In this document: in pieces, positions 1 through 64,000 of the stretch
Position numbering within the stretch: the first letter of the stretch is position 1
How the letters are laid out: each line of letters starts with the position of its first letter
NCBI GenBank assembly: GCA_030525285.1
Contig: JAUNFA010000008.1
Span: 4,033-68,032, forward strand
Length of the DNA stretch: 64,000 bases
From: Bacillota bacterium
Lineage (GTDB): Bacteria; Bacillota; Clostridia; Peptostreptococcales; Anaerovoracaceae
Direction: 5' to 3'
Position numbers and translations under genes: made by a program
The notes under the pieces: generated by a model
Database searches by the model: none
Told to the model about the DNA's origin: nothing
Seen by the model: the letters and a program-made list of their open reading frames with translations, nothing else

Positions 1-1592
1 AGGACGTTCAGCAGGATAACGAAGGAGCAGTAGAACCGGAGAATCCTGATGCAGAGAAGCCTGCAGAGGACAATGGTGGAATTAGTTTGCAGAGTGAAGT
101 GTCCGGTGTGAAAGCTAACCTTGTTGGAGAAATGGAAGGGGTGGTTATCGCTGAATTGTCATGGAAGGCAGTTAACGGTGCTGACAGTTATACCGTTTAT
201 GTTAATGATAAAATCAAAGAATCAGGGATAGATGGAACAGAATGTAATGCATATATTGAAGAACCTAAACCTGAAGAATATAAGATTGCAGTTGTAGCGA
301 TTAAGAACAAGGAAACTGGTGGAACTGAAGAAATTGCACACAAGGAATTCAAGTTCAATCTTGGGGATTTCGTCGCTGTAAATACCAAGATTAAGCTGGA
401 TACAATGCTGAAGACTTCGGGTACTAAGCAGAAGCAGTCCAAAAAGCGAAAGTATCCGATAGTTAATGATAGTGCAACTACTGTTGCGGTTAATCCTGAT
501 GTAAACATAACATGGGATGGTGCAGCTAATGCGAATAGCTATAAAGTAGTTAAGTACGTTACAGATGGCGATGGCGAGATTAATAAGGACTATGAACCGG
601 TAGAATCTGTGACGGAAAAGGTAAATACTGAAGGAAATAATTCATTCAGCTACAGAGAATACGTGGAAGAACCTGTATTTATGAGCAAGAATTACGGTTA
701 TTATGGCATTAAGGTGTTGACAGATGCGTCAAGCAATATAAACGGAGTTAATGTTACAGGACATATTTATTCAGACTTCGGTAAATATACGAGCTTGAAC
801 AAGACAACTTATGATTATTTCTGTATGAATAAGTTCCTTGACGAGCAGATTGCTGATGATAACAGAACATATATCAGCGATTCTGCAACAGGTAGAAACT
901 ATAACGGTGATCGTGCACCTACAGTAAGAACAATTAAATTCTATGCCAAGACAAATAAACGTGCGAAGTATTATGTTAAAGGTAAAGGTAATGCAGGCAA
1001 GGGTTGGTTATCAAAAGGCACTGCAGGCTGGACTCAGGGTGGTTCAGGAAGCAAATTTGAATTCTATACCGGTGATAGACATGGATATGTAATGCGAAAG
1101 AATCTGACTTGTTATAAGATTGATTATTCACCATACGTTGACTGGACTGCACATAAAAAAGAAAATTTCGTTAATAAGAATTCAAGATTCAAAACAGGCG
1201 GCAAATATGTTATCTGGATTAGCAGATACACTCAGACCATTAATATATTTGAGAAAAAGGATGGAAAGTGGAAGCTGGTACGTCTTGCAGAATGTACAAC
1301 GGGACAGTTCAGAAACTATACTTCCGGTGGAGATAAGAAAATCGGCAAGAGAATTGCACATAGGGTGAGAACCGGACGACACTACTATTATTTGAATTGC
1401 TTTAGTGGCTTGAATTCAATGCATGGTCCGACATACAATAACAAAACCGGAAATCTCAAATCAAGACCAAGTACGCATCTTGGCAAGAACGGCATGTCAT
1501 CCGGAACGTTAGGATGTGTAAGAACATGGAACACTGACGCTCAGTGGATTTGGAACAAGTGTGTGAAGGGCACGAAAGTTGTAGTTTACTAA
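1..1592 (+). CDS. L,D-transpeptidase (YkuD) with N-terminal FN3-like region, 5' end outside window
   Basis: The C-terminal ~130 residues form a YkuD L,D-transpeptidase domain, which makes 3-3 cross-links in peptidoglycan or attaches proteins to it. The active-site region is visible as a HGP motif followed by SSGTLGCVRTWN, with the nucleophilic Cys. Upstream lie two beta-rich segments that resemble fibronectin type III repeats (LSWKAVNGADSYTVYV and ITWDGAANANSYKVVKYV), plausible for a secreted wall protein. The frame is open from base 3 with no stop and is Glu/Asp/Pro-rich there, so the TTG at 87 is not a true start and the signal peptide lies upstream. It is a single gene closed by a terminator. 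The enzyme class is clear; the exact substrate is not. Confidence 0.85.
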   Translation, partial: DVQQDNEGAVEPENPDAEKPAEDNGGISLQSEVSGVKANLVGEMEGVVIAELSWKAVNGADSYTVYVNDKIKESGIDGTECNAYIEEPKPEEYKIAVVAIKNKETGGTEEIAHKEFKFNLGDFVAVNTKIKLDTMLKTSGTKQKQSKKRKYPIVNDSATTVAVNPDVNITWDGAANANSYKVVKYVTDGDGEINKDYEPVESVTEKVNTEGNNSFSYREYVEEPVFMSKNYGYYGIKVLTDASSNINGVNVTGHIYSDFGKYTSLNKTTYDYFCMNKFLDEQIADDNRTYISDSATGRNYNGDRAPTVRTIKFYAKTNKRAKYYVKGKGNAGKGWLSKGTAGWTQGGSGSKFEFYTGDRHGYVMRKNLTCYKIDYSPYVDWTAHKKENFVNKNSRFKTGGKYVIWISRYTQTINIFEKKDGKWKLVRLAECTTGQFRNYTSGGDKKIGKRIAHRVRTGRHYYYLNCFSGLNSMHGPTYNNKTGNLKSRPSTHLGKNGMSSGTLGCVRTWNTDAQWIWNKCVKGTKVVVY

Positions 1593-1645
1593 AGATAATA
1601 TAACGTTCGTTTTTATGTTATATGCAAAACTATAATAGCAATATG

Positions 1646-1674
1646 AAATGCTCCCTGTTTGGGAGCATTTTGTA
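1646..1674 (+). terminator. Rho-independent terminator after L,D-transpeptidase
   Basis: A perfect 10-bp stem, AAATGCTCCC (1646-1655) with GGGAGCATTT (1661-1670), has a 5-nt loop and runs into T residues. It separates the transpeptidase from the next gene. Confidence 0.8.
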
Positions 1675-1704
1675 ATAACAGAACCTGATTAAGGGAGGAA
1701 CTCA

Positions 1705-2997
1705 ATGTCAGATAAGCTTGATAGAAAACTGGTAAACCTATACATATTTCTTGATCTTCTTAAGATGAAGACCAAAATTCCTGACAATTTCACACAAGTT
1801 AAGAGAATTCAGGACAGACGTGTGCATAAACTGGCAAAGAAAGCATACAAAATTCCTTTTTACAGGGAAAGATTTGATAAGGCGGGAATTACACCTGATG
1901 ATATCAGAACCGGACTCGACCTTGCCAAACTGCCCCTTCTTACCAAGGATGATCTTCGTGCATGGATGAAGGAAGAGAACAAGAATACTGCAAAATATAA
2001 ATACTGGTTCAGAGATACTACAAGCGGTTCTACAGGTGAACCTCTAATGGTACTTCTTTCCCCAAAGGAAAAGGCATATATGATGTCAAACTGGTTCAGA
2101 GTAATGCTTACTGCAGGATATAATCCGTTTTTTGGTAAAACGATGAGCAGGAGGAGCGCACACAGCGTTACAGGTGGAAGGGACACCATGCTGCAGCGAA
2201 TGGGACTATTGAGAAGAGGATTCCTTAATCAGTATGCACCTGAAGAAGAGATGGTAAAGCAGGTGAATGAATATAAGCCTGACTTCCTATACATGAATAA
2301 AACAGAGCTTATGAGATTATGTCTTTATTGCAAGCAACATGACTGTAAGATTCATAAACCTGAATTTTTCTGTCCTACGGGGGAAAAAATAGATGATATT
2401 GCCAGAACTCTTTTTGTAGAAATTCTGGGTCCTGGAATTATAGATTCTTATGGTACGGCAGAGGCGGGAGCATGTATGGTCAAACTGCCGGGAAGTAATG
2501 AACATATAGTCCATAATGATTCCTTCGTAGTAAATATTTATGATGAAAACGACAAACTTTCGGACACAGGCAAAATAGCTGTGACACCTTTGTACAAAAC
2601 CGATCTTCCTTTAATCAATTATGTAGTGGGAGATAAGGTGAATTCCGAGATAAGGGATGGTGTCAGATTTGTTACGGGAGTGCAGGGAAGAATGAACGAC
2701 TTCTTCAGATATGAGACGGGTGAGGTTACAACATTCTTTGAAATCGCGCCTATTATTGCTCATTGTGAGGATGTGCTTCAGATCAGATTCATACAGGATT
2801 CTTACGGACATATTAAAGTCCAGTGTGTTAGAAATATGGAGAAGCAGGATAAGACCACAGAACAGATAGAAAAGGAACTGTCGGCAGATCTTAACAGTAA
2901 ATTCAAGCATCCTTTTGAAATCGATTATGAATGGATGGATTCAATTCCGCCTGATCCGAATGGTAAGCTAAGAATGATTGTCTGCAATGTGAAATAA
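1705..2997 (+). CDS. CapK/PaaK-like adenylate-forming enzyme (phenylacetate-CoA ligase family)
   Basis: This 430-residue protein belongs to the ANL adenylating superfamily, the branch containing phenylacetate-CoA ligase and capsule protein CapK. The nucleotide-binding loop TSGSTGEP is at residues 106-113 and the A5-type motif YGTAEAG near residue 249. A C-terminal domain of about 100 residues follows, with the hinge near VVGDKV. It should activate a carboxylic acid as its adenylate. The substrate is unknown; the neighbouring ATP-grasp ligase and glycosyltransferase suggest envelope or secondary-metabolite chemistry rather than phenylacetate catabolism. The start is supported by AAGGGAGG 8 nt upstream. 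Length is normal for the family. It converges on the minus-strand trio. Confidence 0.8.
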   Translation: MSDKLDRKLVNLYIFLDLLKMKTKIPDNFTQVKRIQDRRVHKLAKKAYKIPFYRERFDKAGITPDDIRTGLDLAKLPLLTKDDLRAWMKEENKNTAKYKYWFRDTTSGSTGEPLMVLLSPKEKAYMMSNWFRVMLTAGYNPFFGKTMSRRSAHSVTGGRDTMLQRMGLLRRGFLNQYAPEEEMVKQVNEYKPDFLYMNKTELMRLCLYCKQHDCKIHKPEFFCPTGEKIDDIARTLFVEILGPGIIDSYGTAEAGACMVKLPGSNEHIVHNDSFVVNIYDENDKLSDTGKIAVTPLYKTDLPLINYVVGDKVNSEIRDGVRFVTGVQGRMNDFFRYETGEVTTFFEIAPIIAHCEDVLQIRFIQDSYGHIKVQCVRNMEKQDKTTEQIEKELSADLNSKFKHPFEIDYEWMDSIPPDPNGKLRMIVCNVK

Positions 2998-3015
2998 ATG
3001 ATTTGAATAATAAAT

Positions 3016-3061
3016 AATGCCGAGAAGTTCATCATGGCAGATGAATGTCTCGGCATTTTTC
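3016..3061. terminator. Terminator between convergent genes
   Basis: Arms AATGCCGAGA (3016-3025) and TCTCGGCATT (3048-3057) pair perfectly and are followed by TTTTT on the plus strand. The minus-strand side also reads out into T-rich sequence, so it may serve both the CapK-like gene and the ATP-grasp gene. Confidence 0.8.
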
Positions 3062-3092
3062 GTATATGTTATGTCAATGTGTTGGTGGGAGA

Positions 3093-4286
3093 TTATTGAA
3101 CGCTGATTGTGATATTGGACAGTGCTTCGTGGAGGGTATCAACGGCTTCATCCAAAGTGTCTCCCTTAGTTATAACGTGACCAATTCTGTCAGGACCTAC
3201 ATGAAATTGACGAACTACGTCGCCTACATTGCAGTCAAACTGAATATCTACAATGTTTTCATTCTCTTCGTTGCTGTTCGAGATAGAAATGACAGTTCCT
3301 GATTTATCACTTGTGAGAAGCATGCTCGCATTAGGAATTCCGGACTTCAAAGCTGAATAGCCAGGTGTGAATGAAACGTGTTCGCCCATGGCCACACGGA
3401 TAATTTTTTCGTAGTAGTCAAAATCATAATATATTCCGACCAGCTCTGCGAGACATGTTGCTCCGGAGCGTCCGCCAAGTTCCAGTACGTAGCACTTGTC
3501 ATCTTTGAGAATAAAGTCTGCGTTAATGGCACAGTTGTCAAGTTCCATTGCCTCTATGGCACCTGTAAGCTGTTTCTTTGTGTCTTCCAGAAGCTCCTCA
3601 GACAGATTGTAAGGCGCGAAATGACCAACAGGGACGCCTGTATCGCCATTGAAAACATAATCTCCATGTGGAAGTATAAATTCGATTTTACCATCCTGAA
3701 CGAAGGCCTGAGCGCCGAATTCCTCACCGTCAATGAATTCCTCAACAATAAAGAAATCAGAGCGGGTATTGTCCAGAGCGTTTTGTCTTGCCTCATCAAA
3801 GTGGCTTCTGTCCGTCACCTTGGTTATGCCGCGGCTACCTGAAGAATCTACGGATTTGAAAATCAGTGGGAACTCAAGCTCATCCAAAAGACTTTCGTAG
3901 TTTTCAAGGTCTGCAGGGATCTGTCTGAAACGTGCAGTTCGCACATGGTGATTTTCGTATGCTTCTTTCATAAGCAGTTTGTTTGAAGCGATTTGAGCAG
4001 CATGAGCACTGAGACCTTTGAGCCCCAGAGCATCGCACACCTTACCTATGGTAATTACAGCAACATCAGTGCCGGCAGTAACGATGCCACTGACATTCTT
4101 TTCCTTTGCGATTGCAAGTATTGATTCGTAATCAACAGTGTTTTCATAAACAACTTCATCTGCAATGTCAAAGCCCGGATAGTTGCCGGGAATGCTTGCG
4201 ACTATTGTGTGAAGCCCCATGGACTTCGCTGTTTTGATAAGAGGAACCTGATAGATTCCTGCACCTAATATCAGTATGCTTTTCAT
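3093..4286 (-). CDS. ATP-grasp domain ligase
   Basis: This 397-residue protein has an N-terminal Rossmann-like pre-ATP-grasp domain (ILGAGIYQVPLIK near residues 5-17) and a central ATP-grasp fold. The latter shows a lysine/glycine-rich loop (FKSVDSSGSRGITKV), the adenine-binding VEEFIDGEEF, and the metal-binding NADFILKDDKCYVLELGGRSG. Such enzymes form acyl-phosphate intermediates and join a carboxylate to an amine or thiol. The specific reaction cannot be read from sequence. It begins 2 nt after the stop of the upstream glycosyltransferase, with AGGAG inside that gene, so the two are probably cotranscribed and translationally coupled. A role in modifying an envelope glycan or small metabolite is inference from context. 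Confidence 0.75.
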   Translation of the reverse strand: MKSILILGAGIYQVPLIKTAKSMGLHTIVASIPGNYPGFDIADEVVYENTVDYESILAIAKEKNVSGIVTAGTDVAVITIGKVCDALGLKGLSAHAAQIASNKLLMKEAYENHHVRTARFRQIPADLENYESLLDELEFPLIFKSVDSSGSRGITKVTDRSHFDEARQNALDNTRSDFFIVEEFIDGEEFGAQAFVQDGKIEFILPHGDYVFNGDTGVPVGHFAPYNLSEELLEDTKKQLTGAIEAMELDNCAINADFILKDDKCYVLELGGRSGATCLAELVGIYYDFDYYEKIIRVAMGEHVSFTPGYSALKSGIPNASMLLTSDKSGTVISISNSNEENENIVDIQFDCNVGDVVRQFHVGPDRIGHVITKGDTLDEAVDTLHEALSNITISVQ

Positions 4287-4288
4287 GT

Positions 4289-5251
4289 CTAACTCCTGGA
4301 TTCTTCAGTTTTATCCGTATTTGATTCCGTTTGGTAAATTTCCCTTATAACATATTGAGGGTAATTGTTTATGTTGAGGAACATGCGTCCCAGATATTCT
4401 CCGATAAGGCCGAGAAAGAACATTATGATTCCGGCAAAAAAGAATATTGCAACCATTACTGATGACCATCCGATGGCTGTTGCAGGTACAAGAAGTTTTC
4501 TGATGAAAATGCAGACAGCACCTATAAGACCAATAAGGGAAGTGATGACACCGAAGTTGCGTGCAATTCTAAGGGGCTCGATGCTAAAGCCAATAATGTT
4601 TGACCATAGAGCGACAAGCTTTTTTAGAGTATATCCGGATGTGCCGTAAACTCTGTCAAAATGTTCAACAGGCACACTTGAAATATTTCTTGTTGTTCGC
4701 AGGAAGAGACCCTGCAGATGTGTATACTGGCTCTTGTATTCAATTACTGAATCTCTTACGAACTTTCTGATTACCCAGAAACTTGAAGTTTTCATGTTCT
4801 TGGGTTTGCCTATAAGAATTCGTACAGACTGATAGTTTACCCAGCTTCCAAAGTTTCTAAAAAGATTGTGTTTTTTCTCTGGATAGTATCCGTAAACTAT
4901 ATCATAGCCCTTGTCGAATTCCTCAAGGAGCTTGAAAAGCTGAGAGGGGTGAGTCTGCAAATCGTCGTCCATAGATATGAGAACATCACCTGACGCCTGA
5001 TTGAGGCCTGCCATGGTGGCATTGTGCTGACCTGAATTTTTGGCCAGATCAACAGCCTTGACGTACGAATAGTCATCTGCCAGACGTTTCAGTTCACGAA
5101 TTGTTTCACCACTGTCAGGAGAACAGTCATTAACCAGAATGAATTCAAAGGGTGTTCTGCCCAGTTTCGTCATTTCTTCAGCTGTAAGTTCGACAACCTG
5201 CCGTATTGATTGGCTCGATTTGTAGCAGGGAATAATAATTGAATATAACAT
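4289..5251 (-). CDS. Family 2 glycosyltransferase, GtrB/DPM1-like, with two C-terminal membrane helices
   Basis: The N-terminal ~230 residues are a GT-A domain with SIIIPCYKSS, the VNDCSPD motif and the nucleotide/metal-binding MDDDLQTHP. Two hydrophobic helices follow, around residues 233-253 and 265-290. This is the layout of GtrB-type enzymes, which move a sugar from a nucleotide donor to undecaprenyl phosphate at the inner face of the membrane. Length (320 residues) matches the family. It sits 20 nt downstream of a small anchored protein and 2 nt upstream of the ATP-grasp gene. A flippase or a GtrC-like transferase is not seen nearby, so the final acceptor is unknown. Confidence 0.85.
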   Translation of the reverse strand: MLYSIIIPCYKSSQSIRQVVELTAEEMTKLGRTPFEFILVNDCSPDSGETIRELKRLADDYSYVKAVDLAKNSGQHNATMAGLNQASGDVLISMDDDLQTHPSQLFKLLEEFDKGYDIVYGYYPEKKHNLFRNFGSWVNYQSVRILIGKPKNMKTSSFWVIRKFVRDSVIEYKSQYTHLQGLFLRTTRNISSVPVEHFDRVYGTSGYTLKKLVALWSNIIGFSIEPLRIARNFGVITSLIGLIGAVCIFIRKLLVPATAIGWSSVMVAIFFFAGIIMFFLGLIGEYLGRMFLNINNYPQYVIREIYQTESNTDKTEESRS

Positions 5252-5271
5252 GATAACCTTTCTTTCTCCGG

Positions 5272-5877
5272 TTATTTGAATGCCAGAGAATTACATAATT
5301 TGTTGAATTCCTTTACCATTTTATCACTTAAAGGAAGAGCCTCAGGTTCTTCAGACTGAATGTCATCTACCTTGCCCTCATGATACATGTATCCGGAATA
5401 GAAGGTATTACCAGCTAGAATGAGAAAGTCGCATTCTACAATGGATTTTCCTTCCTTGTAATTGAATTTGTAAGCGGTGTACTTGCCGACCTTGAATTTT
5501 TCTACATCGGTAGCATCCTCAAGATAATCCCTAATTTCCTTTTCATATGCTTTGTGTGAACGGCTGTGCTGCTCGCTTATGCTCAACATAACTCCCGAGG
5601 ATTTATCGACATAAAGATTCTGATTTACAGAGTCATCGTCGCTCTCTATGCCTGTGAACATAGTCGGAAGGGTGAAGGTAAGATCTTTAACACGGGTTGC
5701 AGAATCACCATCGCTGTAGTCGGCCTCATAATAAGTCTCACCGTCAACCTCAATTGATTTAATGTCTGAATCAACTCCTTCGTCGCCTAATTTATCTGAT
5801 TTGGAAGAATTATTGTAAAGCCAAAAGCCTCCCAGAGCGATAATAAGTACTCCCAATATGATTAATGCTTTTTTCAT
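5272..5877 (-). CDS. Hypothetical protein with N-terminal membrane anchor or signal sequence
   Basis: This protein of about 201 residues was not recognised. It begins MKKALIILGVLIIALGGFW, a single hydrophobic segment, followed by a Ser/Lys/Asp-rich linker and a soluble extracellular region. The start at 5877 is chosen because AAAGGAGA lies 8 nt upstream; the longer reading from 5910 has no ribosome site. It is first in a minus-strand group with the glycosyltransferase and ATP-grasp ligase, and likely faces the outside of the membrane. No catalytic motif is evident. Confidence 0.6.
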   Translation of the reverse strand: MKKALIILGVLIIALGGFWLYNNSSKSDKLGDEGVDSDIKSIEVDGETYYEADYSDGDSATRVKDLTFTLPTMFTGIESDDDSVNQNLYVDKSSGVMLSISEQHSRSHKAYEKEIRDYLEDATDVEKFKVGKYTAYKFNYKEGKSIVECDFLILAGNTFYSGYMYHEGKVDDIQSEEPEALPLSDKMVKEFNKLCNSLAFK

Positions 5878-5950
5878 AATAATCTCCTTTCTATCCACAA
5901 TACCACACATAGTTAATTCTACATTTTAGTGAGATAACTTGTCAACATAC

Positions 5951-5959
5951 TGTTATAAT
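5951..5959 (+). promoter_or_regulatory. Extended -10 promoter for NUDIX gene
   Basis: TGTTATAAT is a consensus extended -10 element 24 nt before the chosen ATG. No good -35 lies at 17 nt, as is common for extended -10 promoters. Confidence 0.5.
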
Positions 5960-5983
5960 ATGGATGAAAGGAGAAAAAGCCTT

Positions 5984-6490
5984 ATGGGAATGACTACACT
6001 TTGTTATATTGAACGTGAGGGCTGCTGGCTTATGATGCATAGAGTTCTCAAGGAGAAAGACATAAATAAAGATAAATGGATAGGCGTGGGAGGACATTTA
6101 GAGCATGGAGAGAGCCCTGAGGAGTGTCTTCAAAGAGAAGTTATGGAAGAGACGGGCCTTACGCTGAAATCCTACAGATTCTGTGGCATTGTTACCTTTG
6201 TGTCAGATTTGGGCACAGATAGAGAAGCCATTGAATATATGTGTCTTTATCATTCGGATGAGTTTGATGGCGATATAAGTGAGAAGAACAGCAGAATTAC
6301 CAACTGCTCCGAAGGAATTCTGGAATGGGTGCCAAAGGAAAAGGTGTTCGGTCTTAATCTTTGGGAGGGTGACAAGCTGTTTCTAAGGTATATGGACGAA
6401 AGAAGAGAATTCTTTTCGCTTAAGCTGGAATATGTTGATGGAGAACTTACGAGAGCCATGCTTGACGGAACGGAAATTCAAGGGCAATAG
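5984..6490 (+). CDS. NUDIX hydrolase, MutT-like
   Basis: This 168-residue protein carries a complete Nudix box, GHLEHGESPEECLQREVMEE, matching GX5EX7REUXEEXGU, so it should hydrolyse a nucleoside diphosphate linked to another group. The N-terminus (TTLCYIEREGCWLMMHR) and size resemble 8-oxo-dGTP diphosphatase-like MutT proteins of Firmicutes. The true substrate is uncertain. The start at 5984 follows AAAGGAG at 10 nt; the longer frame from 5939 would place the -10 promoter inside the gene. It is monocistronic and converges on spoVG. Confidence 0.8.
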   Translation: MGMTTLCYIEREGCWLMMHRVLKEKDINKDKWIGVGGHLEHGESPEECLQREVMEETGLTLKSYRFCGIVTFVSDLGTDREAIEYMCLYHSDEFDGDISEKNSRITNCSEGILEWVPKEKVFGLNLWEGDKLFLRYMDERREFFSLKLEYVDGELTRAMLDGTEIQGQ

Positions 6491-6504
6491 GACAAATTTG
6501 AACA

Positions 6505-6541
6505 AAGAAATCCCAGTGCATACCGCATTGGGATTTCTTAT
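6505..6541. terminator. Terminator between NUDIX gene and spoVG
   Basis: A 15-bp stem runs from 6505-6519 to 6525-6539 (one G-U pair) with loop ATACC. A-rich and T-rich flanks suggest it works in both directions for the convergent genes. Confidence 0.8.
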
Positions 6542-6554
6542 TAACTAGCTATTA

Positions 6555-6833
6555 TTATTCTGTCTTGTCAGTCATTTCGTTCAGAGTCTTTTCGTACTCA
6601 TCGAAGATGGCTGCACGTATTTTGTTCCTTGTTTCTGAAGTCAGTGGATGTGCAATATCTCTGAAATCACCTTCACCCATTTTCCTGCTAGGCATTGCGA
6701 TGAACAGTCCATTCTGACCATCGATAATCTTAATGTCATGAACCACAAATTCATTGTCGAAAGTGATAGATACAACTGCTTTCATCTTGCCCTCGTCGCT
6801 CAGTTTTCGGATTCTTACGTCTGTTACATTCAT
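6555..6833 (-). CDS. spoVG: SpoVG, RNA/DNA-binding regulator
   Basis: The 92-residue sequence matches SpoVG along its length: [11 protein letters not shown] at the start, [23 protein letters not shown] in the core, and FRDIAHPL before the C-terminal helix. SpoVG is a small dimeric nucleic-acid-binding protein that affects sporulation, cell division and envelope genes; it is also kept in non-sporulating Firmicutes. The ribosome site is AAAGGTGG. It lies downstream of purR on the same strand, as in the classical purR-spoVG order, but has its own promoter in the gap. Identification is firm; the local role is not known. Confidence 0.95.
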
Positions 6834-6882
6834 TAACGTACCACCTTTCGCGCGAAGTAAATAACTTTATCTTAACAGAAAT

Positions 6883-6911
6883 ATTATAATAAATAGGAAG
6901 AAATCTGTAAA
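6883..6911 (-). promoter_or_regulatory. spoVG promoter
   Basis: On the minus strand TTTACA (6911-6906) and TATAAT (6888-6883) are separated by 17 nt, about 50 nt before the spoVG start. Confidence 0.6.
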
Positions 6912-6952
6912 TAAGTAAGTTGTGGTAAATAGAAATTAATTTGCGTGTTATA

Positions 6953-7762
6953 TTAGAAAATGTCCGAGTTTGGAACGGCTTTTACAATTTTTGAGGTTTC
7001 ATCAACTCCTGCCAGATGAATAATCGGGAAGTAATCCTCAACCTTTTTTCGCTGGGGAGTAACGTCTACGATTGCGATTCCTTTTCCGACAACCTGTATG
7101 TCCATTTCATTAAGAATTTCAACAATTCCCTTGATGCTCCCGCCGCCGCGCATGAAATCATCTATGATGAGAACCTTAGAACCGGGTGCTGCAGCACGCT
7201 TGGATATTGACATTCTCTGCAGTCTTTCAGATGATCCGGGGGAATAATTGATGCTTACAGTGGCACCTTCTGAAATCTTGGTGTCACGTCTGATTACAAT
7301 AACAGGCAGATTGAGCAGCTGTGCAGTCATTATTGCCACAGGAATTCCTTTTGTTTCAATTGTAGCAACGTAATCCGCACCGGAATCTCTGAATTTTTTT
7401 GCGAAAATCTGTGCCATACCGCGTACCGTTGCAGGGTTGTACATTATGTCTGAAGTGTAGAGAAATCCACCGCCGAGAATTCGACCTTCATCCTGAAGAA
7501 GTGCACAGAGTTCATCCTGAAAACTTTGGGCTTTGGCGAGTGAAATATCGGGAACATAACGTGCTCCGCCGGAAGCTCCCGTAATGGTTTCTATGTAACC
7601 GTATCCGGTAACAGAGACAGCATCTTTAGCTGCATTGATGTCTTCGCTTATGCTGGATTTTGCGGCATTGAACATGTCGCAAAAGTATTTTAATGCAAAA
7701 ACTTTGCCCGGTGATTCGGTTAATATTTGACATATTGCTGCAACGCGGTGACTTCTTTTCAT
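6953..7762 (-). CDS. purR: Purine operon repressor PurR
   Basis: This 269-residue protein has the two-domain layout of Gram-positive PurR. A winged-helix N-terminus (MKRSHRVAAICQILTESPGK) is followed by a phosphoribosyltransferase-fold domain carrying the PRPP-binding loop VLIIDDFMRGGGS near residue 210. In Bacillus it represses purine genes and is released by PRPP. It is divergent from murC and upstream of spoVG, preserving an old Firmicute neighbourhood. No obvious PurBox pair was found in this window, so its targets are presumably elsewhere. Confidence 0.93.
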   Translation of the reverse strand: MKRSHRVAAICQILTESPGKVFALKYFCDMFNAAKSSISEDINAAKDAVSVTGYGYIETITGASGGARYVPDISLAKAQSFQDELCALLQDEGRILGGGFLYTSDIMYNPATVRGMAQIFAKKFRDSGADYVATIETKGIPVAIMTAQLLNLPVIVIRRDTKISEGATVSINYSPGSSERLQRMSISKRAAAPGSKVLIIDDFMRGGGSIKGIVEILNEMDIQVVGKGIAIVDVTPQRKKVEDYFPIIHLAGVDETSKIVKAVPNSDIF

Positions 7763-7847
7763 GCTGGTTCATCCCTTCAATTTGATAAGTTTAAGTATAT
7801 TGAACAAGGTATATCTTGTCAATTAACTGGAATGTGAAGGTCTCATA

Positions 7848-7856
7848 TGGTATACT
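7848..7856 (+). promoter_or_regulatory. Extended -10 promoter for the murC operon
   Basis: TGGTATACT lies 30 nt before the murC start in the purR-murC divergent gap. The -35 region (TGGAAT at 17 nt) is weak. Confidence 0.45.
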
Positions 7857-7886
7857 TAACGAGATTAATTCATAGGAGGCGCATAG

Positions 7887-9275
7887 ATGATAAATTTGCG
7901 AGAATATAAAAAAATTCATTGTATTGGAATCGGTGGAATAGGTCTCTCAGCGGTGGCTGAAATATTCCATGCAAGAGGATATGAAGTGTCGGGTTCGGAC
8001 ATGAAGAGCAGCGAAATGTCCGAGAAACTGGCATCTCATGGCATGAAAATAAGCATTGGGCACGAAGGATCAAATGTGGACGGCGCAGATCTTGTGGTGT
8101 ATTCGGTAGCCATAAGCAATGAGAATCCGGAACTTCTCAGGGCCCGTGAACTGGGAATTCCGACAATTACCAGAGCTCAGGCTGTAGGTGCGCTTATGGA
8201 TGAATACGACAACAGCATTGCAGTATCCGGGACTCACGGCAAAACTACGACAACTTCAATGATTTCGCTAATCCTTAAGCACGCAGAGAAAGAACCAACC
8301 ATTCTGGTAGGCGGCAATCTGGAAGAAATAGGCGGCAATGTTAAGGTGGGAGACAATAAGTTTTTTGTAACCGAAGCATGCGAATACATGGACAGTTTCC
8401 TCAGCTTCAGACCCAATATTGAAATCATACTGAACATTGATTCAGACCATCTTGATTATTTCAAGGATGTTAACCATATAGCGCAGTCATTCAGCAAGTT
8501 CGCAGGCCTGGTACCTGAAGACGGAGCAGTTATTGCTTACGATGCCAACCCGTTTGTCAAGAGCGTTATAGAGGATATTCCTAATGCAATAACCTTCGGT
8601 CTGGCACATACATGTGACTATTACGCTTCGGATATTGAATTCTCAAGTGAGGGTATGCCTGAATTTAACGTTAACCATGGAGGAAATGTAATCTGCAGAA
8701 TCAAGCTGTCAATTCCGGGAGAACATAATATTCTCAACGCATTGGCTGCATTCGCATGCTGTCACATACTTGGTGTTGAACCTGATGAGATTGTAAGAAC
8801 CCTTGAAACTTTCGTAGGTACACAGAGACGTTTTGATCTGCAGGGAATCACATCCAAGAACAACAAAATCATCGATGATTATGCTCATCACCCTACAGAA
8901 ATCAAAGCAACTCTCGCTGCAGTGAGAAACATGAAGCACAACAAGCTATGGTGCCTTTTCCAGCCTCACACATATACGAGAACAATGGCTCTCATGGAAG
9001 AATTTTCAGAGGCTTTCGGCGAAGCTGACAAGGTTGTTCTGGCAGAAATATATGCGGCAAGAGAGAAAAACATTCACAAGATAAGCTCCAAGCAACTGGT
9101 TGAAAAGATCAGAGAAAAGGAGCCAGGCAAGGAGGTCTATTATTTTGACAGCTTTGACGATATTGCCAGCTTCGTATATAACAATGCTCAGGAGGGCGAT
9201 TTAATCCTTACCATGGGTGCCGGGGACATATACAAAGTCGGTGAAATGATACTTAAACTTGATGAAAATAAATAA
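7887..9275 (+). CDS. murC: UDP-N-acetylmuramate--L-alanine ligase
   Basis: MurC adds L-alanine to UDP-MurNAc, the first amino acid of the peptidoglycan stem peptide, in the cytoplasm. Visible are the N-terminal Rossmann loop GIGGIGLSAVAE, the ATP-binding GTHGKTTTT near residue 114, and the C-terminal DDYAHHPTEI typical of MurC. Length (462 residues) is normal. The ribosome site AGGAGG precedes ATG at 8 nt. It begins a likely operon murC-glmU(C)-pth-mfd with short gaps, tying cell-wall precursor synthesis to the GlmU acetyltransferase half that follows. Confidence 0.95.
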   Translation: MINLREYKKIHCIGIGGIGLSAVAEIFHARGYEVSGSDMKSSEMSEKLASHGMKISIGHEGSNVDGADLVVYSVAISNENPELLRARELGIPTITRAQAVGALMDEYDNSIAVSGTHGKTTTTSMISLILKHAEKEPTILVGGNLEEIGGNVKVGDNKFFVTEACEYMDSFLSFRPNIEIILNIDSDHLDYFKDVNHIAQSFSKFAGLVPEDGAVIAYDANPFVKSVIEDIPNAITFGLAHTCDYYASDIEFSSEGMPEFNVNHGGNVICRIKLSIPGEHNILNALAAFACCHILGVEPDEIVRTLETFVGTQRRFDLQGITSKNNKIIDDYAHHPTEIKATLAAVRNMKHNKLWCLFQPHTYTRTMALMEEFSEAFGEADKVVLAEIYAAREKNIHKISSKQLVEKIREKEPGKEVYYFDSFDDIASFVYNNAQEGDLILTMGAGDIYKVGEMILKLDENK

Positions 9276-9294
9276 CAGATAAGGGGAGATAACT

Positions 9295-9987
9295 GTGACA
9301 TATCAGGAATATGAAGCCATCGAAAAAAGGCGATTGGAGAACAATATTAAATTAATGGAAAGCGGTGTGGAATTCATTGACATTCGCAGTGCATATATTG
9401 ATGAGGGTGTTAAAATCGGTGCAGGCACTGTAATATATCCGGGGGTTGTCATCAAAGGTGATACGGTAATCGGAGAAGATAATGTTATCGGCCAGAATTG
9501 CAATATCAAGGATTCTAGAATCGGAAGCGGTAACAATATCGAAAGTTCGTATATTACAGAAAGTGTTGTAGGTGATAATAACAAAGTGGGTCCTTTCGCA
9601 TATATGAGACCTAATACTACAGTAGGTAACGGATGCAGAGTTGGAGATTTCGTTGAAATCAAAAATTCATCGCTTGCAGACGGAGCTAAAGCATCACATC
9701 TTACATATATCGGTGATTCCGACGTGGGAAGTAAGGTTAACCTGGGCTGTGGTGTAGTATTTGTCAACTATGATGGTAAAAAGAAAGACAGATCTGTAGT
9801 GGGAGATGGAGCATTCATAGGATGCAACGTTAATCTGGTGGCACCGGTCATCGTAGGAGAGGGAGCATATGTTGCGGCAGGAAGTACTGTGACAGAAGAT
9901 GTTCCTAATGGAGCTCTATTTGTAGCAAGAGACAGAGGTACAACCAAGGAAGGTTGGGTTGCCAAAAAAGGAATTTTAAAGAAATAG
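9295..9987 (+). CDS. Stand-alone GlmU-type acetyltransferase (left-handed beta-helix), uridyltransferase domain absent
   Basis: This 230-residue protein matches only the C-terminal half of GlmU. It begins with the interdomain helix (EAIEKRRLENNIKLMESGV) and runs through hexapeptide repeats to the KEGW tail. Acetyltransferase residues are present: the RPNT motif, KASHLTYIGD with the catalytic His, NYDGKKK and the VAPV strand. It should N-acetylate glucosamine-1-phosphate with acetyl-CoA. The N-terminal nucleotidyltransferase (the LAAGxGTRM motif) is missing and the upstream 19-nt gap cannot hold it, so UDP transfer must be done by another protein. Start is GTG with a GGGGAG site. It lies in the operon position normally held by full-length glmU. 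Confidence 0.88.
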   Translation: MTYQEYEAIEKRRLENNIKLMESGVEFIDIRSAYIDEGVKIGAGTVIYPGVVIKGDTVIGEDNVIGQNCNIKDSRIGSGNNIESSYITESVVGDNNKVGPFAYMRPNTTVGNGCRVGDFVEIKNSSLADGAKASHLTYIGDSDVGSKVNLGCGVVFVNYDGKKKDRSVVGDGAFIGCNVNLVAPVIVGEGAYVAAGSTVTEDVPNGALFVARDRGTTKEGWVAKKGILKK

Positions 9988-9997
9988 GAGTTAATAC

Positions 9998-10594
9998 ATG
10001 TATGTAATAGCAGGACTTGGAAATCCAGGCAAAAAGTATGAGAATACGAGACATAACATGGGGTTTCGAGTAGTGGATGCAATTGCTGCAAACAACAACA
10101 TTAATGTTAATAAAATCAAACATAAGGCGTTAGTAGGCGACGGGAGAATTGCCGGACAGAAAGTTCTGCTGGTTAAACCACAGACCTTCATGAACCTTAG
10201 TGGCGAATCACTTAGAGAAATCGTGAATTATTACGATGTGGAGCCAGAGAACATCATTGTCATATATGACGATTTTGATACGGATCTGGGGGCTTTGAGA
10301 ATACGCAAGAAAGGCAGTGCAGGTAGCCATAATGGAATGAAATCCGTTATAAATGAACTGCAGTTTCAGAACTTTCCCAGAATCCGTGTAGGTATAGGAG
10401 ACAGTAACAATAAGGACTGGGTTAATTTTGTAATAGGCAGGATGAACAGCTCTGAAGAAAAAATTGTCAATGAGGCCATTGATAATGCAGCCCACGCCGT
10501 TGAGGTAATCATAGCCGATGGTGTGGACAGAGCAATGAATCAGTTCAATGTAAAAAAAGAGAAAAAGAAAAATGTCGAAGAAGGGAATGATTAA
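9998..10594 (+). CDS. pth: Peptidyl-tRNA hydrolase
   Basis: Pth recycles peptidyl-tRNAs dropped by ribosomes. The sequence starts MYVIAGLGNPGKKYENTRHN, with the catalytic His at residue 19, and contains the DDFDTDLGALRIRKKGS region and GSHNGMKS. At 198 residues it is full length. It starts 10 nt after the GlmU-type gene with AGGAG upstream, and its last 23 bases overlap mfd, so translation of the two is probably coupled. The pth-mfd order is conserved in Firmicutes, usually with prs before them; prs is absent here. Confidence 0.95.
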   Translation: MYVIAGLGNPGKKYENTRHNMGFRVVDAIAANNNINVNKIKHKALVGDGRIAGQKVLLVKPQTFMNLSGESLREIVNYYDVEPENIIVIYDDFDTDLGALRIRKKGSAGSHNGMKSVINELQFQNFPRIRVGIGDSNNKDWVNFVIGRMNSSEEKIVNEAIDNAAHAVEVIIADGVDRAMNQFNVKKEKKKNVEEGND

Positions 10595-13500
10595 CATAGC
10601 AGGCGCCGCTGACAGTCGGTTGGCGCCTATAATATCTCATTTGCTCAAGGATAAAGAGGGCCAAAGTCTAATAGTCGTGCCGACAATTACCAAAGCACGT
10701 CATCTGGCAATGGACCTTTCTTTTTTTGATGCTCGCAAAATTTACGTGCTCCCTCAGGAGGACGATAGTTTCATGCAATATGAAGCGACGAACAATGACG
10801 ATTTGCTTGAGAGACTTAGCGTGCTCAAGGCAGCAGCTTCAGGGGAGGAATGCATTATAATCGCACCCGCTATAGGCGCAGTAAGGAAGTTACCGCCTGC
10901 GGACACATTTATGGAGAACAGTCTGCAGATAAATCTTGGTGATGACGTTGATATTGATCTTATCAAGGACAAACTGTTCAGAATGGGATATGAAAGAGTG
11001 TCGGCCATTGAGGGCAGAGGCGAATTCAGCATCAGAGGCGGAATTATTGACGTATTTACACCTGACAGTGACAATGCTTACAGAATTGAGCTTTTTGACA
11101 CGGAAGTCGACTCAATAAGAACCTTTGATGTGGATACTCAAAGATCTGCAGATGTTCTTAAGTATGTTAAAATATATCAGTGCTCCCAGATGAGCAGAGA
11201 CAGAGAAATCTTTGACAGGGGTAAGGAGCAAATAGAAAAAGCATATGACAGACAGATAAAAAAATTCGAAAAAAAAGAAGGAAAAAGCGAATTTGTTTAT
11301 GAACTGACCAAGAGAAAAAACCAGCTTATTGAATACGCTGATAACATGATAAACATTCAGTATCTGGAAAAGTTCATGGGTTATTTTTATGATGAGACCA
11401 TGTACATATGGGACTATATGGATAATCCGCACATATTCATAGATGATCCGGCCAGAATATTGGAAGCTCTGGAAGTTCATGAGAAGGAAACAGCTCATGA
11501 CGTTGAAGTCATGATATCTGAAGGAAGAGGAATTGGAGAGGATTTCAGACTTGTTTCCGGACAGAGTGACTTTTTCAGACTTTATGAAAAAGAGGGGTAC
11601 ATTTTCACACCCTTCGTATCTACCATCAGAAATGCTCCCTTCTTGACAGAACTGCATGAAGTGAACTGCAGACCGGCACCGTCTTTTAATGGTAGAATGG
11701 ACGTCCTTAAGGATGAACTTACAAGTTATGTTAAACGTGGCTTTGATGTTACAATTGTCGTCGGAAATAATGAAAAAATGAAAAACATCAGAGAGTTTCT
11801 GATAATGGAGAAACTTGACGGCATGATTAATGTCAGAGAGGGCATGCTGACAGGAGGAATGGAATTTCCCGATAACAAGGTGTGTTATATCTGGGAAGGG
11901 GATATATTTGGACAGCAGTTCAGACGAAAGCGAAGAAAGAAAAAGTCCAGAGGACAGCAAATTAAAAGCTTTGCAGATGTTCAGGAAGGCGACTATGTCG
12001 TTCATGAAACTCATGGAATCGGGAAATTCATGGGTATTGAGCAATTAACTGTACAAGGTGTGGAACGTGATTATCTAAAGGTTAAGTATGCAGGTGAGGA
12101 TTCACTGTTCATTCCTGTAGATCAGCTGGGAATTCTGCAGAAGTATGTAGGCGGCGAAGGCGTGGCGCCTAAGCTTAACAAGCTTTCGGGATCTGAATGG
12201 AAAAAGACAAAGGCCAAGGCTAAGGCCGCGGTTGACGATATGGCTGAGGAGCTGATGAGAATTTCGGCTGTACGAATGAACACTAGAGGGTATGCTTTCT
12301 CAGAGGATACCGTATGGCAGAAACAGTTTGAGGATACTTTCCCATATGAAGAAACTGATGATCAGTTGAGAAGTGTAGAAGAAATCAAGGCGGATATGGA
12401 AAGACCGGTTCCTATGGACAGGCTGCTGTGCGGCGATGTGGGTTTCGGTAAAACCGAGGTGGCAGCGAGAGCCTTGTTCAAATGCGTATCGGACGGTAAG
12501 CAGGCAGCTGTTCTAGTGCCGACAACACTTCTTGCCAACCAGCATTATTATACTTTGAAGGACAGATTCGAAAAATTCCCTTTCAAGGTTGAAATGCTGT
12601 CAAGATTCAGAACTGCCAAACAACAGAAACAGATTCTTGAGGACGTTAAAGCAGGTCGCATAGATCTTGTTATCGGAACTCACAGAATTCTATCTGATGA
12701 TGTTAAGTTCAAAGATCTGGGGCTCCTTGTAGTTGATGAAGAACAGAGATTCGGAGTCAAGCACAAGGAGAGAATCAAGCAGCTTAGAGAAAATGTCGAC
12801 GTACTCACTTTATCAGCAACTCCAATACCGAGAACTCTGCACATGTCATTGAGCGGAATGAAAGACATGAGCACCCTTGAAGAGCCACCGGTTGACAGGC
12901 TTCCTGTGCGTACATATGTGATGGAACAGGAGGATCATGTGATTCGCGAGGCAATCGAAAAAGAGCTGGCAAGAGGCGGACAGGTATATGTGCTTTACAA
13001 CAGGGTGGATAACATAAATGTCATAGCCAAACTCATAGAACGTCTTGTGCCGGAAGCCTCAGTGGAAGTGGGACACGGCAAGATGAAGGAAAAAGAGCTG
13101 GAAGGCATTATTATGGACTTTGCCGAGGGTGAATTTGACGTGCTCGTTTCAACAACCATAATTGAATCGGGAATCGATATTACCAATGTTAATACGATGA
13201 TTATCCTTGATGCGGACAGATTCGGACTGGCACAGCTTTATCAGCTGAGAGGAAGAGTAGGCAGGTCCGATAGGCTGGCATATACATATCTCATGTACCG
13301 CAAGGACAAGAACCTGAGCGAGATTGCAGAAAAAAGGTTGAGGGCAATCAGGGATTTCACGGAATTCGGTTCTGGATTTAAAATTGCCATGAAAGACCTT
13401 GAATTCAGAGGTGCTGGAAATATTTTGGGTACGGCGCAGTCGGGACATATGATAAATGTGGGCTACGAACTGTACTGTAAGCTCCTTGAAGAGTCCATGA

Positions 13501-13985
13501 AAAAGATGCAGGGCGAAGAGATTATTCCTGAAGCGGAAGAAACCGTATTCAGCATTCCTCTGCCGGCAATCATATCGACAAAGTACATAGAAAACGACGT
13601 GCTCAGACTTCAGATGTACAAAAAGATTGCAATGGTGGAAGATGTTCAGGATGAGGAGGACGTAATTGACGAACTTCTGGATAGATTCGGCGATATTCCA
13701 ATGGAAACAATGAATCTCGTGAAGATTTCCAAGATACGTTCAATGGCCGGCAAAATTGGGATTAAAGAGATAAGCCAACAAGGGTTCAAGGTTATTTTCA
13801 AACTTTGGGATAACGTGAAATTTTCACAGACTGTCATGGCGTCTCTTGTTGCAAACTATGGTGAAAGAATAATGATAAACGGTGGTGAAAATCCATTTAT
13901 CCGACTTACCATAGGACGCGAGAAACCTCTTGAAGCCATTGATACCTTTCTGGCAACCGCATTAAATGAGCGAAAATTGAATTAA
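10572..13985 (+). CDS. mfd: Transcription-repair coupling factor Mfd
   Basis: Mfd displaces RNA polymerase stalled at DNA lesions and recruits UvrABC. In order: UvrB-like N-terminal region, a CarD-like RNA polymerase interaction domain near residues 475-530 (DYVVHETHGIGKFMGIEQL), the RecG-like helicase with Walker A GDVGFGKTE near residue 620, DEEQ near 722 and ESGIDITN, and a C-terminal TRCF domain. Length (1137) is typical. The start lies inside pth in another frame without a strong Shine-Dalgarno, consistent with coupling; an in-frame ATG at 10587 is an alternative. No terminator is seen before the ileS promoter. Confidence 0.95.
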   Translation: MSKKGMINIAGAADSRLAPIISHLLKDKEGQSLIVVPTITKARHLAMDLSFFDARKIYVLPQEDDSFMQYEATNNDDLLERLSVLKAAASGEECIIIAPAIGAVRKLPPADTFMENSLQINLGDDVDIDLIKDKLFRMGYERVSAIEGRGEFSIRGGIIDVFTPDSDNAYRIELFDTEVDSIRTFDVDTQRSADVLKYVKIYQCSQMSRDREIFDRGKEQIEKAYDRQIKKFEKKEGKSEFVYELTKRKNQLIEYADNMINIQYLEKFMGYFYDETMYIWDYMDNPHIFIDDPARILEALEVHEKETAHDVEVMISEGRGIGEDFRLVSGQSDFFRLYEKEGYIFTPFVSTIRNAPFLTELHEVNCRPAPSFNGRMDVLKDELTSYVKRGFDVTIVVGNNEKMKNIREFLIMEKLDGMINVREGMLTGGMEFPDNKVCYIWEGDIFGQQFRRKRRKKKSRGQQIKSFADVQEGDYVVHETHGIGKFMGIEQLTVQGVERDYLKVKYAGEDSLFIPVDQLGILQKYVGGEGVAPKLNKLSGSEWKKTKAKAKAAVDDMAEELMRISAVRMNTRGYAFSEDTVWQKQFEDTFPYEETDDQLRSVEEIKADMERPVPMDRLLCGDVGFGKTEVAARALFKCVSDGKQAAVLVPTTLLANQHYYTLKDRFEKFPFKVEMLSRFRTAKQQKQILEDVKAGRIDLVIGTHRILSDDVKFKDLGLLVVDEEQRFGVKHKERIKQLRENVDVLTLSATPIPRTLHMSLSGMKDMSTLEEPPVDRLPVRTYVMEQEDHVIREAIEKELARGGQVYVLYNRVDNINVIAKLIERLVPEASVEVGHGKMKEKELEGIIMDFAEGEFDVLVSTTIIESGIDITNVNTMIILDADRFGLAQLYQLRGRVGRSDRLAYTYLMYRKDKNLSEIAEKRLRAIRDFTEFGSGFKIAMKDLEFRGAGNILGTAQSGHMINVGYELYCKLLEESMKKMQGEEIIPEAEETVFSIPLPAIISTKYIENDVLRLQMYKKIAMVEDVQDEEDVIDELLDRFGDIPMETMNLVKISKIRSMAGKIGIKEISQQGFKVIFKLWDNVKFSQTVMASLVANYGERIMINGGENPFIRLTIGREKPLEAIDTFLATALNERKLN

Positions 13986-14017
13986 CCGGAAAGATAGTCG
14001 AATTAGTTGGATTTATC

Positions 14018-14046
14018 TTGACTTTTCAATGGCTCCACTATAGAAT
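14018..14046 (+). promoter_or_regulatory. ileS promoter
   Basis: TTGACT (14018-14023) and TAGAAT (14041-14046) are separated by 17 nt, just upstream of the T-box RNA. Confidence 0.75.
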
Positions 14047-14071
14047 AATCTCGTATGTAACATAATATTCA

Positions 14072-14266
14072 GGCTGTGACGAAGACAGTAGCCCCGCACA
14101 ATATCCGTACAGAGAGTCGTGCATTTGCTGAGAGCATGACGGTGAGGCGGCAAGCGAAAATCACTTCTGAGCCAAACACTTTAAGAGCGACGGGATGATG
14201 GTCCCGTAATTAGGGTGGTACCGCGGTTATTAATCGTCCCTAGGATTATTCTGGGGACGTTTTTTA
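14072..14266 (+). promoter_or_regulatory. T-box riboswitch, isoleucine specific, upstream of ileS
   Basis: The leader has the T-box sequence AGGGTGGTACCGCGG at 14212-14226. Its UGGU pairs with an uncharged tRNA acceptor ending in A73. Stem I ends in the typical GAA..ACTTCTGAGC block, which places the specifier codon AUC (Ile) at 14160-14162, six bases before GAGC. Downstream is the competing terminator. Uncharged tRNA-Ile is expected to stabilise the antiterminator and allow ileS transcription. The specifier, discriminator and downstream gene all agree. Confidence 0.93.
14234..14266 (+). terminator. T-box regulated terminator of ileS
   Basis: CGTCCC (14235-14240) pairs with GGGACG (14254-14259) and runs into a T tract. 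The 5' arm is the part expected to be captured by the antiterminator. Confidence 0.8.
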
Positions 14267-14326
14267 TTAGGACGCAATATACAAAATATCTGTCGGTGTC
14301 CACAGAAAATGAAAGGATAGTAAATA

Positions 14327-17300
14327 ATGATTAAGAACTTATCAGAAAGACCGATAGCTGAGCTTCAGTCAGAACAGGCTGACAAGTGGGAAGCGGAAGA
14401 GCTGCTTGACAAGTGTGTCAAGTCAAGAGAAGGACAGCCATCCTTCGTGTTTTTTGAGGGTCCGCCTACAGCCAACGGCAAGCCGGGAATTCATCATGTA
14501 ATGGCAAGAACCCTTAAGGACTCTGTTAACCGCTACAAAACAATGAAAGGCTTCAAAGTTAATCGTAAGGCAGGATGGGATACCCATGGACTTCCTGTAG
14601 AGATTGAAGTTGAGAAGCAGCTGGGCATTGAAGGTAAGCAGGATATCGAAAGATACGGAATTGCTGAATTCAACAAGAAGTGCAGAGAATCAGTATTCAC
14701 ATACAAGGGTATGTGGGAAGAGATGACAAAGAGAATGGGATATATGGTTGACATGAAAGATCCATATATTACACTCGATGACAATTATATTGAAACAGGC
14801 TGGTGGATTATTAAGGAATTCTTTAAGGCCGGTCTGATTTATGAAGGTCACAAGATTCTGCCTTACTGTCCAAGATGCGGAACAGGTCTTGCCTCCCATG
14901 AAGTAGCTCAGGGATATAAAGATGTTAAGGTTAATACTCTTACAGTTAAGTTCAAGAGAGTTGATGCCGAAAATGAATATTTCCTGGCATGGACTACAAC
15001 TCCTTGGACACTGGCGTCAAATACAGTTCTGACAGTAGGTCCGGACATCGATTATGTTAAGGTAAGAATGCTCAAAGGCGACGACGCAGGCAACTATTTC
15101 TATGTTGCAAAGGGTCTGGCTGACAAGGTCCTCGGTGAAGGTACATATGTAGTTGAAGAGGAAATGAAGGGCAAAGATCTGGAATACATCGAATACGAAC
15201 AGCTTATGCCATTCGTAAAGGCTGACAAGAAGGCATTCTTTGTAACATGCATGGACTATGTAAGTACTGAAGACGGTACAGGAATTGTACATACGGCACC
15301 TGCTTTTGGTGAAGATGACTATCAGTGCGGACGCAAATACAATCTGCCTGTACTTCAGCCAGTAGACGACAGAGGCTGTTATACTGAGACTCCTTGGGCA
15401 GGACGTTTCGTTATGGAAGAGGGACTTGATGTAGATATTATCAAGTATCTTGCAGAAGGAAACAAAGTATTCGCCAAGCAGAAAATCGAGCATAACTATC
15501 CACACTGCTGGAGATGCGGAACACCACTGGTTTACTATGCTAAACCAAGCTGGTACATAGAAATGACAAAGCTGAAGGATCAGCTTGTTGAAAACAATAA
15601 TACTGTTAACTGGTATCCTGACTTTGTCGGTGAGAAGAGATTCGGCAACTGGCTTTCAGAGGTTAAGGACTGGGCTATTTCAAGAAGCAGATACTGGGGA
15701 ACTCCTATTCCAATCTGGCGCTGCGAATGCGGACATCTGGAATGTATCGGAAGCAGAGAAGAACTGGTTGCTGCAGTAAATGAAGATATCGATACTTCTA
15801 TCGAACTTCACAGACCTTATGTTGACGATGTCCACATCACATGCCCTGAATGCGGCAAAACAATGCACAGAATACCGGAGGTTATGGACTGCTGGTTTGA
15901 CAGTGGTGCAATGCCTTTCGCACAGAGACATTATCCATTCGAGAACACCGAAAACTTTGACGAGGAACTTTTCCCTGCAGACTTTATCTGTGAAGGTATT
16001 GACCAGACAAGAGGATGGTTCTATTCTCTCATGGCAATATCAACATTCATTAAGGGCAAGGCTCCGTACAAGAATGTTCTTGTTAACGATCTGATTCTTG
16101 ACAAGGAAGGCAAGAAGATGTCAAAGCATGTTGGTAATACAGTTAATCCGTTTGAAATGCTGGATAAGTACGGTGCTGATGCAACGAGATGGTATCTGCT
16201 CCATACTTCACCTGCATGGTCGCCTACAAAGTTTGACGAAGAGGGTCTCGTTGATATTGTAAGCAAGTTCTTCGGAACCATTAAGAACGTATACAACTTC
16301 TTCGTGCTTTATAGCAACCAGGATGATATTGATCCTGCATCAATTAAGGTAGCATACAGCGACAGACCTGAACTTGACAGATGGATAATTTCCAAATACA
16401 ACAGACTGGTAAAGGAAGTTACCGAATCAATGGATAAGTATAATCACATGATTACTACAAGAAAGATTCAGGATTTCGTTAATGAAGACCTTTCCAACTG
16501 GTATATCAGAAGAGCGAGAAGAAGATTCTGGGGCGAAGAAATGACCGAGGACAAAAAATCGGTATATGCTACAACTTACGAGGTTCTCGTGGGAATTGCC
16601 AAGTTGATTGCACCTTTTGCACCTTTCATTTCAGATGAAATGTATCAGAATCTGACAGGAGAAGAATCGGTTCATCTGGCATACTTCCCTGAAGCTGATG
16701 AGTCTCTCATAGACAGCAGTGTTGAAGAAAAGATGGAGCTTGTCAGAACTCTGGTTACTCTGGGAAGAGGAACAAGAGAAAAGGAAAAGATTAAGGTTAG
16801 ACAGCCTCTTAATGAAGTTCTCATAGACGGTAAGTATGAATCAATGATTTCAGATCTGACACCGCTTATTATGGAGGAACTTAATATTAAGACGGTTAAA
16901 TTCGAAGATAAGCTTGATGAATACATGAACTATTCCCTCAAGCCTAATTTCAGAGCCGCAGGTCCTGTATTGGGCAAGAATGTCAAGGCATTCGGTCAGG
17001 CTCTTGCTGGCGAAAAGCCTGCTGATGTTGTGGCAGCTCTTGACAGCAAGGGAAGCATCACAATTGACATTAATGGTGAAGCCGTTGAAATTTCCAAGGA
17101 TCTGGTAGATGTGAAGATTTCCGCAAAGGACGGATTCGCAGTTGCTATGGAAAACAACGTATTCACAATTCTGGATACTACAATCACTCCTGAGCTTGAG
17201 GCAGAAGGTCTGGCGAGAGAAATCATTTCAAAGGTTCAGCAGAAGAGAAAGCAGAAGGACTACGAAATGATGGATAATATCAATATTTACATTGATGCAG

Positions 17301-17443
17301 ACGAAACAGTAACAGCAGCAGTTGAAGCATACAAGTCGTACATTATGACAGAAACTCTGGCTGTTGATGTTATTGCAGGAAAAGAACTGCCTGAGGCTGA
17401 CATTAACGGTCATAAGACAGGTCTTGATGTGGAGAGAGTATAA
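14327..17443 (+). CDS. ileS: Isoleucyl-tRNA synthetase, IleRS2-like, with GXHH in place of HXGH
   Basis: IleRS charges tRNA-Ile. This 1038-residue enzyme has the class I catalytic core split by the CP1 editing domain (WTTTPWTLASNT), KMSKH at residues 597-601 and a long C-terminal anticodon-binding region. KMSKH and the long C-terminus resemble the eukaryote-like IleRS2 type. The class I signature normally reading HXGH here reads G54-I55-H56-H57 (ANGKPGIHHVMAR), swapping first and third residues. That variant has been reported in some bacterial IleRS2 enzymes with very high mupirocin resistance; applying it here is inference. Expression is under an Ile T-box. The next gene starts immediately after the stop. 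Confidence 0.95.
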   Translation: MIKNLSERPIAELQSEQADKWEAEELLDKCVKSREGQPSFVFFEGPPTANGKPGIHHVMARTLKDSVNRYKTMKGFKVNRKAGWDTHGLPVEIEVEKQLGIEGKQDIERYGIAEFNKKCRESVFTYKGMWEEMTKRMGYMVDMKDPYITLDDNYIETGWWIIKEFFKAGLIYEGHKILPYCPRCGTGLASHEVAQGYKDVKVNTLTVKFKRVDAENEYFLAWTTTPWTLASNTVLTVGPDIDYVKVRMLKGDDAGNYFYVAKGLADKVLGEGTYVVEEEMKGKDLEYIEYEQLMPFVKADKKAFFVTCMDYVSTEDGTGIVHTAPAFGEDDYQCGRKYNLPVLQPVDDRGCYTETPWAGRFVMEEGLDVDIIKYLAEGNKVFAKQKIEHNYPHCWRCGTPLVYYAKPSWYIEMTKLKDQLVENNNTVNWYPDFVGEKRFGNWLSEVKDWAISRSRYWGTPIPIWRCECGHLECIGSREELVAAVNEDIDTSIELHRPYVDDVHITCPECGKTMHRIPEVMDCWFDSGAMPFAQRHYPFENTENFDEELFPADFICEGIDQTRGWFYSLMAISTFIKGKAPYKNVLVNDLILDKEGKKMSKHVGNTVNPFEMLDKYGADATRWYLLHTSPAWSPTKFDEEGLVDIVSKFFGTIKNVYNFFVLYSNQDDIDPASIKVAYSDRPELDRWIISKYNRLVKEVTESMDKYNHMITTRKIQDFVNEDLSNWYIRRARRRFWGEEMTEDKKSVYATTYEVLVGIAKLIAPFAPFISDEMYQNLTGEESVHLAYFPEADESLIDSSVEEKMELVRTLVTLGRGTREKEKIKVRQPLNEVLIDGKYESMISDLTPLIMEELNIKTVKFEDKLDEYMNYSLKPNFRAAGPVLGKNVKAFGQALAGEKPADVVAALDSKGSITIDINGEAVEISKDLVDVKISAKDGFAVAMENNVFTILDTTITPELEAEGLAREIISKVQQKRKQKDYEMMDNINIYIDADETVTAAVEAYKSYIMTETLAVDVIAGKELPEADINGHKTGLDVERV

Positions 17444-17794
17444 ATGAGCACTTCAATAGATAATCTCAGAAGGCTTAGTCAATATCCTGTGGGCGACCAT
17501 CAGGCAATAATGGATCTATATGTTGTAAGCGGCAGAGACATTGAATACATTTGCATCAGAATGGGAATGGATCCTATGGATGTGGTACATCTTCTGGAGG
17601 GATACGGAGAAAAGATTCTCACTGAAGAGGGTATGGATCAGTCAGGCAAGGGCAGGTTGTCCAAGCTGCCGCGAAAGATGATAGACGAATACGTGGAACA
17701 CTTTTATCCGGGAATAGCTACAAATCCGGCTAATGACTGGATCAATCTGGAAGAATATCTTAACAGACAGAATCCTAACTGGAGAATGACATAA
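17444..17794 (+). CDS. Hypothetical protein, 116 residues
   Basis: No family was recognised. The ATG follows the ileS stop with no gap and the gene's last base overlaps the rlmN start, so it is almost certainly translated as part of ileS-X-rlmN. The protein looks alpha-helical and soluble, has no signal peptide, and contains a segment near residues 30-52 (IEYICIRMGMDPMDVVHLLE) that could be a small helix-turn-helix-like bundle. Its C-terminus is rich in Asn, Trp and Pro. Position between two tRNA/rRNA-related genes suggests, but does not show, a translation-linked role. Confidence 0.7.
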   Translation: MSTSIDNLRRLSQYPVGDHQAIMDLYVVSGRDIEYICIRMGMDPMDVVHLLEGYGEKILTEEGMDQSGKGRLSKLPRKMIDEYVEHFYPGIATNPANDWINLEEYLNRQNPNWRMT

Positions 17795-18831
17795 TGAACA
17801 GAACAGATCTTCTGGGAATGACAACTGAAGAACTTAAGGAGTTTGCCGTGGAAATGGGTGAAAAGCCCTTCCGCGGCAAGCAATTATTCAAATGGATATC
17901 AGCAGGCGAGAAGAATTTTGAAAACATGACGGATTTTCCCAAGGGACTGCGGGAAAAACTTACTGAAACAGCCTGCATAGGAACTCTTGAGATACTTGAG
18001 GAACAAATTGATGCCGGTGACGGTACGAGAAAATTCCTTTTCGGTCTTGAAGACGGTAATGCTGTTGAAGGTGTTTTCATGAAATACAGATACGGCAATT
18101 CCATGTGCATTTCTTCTCAGGTGGGATGCAGAATGGGATGTGTGTTCTGCGCTTCAGGCCTTGATGGACTTGTGAGAAATCTGTCTGCAGGTGAAATGTA
18201 CGATCAGATTCTTCTGGCGGAGGAATCAACAGGTGAGAAAATCAATCATCTGGTGATTATGGGAACCGGAGAACCCTTTGATAATTACGTTAATTTAAGC
18301 AGATTTCTGAAGCTTATTCACCATGAAAAGGGCCGTAACATGAGTTACAGGAACATTACGGTATCCACAAGCGGCATTGTGCCGGGAATATTAAAATTCG
18401 GAGAAGAATTCCCTCAGGTGAATCTGGCAATTTCATTACACAGACTTGACGATGAGGGGAGAAGTGCTCTAATGCCTGTGAACAGAGCATATCCTTTGGA
18501 TTCTCTTCTTGAAGTGGCAAAAAATCATGCATTGACTACGGGCAGGCGTGTTACTTTCGAGTATGCACTGATAAAGGGAGAAAATGATTCAGATGAAGAC
18601 GTGGCACGAATCATAAAGAAATTGCGAGGCATTCTGTGTCATGTTAATCTGATTCCTCTTAATGCTGTCAAGGAGACAGGACTTAACGGTTCAGGCAGGA
18701 AAAGAGCCGCCGAAATCGCGAAAATACTGGAAGATAACGGGATTGCATGTACTGTAAGGCGTGAACTGGGTGCTGCTATAGATGGTGCATGCGGTCAGCT
18801 GAGACTCAAAAGCAGGACCAAAAACGGTTGA
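17794..18831 (+). CDS. rlmN: 23S rRNA/tRNA adenine-C2 methyltransferase RlmN
   Basis: RlmN is a radical-SAM enzyme that methylates C2 of A2503 in 23S rRNA and A37 in some tRNAs. The Fe-S cluster motif is C112-RMG-C116-VF-C119 within QVGCRMGCVFCASG. The SAM-binding GTGEPFDNY segment follows, and a conserved C-terminal Cys lies in GIACTVRRELGAAIDGACGQL. Length (345 residues) is normal. The start overlaps the preceding gene by one base. A promoter for the next gene lies within its last codons. Confidence 0.95.
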   Translation: MNRTDLLGMTTEELKEFAVEMGEKPFRGKQLFKWISAGEKNFENMTDFPKGLREKLTETACIGTLEILEEQIDAGDGTRKFLFGLEDGNAVEGVFMKYRYGNSMCISSQVGCRMGCVFCASGLDGLVRNLSAGEMYDQILLAEESTGEKINHLVIMGTGEPFDNYVNLSRFLKLIHHEKGRNMSYRNITVSTSGIVPGILKFGEEFPQVNLAISLHRLDDEGRSALMPVNRAYPLDSLLEVAKNHALTTGRRVTFEYALIKGENDSDEDVARIIKKLRGILCHVNLIPLNAVKETGLNGSGRKRAAEIAKILEDNGIACTVRRELGAAIDGACGQLRLKSRTKNG

Positions 18832-18856
18832 AGACACAGATTGTATGGTGTATAAT
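18828..18856 (+). promoter_or_regulatory. Promoter for P-loop gene
   Basis: TTGAAG (18828-18833), a 17-nt spacer and TATAAT (18851-18856) lie at the end of rlmN, 50 nt before the next ATG. Confidence 0.65.
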
Positions 18857-18905
18857 CAAACTAACCCGAAAGGGGTGTCAATTACATGTATGGAGGGCAA
18901 GATTT

Positions 18906-19328
18906 ATGGTGAAGTTATTAGTAGGACACAAGGGCAGTGGTAAGACCAGCCAGATGGTTCAGATGGCAAATGATGCAATCGGAACATGTAGCGGAAGCAT
19001 AGTTTTTATTAATAAGAATACAAGACTTAACACTGAGTTAAGCCGAAATATAAGAGTTGTGTGCATGGAGGATTTCGAGCACATTACAAATATTGATGAA
19101 TATATCGGATTCCTGTATGGAATCATCAGTTCAGATCACGATATCGAGACTATTTTCATTGACAGCATTCTGAAGCATGCAGATGTTTCACTTGGAGATT
19201 TGCCGGTGTTCATCAACAGACTCAAGGGTATCTCACAGAACTATGGACTTGATTTCATCGTAAGCGTAAGCGCTGAGAAGGAAGAAATGATTGGTGTTGA
19301 TTTCAGCGGATGCGAAATCATTAACTAA
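18906..19328 (+). CDS. Small P-loop ATP-binding protein of unknown function
   Basis: This 140-residue protein starts MVKLLVGHKGSGKTSQM with a Walker A loop at residues 7-14 and has a Walker B-like strand (IETIFIDSILKHAD). It looks like a minimal RecA/ASCE-type nucleotide-binding domain with no added modules. The start at 18906 is chosen for GGAGGG about 8 nt upstream; the longer frame from 18789 runs back through the promoter and rlmN. It stands alone between its own promoter and a terminator. Function is unknown. Confidence 0.7.
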   Translation: MVKLLVGHKGSGKTSQMVQMANDAIGTCSGSIVFINKNTRLNTELSRNIRVVCMEDFEHITNIDEYIGFLYGIISSDHDIETIFIDSILKHADVSLGDLPVFINRLKGISQNYGLDFIVSVSAEKEEMIGVDFSGCEIIN

Positions 19329-19347
19329 GACATATGACAGACTACAG

Positions 19348-19373
19348 ATGGCGGTGGTTTCACCGCCATTTAT
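19348..19373 (+). terminator. Terminator after P-loop gene
   Basis: ATGGCGGTG (19348-19356) pairs with CACCGCCAT (19361-19369) across a GTTT loop and is followed by a short T-rich run. Confidence 0.65.
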
Positions 19374-19409
19374 TATGTGCAAATTGTATTGAAAGTGAAG
19401 TGATAATAA

Positions 19410-20300
19410 ATGAAAAAAGCGTACGTTTTTGTGATTCTGACCGCAGTTTTGTTCGGAACCATGGAGACTGCATGTAAAATAGCCGGAAATAATTTAGACT
19501 CTTTCCAGCTGACTTTTCTGCGTTTCGCCATAGGTGGAATAATACTTCTGCCGCTGGCAATAAGAGAAATCAGAATGAATAATGTCAAGCTGGGAGCTAA
19601 GGATTTCCTGATTCTGACGGGAGTTGGAACACTGGGAATTGCCGTAAGCATGGTATTCTTTCAGCTGGGAGTGGGAGCATCAAACGCGTCAACGGCATCG
19701 GTGCTTATATCCATAAATCCGCTGTTTACAATGATTTTCGCTCATTTTTTTACAGAAGAGAAGATGAATATGCACAAGACATACGTGCTGGCAATTGCAT
19801 TCATAGGACTTATTTTCATGATAAGACCATGGGATGTTCAGGAAGGCAATACGGTATGGGGTATCATATGTATGCTCATCGCTGCAATTACCTTCGGAGC
19901 ATATACTGTAGCAGGCAAAGTAAGTGTCAGGAAGATGGGGCTTATGGCGCAGACCAGCTTCAGTTTCATATTGGGTTCGGCGATTCTTCTTGTTATAATT
20001 CTTATTACAGGTAAGCCGGTTGTTGCCGGAGTTGCAGATAATTTTCTCCTTGTTATGTACACAGGTATATTTGTTACAGGTATAGGATATTGGAGCTATT
20101 TCAAGGCGATTAAGCTTGCAGATGCGGCAACAGGTTCTGTGGCATTCCTACTCAAGCCGGCCATTGCTCCGGTAATAGCAGTCATATTCCTCAGGGAGAC
20201 GATTTTGTGGAATACTGTAGTGGGAATACTTCTTATTCTTGTGGCATCATATATGAATGTAAGATTTGGCAAGGTGAAAAAAGATGGAATTAAGTCTTAA
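19410..20300 (+). CDS. EamA-family (DMT) transporter
   Basis: This 296-residue protein has about ten hydrophobic helices in two EamA repeats, each opening with the characteristic AxxFG segment (AVLFGTMETACKI and AITFGAYTVAGKV). DMT transporters move metabolites such as amino acids or their derivatives across the membrane; the substrate is unknown. It begins after a terminator and its 3' end overlaps the CoA-type NUDIX gene by 17 nt, suggesting cotranscription with that gene and the nitrilase-family amidase. Confidence 0.85.
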   Translation: MKKAYVFVILTAVLFGTMETACKIAGNNLDSFQLTFLRFAIGGIILLPLAIREIRMNNVKLGAKDFLILTGVGTLGIAVSMVFFQLGVGASNASTASVLISINPLFTMIFAHFFTEEKMNMHKTYVLAIAFIGLIFMIRPWDVQEGNTVWGIICMLIAAITFGAYTVAGKVSVRKMGLMAQTSFSFILGSAILLVIILITGKPVVAGVADNFLLVMYTGIFVTGIGYWSYFKAIKLADAATGSVAFLLKPAIAPVIAVIFLRETILWNTVVGILLILVASYMNVRFGKVKKDGIKS

Positions 20301-20925
20301 AAACGTGCGCGATATTTTTGAGGGCAGAGTACCGGGGGCGGATGCGGAATATAGCTTCTTTTCGGTGCTTGTTCCCCTTGTTGAAAAAGATGGACAGTTG
20401 AATCTTCTGTACGAGGTCAGAGGAAGCAAACTGGATAGACAGCCGGGAGAAATATGCTTCCCGGGAGGTGCTCTTGAAGAAGGGGAGACCATCGAAGAGT
20501 GTGCTGTCAGGGAAACCTGCGAGGAGTTGGGAATCCAGGCAGATGACATTGACGTGGTGACACAACTGGACACGGTATATACGTATAATAATTTCGCTAT
20601 GTACTGCTTCCTGGGCATAATTGACGAGGAGGTGCTTGGCAGGATGCATTTTAATGATGTAGAGGTTGAGTCTACATTTCTGGTGCCTCTATCTTATTTC
20701 ATTGAAAATCCTCCAAGAGTGTACACGACTCATGTGAAGCCGGTTGTATCAGATGACTTCCCTTATGACGTTGTAACAGGTGGCAAACCATACAAGTGGA
20801 GAGGTGGTAAGGGAATAGTCCCTGTCTACGAGGCATACGAAGGCCATGTCATATGGGGGCTTACTGCCAGGATAACGAGAAAATTTGCTGAGATAATTAA
20901 GGAAAGGATGGAACAGTATGTTTAA
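20284..20925 (+). CDS. NUDIX CoA pyrophosphatase-like hydrolase
   Basis: The 213-residue protein has the Nudix box GALEEGETIEECAVRETCEE preceded by the CoA-type motif region LLYEVRGSKLDRQPGEICFP. That combination marks the NudL/YeaB group, which cleaves CoA and acyl-CoA to 4'-phosphopantetheine and 3',5'-ADP. Its start overlaps the transporter end, with AAGGTG about 8 nt upstream, and its end overlaps the amidase gene by 8 nt. A role in CoA turnover is expected from the family. Confidence 0.85.
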   Translation: MELSLKNVRDIFEGRVPGADAEYSFFSVLVPLVEKDGQLNLLYEVRGSKLDRQPGEICFPGGALEEGETIEECAVRETCEELGIQADDIDVVTQLDTVYTYNNFAMYCFLGIIDEEVLGRMHFNDVEVESTFLVPLSYFIENPPRVYTTHVKPVVSDDFPYDVVTGGKPYKWRGGKGIVPVYEAYEGHVIWGLTARITRKFAEIIKERMEQYV

Positions 20926-21721
20926 ACTTGCATTGTGCCAGTTAAAGGGATCATATGATAAGAATGAGAGCAGAGAAACTGTCAGAAAGTATGTTACCGA
21001 GGCTGCAGGAAATGGAGCAGATGTGATTGTGTTGCCGGAAATGTGGGACTGCCCTTATTCCAATGATTACTTCAGAGAATACGCAGAAACAGAAAACGGG
21101 GAAACTGTCAGATTTATGTCCGAACTTGCTGCAGGACTTGGAATATATCTTATTGGCGGTTCTATTGCAGAACTTGATGGTGATAAGGTCTACAACACCG
21201 CTTTCTGTTTTGACAGAGAAGGTAAAATCATAGGAAAACACAGGAAGGCTCACCTGTTTGATATAGATGTTGAGGGTAGAATAAGGTTCATGGAATCAGA
21301 AACACTTACTGCCGGTGACTCTTCAACTGTTATAGATACGGAATTCGGCAAAATGGGAATTGCTATATGTTACGATGTGAGATTCCCTGAGTTGTTCCGA
21401 AGAATGACTCTTGACGGAGCGAGAATTGTGATTCTTCCTGCAGCTTTTAACATAACGACCGGAACTGCTCACTGGGATATTACAATGAGAGCAAGAGCCC
21501 TTGATAATCAGATTTACTTCGCTGCCAATTCTCCGGCAAGGGATGAGGATGGTATATACGTAGCTTACGGTAACTCATGTGTGGTAAGTCCGTGGGGAGA
21601 TTTCGTTGCTCATGCAGACGAGAAGGAATGCATAGTATATGCTGACATTGATTTTGATTATGAAGACTCCATAAGAAATCAGTTGCCGTTGCTAAAGCAT
21701 CGCAGACCGGAGCTTTATTAA
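20918..21721 (+). CDS. Carbon-nitrogen hydrolase, omega-amidase (Nit2)-like
   Basis: The nitrilase-superfamily catalytic triad is visible as E41 (VLPEMW), K110 (RKAHLFD) and C151 (AICYDVRFPE). The MWDCPYS and CYDVRFPELFR context resembles omega-amidases (Nit2/YafV), which deaminate alpha-ketoglutaramate and alpha-ketosuccinamate, but other amide substrates are possible. It is 267 residues and full length. It overlaps the NUDIX gene by 8 nt and is followed 16 nt later by a second EamA transporter, giving a transporter-NUDIX-amidase-transporter block. Confidence 0.85.
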   Translation: MFKLALCQLKGSYDKNESRETVRKYVTEAAGNGADVIVLPEMWDCPYSNDYFREYAETENGETVRFMSELAAGLGIYLIGGSIAELDGDKVYNTAFCFDREGKIIGKHRKAHLFDIDVEGRIRFMESETLTAGDSSTVIDTEFGKMGIAICYDVRFPELFRRMTLDGARIVILPAAFNITTGTAHWDITMRARALDNQIYFAANSPARDEDGIYVAYGNSCVVSPWGDFVAHADEKECIVYADIDFDYEDSIRNQLPLLKHRRPELY

Positions 21722-21737
21722 AGAAGCATAAGCGTAT

Positions 21738-22640
21738 ATGGACAATAAGAAGGAAATAAAAGGTTATATACAAGTTGCAATTGCGGGGATTTTATGGGGA
21801 TTGGTTGGTATTTTTACTATGACTCTATCGAATCTCGGTGTATCTTCTGTTTTGGCAAGTTTTCTAAGGATAGGATTTGCTTTTGTTGTAATACTTGTAA
21901 TGACCCTTGCGGTATGTGGAGTAAAGTCGCTTAAAATATCCTTTCGCACTTTTGTAGGATGCTTTGTAGCTGGAGTGCTGTGTCATGGTATATATAATCT
22001 TTTTTATTTAACAGCAGTAGTAAAAATGGGAGTTACACCAGCTTCGGTAATGCTAAGAACGGCACCTATTTTTACTGTAGCGGCTTCTGTAATAATATTT
22101 AGAGAACATATCAGTCGAATTAAAGGACTGTCGCTTACACTTAATATAATAGGATGCACAATGGCAGTTGTGGGTGGCACGACTTTGAACGGCAGTTTTA
22201 ATATTTCAGGGTTGCTTTGTGGACTTGGCGCTGGATGTACCTATGGACTCTTAGCTATTGTAATAAAGCTGATTCCGGCAAATGTTCATTCTTTGGTGAT
22301 AAGCACGTACAGCTATTTTTTTGCGGCAGTTCTGTTATGTGCAGTAGCAAAACCTTGGGAGCATGCGGAAATTTTATCCTTTAAAATTATGATTACAGGG
22401 TTTGCTTTTGGCCTTATTGCGACGGCAGCTGCCTATGGCGTGTATTACGCAGGAATTCAAAAGATAAAAGAAAGCAGTAGGGTGCCGATATTTGCCTCGG
22501 TTGAAATTATTGCTGCGGCTTTTACAGGGGTCGTGTTCTGTGGTGATTATTTGAATGTTTTTAATTTAGTAGGAATAATTATGATACTTGTTTCTGTAAT
22601 AATCTTATGTATTCAACCTAAAGCAATAGATAAAGGCTGA
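21738..22640 (+). CDS. EamA-family (DMT) transporter
   Basis: This 300-residue protein has ten predicted membrane helices in two EamA halves (GILWGLVGIFTM and GLGAGCTYGLLAIVIK). Its codons appear visibly richer in A and T than those of its neighbours, an impression not computed, which may mean later acquisition. It follows the amidase by 16 nt without a clear terminator and is closed by the hairpin shared with citrate synthase. The substrate is unknown. Confidence 0.82.
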   Translation: MDNKKEIKGYIQVAIAGILWGLVGIFTMTLSNLGVSSVLASFLRIGFAFVVILVMTLAVCGVKSLKISFRTFVGCFVAGVLCHGIYNLFYLTAVVKMGVTPASVMLRTAPIFTVAASVIIFREHISRIKGLSLTLNIIGCTMAVVGGTTLNGSFNISGLLCGLGAGCTYGLLAIVIKLIPANVHSLVISTYSYFFAAVLLCAVAKPWEHAEILSFKIMITGFAFGLIATAAAYGVYYAGIQKIKESSRVPIFASVEIIAAAFTGVVFCGDYLNVFNLVGIIMILVSVIILCIQPKAIDKG

Positions 22641-22683
22641 AACAAACCTTAAAGCTAAGAACTTGGATTATAACAATAAAACG

Positions 22684-22710
22684 AACCCCAGAAGTCTGAC
22701 TTCTGGGGTT
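22684..22710. terminator. Bidirectional terminator
   Basis: AACCCCAGAAG (22684-22694) pairs perfectly with CTTCTGGGGTT (22700-22710). The T run is stronger on the minus strand, so it mainly ends the citrate synthase transcript. Confidence 0.85.
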
Positions 22711-22730
22711 CTGATTGTATATGTACAAGT

Positions 22731-24191
22731 TTATTCTGGTACTGGTATTGTAGTAATCCTATCTTCCATCTTGAGATATGGTCTAGGTTTCATTACAGAT
22801 TTGTATGCAGGTCGCATAAGTTTGCTTCCGTTACTTAATTCTTCTATTCTGTGTGCACACCATCCGCTAAGTCTTGCAGCAGCGAAGAGTGGTGTTATGA
22901 TTTCTTCAGGAATGCCCAGAGCTGTATAAACGAAGCCGGAATAAAGGTCTACATTAGCACACATAGGTGTTTCTCTTCCTCTGATTTCGGCCATTAGCTC
23001 AGGAGTTCGTTTCTCAATGTAGTTGCAAAGCTCAAAGGTTTCCATATAGTCATTGCCCTTTGCAAGTTTGTAGGCAACATCCTTTAATGCCTTGGCTCTA
23101 GGGTCAGAAAGAGTATAGATGGCATGTCCCATACCATAGATGAGACCGCTTCCGTCATTAGCCTCTTTCCTGAGAACCTTGCGTAGATATGCATCAACCT
23201 GACGCGGATTTGTCCAGTTACGAACGTTTTCTTTGAGATCGTTTAGCATGTGGACAACCTTAATGTTGGCACCACCGTGTCGAGGCCCCTTGAGAGAACC
23301 TATTGCGGCAGCAATTGTTGAATAAGTATCTGTTCCCGATGATGAAATCAGGTGTGTTGTAAAGGATGAATTGTTACCGCCACCATGTTCCATATGAAGA
23401 ATCATGGTGAGGTCGAGAAGCTTGGCTTCAAGATCTGTGTATTCACCTGTCGGTCTGATCATTCTGAGTATGTTCTCTGATGTACTTAACTCCGGAATAG
23501 GAGTGTGCAGGTGGAGACTTTCATTGTCATAGTGGGATCTCTTAGCCTGATATGCATATGAAATCAGGGCAGGGAAATAACCTATCAAATCAATTGACTG
23601 TCGAATTACATTCTCTATTGTGATATCGTCCGCTTTATCATCATATGTGTACAGAGCAAGAACACTTCTTGCAAGCTTATTCATAATGTTAACTGACGGT
23701 GTTGTCAAAATCATGTCACGAGCAAAACCCTGTGGGAGTTCTCTTTTCTTACCGATTTGCTTTTTGAAGGCTGCCAGCTCTTCTGCACTTGGCAGTTCTC
23801 CGAAAATGAGCAGGTAAGTTATTTCTTCGAATCCGAATCTGTCTTCATTTACACAGTTTTCAATAAGATCTTCAACGCTGTATCCTCTGTAATAAAGTCT
23901 GCCTTCTGTTGGAATCTTGTGGTTCTCACTGTCTTTAGTGTATCCGATTACTTCTCCGATTTTTGTAAGTCCGACAAGTACACCGGTACCATTGGCGTTT
24001 CGAAGACCTCTCTTAACATCATTTTCGATATATAAGTTGGTTTCTATATAGTTGCGTTCACATACTACTTCAGCACTGCTTTTGAGAAAGTCTTTGTGCT
24101 TGGCAGCATTCAGCTGGTTAATGTATTCTTCTCTTGCTGTATCTCGTACTGATTTTCTGATGCTCTTCTTCTGCTGAATTTTATCGCGCAT
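22731..24191 (-). CDS. Citrate synthase
   Basis: Condenses acetyl-CoA and oxaloacetate to citrate. Signature regions are HMEHGGGNNSSFTTHL and GSLKGPRHGGAN, GMGHAIYTLSDPRA, and ANVDLYSGFVYTALGIPEE near the C-terminus. These carry the catalytic His residues and the Asp, and mark the Si-type family that includes 2-methylcitrate synthases. At about 486 residues it is longer than the usual ~380-430 because of a basic, helical N-terminal extension of roughly 50 residues. Two in-frame ATGs are possible. AGGAGG is 9 nt from the ATG at 24191 but only 3 nt from that at 24197, so 24191 is preferred. It is monocistronic. In an anaerobe it probably feeds glutamate synthesis. Confidence 0.9.
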   Translation of the reverse strand: MRDKIQQKKSIRKSVRDTAREEYINQLNAAKHKDFLKSSAEVVCERNYIETNLYIENDVKRGLRNANGTGVLVGLTKIGEVIGYTKDSENHKIPTEGRLYYRGYSVEDLIENCVNEDRFGFEEITYLLIFGELPSAEELAAFKKQIGKKRELPQGFARDMILTTPSVNIMNKLARSVLALYTYDDKADDITIENVIRQSIDLIGYFPALISYAYQAKRSHYDNESLHLHTPIPELSTSENILRMIRPTGEYTDLEAKLLDLTMILHMEHGGGNNSSFTTHLISSSGTDTYSTIAAAIGSLKGPRHGGANIKVVHMLNDLKENVRNWTNPRQVDAYLRKVLRKEANDGSGLIYGMGHAIYTLSDPRAKALKDVAYKLAKGNDYMETFELCNYIEKRTPELMAEIRGRETPMCANVDLYSGFVYTALGIPEEIITPLFAAARLSGWCAHRIEELSNGSKLMRPAYKSVMKPRPYLKMEDRITTIPVPE

Positions 24192-24286
24192 ACGCATCCG
24201 CCTCCTTTCATATATTCTTCATTAATATCGTTCCAGTATACCATAAATAGGGATGATAATCTATGGAGGAAAAACAGTGTATACAA

Positions 24287-26179
24287 TTAATTGGATTTAA
24301 CCTTGGTCCAGAGGTTGGAAATATATTCTTTTGTTTTGCGTGGCTGATAATGGAAAACTTCGTTTGCAGGATTTGATGAATCCGGGGCACAACCTGAGTT
24401 CCCTTTGTACTCAACATCACGAAAATACTCAAAGGTTGATTTGACGGAGTTGTCGTAGCCAATGTATCTGGTGTTGACCTTTGACACTTCACTGTCCAAA
24501 AAGAAGTCCATAAATTTATATGCCAGATCGGTATTTCGGCAGTACTTTGTGAGTACCATTGCATCCGCCCATTCATTAGTACCTTCTGAAGGAACGAAGT
24601 AGTCCATATTTTTATTTTCATTTATGATATAAGCGGCATCGCCGGAATAAACAACGGCCATTGCCTTACTGCCTGAAATCATGTTATCCATAACATCATC
24701 ACCTACATATACAGGATTCATGGCGTCCTTTTGCTCAATAAGCCAGTTATACGCTTCTTTAAGCTTGCCTCTGTCCTTGGTATTCATAGAATATCCCAGA
24801 GACTTGAGGGCTATCATGAAAGAATCTCTTTCGGAATCGTACATGTAAATCTGATTTTTGTATTTAGTGTTTCGAAGAATATTCCAGCCTTGCTGCAGAT
24901 CCTTTTTATCGACAATATTCTTGTTGTAGACAATTCCCACATTACCCCAGTAATAGGGAACAGAATATTTGCATCCCGGGTCGTATTCGTTATCTTTGAG
25001 ATTTGAAAGGATGGCATTTTTTCTTGTAATTTTGCTCCAGTCGATTTTCTTGAGGTATTTTTCATCAATAAGTCGCTCGATCATGTAGTCGGAAGGAACG
25101 AGTATGTCGTAGGTTGAACCGCTCTCCAGCTTGGTATACATGGACTCATTGCTGTCATAGGTCTCGTAGACAACTTTGCAGTCATATTTTTCTTCAAAAT
25201 CGGCAACAAGATTCATGTCCATATATTCACCGCCGTTAAACACTCTTAATGTCTGCTTGTTGGAAATAGCAGAAAACTGCGCGGCACATACTACTGCAAT
25301 GACTGTAATGGTTGCGGTAACACTCCAGAATACGATTTTATCGCGTTTGCGGCTGCTTCGTTTTCGCATTACTTTGCCTGAGAGGGAAGGACGATTTTTT
25401 TTCTTTTCCTTAATTAGAGGCCACAGATTCATAGCGATAAGCCCTAGTGCAACTACCAGAATGAGGAGTGTGGACAGAGCATTTATTGTAGGATTTATTC
25501 GCTTTGTCATATTGTAAACAAGAATGGATATGTTGGAGACTCCATTACCTGTTACGAAGTAAGATACAATAAAATCATCCAGGGACATAGTGAATGCCAA
25601 TAGCATGCCTGCAAAAATGCCCGGTTTGAGAAGAGGTACCACAACCTTTGTAAGAGCCTGGTAAGGTGTTGCACCCAGGTCCATTGCAGCATTGGGAAGA
25701 TTTGAATCCATACTGCGGACTTTAGGATAAACACTTGTTATTACAAAAGGCGTGCAGAATACTATGTGCGCAAGGAGCATGGTAATATAGCCACGCTGCA
25801 GACCAGCGGAGCTGAATAAAATCATCAGGCTTATAGCAGTTACTATATCCGGATTCATGATAGGTACATTATTAATATTTAGCAGCCATTCCTTGAGCAG
25901 CCTGCGGCTTTTGGAAAGCCCGATAGCTGTTATTGTACCGAGAACCGTCGATATAATGGTGGAAAATATGGCTATGCTTATTGATACATATACTGCCGCA
26001 AGTATGTTCTGATCGGAGATCAGTTTGCCGTACCACTGCATGGAGAACCCTGTGAAATTCGTCAGAGATTTAGACGAATTGAAGGAAAAAAACATGGTAA
26101 CGGCAATAGGCAGATAGAAAAAAAGAAAGCATAGGAGAATATAGAGTTTTGCTCCGATCTTTATTTTTTTTAATCTCAT
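24287..26179 (-). CDS. PotC-PotD fusion: spermidine/putrescine permease joined to substrate-binding protein
   Basis: Residues 1 to about 265 are a PotC-type permease with six helices and an EAA-like cytoplasmic loop (NAAMDLGATPYQALTKVVVPLLKPG). A basic linker and one more helix near residues 277-297 lead into a PotD-type binding domain (LRVFNGGEYMDMNLVADFEEKYDC to the end). The result is a binding protein tethered to the channel in place of a separate lipoprotein. The frame is continuous over 630 residues. It starts inside potB by a 4-base ATGA overlap. Together with PotA and PotB it should import polyamines. Confidence 0.9.
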   Translation of the reverse strand: MRLKKIKIGAKLYILLCFLFFYLPIAVTMFFSFNSSKSLTNFTGFSMQWYGKLISDQNILAAVYVSISIAIFSTIISTVLGTITAIGLSKSRRLLKEWLLNINNVPIMNPDIVTAISLMILFSSAGLQRGYITMLLAHIVFCTPFVITSVYPKVRSMDSNLPNAAMDLGATPYQALTKVVVPLLKPGIFAGMLLAFTMSLDDFIVSYFVTGNGVSNISILVYNMTKRINPTINALSTLLILVVALGLIAMNLWPLIKEKKKNRPSLSGKVMRKRSSRKRDKIVFWSVTATITVIAVVCAAQFSAISNKQTLRVFNGGEYMDMNLVADFEEKYDCKVVYETYDSNESMYTKLESGSTYDILVPSDYMIERLIDEKYLKKIDWSKITRKNAILSNLKDNEYDPGCKYSVPYYWGNVGIVYNKNIVDKKDLQQGWNILRNTKYKNQIYMYDSERDSFMIALKSLGYSMNTKDRGKLKEAYNWLIEQKDAMNPVYVGDDVMDNMISGSKAMAVVYSGDAAYIINENKNMDYFVPSEGTNEWADAMVLTKYCRNTDLAYKFMDFFLDSEVSKVNTRYIGYDNSVKSTFEYFRDVEYKGNSGCAPDSSNPANEVFHYQPRKTKEYISNLWTKVKSN

Positions 26180-27006
26180 TCCTCTGCTCCTTTCTCTTCA
26201 GTATCGACACGTCTCATAAGGCTCATAATCAGAAGAATTGCTATGGCAAGGAGCATGGATATAGCGCTTCCAAAATTCCAGTTACCAATTGAAATGAACT
26301 GATTTTCAATAAGGTTACCAATGAGCATGTACTGGCGTCCACCGAGGAGTACAGGAACAACGAAGCTGGAAATTGAGCACAGGAAAACCAGTGTCACTCC
26401 GTTTATTATTCCCGGAACTGACAGCTTGAGTATTACCTTTTTGAAAGTCTGTAAATTGTTGGCTCCAAGATCCTTGGCCGCTTCAACAAGAGAATAGTCC
26501 ATTTTAGTAAGTGATGTATGGATAGGTATTACCATAAAGGGCAGCAAATCGCATACGAGACCGATTATTACCGCAAAATTAGTGTACATCATCTCAGGGA
26601 CCTCAATACCGAAGAAACCGAGTAGTTGGCTGACAAGTCCATTATCGGACAGCAGACTGATCCATGCATAGGTTCTAAGCAGTGTATTAATCCACATTGG
26701 GATGGTGACGATAAGTATAAGGATTCCCTGAACCTCATCATCAAACATGGATATGATATATGCCATGGGATATGCTAGAACAAGGCATATACCGGTTACG
26801 ATAAGTCCTATCTCAAAGGACTTGATAAATACATCAAGGTAAACGGGATCTCCGATTTTCCTGAAATTATCAAGTGTGAAATGTATTGTTATAAGTGAAT
26901 TGTCACCCCGTGTAACTGAATAAAGTACAATAAGCAGCAAAGGCAGTGCAATAAGTACAAATGACCAGACTACATAGGGGTAGGCAAGACCTTTGAAGTG
27001 TTTCAT
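26176..27006 (-). CDS. potB: Spermidine/putrescine ABC transporter permease PotB
   Basis: This 276-residue inner-membrane permease has six predicted helices and the EAA loop VEAAKDLGANNLQTFKKVILKLSVPG, which docks onto the PotA ATPase. The GGAGCAGG ribosome site precedes ATG. It lies 12 nt after potA and overlaps the fused potCD gene by four bases, so the three form one translationally coupled operon. Confidence 0.9.
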   Translation of the reverse strand: MKHFKGLAYPYVVWSFVLIALPLLLIVLYSVTRGDNSLITIHFTLDNFRKIGDPVYLDVFIKSFEIGLIVTGICLVLAYPMAYIISMFDDEVQGILILIVTIPMWINTLLRTYAWISLLSDNGLVSQLLGFFGIEVPEMMYTNFAVIIGLVCDLLPFMVIPIHTSLTKMDYSLVEAAKDLGANNLQTFKKVILKLSVPGIINGVTLVFLCSISSFVVPVLLGGRQYMLIGNLIENQFISIGNWNFGSAISMLLAIAILLIMSLMRRVDTEEKGAEE

Positions 27007-27018
27007 ATTCCTGCTCCT

Positions 27019-28059
27019 CTAACTGATATGCATTACCTGAATGTCATAGGGATCAATGGTAAGACCGATTTTTTTACCGATATCATAGCTTTCGGTAGTG
27101 TGGACCTTGTATTTGCGGTATTTCGTTTCCACAAGATATTCATAGTGTACGCCCATAAATACCTTGGACACTATCTTGCCTGTAAGCTTGGCCTTATCGG
27201 CATCTACAACATCCATGTCCTCAGGTCTGAGTACCGCTTCAATTTCTTCATTAGGCTTGAAGCCCTTGTCTACACATTCCCATTCAATACCGTCGAATTT
27301 AACGAGGCAGTCGCGAATCATATTACCTTCCACTATGTTTGATTCACCTATGAATTCTGCAACAAAACGTTTTTCCGGTTCATTGTATATGTCCATTGGA
27401 CTTCCAATCTGCTGGATTACACCGTCATTTATAACAACGATGGTATCAGACATTGAAAGGGCTTCTTCCTGGTCATGGGTTACAAATACGAAAGTTATGC
27501 CAACTTCCTTCTGGATTTTTTTAAGCTCAATCTGCATGCCCTTTCGAAGCTTGGCATCCAGCGCACCAAGGGGTTCATCAAGAAGAAGCACCTTAGGCTC
27601 ATTTATAAGGGCTCGTGCAATGGCAACACGCTGCTGCTGTCCTCCTGAAAGCCTTGTAACGTCACGTTTTTCATATCCTTTAAGACCAACCATGGTGAGC
27701 ATCTTATCAACACGCTGATTGATGATGTCATCATCAAGTCCTTTAAGCTTAAGTCCGAATGCAACGTTATCGCGAACATTGAGGAAAGGGAAGAGGGCAT
27801 ACTTCTGGAAAACGGTGTTGACTTCTCTCTTATAGGGAGGAAGTTTAGCGATGTTCTCACCGTTAAAAAGAACCTGACCGTTGCTTGGCTCTTCGAATCC
27901 GGCTATTATTCTGAGAATAGTCGTCTTACCGCAGCCTGAAGGTCCCAGTAATGTGAGAAATTCATTTTCATAAATGTCAAGATTAATGCCTCGGAGCACC
28001 TGCTGTTCTCCGAAGTTCTTTGATATATCTCTTAATTCGATGATTGTCTTGTTTTTCAA
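27019..28059 (-). CDS. potA: Spermidine/putrescine ABC transporter ATPase PotA
   Basis: The 346-residue ATPase has Walker [10 protein letters not shown], signature [15 protein letters not shown], Walker [12 protein letters not shown] and the switch His (THDQEEA). A C-terminal TOBE regulatory domain follows ([16 protein letters not shown]). It energises polyamine uptake and is first in the potA-potB-potCD operon, behind a TTGACA/TAATAT promoter that overlaps a perfect palindrome. The ribosome site is AAGGAGA. Confidence 0.93.
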
Positions 28060-28090
28060 TTATTTATCTCCTTCAAATACATTTGGTTCA

Positions 28091-28108
28091 TATGCATAAG
28101 AATGCATA
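28091..28108. promoter_or_regulatory. Palindromic operator candidate at the potA start site
   Basis: TATGCAT (28091-28097) and ATGCATA (28102-28108) form a perfect dyad with a 4-nt centre. It lies where the potA transcript should begin, 32 nt before the start codon. The binding protein is unknown. Confidence 0.45.
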
Positions 28109-28111
28109 CTA

Positions 28112-28140
28112 ATATTATTTTTTTTGATAATAAATGTCAA
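28112..28140 (-). promoter_or_regulatory. potA operon promoter
   Basis: On the minus strand TTGACA (28140-28135), a 17-nt spacer containing an A tract, and TAATAT (28117-28112) form a good sigma-A-type promoter. Confidence 0.65.
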
Positions 28141-28176
28141 TAAGCTGTGATAAAATGTTCGTAAGCTGTGTCAAAA
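28141..28176 (+). repeat. Direct repeats TAAGCTGTG with 21-bp period in the EFR1 promoter
   Basis: TAAGCTGTG occurs at 28141-28149 and 28162-28170, and both copies are followed by two variable bases and AAAA. The 21-bp period places them on the same DNA face. The first copy overlaps an extended -10 (TGATAAAAT, 28148-28156), so the repeats could be an activator or repressor site for the ferredoxin gene. Confidence 0.45.
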
Positions 28177-28217
28177 GGTTTAAAAATTACGGCTTTGGAG
28201 AGGAGATAATAACTGTT

Positions 28218-29030
28218 ATGAAAATCAAAGGTATAACAGCAGCATTTTTCAGCCCTACAGGTAATTGCGAAAAAATTGCAAAATGTTTCGCGAATGCATT
28301 TGCAGAAACCGGAGAATGCAATATAAACATATGTGATTTCACCTTGCCGGAAGGCAGGAAGAGTGTCCTTGAACTTGGAAAGGATGATTATCTTCTTATG
28401 GTGCTCCCGGCGTATGCGGGAAGGATTCCCAATAAAATTCTGCCGTGGGTTCAGGAAGGATTCAGAGGTAACGAAACCGAGGCTACTGCCATTGTTTCGT
28501 TTGGCAACAGAAATCCGGACAGCACGTTAGGAGAAATGAAAAGAGAGCTTACCCGAAATGGATTTAATCTCATATCGGCAGGAGCTGTTGTTTCTGAGCA
28601 TGCATTTACATCGGCTCTTGCAGGAGGAAGACCTGATGGGAAGGACATGGAAGCAATAAGGAAGTTCGCACGAATGACTTATGAAGAGACTGGAAAGGGA
28701 AAATGTGTGGACCTTAAGAGTAGGGAAGTAGTAGAAGACTATTATGTACCGAAACGTTCTGATGGGAAGCCTGCACTTTTTCTCAAGGCGAAACCTGTGA
28801 AAGACGATGCCAAGTGCAATAACTGCGGGTTGTGTGCTGGAGTGTGCCCCATGGGGAGCATAAGTGTTGAAAATACGGAAAAATGTACAGGAATATGCAT
28901 TAAGTGCCACGGGTGTATTCGCAAATGTCCCAAGGGAGCCCGATTCTTTGATAATGAGGACCTGATTTCTCATAGAGAAATGCTGATAAATAATTTCGCA
29001 AAACCATGCGAAAACGAATTTTACATTTAA
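28218..29030 (+). CDS. EFR1-family ferredoxin with flavodoxin-like N-terminus
   Basis: This 270-residue protein joins an N-terminal flavodoxin-like domain (FFSPTGNCEKIAK with the phosphate loop) to a C-terminal pair of 4Fe-4S motifs (CNNCGLCAGVCPMG and CTGICIKCHGCIRKCPKG). EFR1 proteins are electron carriers common in anaerobic Firmicutes. Start 28218 is preferred because AGGAGAT lies about 10 nt before it and the flavodoxin strand begins at once; the longer frame from 28134 crosses the promoter repeats. It is divergent from the polyamine operon and monocistronic. Confidence 0.85.
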   Translation: MKIKGITAAFFSPTGNCEKIAKCFANAFAETGECNINICDFTLPEGRKSVLELGKDDYLLMVLPAYAGRIPNKILPWVQEGFRGNETEATAIVSFGNRNPDSTLGEMKRELTRNGFNLISAGAVVSEHAFTSALAGGRPDGKDMEAIRKFARMTYEETGKGKCVDLKSREVVEDYYVPKRSDGKPALFLKAKPVKDDAKCNNCGLCAGVCPMGSISVENTEKCTGICIKCHGCIRKCPKGARFFDNEDLISHREMLINNFAKPCENEFYI

Positions 29031-29031
29031 A

Positions 29032-29060
29032 AAATGCCGCCAGTATTGGCGGCATTTCAC
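29032..29060. terminator. Terminator between EFR1 gene and Na/Pi transporter
   Basis: AAATGCCGCC (29032-29041) pairs with GGCGGCATTT (29048-29057). A-rich and T-rich flanks allow function in both directions for the convergent genes. Confidence 0.75.
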
Positions 29061-29080
29061 ATCTCATATGGTTTTCAGGA

Positions 29081-30838
29081 TTATTTAAGTTTATATTCCT
29101 TCTTGTACCATTTGTAATTATGTATGAATTCAGTCGTCTTGTTTCGCTCAAGGGTATCCAGATATTCATGTGATTCCAGTGTATTTTTGTCAAGCATCTG
29201 AATAACATAGATGGCAAGGTTTGAACAGTGGTCAGCAATTCTCTCCATATTGGTGAGAAGGTCAGCCAGAATAAATCCGAGTTCGATGGAACAATCGCCC
29301 GCCTTGAGTCGTTCAATATGCCTTTGCCTTATTACCACCGTGAGTTCGTCGATTACTTCCTCTAAAGGTTCGACATTTGAAGCTGAAGTCGTATCCTGAT
29401 TAACGAAAGCTCTTACAGTGTTTGTAAGGATATCAAGTACCGCTTCACTGAGAACGTTGATATCATTCAGAGCGGATTTGCTGAAGGTATAATGCTTATC
29501 GTGGAGTTCCTGAGCCGATTGAGCAATATTCAGAGAATGGTCTGATATTCTCTCCAGATCGCCGATGGCCTGTAATTCAAGTGAGAGACATCTACTGTCT
29601 TCAGAAGCCATGTTTTTCTTACCCAGCTGGACGAGATACTTGCTGATCTGGTCTTCATAGTGATCTATTTCGCGTTCAGATGCTTGGATTTTATCAAAGA
29701 CAGCCTGATCGTAATTGTGGAACAGACCGATAGCATCCTTTATGTCACCGAGGGCCTTTCTCGCCATTTCATCGACGAGAGTTTTGCTCTGCTGAAGTGC
29801 GAATGTGGGAGTAGCACTGAAACTCTCATCCAGTACGGCGAACGTGGTATCTTCTTCTGTATCCTTATCAGGGAACAGACGAATCATTACCAATTCAATG
29901 TATTTGGTGAATGGGAACAGAATAATAACTACGAATATATTAAAGCATGTGTGTATTATTGCGATGCCGGCAATTCCTGCACTCTGTCCCATGAATGCAA
30001 AATCCATGGCGCCGTGAAGGATGTAAAAGAGTGCCAGAAATACTGTGGCACCGATAAGATTTGCAATAAGGTATGAGAATGCAGCTCTTTTGCCGTTAGT
30101 TCCCTGACCGATACTTGCAATCATCGGTGAAATGCTGGCACCTACGTTCTGTCCTACAACCATTGGAACAACAACTGCATAACCGACAGGACTAGTAAGC
30201 GCAATAGCCTGCAGAATGCCGACTGATGCAGATGAACTCTGAACAATGGCAGTAAGGATAAGACCTACGGCGAATGCCAGGAAAGGATTGCTGAGAACCT
30301 CCATTGCATTGGTAAACTGCTGGCTTTCACTGAGTGGAGTCATGGCGTCACTCATTGTTGTTATGCCTGCCATAAGAACTGCGAAACCAATCATTATTTT
30401 ACCGATGTTAACTTTCTTGGTGCTTCTCTTGCGGATTATGAATATAATGCCGATGAGTGCGAGAACAGGAGCAAATGATGATGGCTTAAGTAGCTGAAGG
30501 AAAAAGTTGTCGCTACTGATACCTGTCATTGACAGAAGCCATGCTGTTACTGTAGTACCAACCTTGGCACCAAGAATTACGTTTATGGCCTGCTGCAGGC
30601 TCATGATCTGTGAGTTAACAAGGCCTATGACCATTACTGTTGTAGCTGATGATGACTGGATTGCCGCAGTTACGCCGACACCAAGAAGCAGGGCTTTCAG
30701 TTTGTTTGACATAATTGCCTGAAGGATAGCTTCAAACTTGCCTCCTGCAAGCTTCTCAAGACTGTGGCTCATTACATTCATTCCATAAAGGAAGAAAGCA
30801 AGACCACCTGCAAGAGTAAGAACACTGAAAAAGTTCAT
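29081..30838 (-). CDS. Na+/phosphate cotransporter (NptA family) with C-terminal PhoU domain
   Basis: This 585-residue protein has two Na/Pi-cotransporter repeats in its membrane part, with the QSSSATTVMVIGLVN and QSSSASVGILQAIAL motifs. A cytoplasmic PhoU-like helical bundle follows from about residue 345. The family takes up phosphate with sodium; the PhoU part probably senses or regulates. It is single and convergent with the ferredoxin gene. Length and order are normal for Firmicutes. Confidence 0.9.
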   Translation of the reverse strand: MNFFSVLTLAGGLAFFLYGMNVMSHSLEKLAGGKFEAILQAIMSNKLKALLLGVGVTAAIQSSSATTVMVIGLVNSQIMSLQQAINVILGAKVGTTVTAWLLSMTGISSDNFFLQLLKPSSFAPVLALIGIIFIIRKRSTKKVNIGKIMIGFAVLMAGITTMSDAMTPLSESQQFTNAMEVLSNPFLAFAVGLILTAIVQSSSASVGILQAIALTSPVGYAVVVPMVVGQNVGASISPMIASIGQGTNGKRAAFSYLIANLIGATVFLALFYILHGAMDFAFMGQSAGIAGIAIIHTCFNIFVVIILFPFTKYIELVMIRLFPDKDTEEDTTFAVLDESFSATPTFALQQSKTLVDEMARKALGDIKDAIGLFHNYDQAVFDKIQASEREIDHYEDQISKYLVQLGKKNMASEDSRCLSLELQAIGDLERISDHSLNIAQSAQELHDKHYTFSKSALNDINVLSEAVLDILTNTVRAFVNQDTTSASNVEPLEEVIDELTVVIRQRHIERLKAGDCSIELGFILADLLTNMERIADHCSNLAIYVIQMLDKNTLESHEYLDTLERNKTTEFIHNYKWYKKEYKLK

Positions 30839-30952
30839 TCGTATAATTCTCCTTAATAACTTACAAAATGTTCGTTTGATGGTGAGGCTGAATTAGATGA
30901 AACACTCACCAATATAATAATAGCCATGATGATGACAATTTTCAAGATAATA

Positions 30953-30961
30953 TGATACAAT
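30953..30961 (+). promoter_or_regulatory. Extended -10 promoter for EamA gene
   Basis: TGATACAAT is an extended -10 element 38 nt before the ATG. A TGACAA at 17-nt spacing may be the -35. Confidence 0.4.
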
Positions 30962-30999
30962 TAACGATGTAAGAATATTACAGACGGAGGGAAAAAGCG

Positions 31000-31896
31000 A
31001 TGAACAACAGATTAAAGGCTAATTTAGCAGCCTTCATAACAGTTTTTTTATGGGCGTCAGCATTTCCGCTGACTAAAATAATAGGCGTACAGATTTCAGC
31101 CAATCCTCTTTGTTTCCTGAGATGCATCATAGCTGCACTTCTTATGGTATGCATAGGACTCGTTTCCAAAAGTCCGGGACTTCGTCTCCGCAAACTTTCA
31201 GCCAAAGGAGATTTGCTTTACTTTATAGCTGCAGGAGCAACAGGTTTTGCCTTTTATTTTGTTTGCTTCAACAAGGGTCTGGAAACTTTAACATCTGCAG
31301 AAGCTTCGGTAATAGCGGCAACAGCACCGGTAATTACTTCTATTCTCTTATATTTCATTTTTAAGGAAAGAATCAATATTGTGGGATGGATTTCCATTGT
31401 TGGAGCTTTTGCGGGAGTTGCAGTGATGCTTATGTGGAATGGTGTATTCTCAATTAAGGTGGGAGCACTGTGGTTGTTAGCTTTATCTGTATCCTTCAGC
31501 TTCTACAGTATTATCAGCAGAAGGCTTACAGAAAAGGGATACAATTCTCTTGAAATAGTTGCATACGGAGCTCTTTTCGGATCACTTTTCATGGTGATTT
31601 TCCTGCCACAGACTGTAACGGAACTTTCGAAGGCCGATATGCCTGCAATTCTTTCCGTAATATATCTGGGTCTTATGCCGACAGGCGTATCTTATATACT
31701 CTGGTCTAAGGCAATAGAACTTTCCGAAAGAACAAGTGAAATTACAAACTATATATTTGTAACGCCGCTGCTATCAACGGCAATGGGATTCATGATGCTT
31801 CGTGAGGTACCTGATGTTGCCACAATTGCGGGAGGTATAATAATAATACTGGGTGTTGTTACATTCAGCCTCAAAGGAACCCCCAAAGAGCTATAG
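31000..31896 (+). CDS. EamA-family (DMT) transporter
   Basis: This 298-residue membrane protein has ten predicted helices in two EamA halves (FITVFLWASAFPLTKI opens the first). It is the third DMT transporter in the window and stands alone. The GGAGGG ribosome site lies about 7 nt before the ATG. The substrate is not predictable from sequence. Confidence 0.85.
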   Translation: MNNRLKANLAAFITVFLWASAFPLTKIIGVQISANPLCFLRCIIAALLMVCIGLVSKSPGLRLRKLSAKGDLLYFIAAGATGFAFYFVCFNKGLETLTSAEASVIAATAPVITSILLYFIFKERINIVGWISIVGAFAGVAVMLMWNGVFSIKVGALWLLALSVSFSFYSIISRRLTEKGYNSLEIVAYGALFGSLFMVIFLPQTVTELSKADMPAILSVIYLGLMPTGVSYILWSKAIELSERTSEITNYIFVTPLLSTAMGFMMLREVPDVATIAGGIIIILGVVTFSLKGTPKEL

Positions 31897-31940
31897 CGGG
31901 GAGAAGAGGCGGAGAATAAAGAAAATTGAATAAGTAAATG

Positions 31941-31976
31941 AAAAAACAGAGTCGGCTCAATGTAAACCGGCTCTGC
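31941..31976 (-). terminator. Terminator of butyrate kinase gene
   Basis: CAGAGTCGG (31947-31955) pairs with CCGGCTCTG (31967-31975) using one G-U pair. Read on the minus strand it is followed by six T residues. Confidence 0.65.
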
Positions 31977-32001
31977 TTTATTGTTAAGATATTTGCAAGA
32001 A

Positions 32002-33078
32002 TTAGCCTGCAGTGTAAACCATAGGTTCTTCTTCACCTGTCATTACTCTGAGTGCACCCTCTGCTAATGCGAGAAGCTCATCTTCGCCAGGGTAAATAGT
32101 GATAGGTGCAATCCAGCTGCATCTTTCTTTGATACCGTCAACTACGAATTCGTCACGAGCGATTCCACCTGTGATAAGAATCTGATCAACATCGCCGCAA
32201 AGTACTGTTGCAGCACCACCGATATCCTTTGAAATCTGAAGCACGAATGCATCCATGATAAGCTTAGCCTTCTCATCGCCGGCTTCAATCATATTGTCAA
32301 CATCAATCATGTTGTTTGTGCCTAAATGAGCAGCGAAGCCACCCTGTCCTACAAGCTTCCTTTTCATTTCTTCCAGTGTGTATTTACCAGAGTAGCAGAG
32401 TTCTACGAGAGGACCCACAGGAAGTCTTCCTGCACGTTCAGGTGAGAAGCATCCGTCACCATCGAGAGCCTGTGGAACTTCAATCATCTTTCCCTTCTGA
32501 TGAGCAGCAACACTTACACCGCCGCCAAGGTGAATGATGATAAGGTTAAGGTCATTATAGTGTGCGTTGATGTCATTAGCATATCTCTTGCCGATTGCCT
32601 TCTGGTTAAGTGCATGAACAACGCATGTTCTTGGGATTTCAGGCAGTCCTGAAATTCTTGCTGCAGGCATAAGTTCATCAACAACAACAGGGTCGCAGAT
32701 GTATGCTTTAACGCCTATTTCTGATGCGATTTCTCTAGCAAGTACGCCACCCAGATTTGAGGCATGCTGGCCTGTTCTGCCGATGAGAAGATCGTGATAT
32801 ACAATATCTGTAACTTCATAAGTACCGCCTTCAATTGGCTTGAGGAATCCACCACGACCTACGCAAACATCGAGGCTGTCAAGGGAAATGTTGTTCTCCT
32901 TGAGAGCTTCCTCGATAATGTCTTTTCTGAATTCCTTCTGGTCAGCGATTTTCTCATATTTAGCAAGTTCTTCTGTGCTGTGTCTGAGAGTTTTGTCAAA
33001 AACTTTATTTGTGTCTTCAAATACTGCAATCTTGGTTGAAGTTGAACCAGGATTGATGATTAAGCTTCTAATTGCCAT
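32002..33078 (-). CDS. buk: Butyrate kinase
   Basis: Butyrate kinase converts butyryl phosphate and ADP to butyrate and ATP, ending one butyrate fermentation route. The 358-residue sequence starts MAIRSLIINPGSTSTKIAVFED, with the acetokinase-family phosphate loop, and carries HLGGGVSVAAH and LITGGIARDE. Start 33078 has GGAGTGG about 8 nt upstream; the frame from 33099 adds seven unsupported residues. No phosphotransbutyrylase gene is adjacent. A branched-chain fatty acid kinase role is a possible alternative. Confidence 0.9.
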   Translation of the reverse strand: MAIRSLIINPGSTSTKIAVFEDTNKVFDKTLRHSTEELAKYEKIADQKEFRKDIIEEALKENNISLDSLDVCVGRGGFLKPIEGGTYEVTDIVYHDLLIGRTGQHASNLGGVLAREIASEIGVKAYICDPVVVDELMPAARISGLPEIPRTCVVHALNQKAIGKRYANDINAHYNDLNLIIIHLGGGVSVAAHQKGKMIEVPQALDGDGCFSPERAGRLPVGPLVELCYSGKYTLEEMKRKLVGQGGFAAHLGTNNMIDVDNMIEAGDEKAKLIMDAFVLQISKDIGGAATVLCGDVDQILITGGIARDEFVVDGIKERCSWIAPITIYPGEDELLALAEGALRVMTGEEEPMVYTAG

Positions 33079-33223
33079 AAATAATACCACTCCTACCAAA
33101 TTATATTAATTAACGTTACCGCTATAATATATCATATATGATTAATAAATGGAAACACAAAAATCTAACGTGAGGAGAGGGTGTACATGCCGTCTGTGAG
33201 ACATATAAAAAATGAAAAAGTTA

Positions 33224-33252
33224 TTGACTTGATAATCTTCATCAAGTACAAT
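33224..33252 (+). promoter_or_regulatory. Promoter of the T-box-controlled symporter
   Basis: TTGACT (33224-33229), a 17-nt spacer and TACAAT (33247-33252) lie just before the T-box RNA. The preceding 145 bases back to buk hold no other element I can support. Confidence 0.75.
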
Positions 33253-33276
33253 GTGCGTGTAGTTTAATAATGCCAA

Positions 33277-33554
33277 AGGCTGTGATGGGAAATAGTATCT
33301 TTAAGGAGACTGAACAGAGAGTTGCTGTGTGGTGAGAAGCGCGTAGTTACTTATTGAGAATACATCCCGGAGCTGCACACTGAACGCTGATTGCAATAGG
33401 CTATTAGGATGTGACGGGTGTGCCCGTTAAAGCACAAGAGTATAATCATAACTGAGTTATGACGTACTTGATGAGGTCGTTGCCGTGAGGCGATGATGAA
33501 CTGAGGTGGTACCGCGGTAATACACCGCCCTCTGTTTACAGAGGGCGGTTTTTA
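33277..33554 (+). promoter_or_regulatory. T-box riboswitch with tyrosine (UAC) specifier upstream of a sodium:solute symporter
   Basis: The T-box sequence GAGGTGGTACCGCGG is at 33503-33517. Stem I ends with GAGAA-TAC-ATCCCGGAGC. Aligned with the ileS leader of this window, the specifier is UAC at 33361-33363, six bases before GAGC in both. UAC is a tyrosine codon, and the UGGU in the T-box fits a tRNA with A73. The element is longer than the ileS leader, with extra helices between stem I and the antiterminator. Uncharged tRNA-Tyr should switch on the transporter. Confidence 0.88.
33524..33554 (+). terminator. T-box regulated terminator of symporter gene
   Basis: A 12-bp perfect stem (33524-33535 with 33538-33549) is followed by TTTTT. 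It is the competitor of the antiterminator. Confidence 0.85.
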
Positions 33555-33622
33555 TATGTCTGATACATAAGCCCGAACCAGCCTTCTGATATTGCAAAAT
33601 TTTATCTTAAGGAGGATGTATT

Positions 33623-35206
33623 ATGGGCGTTAAAATGATAAGTGCACTCATGCTGATTGTGTTCTTTGCAGTAATGATCAGTGTTGGATTTCGCACAAGA
33701 AAAAGAGCAACATCTGTAGATGGATTCGTACTTGGAGGTCGTTCGGTAGGACCGTGGATTACGGCTTTTGCATTCGGAACATCTTACTTTTCGGCAGTTA
33801 TCTTCGTAGGTTATGCAGGTCAGTTCGGCTGGAACTTTGGTATGGCGGCAACCTGGGCCGGACTTGGAAACGCATTTATCGGTTCACTTCTGGCATGGAA
33901 TATTCTGGGAAGAAGAACAAGGATAATGACACAGCATCTGGATGCCAAAACCATGCCGGACTTTTTTGGCAAAAGATTTGACTCAGTTAAGCTTAAGGTC
34001 ATAGCATCAGTAATTGTATTTATATTTCTGATTCCTTACACTGCATCACTTTATAACGGTCTTTCATCACTGTTCGGACTCGTGTTTAATGTGCCATACT
34101 GGGTGGTAATTGCCATTATGGCAGTTCTTACAGGATTCTATGTAATCTTCGGTGGATACATGGCTACTGCAATTAATGATTTCATTCAGGGCATTATCAT
34201 GCTCTTTGGAATCAGTGCAGTAATATGGGCAGTACTGCACGATAACGGTGGTCTTGTGGCTGCAACTCAGAAACTTTCAGAGGTTCCTGCAGAAGGATGG
34301 AACAATGGTGCTTTCTCATCATTTCTCGGACCTGACCCACTGGCACTGCTTTTCGTTGTGATATTAACATCACTGGGTACATGGGGTCTGCCTCAGATGG
34401 TAGGTAAGTTCTATGCCATTAAGAGCGAGAAGGACATTCACAAAGGAACGGTCATATCGACAGTTTTCGCTATTATCGTAGCAGGCGGATGTTACTTCCT
34501 GGGAGGGTTCGGCAGACTTTATGCGGACAAGATTCCATACCAGCCAGATGGTGTAACTCCATTCTTTGATAAAATTGTTCCGACAATGCTCTCAACACTT
34601 CCGGCAATTGTAATTGCAGTTGTAATTGTACTGGTTCTTTCAGCATCAATGTCAACACTGTCATCTCTGGTGCTTACATCAAGCTCGACATTTACACTTG
34701 ATGTAATCGAACCTGCAAGCAGGAGGGAGATATCAGAAAAAAATCAGGTTACAATAATGAGACTGTTTATAGTGTTCTTCATTCTTGTATCGGCGGTAAT
34801 TGCAGTTGTTAAGGATGCTCATCCTGAAATCACATTTATTGCACAGATGATGGGCATATCCTGGGGAGCATTAGCAGGAGCATTCCTGGCGCCGTTCCTC
34901 TATGGACTTTACTGGAAAGGAATCACAAAAACTTCAGTAATAGTATGCTTCATATGGGGTTGTGCTGTTGAAATTCTTCAACTGTTCATTTCTCTCGGTG
35001 GAATAGATATCAGCGGATGGGGTACCTTCATGGGATACATCTTTGCATCATCAATCAGGTCCGGTGTTCTTGCCATGGTAGGAGGATTAATCATTGTACC
35101 TGTAGTGAGCAAGCTGACAAAGAGAATGGACATGCCGACTGTTGACAATACATTCGCATGTTATGATGAAGAGGTATCGGTTAAGAAGACAGAAGCTCTT
35201 GACTAA
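33623..35206 (+). CDS. Sodium:solute symporter (SSS family), candidate tyrosine importer
   Basis: This 527-residue protein has about 13 membrane helices. The N-terminal FVLGGRSVGPWITAFAFGTSYFSA motif is typical of the SSS family (PutP, PanF), as is a Na-site region near LVLSASMSTLSSLVL. The family imports organic solutes with sodium. The UAC specifier of its T-box leader points to tyrosine as cargo, which is inference. AAGGAGG precedes the ATG. It is monocistronic and closed by a terminator. Confidence 0.88.
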   Translation: MGVKMISALMLIVFFAVMISVGFRTRKRATSVDGFVLGGRSVGPWITAFAFGTSYFSAVIFVGYAGQFGWNFGMAATWAGLGNAFIGSLLAWNILGRRTRIMTQHLDAKTMPDFFGKRFDSVKLKVIASVIVFIFLIPYTASLYNGLSSLFGLVFNVPYWVVIAIMAVLTGFYVIFGGYMATAINDFIQGIIMLFGISAVIWAVLHDNGGLVAATQKLSEVPAEGWNNGAFSSFLGPDPLALLFVVILTSLGTWGLPQMVGKFYAIKSEKDIHKGTVISTVFAIIVAGGCYFLGGFGRLYADKIPYQPDGVTPFFDKIVPTMLSTLPAIVIAVVIVLVLSASMSTLSSLVLTSSSTFTLDVIEPASRREISEKNQVTIMRLFIVFFILVSAVIAVVKDAHPEITFIAQMMGISWGALAGAFLAPFLYGLYWKGITKTSVIVCFIWGCAVEILQLFISLGGIDISGWGTFMGYIFASSIRSGVLAMVGGLIIVPVVSKLTKRMDMPTVDNTFACYDEEVSVKKTEALD

Positions 35207-35238
35207 AGGTAAATTCAAGATTTGAAATCAGGTAATAA

Positions 35239-35275
35239 AAAGGGATGTTTGCAAACTGGTGCAGACATCCCTTAA
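35239..35275. terminator. Bidirectional terminator
   Basis: AAGGGATGT (35240-35248) pairs with ACATCCCTT (35265-35273), with further pairing inside. T-rich exit on the minus strand suggests use by the L,D-transpeptidase gene as well. Confidence 0.7.
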
Positions 35276-35329
35276 TTGATGATATAAATATCAGAATACC
35301 TGTCATAACCATTGGACATGTATCTGTTT

Positions 35330-36088
35330 TTACTGGTCGTAAATCTCGCAATATGTCTTTTGCGGGATGTTTTCATAAATCCATTTGGCATTGTCAATGC
35401 TCAGCCTTATGCAACCTTTTGAGACGGATTTTCCCAAAGTCGGATCCTGAACTTCGAGGGGTTCACTTGCGATTTCATAAGGTACGGAATGGAAGAGATA
35501 TACATCCCATATTTTTGTTGCATACCAGAGTCTTCCACCCTCAGAATCAAAGTGTTTGAAATGATATGCATTGGTTCTTTCGGTGCCCATTCTGTATACG
35601 GCTCGCGGAGTTTCATGTCCCGGACGGCCGTCGGACATATCCCAGTAGTGAAGTCTGTTCCAGTTACCTTTGGAACCCTGATAAACCCCGACTTTATGAG
35701 TGCTGCAGTTAACGAGCAGAAGATAATCGGTATCGCTTGCAATGCCATCGGCTTTGGCGTCCATTTTGGCAAGGTCCGTATCCTGCTTCAGTTTACCGTT
35801 ATGACCAAAGGTATATTTTTCACCGTCAATCGTTTGATTACCGGTAACCATTACACCTGAGTTTTTATCGAAGTAAAAAGTTTCTCCGTTTATTTCCTGC
35901 CATCCAGTGCACATTTTACCATCGGTATCATAGTAATATATGCTACCATTGTCTTCATAAAAGCCTATGATTTTGACACTGTCAGAGGCTGCCCTGTCAG
36001 CCCGTGATAACAGAAGAGCTCCGGCTCCCAGCGCTACGAGAAGTGCCAGAAAGACAATTATCATTTTCTTTGAAATCCCTGTTTTCAT
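35330..36088 (-). CDS. L,D-transpeptidase with choline-binding-type repeats
   Basis: This 252-residue secreted or anchored enzyme has an N-terminal hydrophobic helix (MIIVFLALLVALGAGALLL). Two cell-wall-binding repeats follow (GWQEINGETFYFDKNSG and IDGEKYTFGHNGKL), then a YkuD domain with the nucleophile C226 in SVSKGCIRLS and HSVPY upstream. It should cross-link peptidoglycan stem peptides. Start 36088 has GGAG at 6 nt; the longer readings from 36106 and 36124 lack one. It is the second L,D-transpeptidase of the window. Confidence 0.88.
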   Translation of the reverse strand: MKTGISKKMIIVFLALLVALGAGALLLSRADRAASDSVKIIGFYEDNGSIYYYDTDGKMCTGWQEINGETFYFDKNSGVMVTGNQTIDGEKYTFGHNGKLKQDTDLAKMDAKADGIASDTDYLLLVNCSTHKVGVYQGSKGNWNRLHYWDMSDGRPGHETPRAVYRMGTERTNAYHFKHFDSEGGRLWYATKIWDVYLFHSVPYEIASEPLEVQDPTLGKSVSKGCIRLSIDNAKWIYENIPQKTYCEIYDQ

Positions 36089-36185
36089 TCCTCTCTCCGT
36101 TTCCATAACATAATGATTATTCAATTATAAGTTTACCGTGGTTCATAGTCAACTTAACAGTGGGGTGACATTGATATTAATATGG

Positions 36186-36214
36186 TTGACAATACGAAAA
36201 TGAGTTTATATAAT
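36186..36214 (+). promoter_or_regulatory. bioB promoter, full consensus
   Basis: TTGACA (36186-36191), a 17-nt spacer and TATAAT (36209-36214) match the sigma-A consensus exactly. Confidence 0.75.
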
Positions 36215-36249
36215 CAAGGTGTATTAATCATAGAGCAGAGGTCGGAATT

Positions 36250-37230
36250 ATGAATATTAAGGAACTTGCGGACAAAGTAATCAACGATGGTTACAGAATT
36301 ACACGTGAAGATGATTTAAGCGTGTTTCTGGACTGTGAACTTGATGAGCTTTGTCGTGAGGCAGATAGAATAAGAGAAAAAATGTGCGGTGATAAGGTTG
36401 AACTGTGTACCATAGTAAATGGAAGAAGCGGTAAATGCGGAGAGGACTGCAAATTTTGTGCACAGTCAGTTCATCATAATACGGGATGTGAACAGTATGA
36501 ATTCCTCGATGAGGATGAAATACTCAAACTTGCCAAAATCAACGAAGGAGAGATTGTAGACAGATACAGTATTGTAACGTCAGGAAAATCGCTGACAGGC
36601 GACAATTTTGATAAGGTGTTAAAAGCTTTTGAAAGACTTAGAAGAGAATGCAGAATGGATTTTTGTGCTTCTCTAGGGTTTCTTACAGATGAGCAGTTTG
36701 AAGAGCTGGTTAAAGCAGGCGTAACAAATTATCATGCCAATATAGAGACGTCCAGAGGATATTTCCCGCAGATCTGCACGACTCATACATTTGAAGATAA
36801 AATTGACAATATCAGAAGGGCCAGGAAGGCAGGACTTCACGTGTGTTCCGGCGGAATAATCGGAATGGGCGAAACTCCGGAAGACAGACTTGATATGGCC
36901 ATGTCTCTGGCTGAACTTGAGATTGAATCAATTCCGATTAACGCACTCATGCCAATTGAAGGGACACCTTTGGAAAATATGCCTCAGATAACAGAAGAAG
37001 AAATTCTGAGAACAGTTGCATTCTTCAGATTCATCAATCCCTCTGCCAAGATAAGACTTGCAGCAGGCAGGGCAATTATGACAAACAACGGCGAAGCTGC
37101 TTTCGCAGGTGGTGCCAGTGCAACGATTACCGGAAACATGCTGACAACTTCTTCATCAACAATAAGAGCGGACAAGAAGCTTCTTGAAGGCATGGGCCGA
37201 AAAGTAATACGTTCCTATGATGAGAAATAA
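36250..37230 (+). CDS. bioB: Biotin synthase
   Basis: BioB is a radical-SAM enzyme that inserts sulfur into dethiobiotin. The cluster motif is C63-GED-C67-KF-C70, followed by the radical-SAM barrel (YHANIETSRGYFPQICTTHTF) and the GGIIGMGET segment. At 326 residues it is full length. It stands alone without bioA, bioD or bioF, so it may use imported dethiobiotin or scattered genes. AGAGG precedes the ATG. It converges on the Suf-like pair. Confidence 0.93.
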   Translation: MNIKELADKVINDGYRITREDDLSVFLDCELDELCREADRIREKMCGDKVELCTIVNGRSGKCGEDCKFCAQSVHHNTGCEQYEFLDEDEILKLAKINEGEIVDRYSIVTSGKSLTGDNFDKVLKAFERLRRECRMDFCASLGFLTDEQFEELVKAGVTNYHANIETSRGYFPQICTTHTFEDKIDNIRRARKAGLHVCSGGIIGMGETPEDRLDMAMSLAELEIESIPINALMPIEGTPLENMPQITEEEILRTVAFFRFINPSAKIRLAAGRAIMTNNGEAAFAGGASATITGNMLTTSSSTIRADKKLLEGMGRKVIRSYDEK

Positions 37231-37291
37231 GAAATTTAATAGGTAAGTTAATTGATTTTGCAAATTAGAAAATCTTCATAAACCCAATTCC

Positions 37292-37331
37292 AAAAGACCC
37301 CGGAGCGAAAAATTTCGCTCCGGGGTCTGAC
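37292..37331. terminator. Strong bidirectional terminator
   Basis: A perfect 16-bp stem (37295-37310 with 37313-37328) lies between bioB and the minus-strand Suf-like pair. On the minus strand it exits into TTTT. Confidence 0.85.
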
Positions 37332-37345
37332 TTTGCAGGTTTGTT

Positions 37346-38272
37346 CTATGCGAGGAAACCGTTGATGATTTCCTGTTCTGCCTCTTCAGGAGTAAGTCCC
37401 AAAGTCATAAGCTTAATCAGCTGGTCTCCGGCAATTTTGCCTATTGCTGCTTCGTGGACAAGTGATGCGTCAAGATTTACTGCATCCAGTTCAGGGATTG
37501 CCAGAACTCTCGCACTGTCCATAAGAATAGCATCACATTCTGTGTGACCTGTACATTCGGCATTTCCTATAATTCTTGAAACATATTTCTGATATGAATT
37601 GTCTCGTGCTACGGACCTTGAAACAACATCAGCGGATGAACCGTCTCCATTAAGTTCGGTTAAATATTCCGAAACAGCAGTCTGTGTACCATGAGTCATC
37701 AGTCGTTCTCTGACAATCAACTTGGCGTCCTTATCCAGTTTCGCCACTGTTTTACGGATTGTTGAGTCAACGCCCTTAATCTGAACCATTTCCATTTCGA
37801 CGGATGAACCTTCTTCCTGATACACTTCAGTTACAGGATTGAGGATTCTTTTGCCCTTGCCGTCGCCGTCGCCATAGTGATTTTCTATATACTGAACGCG
37901 TGCGTTTTTACCTACGAAAAATCTGTGTATGCCATCGTGCTGAGAATCATCGTTGCCACAGTTGTGTATGCCACATCCTGCGATGATTTTCACATCGGCA
38001 TTATCAGCGATATAAAAGTCATTATATACAACGTCGGTCATACCACTTTCGTCGATAACAACAGGAATGTACATAGTTTCTCCCTGACAGTCCGATGAAA
38101 TGTGAATGTCTATACCGGGGTTATCCTGCTTGGATGTAATATTGATGTTATCAGTAACCTGACGAGCCGCCATGCCACCATTGGCTCTAATATTAAAAGC
38201 ACCGCCGGGACTGCATGAAAGTCCGGCAATTTCCTGAAGCAGGTTTTTCTGTGCAGCTGTAAGATCTGCCAT
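37346..38272 (-). CDS. SufB/SufD-family Fe-S assembly scaffold, short form (SmsB-like)
   Basis: This 308-residue protein matches the beta-helix core and C-terminal helices of SufB/SufD, ending LVHEAAIGKIAGDQLIKLMT and LTPEEAEQEIINGFL. It is shorter than classical SufB (~470) or SufD (~400). Conserved Cys and His appear in AECTGHTECD and CGIHNCG. With SufC it makes up a two-gene set without SufS, SufU or SufD nearby. That resembles the minimal SmsCB system described in archaea and anaerobic bacteria; the assignment to that group is inference. Its start directly follows the sufC stop. Confidence 0.82.
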   Translation of the reverse strand: MADLTAAQKNLLQEIAGLSCSPGGAFNIRANGGMAARQVTDNINITSKQDNPGIDIHISSDCQGETMYIPVVIDESGMTDVVYNDFYIADNADVKIIAGCGIHNCGNDDSQHDGIHRFFVGKNARVQYIENHYGDGDGKGKRILNPVTEVYQEEGSSVEMEMVQIKGVDSTIRKTVAKLDKDAKLIVRERLMTHGTQTAVSEYLTELNGDGSSADVVSRSVARDNSYQKYVSRIIGNAECTGHTECDAILMDSARVLAIPELDAVNLDASLVHEAAIGKIAGDQLIKLMTLGLTPEEAEQEIINGFLA

Positions 38273-39025
38273 TTAGCAACCCTCCTTTTCATGTGTCATG
38301 TTCATTTTGCCGCAAAGACCGCCCTCAAGGCTTGCACCGAGAATGTCAACGAGGAGTTCATCCTTGGTACCCTGTTTGCTGACCTTGCCGCCGTCGAGAA
38401 TTATAATCTCATCTGCAATGTTCAGGATTCTTTCCTGATGGGAAATGATAAGAACCGTGCCGTGAAGCTGTTCCTTGATATTTTCAAACACCTTAATGAG
38501 ATTCTGGAAAGACCAAAGGTCAATGCCGGCTTCCGGTTCGTCAAAGAGTGACAGCTTAGTGCCGCGTGCAAGGACTGAGGCGATTTCAATTCGCTTAAGT
38601 TCTCCGCCTGATAGTGATGGATTCACTTCTCTGTCAATGTAATCACGGGCGCAAAGTCCTACTGCGCTCAGATAATCACAGGCCTCTATTGTGGACAGCT
38701 CCCTTCCTGAAGCCAGCTTGATAATGTCGCTTACCTTGATGCCCTTGAATCTTACAGGCTGCTGCAGTGCGAAACTGATGCCCATATTGGCTCTTTCGGT
38801 AATTGTCTTGTTTGTGATATCCACACCGTCAAAGATAATCTGGCCGGAGGTAGGCTGCTCAATTCCCATAATAATACGTGCGAGAGTCGATTTACCGCTA
38901 CCGTTAGGTCCGGTGATTACGAAATATTTATCATCGCTGAGAGTAAGACTGACATCGTCTAATATTCTCCTGATATTGCCATCGTCATTTGTAACTTCAA
39001 ATACGATATTTTTTAGTTCTAACAT
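38273..39025 (-). CDS. sufC: SufC-type Fe-S assembly ATPase
   Basis: This 250-residue soluble ABC ATPase has Walker A GPNGSGKST, the signature LSGGELKRIEIAS and Walker B LSLFDEPEAGID, followed by the SufC-typical LIISHQE. It works with the SufB-like scaffold to load Fe-S clusters. Start 39025 is preferred because GAGG lies 7 nt upstream; an in-frame ATG at 39031 is too close to it. It is first in a two-gene minus-strand operon. Confidence 0.9.
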   Translation of the reverse strand: MLELKNIVFEVTNDDGNIRRILDDVSLTLSDDKYFVITGPNGSGKSTLARIIMGIEQPTSGQIIFDGVDITNKTITERANMGISFALQQPVRFKGIKVSDIIKLASGRELSTIEACDYLSAVGLCARDYIDREVNPSLSGGELKRIEIASVLARGTKLSLFDEPEAGIDLWSFQNLIKVFENIKEQLHGTVLIISHQERILNIADEIIILDGGKVSKQGTKDELLVDILGASLEGGLCGKMNMTHEKEGC

Positions 39026-39111
39026 AAACATACCTCAACATACTGTACTTATTTAGTAAATCATACCGATTAATTTTAGAATGAAATAGATAAAACTGCA
39101 AGTCCTATTTA

Positions 39112-39120
39112 TGCTATAAT
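39112..39120 (+). promoter_or_regulatory. Extended -10 promoter of the XpaC-TelA pair
   Basis: TGCTATAAT lies 32 nt before the start codon, divergent from sufC. Confidence 0.5.
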
Positions 39121-39152
39121 ATATAAAATTGTAGAAAGAAGGGAGTATGAAA

Positions 39153-40397
39153 ATGAAGAAATGTCCTAATTGCGGCATGAATTTTGGTGATGACAAGCTT
39201 CTGTGTCCCAATTGCGGAAGCACTCCGGTAAGTGTGGAGACAGAGAATGCTTTTTTTAATAGCAACAGAGGTAATGGGAATTCGGAACGTAAGCTGGAGT
39301 GGTATGAGAGCACCTGGTTTATTGTATTGTCTTTCTTTATATTCTGGCCCGTTGCAGTTGCGATGATAGTTCTCAGATGCAGCAGAAACAATTCATACAA
39401 TTCAATGAACGATGTGAAGCTGAGCGGTTACAGTTACAGTAACGGAGCAGGTGGAACGAGCAGCGATGATGCAATGGATGCGAAATTTTCTCCACATCCT
39501 GCATCAAAACGTGTCAGAACCGGAAGCGTGGGCAAACTCATTATAGGTATAATATGTCTGAGTATAGGTCTGATGATTATGTTTGAGAGTGTAGTTGACA
39601 GTGAAGAAAATGTGGCCGGCATTATGGCATCATCAGGATTGTTCATTGCCATAGGTCTCGTTCTCATTATCGTATTTGCCGTGGATAACAAAGACTGGCA
39701 CAAGTATGAGGCTCTTGTTGACAACAGAGGAAATACGCGCATCAGCTTTATTGCATCACGTCTTGGTATCAAGGAGAGCAAAGCGCGAAACAAACTTCAG
39801 AAGATGATTAACAAAGGATTTCTGAACGAACCCGAAAATAACATAGGTGCATATATAAACGGCGAGTACGACCTGGTTGTAATGACAAGAAACGGCAGAC
39901 CTATAGTTCCTGTAGAAGAAACTATGGCAGAAGATATCGCAAGCAAGAGAGCCAAGGCTGAGGCAGAGGCGGACAAAGCAAGAAGAGCTGGAGCTGTTTC
40001 GGCGGAGGACAAGCTGCTCGTTGCAATAGAGGATGGTGTCAATTTTACGAAAGACGTTGAGGTTATAAGGTACCTCAAGCGTATGGAAAAGTCCGTAAGA
40101 AGCATAAAACAGCAAATTGAAGAAGCGCCTGAGAAGGCTGATCTTAAGAGTGTTGCCAATATGAGGAATTCATATATTCCAAGTACTATGGAACTGATTT
40201 ACAAATATGTCAAGCCTGATATAACAGAAGAAAGCCGAGCCAATATCAAGGGAATGTTTGCCACTCTTGCATCTGCATTTTCGAATCTTGATAAGAAGCT
40301 AAAGAAGCAGGATGATATAGAAATGGAAGCGGAAATAGAAGTAATGAAGCAGACTCTTGCAAGAGATGGACTGCTGGATTCCGATTTTGATATTTAA
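39153..40397 (+). CDS. Zinc-ribbon membrane protein with XpaC-like C-terminal domain
   Basis: This protein of 414 residues opens with a two-CxxC zinc ribbon (KKCPNCGMNFGDDKLLCPNCGS). It has a hydrophobic segment near residue 52 and two more near 130-170, a middle region resembling a small winged helix (ISFIASRLGIKESKARNKLQ), and a helical C-terminus like XpaC proteins. XpaC was named for 5-bromo-4-chloroindolyl phosphate hydrolysis; its real function is unclear. It is followed 33 nt later by telA, its usual partner. Start 39153 gives 7-nt spacing from GGGAG; 39147 is an alternative. Confidence 0.72.
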   Translation: MKKCPNCGMNFGDDKLLCPNCGSTPVSVETENAFFNSNRGNGNSERKLEWYESTWFIVLSFFIFWPVAVAMIVLRCSRNNSYNSMNDVKLSGYSYSNGAGGTSSDDAMDAKFSPHPASKRVRTGSVGKLIIGIICLSIGLMIMFESVVDSEENVAGIMASSGLFIAIGLVLIIVFAVDNKDWHKYEALVDNRGNTRISFIASRLGIKESKARNKLQKMINKGFLNEPENNIGAYINGEYDLVVMTRNGRPIVPVEETMAEDIASKRAKAEAEADKARRAGAVSAEDKLLVAIEDGVNFTKDVEVIRYLKRMEKSVRSIKQQIEEAPEKADLKSVANMRNSYIPSTMELIYKYVKPDITEESRANIKGMFATLASAFSNLDKKLKKQDDIEMEAEIEVMKQTLARDGLLDSDFDI

Positions 40398-40430
40398 GTC
40401 GTGAACGAGTTGATATGAGAGGAGAAACAG

Positions 40431-41576
40431 ATGGCAGAAGTAATGTTAGCAGAAAAGAACAAGGATTTGATAATGCCTACATTGGAGCTGGATTCAATTG
40501 ACGATCCCGTAGTGAACCAGATGGAAGTTAAAGATGCAGAAGCTTTTAGAATGCAGCAGTTTTCACCGGAAGAAGTTGCTCAGATTAATGAATTTGCCGA
40601 AAAAATTGATCTTCATGACAGCAACCTGATGGTTACATACGGTGCGGGAGCACAGAAACGACTGGCGGATTTCAGTGAGGAAACTCTCAAGCAGGTAAGA
40701 AACAAGGATCTGGACGAGATAGGAACTCTTCTCAGTGGTCTTATGGTTGACCTTAAGCATGAACCTGAGCAGAAGAAGGGCCTTAAAGCTCTTTTCAGCA
40801 AGGGTGCAGGTAAGGTTGAAAGCGTCAAAGCATATTACGGCAAGGTGGAGAAGAGTATTGATTCAGTAGCCGAATCTCTCGAAAAGCATCAGCAGACGTT
40901 ACTCAAGGACGTGGCAATACATGACAGACTTTATGAGAACAACAAGAACTATTTTAAAGAACTGACCATGTATATTGCAGCAGGTAAGGTGGCACTTAAT
41001 AAGGCTCTTAATGAGGAACTGCCTGCCATAAAAGCAAAGGCGGAGCAGACAGGACTTGCAGAGGACGCTCAGGAAGTAAGGGACTTTTCCAACATGTGTG
41101 AACGTTTTGAGAAAAAACTTCACGATCTTGATTTAACAAGAGCAATATGTCTGCAGAATGCTCCTCAGATAAGATTGACCCAGAGCAACGCCATTGTGCT
41201 CAGCGACAAGATTCAAACAACACTGATGAATACAATTCCAATGTGGAAGAACCAGCTTGTTATCACAATGGGTCTTGCACATAACAAGGAAGCGGTGCGC
41301 GCACAGAGGATGGTTACAGACACAACCAATGATATCCTCAAAAAGAATGCGGAACTTTTACATCAGGGTACAGTTGAGGTTGCAACTGAGAATGAGAGAG
41401 GAATTGTTGATATAGAGACTCTGCAGCATACTAATCAGGAACTTATGGATACCATTGATGAGCTTATGAGAATTCAGGAAGAAGGTAGAACGAAGAGACA
41501 GCAGGCAGAGCTGGAACTTGTGAATATTGAAAACAAGCTCAAATCCAAAATGCTGGAAATAAACAGCAGCAGATAA
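40431..41576 (+). CDS. TelA-family protein (toxic anion resistance / KlaA)
   Basis: This 381-residue, soluble, almost all-helical protein matches the TelA family (FSPEEVAQINEFAEKIDLHD at the start, the central TMYIAAGKVALNKAL, and QIRLTQSNAIVLSDKIQTTL). TelA was linked to tellurite and other toxic anions on plasmids, and chromosomal copies are often linked to envelope stress. The pairing with an XpaC-like gene is widespread in Firmicutes. AGGAG precedes the ATG at 8 nt. Confidence 0.85.
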   Translation: MAEVMLAEKNKDLIMPTLELDSIDDPVVNQMEVKDAEAFRMQQFSPEEVAQINEFAEKIDLHDSNLMVTYGAGAQKRLADFSEETLKQVRNKDLDEIGTLLSGLMVDLKHEPEQKKGLKALFSKGAGKVESVKAYYGKVEKSIDSVAESLEKHQQTLLKDVAIHDRLYENNKNYFKELTMYIAAGKVALNKALNEELPAIKAKAEQTGLAEDAQEVRDFSNMCERFEKKLHDLDLTRAICLQNAPQIRLTQSNAIVLSDKIQTTLMNTIPMWKNQLVITMGLAHNKEAVRAQRMVTDTTNDILKKNAELLHQGTVEVATENERGIVDIETLQHTNQELMDTIDELMRIQEEGRTKRQQAELELVNIENKLKSKMLEINSSR

Positions 41577-41743
41577 CCGGATACAAGAGGGTGGTTATGT
41601 GTGGATGAAAGGCATTATTTGTTCATTAAATCGTCACATTCTCAACTCTAAATCGGCACAGTGAGAAGGTATATTATAATTGTTCCAAAGAACAAGAGAA
41701 TCCTTCCTCTCTAAAACGATAATGATAAAGTAATAACGGACGA

Positions 41744-41774
41744 GAAGCAGCTCAGTACACGAGTTGCTTCTTTG
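41744..41774 (+). terminator. Terminator after telA, within a 312-bp intergenic region
   Basis: GAAGCAGCTC (41744-41753) pairs with GAGTTGCTTC (41761-41770) with one G-U pair and is followed by TTTG. The rest of the 41577-41888 gap holds only A/T-rich sequence and the feoAB promoter; I see no gene in it. Confidence 0.65.
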
Positions 41775-41835
41775 CATTTGTGCAAAAAACAATAATGCAA
41801 CAATATATTAGATTGTTTAAAACCCATTTACATAA

Positions 41836-41844
41836 TGGTATAAT
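41836..41844 (+). promoter_or_regulatory. Extended -10 promoter of the feoAB operon
   Basis: TGGTATAAT lies 44 nt before the ATG. No confident Fur or DtxR-type palindrome was recognised around it. Confidence 0.5.
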
Positions 41845-41888
41845 AAATGAGATTTGGATATTTAATGTAAGTGAAAGTATGAAACAGT

Positions 41889-44231
41889 ATGAAAGAAATT
41901 AAAACTTTAAATGAATTGAAGATTGGAGATAGCGCAGTCATAACCGAGGTTGGCGGTGAAGGCAAACTGAGGCAGCACTTCCTTGATATGGGTGTAATAC
42001 CCGGTGCAGAGATAACACTTATTAAGCTAGCCCCCATGGGAGACCCCATGGAACTGCAGATACATGGATACGAGCTTACCCTGAGAGTTGCGGATGCTGC
42101 CAAAATAGGAATAAAACCAATTGAAAAAAGAAAAAATGCACATATTTACATAGATAAATTATCTGATAAAGAACACCCGGGATTAGGTGAGGGCGGTAAA
42201 TTCCACCAAAAGGGTGACGGCAATCCTCTGCCTAAGGGAACAACTCTTACTTATGCACTTCTCGGTAATCAGAACTGCGGCAAGACCACACTTTTTAACA
42301 GATTAACCGGCTCAAATCAGCATGTGGGCAATTTCCCTGGTGTAACAGTTGATAGGAAAGACGGTGTGATTAAAGGGCACGATAATACCTTAATTACAGA
42401 TTTGCCGGGAATATATTCCATGTCGCCATATAGCAGCGAAGAAATTGTATCCAGGAATTTTGTTCTTAACGAGAAACCGACGGCCATTATTAACATCATT
42501 GATGCTACGAATATTGAACGAAACCTGTATCTTACCATGCAGCTTCTGGAAATGGAATGTCCTATGGTAATTGCACTCAACATGATGGATGAGGTGAAAA
42601 ATAACGGGGGATCAATAGATGTCAACCACCTTGAATCATTGCTGGGAGTTCCTGTAGTACCGATTTCAGCTGCAAAAAATGAAGGTATTCAGGAACTGAT
42701 AGATCATGCTATTCATATTGCAAGTTATCAGGAAGTTCCCGGAAGAATGGATTTCTGCGATGAAAATGACAAAGGCGGAGCAGTACACAGATGCATTCAT
42801 GCGGTAAGCCATCTTATATCAGACCATGCAGAAGAAGCGAAGCTGCCTGTAAGATTTGCGGCATCAAAGGTTATTGAGGGAGATAACCTCGTACTTGAAA
42901 AACTCAGTCTTGACCAGAACGAAAAAGAAATGTTAGAGCATATAATCCAGCAGATGGAATATGAATCAGGTCTTGACAGAAGTGCGGCAATAGCAGACAT
43001 GAGATTTTCTTTCATAGAAAAGGTCTCCGAGGGTACTGTAGTCAAGCCGGCAGAAAGCAAGGAACACAAGAGAAGTAGAATGCTGGATAGGGTACTGACT
43101 GGTAAATATACGGCTATACCACTGTTCTTCGGAATAATGATGCTGGTGTTTTATCTGACTTTTAATGTGATTGGGGCATGGCTTCAGGGACTGCTCGAAA
43201 ACGGCATTTCCCTGCTTATGGGAACAGTCGATAAGATTATGGTAAATGCCCAGGTGAGTGAACCGATTCACAGTCTTGTAATAGATGGAATTTTCAAGGG
43301 CGTTGGAAGTGTATTGAGCTTCCTGCCTATAATTGTTACATTGTTTTTCTTCTTGTCATTGCTGGAAGACAGCGGATATGTGGCAAGAGTAGCTTTCGTA
43401 ATGGATAAGCTTCTGCGAAGAATAGGACTTTCGGGCAAAAGCATTGTGCCCATGCTTATCGGTTTCGGATGCACTGTTCCAGCAGTTATGGCAACGAGAA
43501 CTCTTCCATCAGAAAGAGACCGCAAAATGACCATACTGCTGACACCTTTCATGAGCTGTACGGCAAAGCTTCCGATTTACGCATTTTTTGTAAATGCTTT
43601 TTTCCCGACAAGGGGCGGACTTATAATGACCGGTCTTTATGTGCTCGGAATAGTCATAGGAATTTTAGTTGCTTTTCTGTATAGAAAATTCATATTCAAG
43701 GGTGAAGCTGTACCTTTCATAATGGAGCTACCTAATTACAGGCTGCCGGGAATCGGGAATGTCTTAAGACTTATATGGGATAAGGCCAAGGATTTTCTCT
43801 CGAGAGCATTCTCAGTAATTATGATAGCAACCATCATAATATGGTTCCTGCAGAGTTTTGATTTCAAAATGCATATGGTCACAGATTCACAAGACAGTAT
43901 GATGGCGGCAATCGCAGGATTTATCGCACCTATATTGCAGCCTGTGGGACTTGGAGATTGGAGAATATGCACTTCCCTAATTTCAGGCATAATGGCCAAA
44001 GAAAGTGTTGTCTCGACTCTTGGAATACTTTATCCGGAAAGCATTACTGCAGCCCTTACTTCAGCACAAGCAGCTTCAATGCTGGTATTCAGCTTGATAT
44101 ACACACCATGCGTGGCTGCTATTGCCGCAATCAAAAGAGAACTGGGAGGCAAATGGACTCTAGGGGTTATATTCTGGCAGTGTGCCCTGGCGTGGATAGT
44201 TGCACTTGTTGTATATAGAATAGTTTTGTAA
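41889..44231 (+). CDS. feoB: FeoA-FeoB fusion ferrous iron transporter
   Basis: Residues 1-75 are a FeoA SH3-like domain (LNELKIGDSAVITEV to LRVADAAKIGI). A linker of about 40 residues leads to the FeoB G domain with G1 GNQNCGKTT, G3 DLPGIYS and G4 NMMD, then a helical GDI-like region and the Gate-containing membrane part with about 8-10 helices. FeoB imports Fe2+; FeoA is normally a separate protein. The frame is continuous for 780 residues. It is followed 12 nt later by a PrsW-like protease gene. Confidence 0.93.
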   Translation: MKEIKTLNELKIGDSAVITEVGGEGKLRQHFLDMGVIPGAEITLIKLAPMGDPMELQIHGYELTLRVADAAKIGIKPIEKRKNAHIYIDKLSDKEHPGLGEGGKFHQKGDGNPLPKGTTLTYALLGNQNCGKTTLFNRLTGSNQHVGNFPGVTVDRKDGVIKGHDNTLITDLPGIYSMSPYSSEEIVSRNFVLNEKPTAIINIIDATNIERNLYLTMQLLEMECPMVIALNMMDEVKNNGGSIDVNHLESLLGVPVVPISAAKNEGIQELIDHAIHIASYQEVPGRMDFCDENDKGGAVHRCIHAVSHLISDHAEEAKLPVRFAASKVIEGDNLVLEKLSLDQNEKEMLEHIIQQMEYESGLDRSAAIADMRFSFIEKVSEGTVVKPAESKEHKRSRMLDRVLTGKYTAIPLFFGIMMLVFYLTFNVIGAWLQGLLENGISLLMGTVDKIMVNAQVSEPIHSLVIDGIFKGVGSVLSFLPIIVTLFFFLSLLEDSGYVARVAFVMDKLLRRIGLSGKSIVPMLIGFGCTVPAVMATRTLPSERDRKMTILLTPFMSCTAKLPIYAFFVNAFFPTRGGLIMTGLYVLGIVIGILVAFLYRKFIFKGEAVPFIMELPNYRLPGIGNVLRLIWDKAKDFLSRAFSVIMIATIIIWFLQSFDFKMHMVTDSQDSMMAAIAGFIAPILQPVGLGDWRICTSLISGIMAKESVVSTLGILYPESITAALTSAQAASMLVFSLIYTPCVAAIAAIKRELGGKWTLGVIFWQCALAWIVALVVYRIVL

Positions 44232-44243
44232 GGAGGATGAACC

Positions 44244-45083
44244 ATGCCTTCTCAATTATTGGCTCTGGCACTTATACCGGGTCTCTTGATAATTTTTTAC
44301 ATTTACAGGAAGGACACGGTGGAAAAGGAACCGAGAGGCCTTATCATAAAGCTCATTGTTCTGGGAGCATTATCGTGCATTCCGGCAGCTGCTGCAGAGG
44401 CATTTATGGACGCACACTTTGTTGTTAATTCTTCCAGACTTGCGTGGGCAGCGTCAAATGCATTTATTTCTGCGGCACTTTGTGAAGAAGTGTGCAAGTT
44501 TGCACTGCTTTATCTCGGATCCTGGAAAAACAGGAATTTCGATTACAGATTTGATGGAATAGTATATGGTGTGTCTGTAGCAGTGGGATTCGCACTTCTT
44601 GAAAATGTAATGTATGTGGCTGACGGTGGTTTTGAGACGGCGCTTATGAGAGCTGTTCTTGCAGTGCCGCTACACGCCTTCTGTGGTGTCTTCATGGGAG
44701 TATTCTACGGGGGCATGATGAAACACAATGTTAACGGCAACAGCGGGGGAAAGGTGAGATGCCTTATAGGAGCATTGGCAGTACCTATAATGATTCACGG
44801 TACATATGACACCTTCGCATTTTTGGGAGATAACATTTCAACAATACTTCTGCTGGCGTTTACAGCAATTATGTATGTTGTGGCCATAAAATATGTCAGC
44901 AAGTTTTCGAGGGAAGACTGGAATGCAGGATTTTATCGTCTTAGCAGAGAAGAAAACACGGCGAATCATTCAGTAATTCTCAGATGTCCTAGATGTGGAT
45001 GTTATTTGAGACTTCCAGTTGGTGCAGGCAAGATAATTGTAACGTGTACCAGGTGCGGCAACAGATTTGAAAGTCATACATAG
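44244..45083 (+). CDS. PrsW-family intramembrane protease with C-terminal zinc ribbon
   Basis: This 279-residue membrane protein has the PrsW metalloprotease motifs: E81-E82-VC-K85 (CEEVCKFALLYL), HAFCGVFMG and HGTYDTFAF. PrsW cleaves anti-sigma factors in Bacillus; the substrate here is unknown. The C-terminal ~45 residues add a two-CxxC zinc ribbon (LRCPRCGCYLRLPVG and TCTRCGNRFE), which is not part of the protease core. AAGGAGGA lies upstream. It is cotranscribed with feoAB and the Met-rich gene. Confidence 0.82.
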   Translation: MPSQLLALALIPGLLIIFYIYRKDTVEKEPRGLIIKLIVLGALSCIPAAAAEAFMDAHFVVNSSRLAWAASNAFISAALCEEVCKFALLYLGSWKNRNFDYRFDGIVYGVSVAVGFALLENVMYVADGGFETALMRAVLAVPLHAFCGVFMGVFYGGMMKHNVNGNSGGKVRCLIGALAVPIMIHGTYDTFAFLGDNISTILLLAFTAIMYVVAIKYVSKFSREDWNAGFYRLSREENTANHSVILRCPRCGCYLRLPVGAGKIIVTCTRCGNRFESHT

Positions 45084-45101
45084 GAAATAAGAGGTAAGAA
45101 G

Positions 45102-45389
45102 ATGGATAACAAAAGAAATTATATGGATCAGTTGAAGGCTCTGGACCAGCTGGCGGGAGAGATGGAAGGGTATTCAGATGCTTTGGAAAGCATGCCGCAA
45201 ATGGATGACATGATGGGAATGCCGCAAATGGGTGATATGTTCGGAGAAATGCCCGGAATGTCCGGAATGCCTGGCGGTCCTAAGGATATTATGATTTATG
45301 ATACGGTTGTAGTTCATGGATTGAATGGAGATTACAAGATTTCTTTTGAAGAGACTGAAGAGGGATTGGCAATTAATGTGATTAAATAA
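45102..45389 (+). CDS. Methionine-rich small protein
   Basis: This 95-residue protein was not recognised. Its middle part is strongly Met/Gly/Pro-rich, with two copies of MPQM and several MxxM spacings (residues ~31-60), flanked by an acidic helical N-terminus and a beta-rich C-terminal 35 residues (DTVVVHGLNGDYKISFEETE). No signal peptide is seen. It sits 18 nt after the PrsW-like gene with a GAGGTAAGAAG site. The Met-rich stretch could bind a soft metal or be a flexible low-complexity link; neither is shown. Confidence 0.65.
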   Translation: MDNKRNYMDQLKALDQLAGEMEGYSDALESMPQMDDMMGMPQMGDMFGEMPGMSGMPGGPKDIMIYDTVVVHGLNGDYKISFEETEEGLAINVIK

Positions 45390-45428
45390 AGAGTGCAAGA
45401 TTAAGGTGCGTACAGAGGAGGAAATCGG

Positions 45429-46370
45429 TTGAGCGAAAATTTTATTATTTGTATTGAAGCAGTACTTCCAATGTTCATTCTTCTTGCCATTGGTTATGCG
45501 ACAAGAATCGTAGGACTGGTAAATGATTCTGAAGCGGACAAGCTTAACAGTCTGGCGTTTAAGATACTGTTTCCATTCCTTATGTTTAACAACATATACA
45601 GCACCGATATATCAGAATCAGTGAACAGAAACCTCATAGTGTTTGCGCTTGCTGCCATAGGAATTGTGTATTTTGTGGCAACGCTCGTTGCATTGCGCGT
45701 TGAGAGGATGCCTCAAAGCAGGGGAGCGATGATTCAGGCGATTTACCGAAGTAATTTCGTGATAATGGGTCTGCCTCTTGCTACAAACATATATGGACAC
45801 GGAACCATTGGTGTTACAGCAGTTATGGTTGCTATAGTGGTTCCTGTTTACAATGTTCTTGCGGTCATTACTCTTGAGATTTATCGCAAAGGTAAGATAA
45901 AGGTTCATAAGATAATTAAAAATGTGCTTACGAATCCGCTTATAATAGGCGCGGTTGCAGGAATAGTCTGCGCACTTTTCCGTGTGAATCTGCCAGGTGT
46001 GGTTGAGACAACCATATCCCAGCTGGCGGCTTGTGCGACTCCTGTCGGAATAATGATTCTTGGTGCATCTTTCAGGTTAACATCAGTAAAGGCACAGACT
46101 GTGAATCTCGTGATATGCCTTATCGGCAGACTGATTGTGGTGCCCGGAGCGGTTCTTACAACAGCGGCATTAATTGGAATAAGGGATATTAATTTTGTAA
46201 CCCTCATTGCAATTTTCGCTTCGCCTTGTGCACTGTCATCATATACGATGGCAAGGCAGATGCATTCTGATTATCATCTGGCAGGGAACACAGTTGTTTT
46301 CAGTTCTGCCTTATGCTGCTTTACAATGTTTATGTGGTTGTATGTCTTCAAAAGCATGGGAATATTTTAA
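45429..46370 (+). CDS. AEC-family transporter (auxin efflux carrier type)
   Basis: This 313-residue membrane protein has ten predicted helices in two five-helix halves. It begins with the family-typical segment VLPMFILLAIGYATRIVGLV and LNSLAFKILFPFLMFNNIY. Bacterial AEC proteins export or import organic acids or amino acids; the cargo is unknown. The start codon is TTG with GAGGAGG about 9 nt upstream. It ends the feoAB-linked gene series and is followed by a terminator. Confidence 0.87.
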   Translation: MSENFIICIEAVLPMFILLAIGYATRIVGLVNDSEADKLNSLAFKILFPFLMFNNIYSTDISESVNRNLIVFALAAIGIVYFVATLVALRVERMPQSRGAMIQAIYRSNFVIMGLPLATNIYGHGTIGVTAVMVAIVVPVYNVLAVITLEIYRKGKIKVHKIIKNVLTNPLIIGAVAGIVCALFRVNLPGVVETTISQLAACATPVGIMILGASFRLTSVKAQTVNLVICLIGRLIVVPGAVLTTAALIGIRDINFVTLIAIFASPCALSSYTMARQMHSDYHLAGNTVVFSSALCCFTMFMWLYVFKSMGIF

Positions 46371-46385
46371 TAAGAAAATTACCAT

Positions 46386-46416
46386 AAGAGGTGTTGCGTC
46401 GGGCGGCACCTCTTTT
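46386..46416 (+). terminator. Terminator after AEC gene
   Basis: AAGAGGTG (46386-46393) pairs with CACCTCTT (46407-46414), with partial inner pairing, followed by TTTT. Confidence 0.75.
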
Positions 46417-46450
46417 ATGATGGGAGAAAGCATGTTGCTTATGGAAAAAA

Positions 46451-46479
46451 TTGACAAATAAAGACAAGCACTGTATAAT
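46451..46479 (+). promoter_or_regulatory. Full-consensus promoter of surface adhesin gene
   Basis: TTGACA (46451-46456), a 17-nt spacer and TATAAT (46474-46479) are exact consensus, leaving a leader of about 115 nt. Confidence 0.75.
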
Positions 46480-46510
46480 TGATGGAAATAAATGGTAATG
46501 AGTAGGCGGC

Positions 46511-46597
46511 TGTGGCTGTAATAGTGGGGACGTTACGGCTACAAAGTCAAATTGTAAAAGAAAGGGGAAGATTAACCGTTATAAGGTTAATACAGGG
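46511..46597 (+). promoter_or_regulatory. Structured 5' leader with two hairpins, class unknown
   Basis: TGTGGCTGTAA (46511-46521) pairs with TTACGGCTACA (46533-46543) through 11 bp including two G-U pairs. ATTAACC (46571-46577) pairs with GGTTAAT (46585-46591), and this hairpin stands directly before the AGGG ribosome site (46594-46597). I do not recognise a known riboswitch class. Translation control of the adhesin is possible. Confidence 0.45.
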
Positions 46598-46602
46598 TGA
46601 TT

Positions 46603-49545
46603 ATGAGATTAAATTATGATTTGCGAAGACGGAGAACCATAGTGTTTATCCTTGTATTTGTAATGCTTGCAGCTGTTATGTGGACAGGCAGTTCTTTTGC
46701 AGCTCTTACTGCAGGTAAGTCAGGCAAAAGCACGTGGGTTTATATGGGTGCAGGCAAGGACGGTAAGGCATACAAGTCCGTTAATACAGGAAATAAACAA
46801 CCAAGATATACTGTCAAGGTTGGCGGTGGATCTTATGTAGGATATTGCATTAATCCAGATAAAGGATGGGGAACCGGAACAAAAATGACGGCAAGGTCTT
46901 TTGAAGTTTCAAAAGCTTTGAGCAAAATTCCCAAGCAAAGACAGGAATTGTTAAGTTATGTGCTTCTTTATGGATTTAATAAGGGCAAAAGTGCACCTTT
47001 TGGTAACAGCAATGATTATTATGCGGCGACACAGGCGCTTGTATGGCAGGTGCTTCAGGGTAATGTAATAATGAATGAAGAGGGCGACTGGACCCAAAAC
47101 AGCACTTCAGACAAGAAGTATAAGCTTATCAAAGGACACTCATACGGTGTTAAATGTTACAATCACATTAAACAGGAGATTTCCAAACATGTTAAGTGTG
47201 CTTCCTTTGCGAGCAGAACTGAGGATGAGACGACAGCGAAGGTGATGAAGTACAATTACAAGACTAAACGATGGTCTATTTCACAGGAGGACTCTGTGAA
47301 GGGGAATTACCTGAAAAAAGTGGGCGGATCCAGGGAACTTTCAATGAACAGAAGCGGATACAAGTATACCTTCGCCACAGGGGAAGCAGGAAATTATAAA
47401 GCAGTATTAATGAATGACAGAAATTACGGAACAGGACAATCCGCAATGGTATTCGATTCGTCCAACTCTGGTATACAGTCTGTAGCATTGGGAGCTACCG
47501 ACATGAAGAAGTTTTATGCAGTCTTCACAACGGAGAAGGAAGGCCACGGCAAAATCGTCAAAATTGATGAAAAGGGTAATCGCATGGCAGGATTCAGCTT
47601 TAGAATTACGTGTGATGAAAATGGATATGATGAGACTCTTACCACAGATGATAATGGTGAAATAAGTGTGGTACTTTTTCCAGGAGAGTACATTGTGAAT
47701 GAAGTGCTTACATCTGAACAGCTTAAAGATAAATGGAATCAGGCGGAACCTGTGAAGCTCATTGTTAAAGAAGGAGAAACGAGCGTTGTAGAGATAAAGA
47801 ATACGCGGGATAAAAGTGCATCTTTGAAGATTATTAAACAGAACAGTGATGGGGGACCTTGCGGTGGTTTTAAATTCAGAGTAGAGGGAATACTTGACGA
47901 TGCTGAGAGTTTAACGGAAGAAAAGATTATAAGCAGTGTGAATCCTCAATATTCCGATGAAGATTACAAGGTTAAGGAGTGGTTCATAGAAGACAAGGAC
48001 GTAATTGACCACATTAACAGAGACGCTGCGGCAGGAAAGAGGGGAGGATATATTGTAAAGATTGCAGGTAAGGCAGTTCTGGTTAATAAGGACAATGAGA
48101 AGGTGTCTGACAGTACGGAATCTACAGAGAGTAAGACTGATAGTAGCGATGGTAATACGGGAGACAGTGGCGACAGGAAGGATGGGGATGAAGATAGTAA
48201 TAAACATCCGTCAGAAGAGACAAAAGCGAAACCGGATTCCATAGAACTTCAGCTTGAGGCAATGGTAAAGCTGCGAGGTGTAAAGGATGATAAAAAGGAA
48301 CCGGTAAAAAAGAATCAAAATGGAATAATATCCAGAGATTTCACGTGGAACGGTGGTGCCACAGTTTTAAATAAGGTGTACGAAACTGACAGTGATGGCA
48401 TAATTGCGATAAAGAATGTGGCATACGGAACTTATACAATAACTGAGGAGATGAATGAACATCAGAAAAAACGCTACAGTGAACCAAAATCCCAAAAGGT
48501 GAAAATAGACGAGAACAACCAGACAGACATTATGCCTTTTGTATTTGAGAACATGGCAAAGGAAGGCAGGGTAAAGGTCATTAAGAAGAGTCTTGACGGA
48601 CAGATTGCAGACGTCTCGTTCAAGATAACGGGAACTACTGCATGGGGAGAAAGGGCGACTGATGTAATAGGTGTGACCGACGCCGATGGCATAGCAGATT
48701 TCGGATATTTGCCGGCAGGAGATTACACAGTGGAAGAAATCAATGTGGATTTAGAGAAATATGACCCTGTGCAGCCTCAGAAATTCAAAATTACAGGTGA
48801 TGAGAAGGCTGATTCTGTTATTGAACTTAAGTTTGAAAACATAAGGAAGTCAGACCTGCTCATAAGCAAGAAGGATGCTGTAACAGGTGGTGAGCTTGCC
48901 GGTGCGAAACTGCAGCTGATAGATAAGGAAACAGGGGAGATAATTGATGAATGGATATCGGGAAATGAACCACATCTTATTAAAGGACTCCGGTACGGGC
49001 AGGTTGTAATTCTCAAAGAACTGTTACCTCCTGTAATCGTAACCGACGCCAAGAGGGGTTATATGAATAGTGAAGGTAAATATGTCACGGGATTTGATAA
49101 GGCTGAAAAGATTGAAATAACTGTAGGCTCTGTAGAAAAAGCTGTAATGGTAGATGAGCCGACACAGGTAGTGGTAAGCAAAAGGGATGATAAAACGTCC
49201 AAGTATCTTGCTGGTGCTATTTTGAACATTATCGACCCGGAATCAAATGAGATGATACATGAATGGGTGACAACGGATGAGCCTCACGTAATCGAAGGAC
49301 TTGTTAAGGGTAAAAGGTATGTTGTAAAAGAGGTAAAGGCACCAATGGGATATGAACTTGCGGAGGATGTGTCGTTTGTTCCTGGCAAGGATAATGAGAT
49401 TGTAATCATTGATAAGCCTTCCATTTCTGCAGCAGTTAAGACAGGTGACAATACAAGGATGTGGATTCCTGTTGCGGCAGGGATGATATGTCTTTTATCC
49501 ATTGGGATTGCAACGTTATTGATTATCACAAGGAGGAGAAGATAA
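46603..49545 (+). CDS. Cell-surface adhesin with thioester domain, Cna-B repeats and variant sorting signal
   Basis: The 980-residue protein has a signal peptide with a basic start (YDLRRRRTIVFILVFVM). A thioester domain follows, with C82 (GYCINP) and Q144 (ATQALVW), the pair that forms the Cys-Gln bond used by some Gram-positive adhesins to bind host surfaces covalently. About five Cna-B/SpaA-type repeats follow (such as LLISKKDAVTGGELAGAKL and VVVSKRDDKTSKYLAGAIL), probably with Lys-Asn isopeptide bonds. A Ser/Thr/Asp/Glu-rich insert lies near residues 500-545. The end is AAVKTGD, a hydrophobic helix and RRRR: a sortase-type signal lacking the usual LP. No sortase gene is nearby. Start 46603 follows AGGG. 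Confidence 0.88.
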   Translation: MRLNYDLRRRRTIVFILVFVMLAAVMWTGSSFAALTAGKSGKSTWVYMGAGKDGKAYKSVNTGNKQPRYTVKVGGGSYVGYCINPDKGWGTGTKMTARSFEVSKALSKIPKQRQELLSYVLLYGFNKGKSAPFGNSNDYYAATQALVWQVLQGNVIMNEEGDWTQNSTSDKKYKLIKGHSYGVKCYNHIKQEISKHVKCASFASRTEDETTAKVMKYNYKTKRWSISQEDSVKGNYLKKVGGSRELSMNRSGYKYTFATGEAGNYKAVLMNDRNYGTGQSAMVFDSSNSGIQSVALGATDMKKFYAVFTTEKEGHGKIVKIDEKGNRMAGFSFRITCDENGYDETLTTDDNGEISVVLFPGEYIVNEVLTSEQLKDKWNQAEPVKLIVKEGETSVVEIKNTRDKSASLKIIKQNSDGGPCGGFKFRVEGILDDAESLTEEKIISSVNPQYSDEDYKVKEWFIEDKDVIDHINRDAAAGKRGGYIVKIAGKAVLVNKDNEKVSDSTESTESKTDSSDGNTGDSGDRKDGDEDSNKHPSEETKAKPDSIELQLEAMVKLRGVKDDKKEPVKKNQNGIISRDFTWNGGATVLNKVYETDSDGIIAIKNVAYGTYTITEEMNEHQKKRYSEPKSQKVKIDENNQTDIMPFVFENMAKEGRVKVIKKSLDGQIADVSFKITGTTAWGERATDVIGVTDADGIADFGYLPAGDYTVEEINVDLEKYDPVQPQKFKITGDEKADSVIELKFENIRKSDLLISKKDAVTGGELAGAKLQLIDKETGEIIDEWISGNEPHLIKGLRYGQVVILKELLPPVIVTDAKRGYMNSEGKYVTGFDKAEKIEITVGSVEKAVMVDEPTQVVVSKRDDKTSKYLAGAILNIIDPESNEMIHEWVTTDEPHVIEGLVKGKRYVVKEVKAPMGYELAEDVSFVPGKDNEIVIIDKPSISAAVKTGDNTRMWIPVAAGMICLLSIGIATLLIITRRRR

Positions 49546-49558
49546 AAATTGAAGTATG

Positions 49559-49567
49559 TGCTATAAT
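49559..49567 (+). promoter_or_regulatory. Extended -10 promoter of mnmM-like gene
   Basis: TGCTATAAT lies about 49 nt before the ATG, after the adhesin stop codon. No clear -35 was found. Confidence 0.4.
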
Positions 49568-49615
49568 GACACGCGGATATGAGAAAGTTATAAAATTAAA
49601 TCACAGGAGGCGTGA

Positions 49616-50173
49616 ATGAAAAATATTCAGGTTACGGAGTACTGCAGACATTTCATGAAGATGCAGGTGAAAGCGGGAGATATATGCATTGATGCAACTG
49701 TCGGAAACGGTCACGATACGAAATGCCTTGCAGAGCTTGTAGGAGAAGAAGGCAAAGTGATAGGCTTTGACATACAGCAGGCGGCTCTTGATTCTGCTCA
49801 GTTACGTCTTGGTAATCTGACGGAACGAACAGAGCTTCACCTTGAATCTCATGAGAATATGAAATGCTACGCCCAGGAGGGTACAGTCAGTCTTATTGTG
49901 TTTAATTTCGGATATCTTCCCGCTGGCGATCATAAGCTGGCAACAAGGAAAGAGACGAGTATCCCTGCCATAAGGTCAGGATTGAAGCTTCTTGAGAAGG
50001 GCGGAGTAATGATTCTCTGCATATACAGTGGAGGGGACAGCGGATTTGAGGAGCACGATGGCATACTTAAATTTGTATCAGAGCTTAATCCTCATGAATA
50101 TCTGGTAATGAAAACCGATTACTACAACAGGAAAAATAATCCTCCTGTGCCTGTCATTATAATAAAATTGTGA
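49616..50173 (+). CDS. mnmM: SAM-dependent methyltransferase, YtqB/MnmM-like
   Basis: This 185-residue class I methyltransferase has the SAM loop IDATVGNGHDT near residue 25, IGFDIQQAAL and FNFGYLPAGDH. These match the YtqB family, which in Bacillus and Staphylococcus has been shown to methylate nm5s2U at the wobble position of tRNA (MnmM). The family match is good; the tRNA role is taken from the family. CAGGAGG lies upstream. It is monocistronic with its own promoter and terminator. Confidence 0.82.
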   Translation: MKNIQVTEYCRHFMKMQVKAGDICIDATVGNGHDTKCLAELVGEEGKVIGFDIQQAALDSAQLRLGNLTERTELHLESHENMKCYAQEGTVSLIVFNFGYLPAGDHKLATRKETSIPAIRSGLKLLEKGGVMILCIYSGGDSGFEEHDGILKFVSELNPHEYLVMKTDYYNRKNNPPVPVIIIKL

Positions 50174-50181
50174 TGAAAAGT

Positions 50182-50233
50182 GTTACGGTAATGTCATTCT
50201 GTGAAATATCGGAATGACCGCCGTAACTTTTTT
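50182..50233 (+). terminator. Terminator after mnmM
   Basis: GTTACGG (50182-50188) pairs with CCGTAAC (50221-50227). An inner GTCATTC/GAATGAC stem and a following run of T complete it. Confidence 0.8.
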
Positions 50234-50247
50234 ATCGCAAAAAAATC

Positions 50248-50280
50248 AAAAAAAGAGAAAAACGACCTTAACAAGGTCGC
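50248..50280 (-). terminator. Terminator candidate of the permease gene
   Basis: CGACCTT (50263-50269) pairs with AAGGTCG (50273-50279). On the minus strand it is followed by a long T-rich run. It is about 130 nt beyond the permease stop codon. Confidence 0.6.
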
Positions 50281-50407
50281 TTTCCTCAGTCATTTTATGG
50301 GACAAAGCTTTAATGATTATTTCGCAAATTAGTAGTCAAATGTGTTAATTATTTAACTGCATTTAGTATATAACAATTAATCGTAAATGTAAAGGGTAAG
50401 CGACGAA

Positions 50408-51232
50408 TTATAATGGACAAATCATTCCGACGCATACACCGATGAAATAGAGAAGCCCTATAATGAGCAATGTATCTTTCTTGTTGGCATTGATTCGGAA
50501 GAGCATTAATGGACCAACGCCTGCCGCACAAAGCAGTCCTGAAAGCATGGTTCCCATGTTTATCACATGTTCCAGATATAATTCTGTGATCAGTACAGAA
50601 CCTGCACAGTTAGGAATAAGACCTATTAGTCCGGCAACAACAGGACCTAAGAATTTGCTGTCTATCAGCAGACTTGTTATGGTATCCTGACAGATGAAGT
50701 GGACCAGTGTGTTAAGACCGAATGTGAAAATGAGAAGGAAAAATGCTATCTGACCGGTATAGACCAGTGCAGTCGGTATAATACTGCCACCTCCGCACCC
50801 GCAGCCTTCAAATTCAATTTCTTCAACCGATTCGGGAATTGATTTGCGCATTATAAGATCGACAATCATACCTGCCACAATTCCAATGACAAGCTTTACA
50901 GCGAGAATGGTAAGTATAAGCGATACAGGGGCATGATATGAAATCATAATCGGAAGCATTTCATCCGATGTTGACAGGTATACAGCAATAAGAGTACCTG
51001 CTGAGATGAGTTCTGCTGAATAAAGCTGCGATGAAATGGCAGAAAATCCGCATTGAGGAATTATGCCGAGAGCACCACCTATAACAGGACCTTTTTTGCC
51101 TGCAGCAGTGATAGCCTGCCACCATTTCTGTCCAGCATTGCATTCCAGCCAACCGATAATGAGATAAGTTGCGAACAGGAAGGGAAGCAGCTTCAGAATA
51201 TCAATTATTGTATCTAAAATTACTTCTATCAT
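50408..51232 (-). CDS. Putative metal/arsenic-efflux-type permease (putative manganese transporter group)
   Basis: This 274-residue membrane protein has about eight hydrophobic helices in two halves, each with a repeated motif ending in PxCG or PNCAG (IIPQCGFSAISSQLY and LIPNCAGSVLITELY). It also has a cytoplasmic Cys-rich loop (EGCGCGGG). This is the pattern of proteins annotated as arsenic efflux or putative manganese transporters. The actual ion is unknown. Start 51232 has AAGGAT at about 8 nt; the extended frame to 51304 lacks a ribosome site. Confidence 0.7.
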   Translation of the reverse strand: MIEVILDTIIDILKLLPFLFATYLIIGWLECNAGQKWWQAITAAGKKGPVIGGALGIIPQCGFSAISSQLYSAELISAGTLIAVYLSTSDEMLPIMISYHAPVSLILTILAVKLVIGIVAGMIVDLIMRKSIPESVEEIEFEGCGCGGGSIIPTALVYTGQIAFFLLIFTFGLNTLVHFICQDTITSLLIDSKFLGPVVAGLIGLIPNCAGSVLITELYLEHVINMGTMLSGLLCAAGVGPLMLFRINANKKDTLLIIGLLYFIGVCVGMICPL

Positions 51233-51370
51233 ATTGTTATCCTTAAATATTAAAAAGAACATCCCGAGGAATGAAATCCCCATCAGATGCACAATCCATG
51301 ACAATTAATTATGAACGTTAAATTGCATTAAGTCAAGTATAAATTAATGTTAATTTTTTGCAGATGATTG

Positions 51371-51399
51371 TTGATTGATGCTTATGGTGATGATATAAT
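51371..51399 (+). promoter_or_regulatory. Promoter of candidate small RNA
   Basis: TTGATT (51371-51376) is 17 nt before TATAAT (51394-51399), which is preceded by TGA to form an extended -10. Confidence 0.7.
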
Positions 51400-51405
51400 A
51401 CACCT

Positions 51406-51512
51406 AGAAAGCAAGATTACGTTTGACGTAATACGCTTTCATTGAACGCATATACCAATAGTTCAATCCAATACTTATCTGAGAGACCCGATGCATGGTG
51501 CATCGGGTTTTC
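51406..51512 (+). ncRNA. Candidate ~107-nt small RNA or leader with three hairpins
   Basis: Downstream of the promoter, three consecutive hairpins follow with no open frame. The first has GAAAGC/GCTTTC (51407-51412 with 51435-51440) enclosing ATTACG/CGTAAT. The second is ATTGAAC/GTTCAAT (51441-51447 with 51461-51467). The third is a perfect 10-bp terminator stem (51486-51495 with 51499-51508) followed by TTTT. The layout is that of an independent small RNA, or of a leader that ends before the thioesterase gene. No known class was recognised. Confidence 0.55.
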
Positions 51513-51589
51513 TCATGGTCGTATTGCATATGGATAATTGTAATGATACAATTGCTTGTGGCTTTAAAAATCGAAAGGAATTGCATGAA

Positions 51590-52039
51590 ATGAAAAGAGA
51601 TATAGGAGAAACTTTTGTAGACAGCATAAGACTTATAAGTGAGAACGGATCGGGGAATATGAATAATCTTCTTCGCCCCAGATTGATGAAATACAACGAT
51701 GATGAACAAACATCTACAATAAGGTATGAAATCAGTGATTGGGAGCTTAATCAGAGAGGACAGGTTCATGGTGGTGCGGTTTCAGCCATGTTTGATGTGT
51801 CCATGGGTGTATCAGCATCCGTATTCTGTAATCGCGATGTAACTACGGCAGAGATGTCAATAAGTTATATCAGACCATTTATAGGCGAAGCCTTCGATTT
51901 TAGAACAGAAGTCCTTTATTGCGGTAAAAAACTTGTCAGATTAGAGTGCAGAGCATATAACTGTGAGTCAGGTAAACTGACTGCGTCAGCACATGCAACC
52001 TTCGCTTACATTGGACAGATTGTAACCAATCAGGAGTAA
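51590..52039 (+). CDS. PaaI-type hotdog-fold thioesterase
   Basis: This 149-residue protein has the hotdog thioesterase core, with QVHGGAVSAMFDVSMGVSAS (the HGG motif and the helix with the catalytic acid) and the strand AEMSISYIRPF. PaaI-type enzymes hydrolyse acyl-CoAs, often aryl-CoAs. The start at 51590 follows AAAGGAA at 9 nt; the longer frame from 51491 would cross the small-RNA terminator. Expression may depend on read-through past that hairpin or on a separate weak promoter. Confidence 0.8.
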   Translation: MKRDIGETFVDSIRLISENGSGNMNNLLRPRLMKYNDDEQTSTIRYEISDWELNQRGQVHGGAVSAMFDVSMGVSASVFCNRDVTTAEMSISYIRPFIGEAFDFRTEVLYCGKKLVRLECRAYNCESGKLTASAHATFAYIGQIVTNQE

Positions 52040-52100
52040 ATTATACTGGATTAAGAACAGATTCTTTGGCTATTGTTTTCGATTATTGAATAAATATAAA

Positions 52101-52142
52101 AACCTTCAGGATTATGATGTATTGATTCCTGAAGGTTTTTTG
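52101..52142. terminator. Terminator between thioesterase and lipoprotein genes
   Basis: AACCTTCAGGA (52101-52111) pairs with TCCTGAAGGTT (52127-52137) and runs into T6. A-rich sequence on the other side suggests use in both directions. Confidence 0.8.
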
Positions 52143-53588
52143 CTATTTATCAGAACTGCTGTCTGTTGAACTGTTACTCTGTGCTGTTGGCGGATTGTAA
52201 TCTCCATTAAGGTAAGATATGAAGTGGATGCAGTTTAACATTGCAACACTTTCACCGTCCTCAGGTATTGAGTACTGGATTGCTTTGATCTTTTTATTCT
52301 TGTTTGTCAGAATATTAAGATCCGAAGTTTTGAGCGTTCTGAGTGCGTTATTATCATTGTTTATATCGATGCTCAGAGCTGTGGCAAAAAAGTCCGTCAT
52401 CTCCTTATTTGAGGACCAAGTCATATAGATATCGGACGCTTTGGATTTAATATCACAAAGTCCCGCTGTAGTTGAAAGTGACTGCAGAAGTTCTTTCATT
52501 GCCTCTTTTGTCTTGCTTCTTGCACTTACATCAAGTTTAAATTTTTTGTTAGATGTATTAATGCGAACATAGTCATTGGCGGATATGATTTCACCACTTT
52601 CTTCATCCTGATAGCAGATTCCCGGATCTATTGTGTACATGAGGCTTATTATGTCGCTCTTGTCATTGTTTGAAATTACTTTGGACGGAAGGGAAACCTC
52701 GGTCATTGTGTATACGAAATTGACATCGAGTTTATCGCATTTTTTCTTCACCTTTTCGAGAGATTTTTCGTATTTGCTCTTCATACTGTCAATATTGTTG
52801 TTATCAATTACAACAACTGCAGTAGCAGAGTACGGTGTGTACGATTCAGTAACTTTGCTCTTGAATGATGCCAGCTGGAAAAGTTTGCCGCTACTCTGGC
52901 ATGAGGCGAGGTAACTTCCGACAACATCAATTGGATTAGGAAATTTGCGGCTGAAATCAAATGAATCGTTGTAGTCGCTTATGGTCATAGTTATTTCGTA
53001 AGCATTGGAATATGAAGGGGATTCATATGAAAGCTTCCTTGAAAGACTTACGTCAGATGCAAATGCTCCTGCAACAGTAATGTCCTCATCGTCTTTGTTT
53101 GTGAGGCGTATAACGTGATCAACATTCAGATATTTTGAATTGATTAACGAGGAACCAAGGAATCCGCTTTCGGTAGTTTCTGTTACGATAAGACGAATCA
53201 TACCGTGTTCTTCAGGTCCCAATAAAGATGCAAGTCCGACTGCCAGGGGACGATTAGAGGAAGACATATCTGATGTATTCACTGAACACTGGAGTGCTAC
53301 AGATTCGGAATTGGCACCACTTTTGGTGGCCTTGTTTGTCAGAACAATGTAGTGATCTGACATCTTGGTAACCTCAATGTCGTTAGTCTTGCTCCATGAT
53401 TTGATGTATTCTTCAACCATGGAAAATTTGCTTCCTGAATCGCCGAATGTATCTGCAAGAGTTTTGTATGTTTCGTTAAGTGTGGATTTGCGTTGGTTTT
53501 CTATACTTTCTTCGCTAACTGAGCATCCTGTCAGAAACAGAGTACAGGTTAACAGCAGCGAAGTGATCAGCACTATTGCTTTTTTCAT
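52143..53588 (-). CDS. Lipoprotein resembling an inactive PepD-type M20 peptidase
   Basis: This 481-residue protein has a signal peptide and lipobox (LTGC, Cys22), so it should be anchored outside the membrane. Read against aminoacyl-histidine dipeptidase (PepD) from memory, it appears collinear: VALQCSVNTSD corresponds to VLQGHLDM, LIVTETTESGFLGSSL to LLTMTEEAGMDGAFGL, and IRLTNKDDEDITVAGAFAS to INTDSEEEGEIYMGCAGG. FQLASFKSKVTES and the following strand fit the lid-domain return. The metal-ligand His, Asp and most acidic residues are replaced, so catalysis looks lost. The C-terminus is Ser/Thr-rich. The fold assignment is by eye and should be treated as a hypothesis. It could instead be an unrelated lipoprotein. 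Confidence 0.6.
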   Translation of the reverse strand: MKKAIVLITSLLLTCTLFLTGCSVSEESIENQRKSTLNETYKTLADTFGDSGSKFSMVEEYIKSWSKTNDIEVTKMSDHYIVLTNKATKSGANSESVALQCSVNTSDMSSSNRPLAVGLASLLGPEEHGMIRLIVTETTESGFLGSSLINSKYLNVDHVIRLTNKDDEDITVAGAFASDVSLSRKLSYESPSYSNAYEITMTISDYNDSFDFSRKFPNPIDVVGSYLASCQSSGKLFQLASFKSKVTESYTPYSATAVVVIDNNNIDSMKSKYEKSLEKVKKKCDKLDVNFVYTMTEVSLPSKVISNNDKSDIISLMYTIDPGICYQDEESGEIISANDYVRINTSNKKFKLDVSARSKTKEAMKELLQSLSTTAGLCDIKSKASDIYMTWSSNKEMTDFFATALSIDINNDNNALRTLKTSDLNILTNKNKKIKAIQYSIPEDGESVAMLNCIHFISYLNGDYNPPTAQSNSSTDSSSDK

Positions 53589-53719
53589 GAATTTGTCTCT
53601 CCTTGAAGTCTAGATTTGTCATAAAGTACATATAATGATATAATATCACATAAGATTTTTCAAATGTTATGATTCAGTGAAGAGATATAATTTTCTGAAT
53701 ATGTGGGGGACAGATATTT

Positions 53720-54259
53720 ATGGAAATAATGGAAACAAAGAATTTTTCAATACGTGAAAGCAGATTCAGCGACTATGAATTTTTTTACAAGTGCGAATCA
53801 GATCCTGAGATTACGCGTTTTCTGAGCTTCGACAGCGACAGAACTTACGAAGATGTAGTCAAGGAATGCTTCACTAATACATCGATGCCCACTCGCATGG
53901 ACTTTACAGTAGTAGATAGAGAGACCGGCAAGCCTGCAGGTAGAATTTATGTGAGCAAAATGGAAAGGTGCAAGGACTCCATGGACATTACCAAGTATTA
54001 CATGGATAAGGTTCATTGGGGTAAAGGTGCCGGAAGAGAAGTGCTCAGAGAATTTCTGGAATACTGCTTCACTTTCCTGCATATGGAGAGAGTTACAACT
54101 GACTACTATACGGGAAATAAAAAAGCTGCAGCTTTGTATGCGGGAATGGGCTTCAGCGGCGAAGGTGTGGCTCGTCATGCAACGAGAAAAGACGGTAAAT
54201 ATTATGACCTTCACCTGATGTCAATTTTGCGGTCTGAATTTTTTGGAGAAAATGATTAA
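53720..54259 (+). CDS. GNAT-family N-acetyltransferase, RimJ/RimL-like
   Basis: This 179-residue protein opens with TKNFSIRESRFSDYEFFYKCESDPE, typical of RimJ/RimL-like acetyltransferases. It has the acetyl-CoA loop VHWGKGAGREVLREFLEY and the C-terminal NKKAAALYAGMGFSGEG. It probably acetylates an amine on a small molecule or protein N-terminus; the substrate is unknown. The ribosome site is weak (GGGGGA at 10 nt). It stands alone. Confidence 0.85.
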   Translation: MEIMETKNFSIRESRFSDYEFFYKCESDPEITRFLSFDSDRTYEDVVKECFTNTSMPTRMDFTVVDRETGKPAGRIYVSKMERCKDSMDITKYYMDKVHWGKGAGREVLREFLEYCFTFLHMERVTTDYYTGNKKAAALYAGMGFSGEGVARHATRKDGKYYDLHLMSILRSEFFGEND

Positions 54260-54287
54260 ATCTACCAATTAAATCTGCAAATAATCC

Positions 54288-54316
54288 TTGCCTTAGTATA
54301 GTTGCCATGCTATAAT
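54288..54316 (+). promoter_or_regulatory. rpmB promoter
   Basis: TTGCCT (54288-54293), a 17-nt spacer and TATAAT (54311-54316) with upstream TGC form a strong promoter, leaving a leader of about 110 nt. Confidence 0.65.
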
Positions 54317-54330
54317 GCTATGTGTTCGAG

Positions 54331-54372
54331 CCTAATGCCCGGGTTTTGATGTGGACAAATGAAGGCATTGGG
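54331..54372 (+). promoter_or_regulatory. Hairpin in the rpmB leader
   Basis: CCTAATGCC (54331-54339) pairs with GGCATTGGG (54364-54372), one G-U pair. It could be an autoregulatory leader of the ribosomal protein gene, but no known class was recognised. Confidence 0.35.
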
Positions 54373-54433
54373 GCGTCAAGATGGAAACATTGCGAAAGCT
54401 TATAAATACTATAGGTACAAGGAGGTGCGGCAA

Positions 54434-54625
54434 ATGGCTAATAAGTGTGAAGTTTGCGGAAAGGGACAGGTTTCAGGAAACAACGTATCCCATTCAAACA
54501 GACATTCAAGAAGAAAGTGGAATGCGAATATTCAGGTTGTTAGAGTTGAAGAAAACGGATCAGTTAGAAAAGCAAAGGTATGCACAAGATGCATCAGATC
54601 TGGCAAAGTAAACCGTGCCATCTAA
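54434..54625 (+). CDS. rpmB: Ribosomal protein L28
   Basis: This 63-residue protein of the large ribosomal subunit begins [26 protein letters not shown] and ends [14 protein letters not shown]. It is the zinc-binding form, with CxxC near each end. The start is fixed by GGAGGT 9 nt upstream; a longer frame from 54359 has no ribosome site. It is followed by a terminator, then the Asp23-like and recG genes, as in many Firmicutes. Confidence 0.95.
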
Positions 54626-54637
54626 TTTTGTAAAGTG

Positions 54638-54669
54638 ACGCTCATCGGATTCCCGATGGGCGTTGTTTT
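54638..54669 (+). terminator. Terminator after rpmB
   Basis: ACGCTCATCGG (54638-54648) pairs with CCGATGGGCGT (54653-54663), with one G-U pair, and is followed by a T-rich run. Confidence 0.7.
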
Positions 54670-54698
54670 GTATTACAGGAAGTTTGGAGAGTTTGATT

Positions 54699-55121
54699 AT
54701 GTTTAACATTGAAACAGCAGAGGGTAACATAACATATGGTGACAATATAGTGAAAACCATAGTTACAAGAGGTGTTGAATCTCTTGGAGATAAGGCATTT
54801 CTCTATAATTACAGTAAAAAGCTTCCGGGATTCGTACCGGGCTTCACGTTAAAGGTGAACTTTAACAAACTGAACATGTCTTCCGCTACATTGTCAAATG
54901 CAATCAAGATCAAATATGATGAAGAAGATGGCCTTTATATCCGGGTTTATTTAATAGTAAAATTCGGTGCAAGTATTAATTATATTACCGAGAGTCTTAT
55001 TGATTATATATATGAATACACCGAAAAAATAATGAGTATCAGACCAAAGAAGGTCAGTGTCAGTGTAACAGGTGTTGTCAGCAAGAATCTAGTGAGAAGA
55101 GATATTGAGGTGTCAAGATAA
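54699..55121 (+). CDS. Asp23/Gls24-family protein (YloU-like)
   Basis: This 140-residue protein has the Asp23 family fold: an N-terminal strand/helix pair (DNIVKTIVTRGVESLGDKAF) and the GLYIRVYLIVKFGASINYI segment. The family is linked to alkaline and envelope stress and, as YloU, sits next to rpmB in Bacillus. Here the DAK-like gene yloV (fakA), normally next, is missing and recG follows with a one-base overlap. Start 54699 follows GGAG at about 9 nt. Confidence 0.8.
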   Translation: MFNIETAEGNITYGDNIVKTIVTRGVESLGDKAFLYNYSKKLPGFVPGFTLKVNFNKLNMSSATLSNAIKIKYDEEDGLYIRVYLIVKFGASINYITESLIDYIYEYTEKIMSIRPKKVSVSVTGVVSKNLVRRDIEVSR

Positions 55122-57151
55122 TGAAGCCATCTGACAGTGTGACAAGTTTAAAGGGTGTAGGTCCCAAGAAGGCTGAAGCTTTAGCGCGCCTTAAAATATT
55201 TACTCTCGAGGACCTGATGATGCTCTTTCCCAGAAGCTACGAGGACAGGAGCGTTGTCGTTAACATTGCAGATCTTGCCATAGACCAGAAGTGCCTGATT
55301 AAAGGCAGGGTTACCAGAAAGTATGCTAACAGATATGGAAGAAAACAACGACTTGTGCTCAAGGTGGCAGATGCTACCGGGGGTATTGAAGTTGTTTTTT
55401 TTAATGCTGTTTATGTATCTCAAAGTATTCGCGAGGGTGATGAATATCTGTTTTATGGTAAGGTTACCGAAAACAGAGGTCGCCTCCAGATGATACATCC
55501 TGAAACAGAAAAAGATGACGGTAGAAGAGGTTTGGTGCCCGTGTATCCGTTGACAAAAGGAATCACGCAGAATGAAATGAGAAAGCTCCAGACAATGATT
55601 TCAGGGCTTTATTCTCAAATAGAAGAAATGCTGCCAGAGGATATGCTTGAAACAAACAGGCTTTGTCCCATGAAATATGCTCTTGAGAACATTCATTTTC
55701 CAACCTGCAAACAGATGCTGCAGGAAGCACGATACCGATTCATTTATGACGAACTTCTCGTTCTGCAGACGGGACTTTTTGCAGTGCGATGCAATATGAA
55801 GAACAAAGAAAAGGGAATAGGACTGAATAGAAATATCAGAGTTGATGAATATGTGGAATCCCTGGGATATCAGCTTACCGGTGCACAGCAAAGATGCATA
55901 GATGAAATTATTTCAGATATGGAAAGCAGCCAGGTCATGAATCGTCTCGTTCAGGGTGATGTGGGCTCTGGTAAAACTGTCGTGGCCGAAGTGGCTATGT
56001 ACAAAACTGCAATGTGTGGGTATCAGGCTGTGATGATGGCACCTACAGAAATTCTGGCGAAACAGCACTATGAAGGATTCGTTGAATCCTTTGGGAAACA
56101 TAGCATTAAAGTGGGATTACTTACAGGATCCATGGGAGCCGCTGAGAGGCGAAGAACCATTGAGGGAGTTACCGATGGAGAGATTCAGATTCTCGTAGGT
56201 ACTCATGCTGTAATTCAGGAGGATGTTGTGTTTGAAAATCTGGGTCTTGTTGTTACAGACGAGCAGCACAGATTCGGTGTCAATCAGCGAATTGCCCTCA
56301 AGGAAAAGGGGAACAATCCTAACGTGCTCGTAATGACCGCAACTCCTATACCGAGGACATTGGCGGTAATTTTGTACGGAGATCTGGATGTATCAGTAAT
56401 AGATGAACTTCCGCCGGGAAGGCAGCAAATAGATACGAAATGCATGGATGAAAGGGAAAGAATCGCAGTTTATGATTTTGCAGAAGAACAGATCAGAAAC
56501 GGAGGACAGGTTTATGTGGTTGCACCGCTTATTGAGGAATCAGAGGTTGTTGATGCCAGATCTGCAGAAGAAATTTACGAAGAACTCAGGGAAAGATTTG
56601 ATAATTATAATGTGACACTGCTCCACGGTGGGATGAAGCAGGTTGAAAAAGACCGCATAATGAATGAATTCGCAGATGGAGACATAGATGTTCTTGTTGC
56701 CACCGTCGTTATCGAAGTGGGGATTAACGTTCCTAATGCAAATGTAATGATAATTGAGAATGCTGAAAGGTTCGGTCTGGCGCAGCTCCATCAGCTGAGA
56801 GGTCGCGTGGGCAGAGGCAGCAGGAAATCCTATTGCAGACTGATAATGTGTGGCAATTCGGAAATTGCACGCAGGAGAGGCCATATAATGGAGGAGTCAA
56901 CAGACGGATTCTTTATTGCAGAAGAGGATTTGAAACTTAGAGGACCTGGTGAAATTTTTGGTACCCGTCAGCATGGGCTGCCTGACCTTAATATTTCGGA
57001 CCTGGCAAGACATATCAGGATTCTTAATCATGCCAAGGAGTGTGCTGCTGATATTCTCAAGGAGGACCCGGAGATTGAAACGTTGAAATATTCAGTGCTC
57101 AGGCGAAGAATAACGAAATTTTTTGGGGAAGATTGTATGCTTAATCTTTAA
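55121..57151 (+). CDS. recG: ATP-dependent DNA helicase RecG
   Basis: RecG remodels stalled replication forks and Holliday junctions. The 676-residue sequence has the N-terminal wedge/OB domain (SLKGVGPKKAEALARLKI and KCLIKGRVTRKYANRYG), Walker A GDVGSGKTVVAE, DEQHRFGV, motif III TATPIPRTL and the RLAQLHQLRGRVGRG-type motif VI region. Length is normal. Its ATG overlaps the stop of the Asp23-like gene, so the pair is translationally coupled. Confidence 0.95.
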   Translation: MKPSDSVTSLKGVGPKKAEALARLKIFTLEDLMMLFPRSYEDRSVVVNIADLAIDQKCLIKGRVTRKYANRYGRKQRLVLKVADATGGIEVVFFNAVYVSQSIREGDEYLFYGKVTENRGRLQMIHPETEKDDGRRGLVPVYPLTKGITQNEMRKLQTMISGLYSQIEEMLPEDMLETNRLCPMKYALENIHFPTCKQMLQEARYRFIYDELLVLQTGLFAVRCNMKNKEKGIGLNRNIRVDEYVESLGYQLTGAQQRCIDEIISDMESSQVMNRLVQGDVGSGKTVVAEVAMYKTAMCGYQAVMMAPTEILAKQHYEGFVESFGKHSIKVGLLTGSMGAAERRRTIEGVTDGEIQILVGTHAVIQEDVVFENLGLVVTDEQHRFGVNQRIALKEKGNNPNVLVMTATPIPRTLAVILYGDLDVSVIDELPPGRQQIDTKCMDERERIAVYDFAEEQIRNGGQVYVVAPLIEESEVVDARSAEEIYEELRERFDNYNVTLLHGGMKQVEKDRIMNEFADGDIDVLVATVVIEVGINVPNANVMIIENAERFGLAQLHQLRGRVGRGSRKSYCRLIMCGNSEIARRRGHIMEESTDGFFIAEEDLKLRGPGEIFGTRQHGLPDLNISDLARHIRILNHAKECAADILKEDPEIETLKYSVLRRRITKFFGEDCMLNL

Positions 57152-57184
57152 AAGAGTATATAGGAGTGGTATAATTGTAGCGGA

Positions 57185-57292
57185 TTTAAACTGTAAAGTA
57201 GAATTTCACGCGTTAGTGTCCGGGGGATGGGGAGTTGCCTCAGGAACGAATAGCTTTAGCTGCGATGTGAGATTCGCACCCGTTGCATTAAA
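57185..57292 (+). promoter_or_regulatory. Tetrahydrofolate (THF) riboswitch of the folate operon
   Basis: Conserved THF-riboswitch blocks appear in order: AGTAG (57198-57202), CGCGTTAGTG, GGGGGATGGGGAGTTGCC, GAACGAA, and GATTCGCACCCGTTGCAT. Helix P1 closes as TTTAA/TGTAA (57185-57189, 57092-like side at 57192-57196) with TTGCA/TTAAA (57283-57292). It precedes folE, so high THF should reduce expression of folate synthesis. The class assignment rests on remembered consensus and on P1 pairing. Confidence 0.9.
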
Positions 57293-57305
57293 TAGATGAA
57301 ATCAT

Positions 57306-57354
57306 CTCGCTTGTGAAGGGATAGTTGTTGTGTCCGCATAAGCGGGATTTTTTT
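57306..57354 (+). terminator. Riboswitch-linked terminator before folE
   Basis: CTCGCTT (57306-57312) can pair with AAGCGGG (57340-57346), or a shorter CCGC/GCGG hairpin can form. Either leads into a run of seven T (57348-57354) directly before the ribosome site. Confidence 0.6.
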
Positions 57355-57364
57355 AGGAGAAAAA

Positions 57365-57919
57365 ATGGATTCAAATAAGATAAGAAAAGGTGTAGAACTG
57401 ATACTTGAAGGTATCGGTGAAGATGTTAAGCGTGAAGGATTGGTTGAGACACCAGACAGAATCGCGCGCATGTGTGAGGAAATTTTCGCAGGACTTGGTT
57501 CAGATGCATCGGAGCATTATGCCAAGAAGTTTACTGCAATTAATAACAATATGGTGGTAGAGAAGGACATACATTTTTATTCGGTATGCGAACATCATCT
57601 GCTCCCTTTCTATGGTTGTGCTCATATAGCTTATATACCTGACGGAAATGTGGCCGGATTGAGCAAACTGGCAAGAACTGTTGAAACTTTCGCCAGAAGA
57701 CCGCAGATTCAGGAAAATATGACGGCTCAGATTGCCGACGCCATTACGGAAAATCTTAATCCGAAGGGTGTGATGGTGATGATTGAAGCGGAGCACATGT
57801 GCATGACAATGAGAGGAATACAGAAGCCAGGAACTAAGACGGTGACTACAATTACAAGGGGAGCATTTGACGGTGACTATGCATTGCAGAATGCTTTTCT
57901 TCAAAGTGTGAGAGGGTAA
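57365..57919 (+). CDS. folE: GTP cyclohydrolase I
   Basis: FolE converts GTP to 7,8-dihydroneopterin triphosphate, the first step of folate synthesis. The 184-residue protein shows the zinc and substrate motifs [36 protein letters not shown] and [16 protein letters not shown]. It is the first gene after the THF riboswitch, with AGGAG at 6 nt. The next gene starts 4 nt after its stop. Confidence 0.96.
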
Positions 57920-57923
57920 GACC

Positions 57924-58445
57924 ATGGATTTCGATAACATGGAAAGACTTCAAAGAATCTATGAGCATCCGGTTTATGCCCGGGAACTAAAGAAACTTGA
58001 GGCAGATGAGCAGGAACGCAGATTCTGCAGGCATGGTATGAATCACATTATGGATGTGGCACGAATATGCTGCATATATTGTATGAGAGATGGGATAATA
58101 GATAATGAAAACTTATCGCCGGAACTTATTTATGCCACGGCCATGCTCCACGACATAGGAAGACATAGTGAGAATTGCGACGGTATACCTCATGAGGATG
58201 CGGGAGCATCAATAGCAGAAGCTGTAATGAGAGATTGCGGTTTCAAAAAAGAGGAAATAATTTGGGCGATAAATGGGATAAAAGATCATAGGCGTAGTGA
58301 AGCTAGTAATGAAGTGGACGTAATGAACAGGTTTGCGGACAATTTAAGGCTCGCAGATAAGAAGTCGCGCCCATGCTACCGATGTGATGTGAGAGATGAG
58401 TGCAAATGGCATTCGGATAAAATGAATTTGAAAGTAGGTATTTAA
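57924..58445 (+). CDS. HD-domain phosphohydrolase inside the folate operon
   Basis: This 173-residue protein has an HD fold: HGMNHIMDVARIC, the metal-binding LHDIGRHSE, and the HEDAG and DHRRSE helices. Its end carries a Cys/His cluster (CYRCDVRDECKWH) that may bind a metal. It lies 4 nt after folE and 8 nt before folP, so it is almost certainly cotranscribed and riboswitch-controlled. HD enzymes remove phosphates from nucleotides. One candidate job is dihydroneopterin triphosphate dephosphorylation, a step with no other gene in this operon; that is inference only. Confidence 0.75.
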   Translation: MDFDNMERLQRIYEHPVYARELKKLEADEQERRFCRHGMNHIMDVARICCIYCMRDGIIDNENLSPELIYATAMLHDIGRHSENCDGIPHEDAGASIAEAVMRDCGFKKEEIIWAINGIKDHRRSEASNEVDVMNRFADNLRLADKKSRPCYRCDVRDECKWHSDKMNLKVGI

Positions 58446-58453
58446 GATATAAA

Positions 58454-59260
58454 ATGAAAATAGGAAACAGAAAATTTGAAAAGTCAGGAAAGTGCTATAT
58501 TATGGGGATTCTCAATGTTACTCCGGACTCATTTAGCGATGGCGGTAAATGGGATAAGGTGGACGTGGCACTCAGACACGTTGAAGAAATGGTTAGAGAC
58601 GGTGCGGATATAATTGATGTGGGAGGAGAATCCACAAGACCAGGACATACGGTTATTTCCGATGAAGAAGAAATATCAAGAGTTGTTCCTGTAATCGAAA
58701 AAATTAAGGCAAACTTTGACATTCCTGTTTCGGTGGATACATACAAAGGTAATGTTTGTGAAGCGGCTCTGATGGCAGGTGCTGATCTTGTTAACGATAT
58801 ATGGGGATTCAAACATGACAGACGGGTAGCAGAGCTTACTGCAAAGTACGGTGCTGCCTGCTGCCTCATGCACAACAGAAAGAATACTGATTACAGTGAT
58901 TTCATGACTGATTTTATGGCAGACATGAGGGAATGTGTGGACATTGCAAGGGCTGCGGGAGTAGCAGATGACAAAATCATTCTGGACCCGGGTGTTGGAT
59001 TCGCCAAGAATCTTGAACAGAACCTTCAGGTGACAAATCACGTGGATGAGCTGATCAAGCTGGGATTCCCTGTGCTTCTGGGTACATCGAGAAAATCAAT
59101 GATAGGTCTGACTCTTGATTTGCCGGTGGATCAGAGAGTGGAGGGAACTCTTGCCACAACTGTTATCGGAATGATGAGGGGATGCTCTTTCGTAAGAGTT
59201 CATGACGTTAAAGAAAACAAACGTATAATTGAAATGTCAGAGGCTGTTTTGACAAGTTAG
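58454..59260 (+). CDS. folP: Dihydropteroate synthase
   Basis: FolP joins p-aminobenzoate to dihydropterin pyrophosphate and is the sulfonamide target. The 268-residue sequence carries GILNVTPDSFSDGGKW, DVGGESTRPG, SVDTYKGNV, LDPGVGFAKN and LLGTSRKSMIG. It is the third gene of the riboswitch-controlled operon and is followed 9 nt later by folBK. No resistance-type insertion was noticed in the substrate loop. Confidence 0.95.
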   Translation: MKIGNRKFEKSGKCYIMGILNVTPDSFSDGGKWDKVDVALRHVEEMVRDGADIIDVGGESTRPGHTVISDEEEISRVVPVIEKIKANFDIPVSVDTYKGNVCEAALMAGADLVNDIWGFKHDRRVAELTAKYGAACCLMHNRKNTDYSDFMTDFMADMRECVDIARAAGVADDKIILDPGVGFAKNLEQNLQVTNHVDELIKLGFPVLLGTSRKSMIGLTLDLPVDQRVEGTLATTVIGMMRGCSFVRVHDVKENKRIIEMSEAVLTS

Positions 59261-59269
59261 GAAGCTGTT

Positions 59270-60079
59270 ATGGATATAATCAGAATTACAGATATTGAAG
59301 TTTATGCTAATCATGGTGTGATGCCGGAAGAGAGAATTCTTGGTCAGAAATTCGTCATAAGTGCGGAGATTCATATGGATTTCAGCCCTGCTGCATTAAG
59401 CGGTAATCTTGATAAAACTATAAATTACGCTCAGGTTTGTCAGTTTATCAACGACTACACTCAGGACAATACTTATGAGCTGATTGAAACTCTGGCAGAG
59501 AGCCTGACTATTGAAATACTTAACAGGTTCACTCTTGCCGAGAGGGTTGACATAGAGGTTAAAAAGCCGTGGGCGCCTATCGGCCTTCCGGTCAGCAATG
59601 TGTCCGTTAAAGTGAGCCGAAGCCGACACACAGTTTATGTTGCATTGGGGTCAAACATGGGCGATAAGGAAGGATACCTGTGGGGGGCTGTTGATGCCCT
59701 TAATGCCCTTGATAATTTCAAGGTGAGCAAAGTATCCGATTTTGTTGTTACGGAGCCTTATGGAGGAGTTGAACAGGACGATTTCCTCAACGGTGTACTG
59801 GAAGGTGAAACGACAATGACACCTTTGCAACTTTTGGAAGCTTTGAACAGCATTGAGGAAGGTGCAGGACGAACAAGAGAAGTTCACTGGGGACCGAGAA
59901 CTCTGGATCTGGACATAATATTTTATGATGATGAGATAATTGACAGCGAGAGGCTGACGATACCGCACAGAGATATGCACAGACGAGATTTTGTTCTGGC
60001 ACCGCTGAAACAGATTGCTCCGTGGAAGAGACACCCTGTTATAGGTAAGACCGTAGAAGAAATGTATGAGGAATTATAG
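59270..60079 (+). CDS. folBK: Bifunctional dihydroneopterin aldolase / HPPK
   Basis: Residues 1-118 are FolB (dihydroneopterin aldolase; ITDIEVYANHGVMPEER and DKTINYAQVC, ending KPWAPIGLPVSNVSVKVSRS). Residues 122-269 are FolK (pyrophosphokinase; VYVALGSNMGDKEGYL, EEGAGRTREVHWGPRTLDLD, IPHRDMHRRDFVLAPL). The fusion carries two consecutive steps before FolP. The stop is directly followed by rsmD. Confidence 0.95.
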   Translation: MDIIRITDIEVYANHGVMPEERILGQKFVISAEIHMDFSPAALSGNLDKTINYAQVCQFINDYTQDNTYELIETLAESLTIEILNRFTLAERVDIEVKKPWAPIGLPVSNVSVKVSRSRHTVYVALGSNMGDKEGYLWGAVDALNALDNFKVSKVSDFVVTEPYGGVEQDDFLNGVLEGETTMTPLQLLEALNSIEEGAGRTREVHWGPRTLDLDIIFYDDEIIDSERLTIPHRDMHRRDFVLAPLKQIAPWKRHPVIGKTVEEMYEEL

Positions 60080-60640
60080 ATGAGAATTATTGCAGGAGAA
60101 TACAAGGGAAGAAGACTGGAAACACCCAAAGACAATTCGGTAAGGCCTACAACCGACAAGGTGAAGGAGGCTCTGTTCAGCATTCTGACAAACGATATTT
60201 GGGGAAGGAGAGTGCTGGATCTGTTCGCAGGGACAGGAAGTCTGGGACTGGAAGCATTGTCAAGAGGAGCTTCAGAGTGTGTCTTTGCAGATCAGAGCAG
60301 AGACAGCCTGAAGATAATAAGAGGAAACATAGAACATTGCGGTGCCGGCGACAGGGCAAAGGTCGTGCAGGGTGATTACCGCAGAGTTCTTATGAGCCAA
60401 CACAAACCTTTTGACATAATTCTGCTGGATCCACCCTATGACAAAACTATGCTGGGGGATTGCTTCAGGCTTATAGCCGAAAACAGCCTTCTTACAGATG
60501 ACGGGTATATTGTTGCGGAGCATCGCAGAGAGGAACAGATGCCGGATGAGATGGCTGGATTTGTTAAGGTCAAAGAGCGTCGTTACGGTATTGTGGTATT
60601 ATCAATATATGGTTGTGCAGAAAATATTGAGGTGCTATAA
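60080..60640 (+). CDS. rsmD: 16S rRNA (guanine966-N2)-methyltransferase RsmD
   Basis: This 186-residue protein begins MRIIAGEYKGRRLETPKDNSVRPTTDKV, an RsmD hallmark. It has the SAM loop DLFAGTGSLGLEALSRGA and the catalytic DPPYD. It methylates G966 of 16S rRNA. It follows folBK without a gap, and coaD follows 26 nt later; the rsmD-coaD pair is conserved in bacteria. Confidence 0.93.
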   Translation: MRIIAGEYKGRRLETPKDNSVRPTTDKVKEALFSILTNDIWGRRVLDLFAGTGSLGLEALSRGASECVFADQSRDSLKIIRGNIEHCGAGDRAKVVQGDYRRVLMSQHKPFDIILLDPPYDKTMLGDCFRLIAENSLLTDDGYIVAEHRREEQMPDEMAGFVKVKERRYGIVVLSIYGCAENIEVL

Positions 60641-60666
60641 TTGGTATTATTGGAGGGCTGACTAAC

Positions 60667-61158
60667 ATGGCGACGAAGGCATTGATCACCGGATCTTTTG
60701 ATCCTTTGACAATGGGACATTACAACATAATAGAGAGGGCTGCGGGACTCTTTGACGAACTGACAATAGGAATTATTGTGAATCCATCAAAGAAATCCAT
60801 GTTTACTCTTGAAGAACGGGAAGAAATGATTAGAGAGGCACTTGCTCATCTGAATAATATCAGTGTTGACAGCTTCTCAGGACTTTTGGCCGATTATGTT
60901 AACGCTAACGATTACAACGTTATTGTTCGAGGATTGCGAAGTTCAGTTGACTTTGACTATGAACTTCAGATGGCACAGATGAATGACAGGTTGTTCAACG
61001 AGGGTGTTGAGACGGTTCTCATGATGTCGGATCCCAGGTATTCTTTCATAAGTTCAAGCGTAATGAAGGAGGTTCATGTACTTGGGGGCTCAATAGAAGG
61101 TCTTGTACCTGATGTGATTTACGAAAGAATGAAGCAGAAGCTTGCCGAGGGCAAGTAG
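60667..61158 (+). CDS. coaD: Phosphopantetheine adenylyltransferase
   Basis: CoaD makes dephospho-CoA from 4'-phosphopantetheine and ATP. The 163-residue sequence begins ATKALITGSFDPLTMGHYNI with the TxGH motif, and has VRGLRSSVDFDYE and the nucleotide-binding YSFISSSVMKE. GGAGGG lies about 8 nt before the ATG. Genes rsmD, coaD, the coiled-coil protein and tmcAL form a closely spaced series. Confidence 0.95.
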   Translation: MATKALITGSFDPLTMGHYNIIERAAGLFDELTIGIIVNPSKKSMFTLEEREEMIREALAHLNNISVDSFSGLLADYVNANDYNVIVRGLRSSVDFDYELQMAQMNDRLFNEGVETVLMMSDPRYSFISSSVMKEVHVLGGSIEGLVPDVIYERMKQKLAEGK

Positions 61159-61167
61159 GAGGATGAA

Positions 61168-61749
61168 ATGAGAGTTTTAGAACTTTTGGAAGAAATTGAA
61201 GAAATCATAGATACAGCGGCAGGTTTCCCATTGACAGGAAAAATCATGGTAGATTCTCAGGAGCTTCTTGAAATAGTAAGAGAGATTAGAGCTGAACTTC
61301 CTGATGAGATTCAGCAGGCTCAGTGGATTAAGAACGAGAGAGAAAGAATAATAAGTGAAGCCAAGAATCAGTACGAGAAAGTCATAGACGATGCTCAGCA
61401 GCAGGCAGATACTCTCGTTGAGACTAATGATATCACAGTGAAATCCAAGATGAGAGCTGACGAACTGATTAGAGTGACCGAAGAGACTGCAAGAGAACTC
61501 AAGGTTGGAACATACGATTATTTGGATAGCATCCTGCACAGTTTCCAGGGCAAGATGGATAATCTGAGCACAATTTACTTCGGAGAAATGTTTACAAGCA
61601 TTGAGAAGGCATTTGAGGATATTAATTCAGCACTGGAAGCTAACAGAGCTGAACTTAAGGAGATGTCTTATAGAACAAGAACAGGAGTGGATGACCACAA
61701 GCCTGATATGGTTGATTACAATCCTGATGAAGAGTCAGAGGAAGAATAG
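61168..61749 (+). CDS. Coiled-coil hypothetical protein
   Basis: This 193-residue protein is acidic and helical. A long charged coiled coil spans about residues 40-110 (IKNERERIISEAKNQYEKVIDD), and a Glu/Asp-rich tail ends EESEEE. It resembles the subunit-H/DivIVA-like proteins found between coaD and ylbM in Clostridia, but no firm family can be named. It has no signal peptide or membrane helix. GGAGG lies 6 nt upstream. A scaffold or division-linked role is only a guess from shape. Confidence 0.65.
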   Translation: MRVLELLEEIEEIIDTAAGFPLTGKIMVDSQELLEIVREIRAELPDEIQQAQWIKNERERIISEAKNQYEKVIDDAQQQADTLVETNDITVKSKMRADELIRVTEETARELKVGTYDYLDSILHSFQGKMDNLSTIYFGEMFTSIEKAFEDINSALEANRAELKEMSYRTRTGVDDHKPDMVDYNPDEESEEE

Positions 61750-61762
61750 TAAGGGTTATTAA

Positions 61763-61791
61763 GGATCGTGAAATCTGAGATTGCACGGTCC
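61763..61791 (+). terminator. Weak hairpin before tmcAL
   Basis: GGATCGTG (61763-61770) pairs with CACGGTCC (61784-61791), but the T run after it is poor, so it may only attenuate transcription. Confidence 0.4.
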
Positions 61792-61818
61792 ATTATTGTG
61801 ATTTAACGGGGTGAAAAA

Positions 61819-63021
61819 ATGAAGAGTGTAGGAATAGTCGCAGAATACAATCCTTATCACAGAGGACACAAGTATCATCTGGAAAGAACCATGGAAATAA
61901 CAGGAGCCGACTGTGCTGTTACTGTAATGAGCGGTAATTTTACACAGAGGGGCGAGATATCACCGTGGGACAAATGGCAGAGAAGTGAAAGCGCTGTAGT
62001 TGCAGGAATAAACCTTGTGCTTGAACTGCCGGTGGTATATGCAGTAAACAGAGGTGAAATGTTCGCTCGTGGTGCAGTTGATATTCTTGCGGGAATGGGA
62101 GTCGATTATATTTCCTTTGGAAGTGAATCAGGTAACATTAACGAACTTATAAACTTTACTGAAGAAATAAAAGAAAATAACGATAAGATTACTGAAATAC
62201 AGAAAGAATACATGAGTGAAGGATATTCTTTTGCAGCCGGAATGGCAAAGGCTGTAGAAGAGGTTGAAGGCGCGGAGAAGGCTGCTATTCTGAAGGGTCC
62301 GAACAATATTCTCGCTCTTGAATATATCAAAAGAATCAAGTATTGGGAAGAAAAGGGTGTCCATATTACCCCAATCACAGTCAAAAGATTCGGAAGCGGA
62401 TATTTTGAGATAAACGACGAATCCGGATATGCGGGAGCATCTCAGATAAGAGATGCTATTGCAGGAGGGGACAAGGACGCTGTTGCATATTTCCTGCCGG
62501 AAGAGGTCAGGGGACTTTTGGAATCAGCCGTATTCCTCGGTGCTGCGGAGTCAAAGGTTCTCGACATAATAAGACTGGACGCTTTGAGAGAATCAGCTGA
62601 GGAGCTACGTCAGATTTACTGCATGGGTGAGGGCCTTGAGAACAAGATAAAGAAAGAAGCTATGGGAGCACTCTCCTTACAGCAGCTTATAGAGAAAATG
62701 ACTTCAAAACGATACACATCATCGGCAATGAGACGACTGAGCTGCTATATGATAATGAACCTTAAAGGTTCTGAACTGCCAACAGGTGTTTATGGCAGGG
62801 TGCTTGCTGCGGACAGTGTGGGAAGAGATTTCGTGCGGCAGGTCAAAAGCAGAGATGACGGTATTCAGATTATAACGAATATAAACAAAGAGATTCCGGC
62901 AGATGACGAGATCGCCAGAACTCTTGCAATCGATATCAAAGCATCGGACATATATAATTTCATAGTGGGAAAAGACTGCTATAAATATTCAGATTATGTC
63001 AAAAAACCGTTTATTCTGTAA
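61819..63021 (+). CDS. tmcAL: tRNA(Met) cytidine acetate ligase TmcAL (YlbM)
   Basis: The 400-residue protein begins KSVGIVAEYNPYHRGHKYHLE, with the nucleotidyltransferase HxGH motif, and has FGSESGNINEL and the C-terminal tRNA-binding region (KRYTSSAMRRLSCYMIMN). TmcAL uses acetate and ATP to make N4-acetylcytidine at the wobble base of elongator tRNA-Met. Its use of acetate goes well with the acetate kinase gene that follows. Length matches YlbM. Confidence 0.92.
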   Translation: MKSVGIVAEYNPYHRGHKYHLERTMEITGADCAVTVMSGNFTQRGEISPWDKWQRSESAVVAGINLVLELPVVYAVNRGEMFARGAVDILAGMGVDYISFGSESGNINELINFTEEIKENNDKITEIQKEYMSEGYSFAAGMAKAVEEVEGAEKAAILKGPNNILALEYIKRIKYWEEKGVHITPITVKRFGSGYFEINDESGYAGASQIRDAIAGGDKDAVAYFLPEEVRGLLESAVFLGAAESKVLDIIRLDALRESAEELRQIYCMGEGLENKIKKEAMGALSLQQLIEKMTSKRYTSSAMRRLSCYMIMNLKGSELPTGVYGRVLAADSVGRDFVRQVKSRDDGIQIITNINKEIPADDEIARTLAIDIKASDIYNFIVGKDCYKYSDYVKKPFIL

Positions 63022-63046
63022 TATGGTTAATAATTTGAACAAAATG

Positions 63047-63055
63047 TGATATAAT
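63047..63055 (+). promoter_or_regulatory. Extended -10 promoter of ackA
   Basis: TGATATAAT lies 33 nt before the ackA ATG, with no clear -35 at 17 nt. Confidence 0.5.
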
Positions 63056-63088
63056 TCTTTTGTTATACATTATTATTAGGAGGATCAA

Positions 63089-64000
63089 ATGAAAATATTA
63101 GTAATAAACTGCGGAAGTTCATCACTGAAATATCAGGTTCTGGACATGACAAGTGAAACTCTGATGTGCAAGGGTCTCGTTGAGAGAATCGGCATGGATG
63201 GTTCAGTAATTTCACACGAGAAGATTGGCATGGACAAGGTTGTTAACGAAACACCTATGGATGATCATAAGGCTGCAATCGCTCTGGTTCTTGAGGCAAT
63301 TCAGGATCCTGAACACGGTGTTGTCAAGTCAATGGATGAAATCGGTGCAGTAGGACACAGAGTTGTTCACGCAGGTGAAAAATATTCAAGTTCAGTTCTT
63401 ATCGATGACAGTGTTATTCAGGCACTGGAAGAATGTATTGATCTGGCTCCACTGCACAATCCACCAAACCTTCTGGGAATTGCTGCATGCAAGGAACTCA
63501 TGCCAGGAACTCCAATGGTAGGAGTATTCGATACTGCTTTCCATCAGACAATGCCGCCTGAAGCATATATTTATGCAATTCCATACGAATATTATGAAAA
63601 GTATGGCGTAAGAAGATATGGATTCCACGGAACATCACACAAATACGTTGCACAGAGAACTTCAGAAATGCTCAATGTTAACATTGAAGATTTGAAGATT
63701 ATAACATGCCACCTGGGTAACGGTGCATCAGTATCAGCTATCAAGAGAGGCAAGTGCATTGCAACATCAATGGGATTCACTCCTCTTGAAGGACTTATTA
63801 TGGGTACAAGATCAGGAGATATTGACCCTGCCATCGTTGAGTTTATCGCTGAAAAAGAAGACATTCCTGTTCAGGATGTTAATACAATCCTTAACAAGAA
63901 GTCAGGTATCCTGGGTATTTCAGGAGTTTCAAGCGACATGAGAGACGTTATCGAAGAAGCTGAAAAAGGCAACGAAAGAGCAATGCTGGCAATGAAAGCA
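63089..64000 (+). CDS. ackA: Acetate kinase, 3' end outside window
   Basis: AckA interconverts acetate and acetyl phosphate with ADP/ATP, the energy-conserving end of acetate fermentation. The first 304 residues are present of about 400. [20 protein letters not shown] carries the phosphate loop; [26 protein letters not shown] and [13 protein letters not shown] follow, then [22 protein letters not shown] and the [14 protein letters not shown] region. AGGAGGA lies 5 nt before the start. It is cut in frame by the window end. Phosphotransacetylase is not in the window. Confidence 0.95.

Follow-up and report, generated by a model that had tools for sequence, protein, structure and literature searches.

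Does the short intergenic stretch between a divergent exporter gene and a thioesterase gene encode a small RNA in its own right, or is it merely the leader of the gene that follows? The locus lies in a window of 64,000 nucleotides (the whole stretch of DNA that was analysed, with all coordinates given as positions in it) from a Bacillota bacterium of the Anaerovoracaceae, whose 1.66 Mb genome is held in 39 contigs and whose genus-mates include Candidatus Colimonas fimequi. On one side is an ArsP_2 putative heavy-metal exporter gene (50408..51232, minus strand), and on the other a gene for a 4HBT-superfamily thioesterase (51590..52039, plus strand), which is a neighbour outside the RNA unit. 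The original prediction proposed an unrecognised RNA of about 107 nt with a good promoter, three hairpins, a strong terminator and no reading frame, acting either alone or as an attenuator of the thioesterase gene. As argued below, it is very probable that the unit is an independent functional sRNA.

The RNA folds much better than its composition would predict. The minimum free energy of a 112-nt stretch is -40.9 kcal/mol, compared to -19.3 ± 3.1 kcal/mol for dinucleotide shuffles (z = -7.07), and none of 200 shuffles folded as well. Among 4564 tiles of equal length on both strands of the window, six folded equally well or better. The strongest fold of the window is found elsewhere, in a near-perfect inverted repeat (AGACCCCGGAGCGAAAAATTTCGCTCCGGGGTCT, 37295-37328) between radical SAM and SufBD genes on opposite strands, which is probably a bidirectional terminator common to both.

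The three consecutive hairpins are arranged as originally described, all on the plus strand. Hairpin 1 (51407..51440) consists of a 6-bp outer stem, an internal loop, a 7-bp inner stem and a 3-nt loop; its sequence is variable and its shape is kept. Hairpin 2 (51441..51467) has a 7-bp stem and a 13-nt loop, GCATATACCAATA; it is invariant from 51442 and weak on its own (-4.6 kcal/mol). It is followed by a 13-nt single-stranded linker, CCAATACTTATCT (51468..51480), also invariant and with an unpaired probability of about 1. The motif CCAAUA is present twice, once in the hairpin 2 loop and again in the linker. The third hairpin, GAGAGACCCGATGCA-TGG-TGCATCGGGTTTTCTC (51481..51514), would be an intrinsic terminator whose stem sequence drifts in relatives while the hairpin is kept. 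An Rfam search gave no match for this RNA even with permissive thresholds, and no family reached its gathering score, in agreement with its description as an unrecognised class. Two other RNA elements of the window were recognised by Rfam: a T-box leader (RF00230, 108 bits) at 33273-33535, ahead of a sodium:solute symporter family gene (33623-35206), and a THF riboswitch (RF01831, 74 bits) at 57192-57287, ahead of a gene for GTP cyclohydrolase I (57365-57919), a pairing that fits folate biosynthesis.

The ends of the unit can be proposed from its promoter and terminator. The putative promoter, TTGATT-17-TATAAT with an extended -10 TG (51371..51399, plus strand), matches the consensus at 10 of 12 positions. 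Promoter-like matches as a class barely exceed chance in this region (12 found vs 8.3 expected), and support for the promoter therefore rests on its conservation. The extended -10 is present in all three species in which the RNA was found (TGATATAAT, TGATATAAT and TGCTATACT), 6-7 nt upstream of hairpin 1, while the good -35 is confined to the window and is not seen in the two relatives. It thus appears that the RNA has a promoter of its own at its 5' end in each species. At the other end, the third hairpin and a U-rich tail are likewise present in all three, consistent with an own intrinsic terminator. The prediction of a strong terminator was borne out for the stem (-21.4, with a GAGAG/CUC base) but not for the tail, which is modest (only UUUUCUC), and a terminator consensus scan of the window did not list this site. 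Start and end together would delimit a transcript of about 108 nt (51406..51514, plus strand), very close to the length first estimated.

Searching 100 related genomes at the DNA level returned two true matches, one in Clostridiales SUG351 (G019, JALEUQ010000053.1) and one in Candidatus Colimonas fimequi (G043, JAGHTQ010000064.1), both of the same genus as the window genome (Anaerovoracaceae, near Candidatus Colimonas). The RNAs are 93% identical to that of the window over 108 nt in G019 and 89% over 72 nt in G043. Each is present in one copy per genome and adjoins the ArsP_2 gene at the same genomic place, this divergent neighbour being kept in all three species with protein identities of 88 and 73%, respectively. 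A promoter-like site for the exporter gene itself, TTGACT-17-CATAAT (51308..51336, minus strand), has identical hexamers and spacing in G019. Further along the window, the lipoprotein-like 481-aa protein encoded at 52143-53588, which has no Pfam match, is kept in G019 at 74%. On the other side of the locus, 46597-49545 encodes a large adhesin or pilin-like surface protein that combines a thioester domain with several SpaA prealbumin-like domains.

No further members of the family were found. A covariance-model search that covered 49 genomes of the genus, 350 of the family, 297 of the order and 391 of the class recovered only the same three, and an exact pattern search of 84,980 GTDB species genomes only the two relatives. 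There was no pattern match in viral contigs and none in plasmids, and phages gave chance matches only. The weak covariance-model matches were read as alignments, three of them (L051-L053) also in genomic context, and were rejected as homologues: they share little beyond the terminator hairpin, and are terminators, a coding end or an apparent RNase P RNA 3' end. No such RNA lies near the other ArsP_2 genes of the genus (36-47% identity) or at other thioesterase loci; one further genome, with a thioesterase 74% identical, could not be judged because its contig ends at the thioesterase gene.

The most notable feature of the RNA is the contrast between a core free of changes and a first hairpin that keeps its shape alone. 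The core, TTGAACGCATATACCAATAGTTCAATCCAATACTTATCTGAGAGA (51442..51486, plus strand), is 45 nt long and identical in the three species. Synonymous sites can be regarded as saturated between these species, because only 38% of the fourfold-degenerate sites in the adjacent ArsP_2 gene are identical (47/124 in G019 and 39/103 in G043). At that rate, the probability of 45 unchanged bases is about 1e-19 in each comparison. In hairpin 1, G043 differs in most of its sequence and retains the 7-bp inner stem, the 3-nt loop and the outer stem. The inner helix is 100% paired in the three species, and in three of its pairs both bases have changed, so that the covariation search in related genomes that had been proposed as a check came out in favour of the RNA. 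For the structure as a whole, the paired fraction of cells is 95%, vs 34-46% for slid partners, and 1-2 of 500 shuffles equal the real alignment in pairing, in two-sided changes or in covariation score; further pair types were less discriminating (71 of 500). These figures come from three sequences only, depend on one divergent member, and refer to a structure drawn with these sequences in view, and we regard the covariation evidence for hairpin 1 as good but not strong. Hairpin 2 yields no covariation information, since it never varies. Taken by comparison among species, a defined unit, its shape and the constraint on its core appear well supported.

How would such an RNA work? Transcription would start at about 51406, a few bases past the extended -10, so that the RNA opens directly with hairpin 1. 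This hairpin, kept in shape only, probably shields the 5' end from decay. The functional part would be the invariant core, in which the loop of hairpin 2 and the linker, each 13 nt long and open, both bear a CCAAUA motif. The predicted openness of the two stretches is 0.8-1.0 in all three species, which together with their invariance fits the pairing region of a trans-acting sRNA. Their most likely role is to bind, in trans, a target RNA or else a protein. The third hairpin, ahead of the next gene, would be where transcription stops. We consider this explanation as a whole, an independent, lineage-restricted, trans-acting sRNA with the invariant loop and linker as recognition sites, reasonably probable. 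For base pairing with mRNAs as the mode of action our confidence is only slightly on the positive side.

The target searches are relevant here. When start regions of the genome itself were screened, the loop paired slightly better than its shuffled versions, of which 2 in 60 did equally well, and the linker had no such advantage (47 of 60). The signal of the loop vanished in 355 conserved gene pairs with G019, where 47 of 100 shuffled loop cores and 48 of 100 shuffled linker cores paired equally well; this test spans about 0.47 Mb, or about 30% of the G019 genome. Start regions showed no enrichment or conservation of TATTGG, the complement of CCAAUA, or of CCAATA itself. The best individual sites were also discarded for lack of conservation: perfect 12-mers precede C20:79159(-) and C10:49006(+), genes for which that search gave no DNA match in either G019 or G043, and the candidate sites of cysS and aroD are not conserved. 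Across the own-genome screen, the G019 gene pairs and the motif tests, no conserved mRNA target was found. No Pfam Hfq match came up in any of the three genomes, which are 88-97% complete, while control genomes were positive; any pairing would thus not depend on Hfq.

The arrangement of the locus could also suggest a cis-acting leader, that is, a riboswitch or attenuator acting on the thioesterase gene through this terminator. Leaders of this type are likewise structured RNAs with an intrinsic terminator at their end, placed ahead of a gene. In the window 75 nt separate the terminator from the thioesterase start downstream, and the thioesterase is the next gene in G043 as well. In G019, however, where gene order is otherwise conserved, two genes separate the RNA from the thioesterase and the core is nonetheless unchanged. 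These genes (G019:C51:24376-26800) encode an M20-type peptidase and a glutamate-cysteine-ligase-like protein, names that reflect a reading of the translated sequence. Moreover, promoter-like sites follow the terminator in each species: TTGCAT-17-TACAAT in the window (51524..51552, plus strand) and TTGCAT-17-TATAAT in G043, both ahead of the thioesterase gene, and TTGACT-17-TATAAT ahead of the peptidase gene in G019. They are consensus readings rather than mapped starts, and they suggest that the genes downstream are each transcribed from a promoter of their own. Unlike in known attenuator leaders, the downstream gene thus varies between species, and there is no Rfam riboswitch match. The intervening genes and the sites after the terminator make attenuation improbable; no association with one downstream gene is conserved, and comparison among the three species indicates that the RNA structure is independent of the gene that follows. 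Of the two roles originally put forward, the independent sRNA is therefore the one that stands, given its conservation, the paired changes of hairpin 1 and the retained promoter and terminator, while the role as thioesterase attenuator is opposed by gene order in G019. An even less probable view is that an unused promoter happens to precede unrelated, functionless hairpins. The near-chance level of promoter-like matches would agree with it. Accident alone, however, would hardly have left 45 bases unchanged, altered hairpin 1 in matching pairs and retained the extended -10 across species whose synonymous sites are saturated.

Coding potential deserves consideration as well, since in each of the three species a TTG frame (LNAYTNSSIQYLSER...) runs uninterrupted across the core. 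It has no Shine-Dalgarno site and its TTG start falls within a stem; there are zero synonymous changes in its 15 codons despite the saturated fourfold sites nearby, and beyond the core both sequence and length diverge. The frame thus does not look coding, there is no ATG or GTG frame of note either, and a small protein is highly unlikely. The same can be said of a CRISPR-related RNA such as a tracrRNA, which would share the size, the several hairpins and the terminator. The RNA lies between genes for an exporter and a thioesterase, and a simple scan of nearly all of the 1.66 Mb genome (about 15 kb masked or missing) found no repeat array. The main rival to base pairing is a protein-binding decoy, in which the two CCAAUA motifs would hold an RNA-binding regulator. 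CsrB/RsmZ-type RNAs hold their regulator through GGA motifs, and they resemble the present RNA in that a short motif recurs at open sites. That the 6-nt motif occurs in both open stretches, invariant in each, and that no mRNA pairing signal was found would fit this interpretation. Unlike those RNAs, however, this one carries CCAAUA rather than GGA, has only two copies, and has no known partner protein. By our own estimate, a 6-mer common to two 13-nt stretches arises by chance in about 1.6% of cases, and the sense motif CCAATA shows neither enrichment nor conservation in start regions. We regard the decoy as rather unlikely, and the trans-acting sRNA that pairs through its loop and linker as the preferred explanation.

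RoxS/RsaE and FsrA, well-known sRNAs of Bacillota, carry a C-rich UCCC motif. This is absent from the RNA described here, whose open stretches bear CCAAUA instead and which has no Rfam match. In other respects it resembles the trans-acting intergenic sRNAs of Bacillota, among them those two and the clostridial sRNAs of PMC3879012: they likewise have their own promoter, are about 100 nt long and single-copy, and combine a stable 5' hairpin, open single-stranded stretches and an intrinsic terminator. With 159 intergenic sRNAs counted in C. acetobutylicum (PMC3879012), the RNA is of an ordinary kind, one among many. The family itself appears to be new, as Rfam has nothing that matches it and its sequence relatives are confined to the three species. 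A more specific picture, in which a lineage-restricted sRNA of Clostridia without detectable Hfq uses its two CCAAUA motifs either to pair or to hold an RNA-binding protein, with a core kept past synonymous saturation, is tentative and of fairly low probability.

The finding extends the list of sRNA families by one from gut Clostridia known chiefly through metagenomes, and pinpoints the 45 bases that are under selection. Since Hfq was not found in these species, the RNA could serve for studying how sRNAs act without it.
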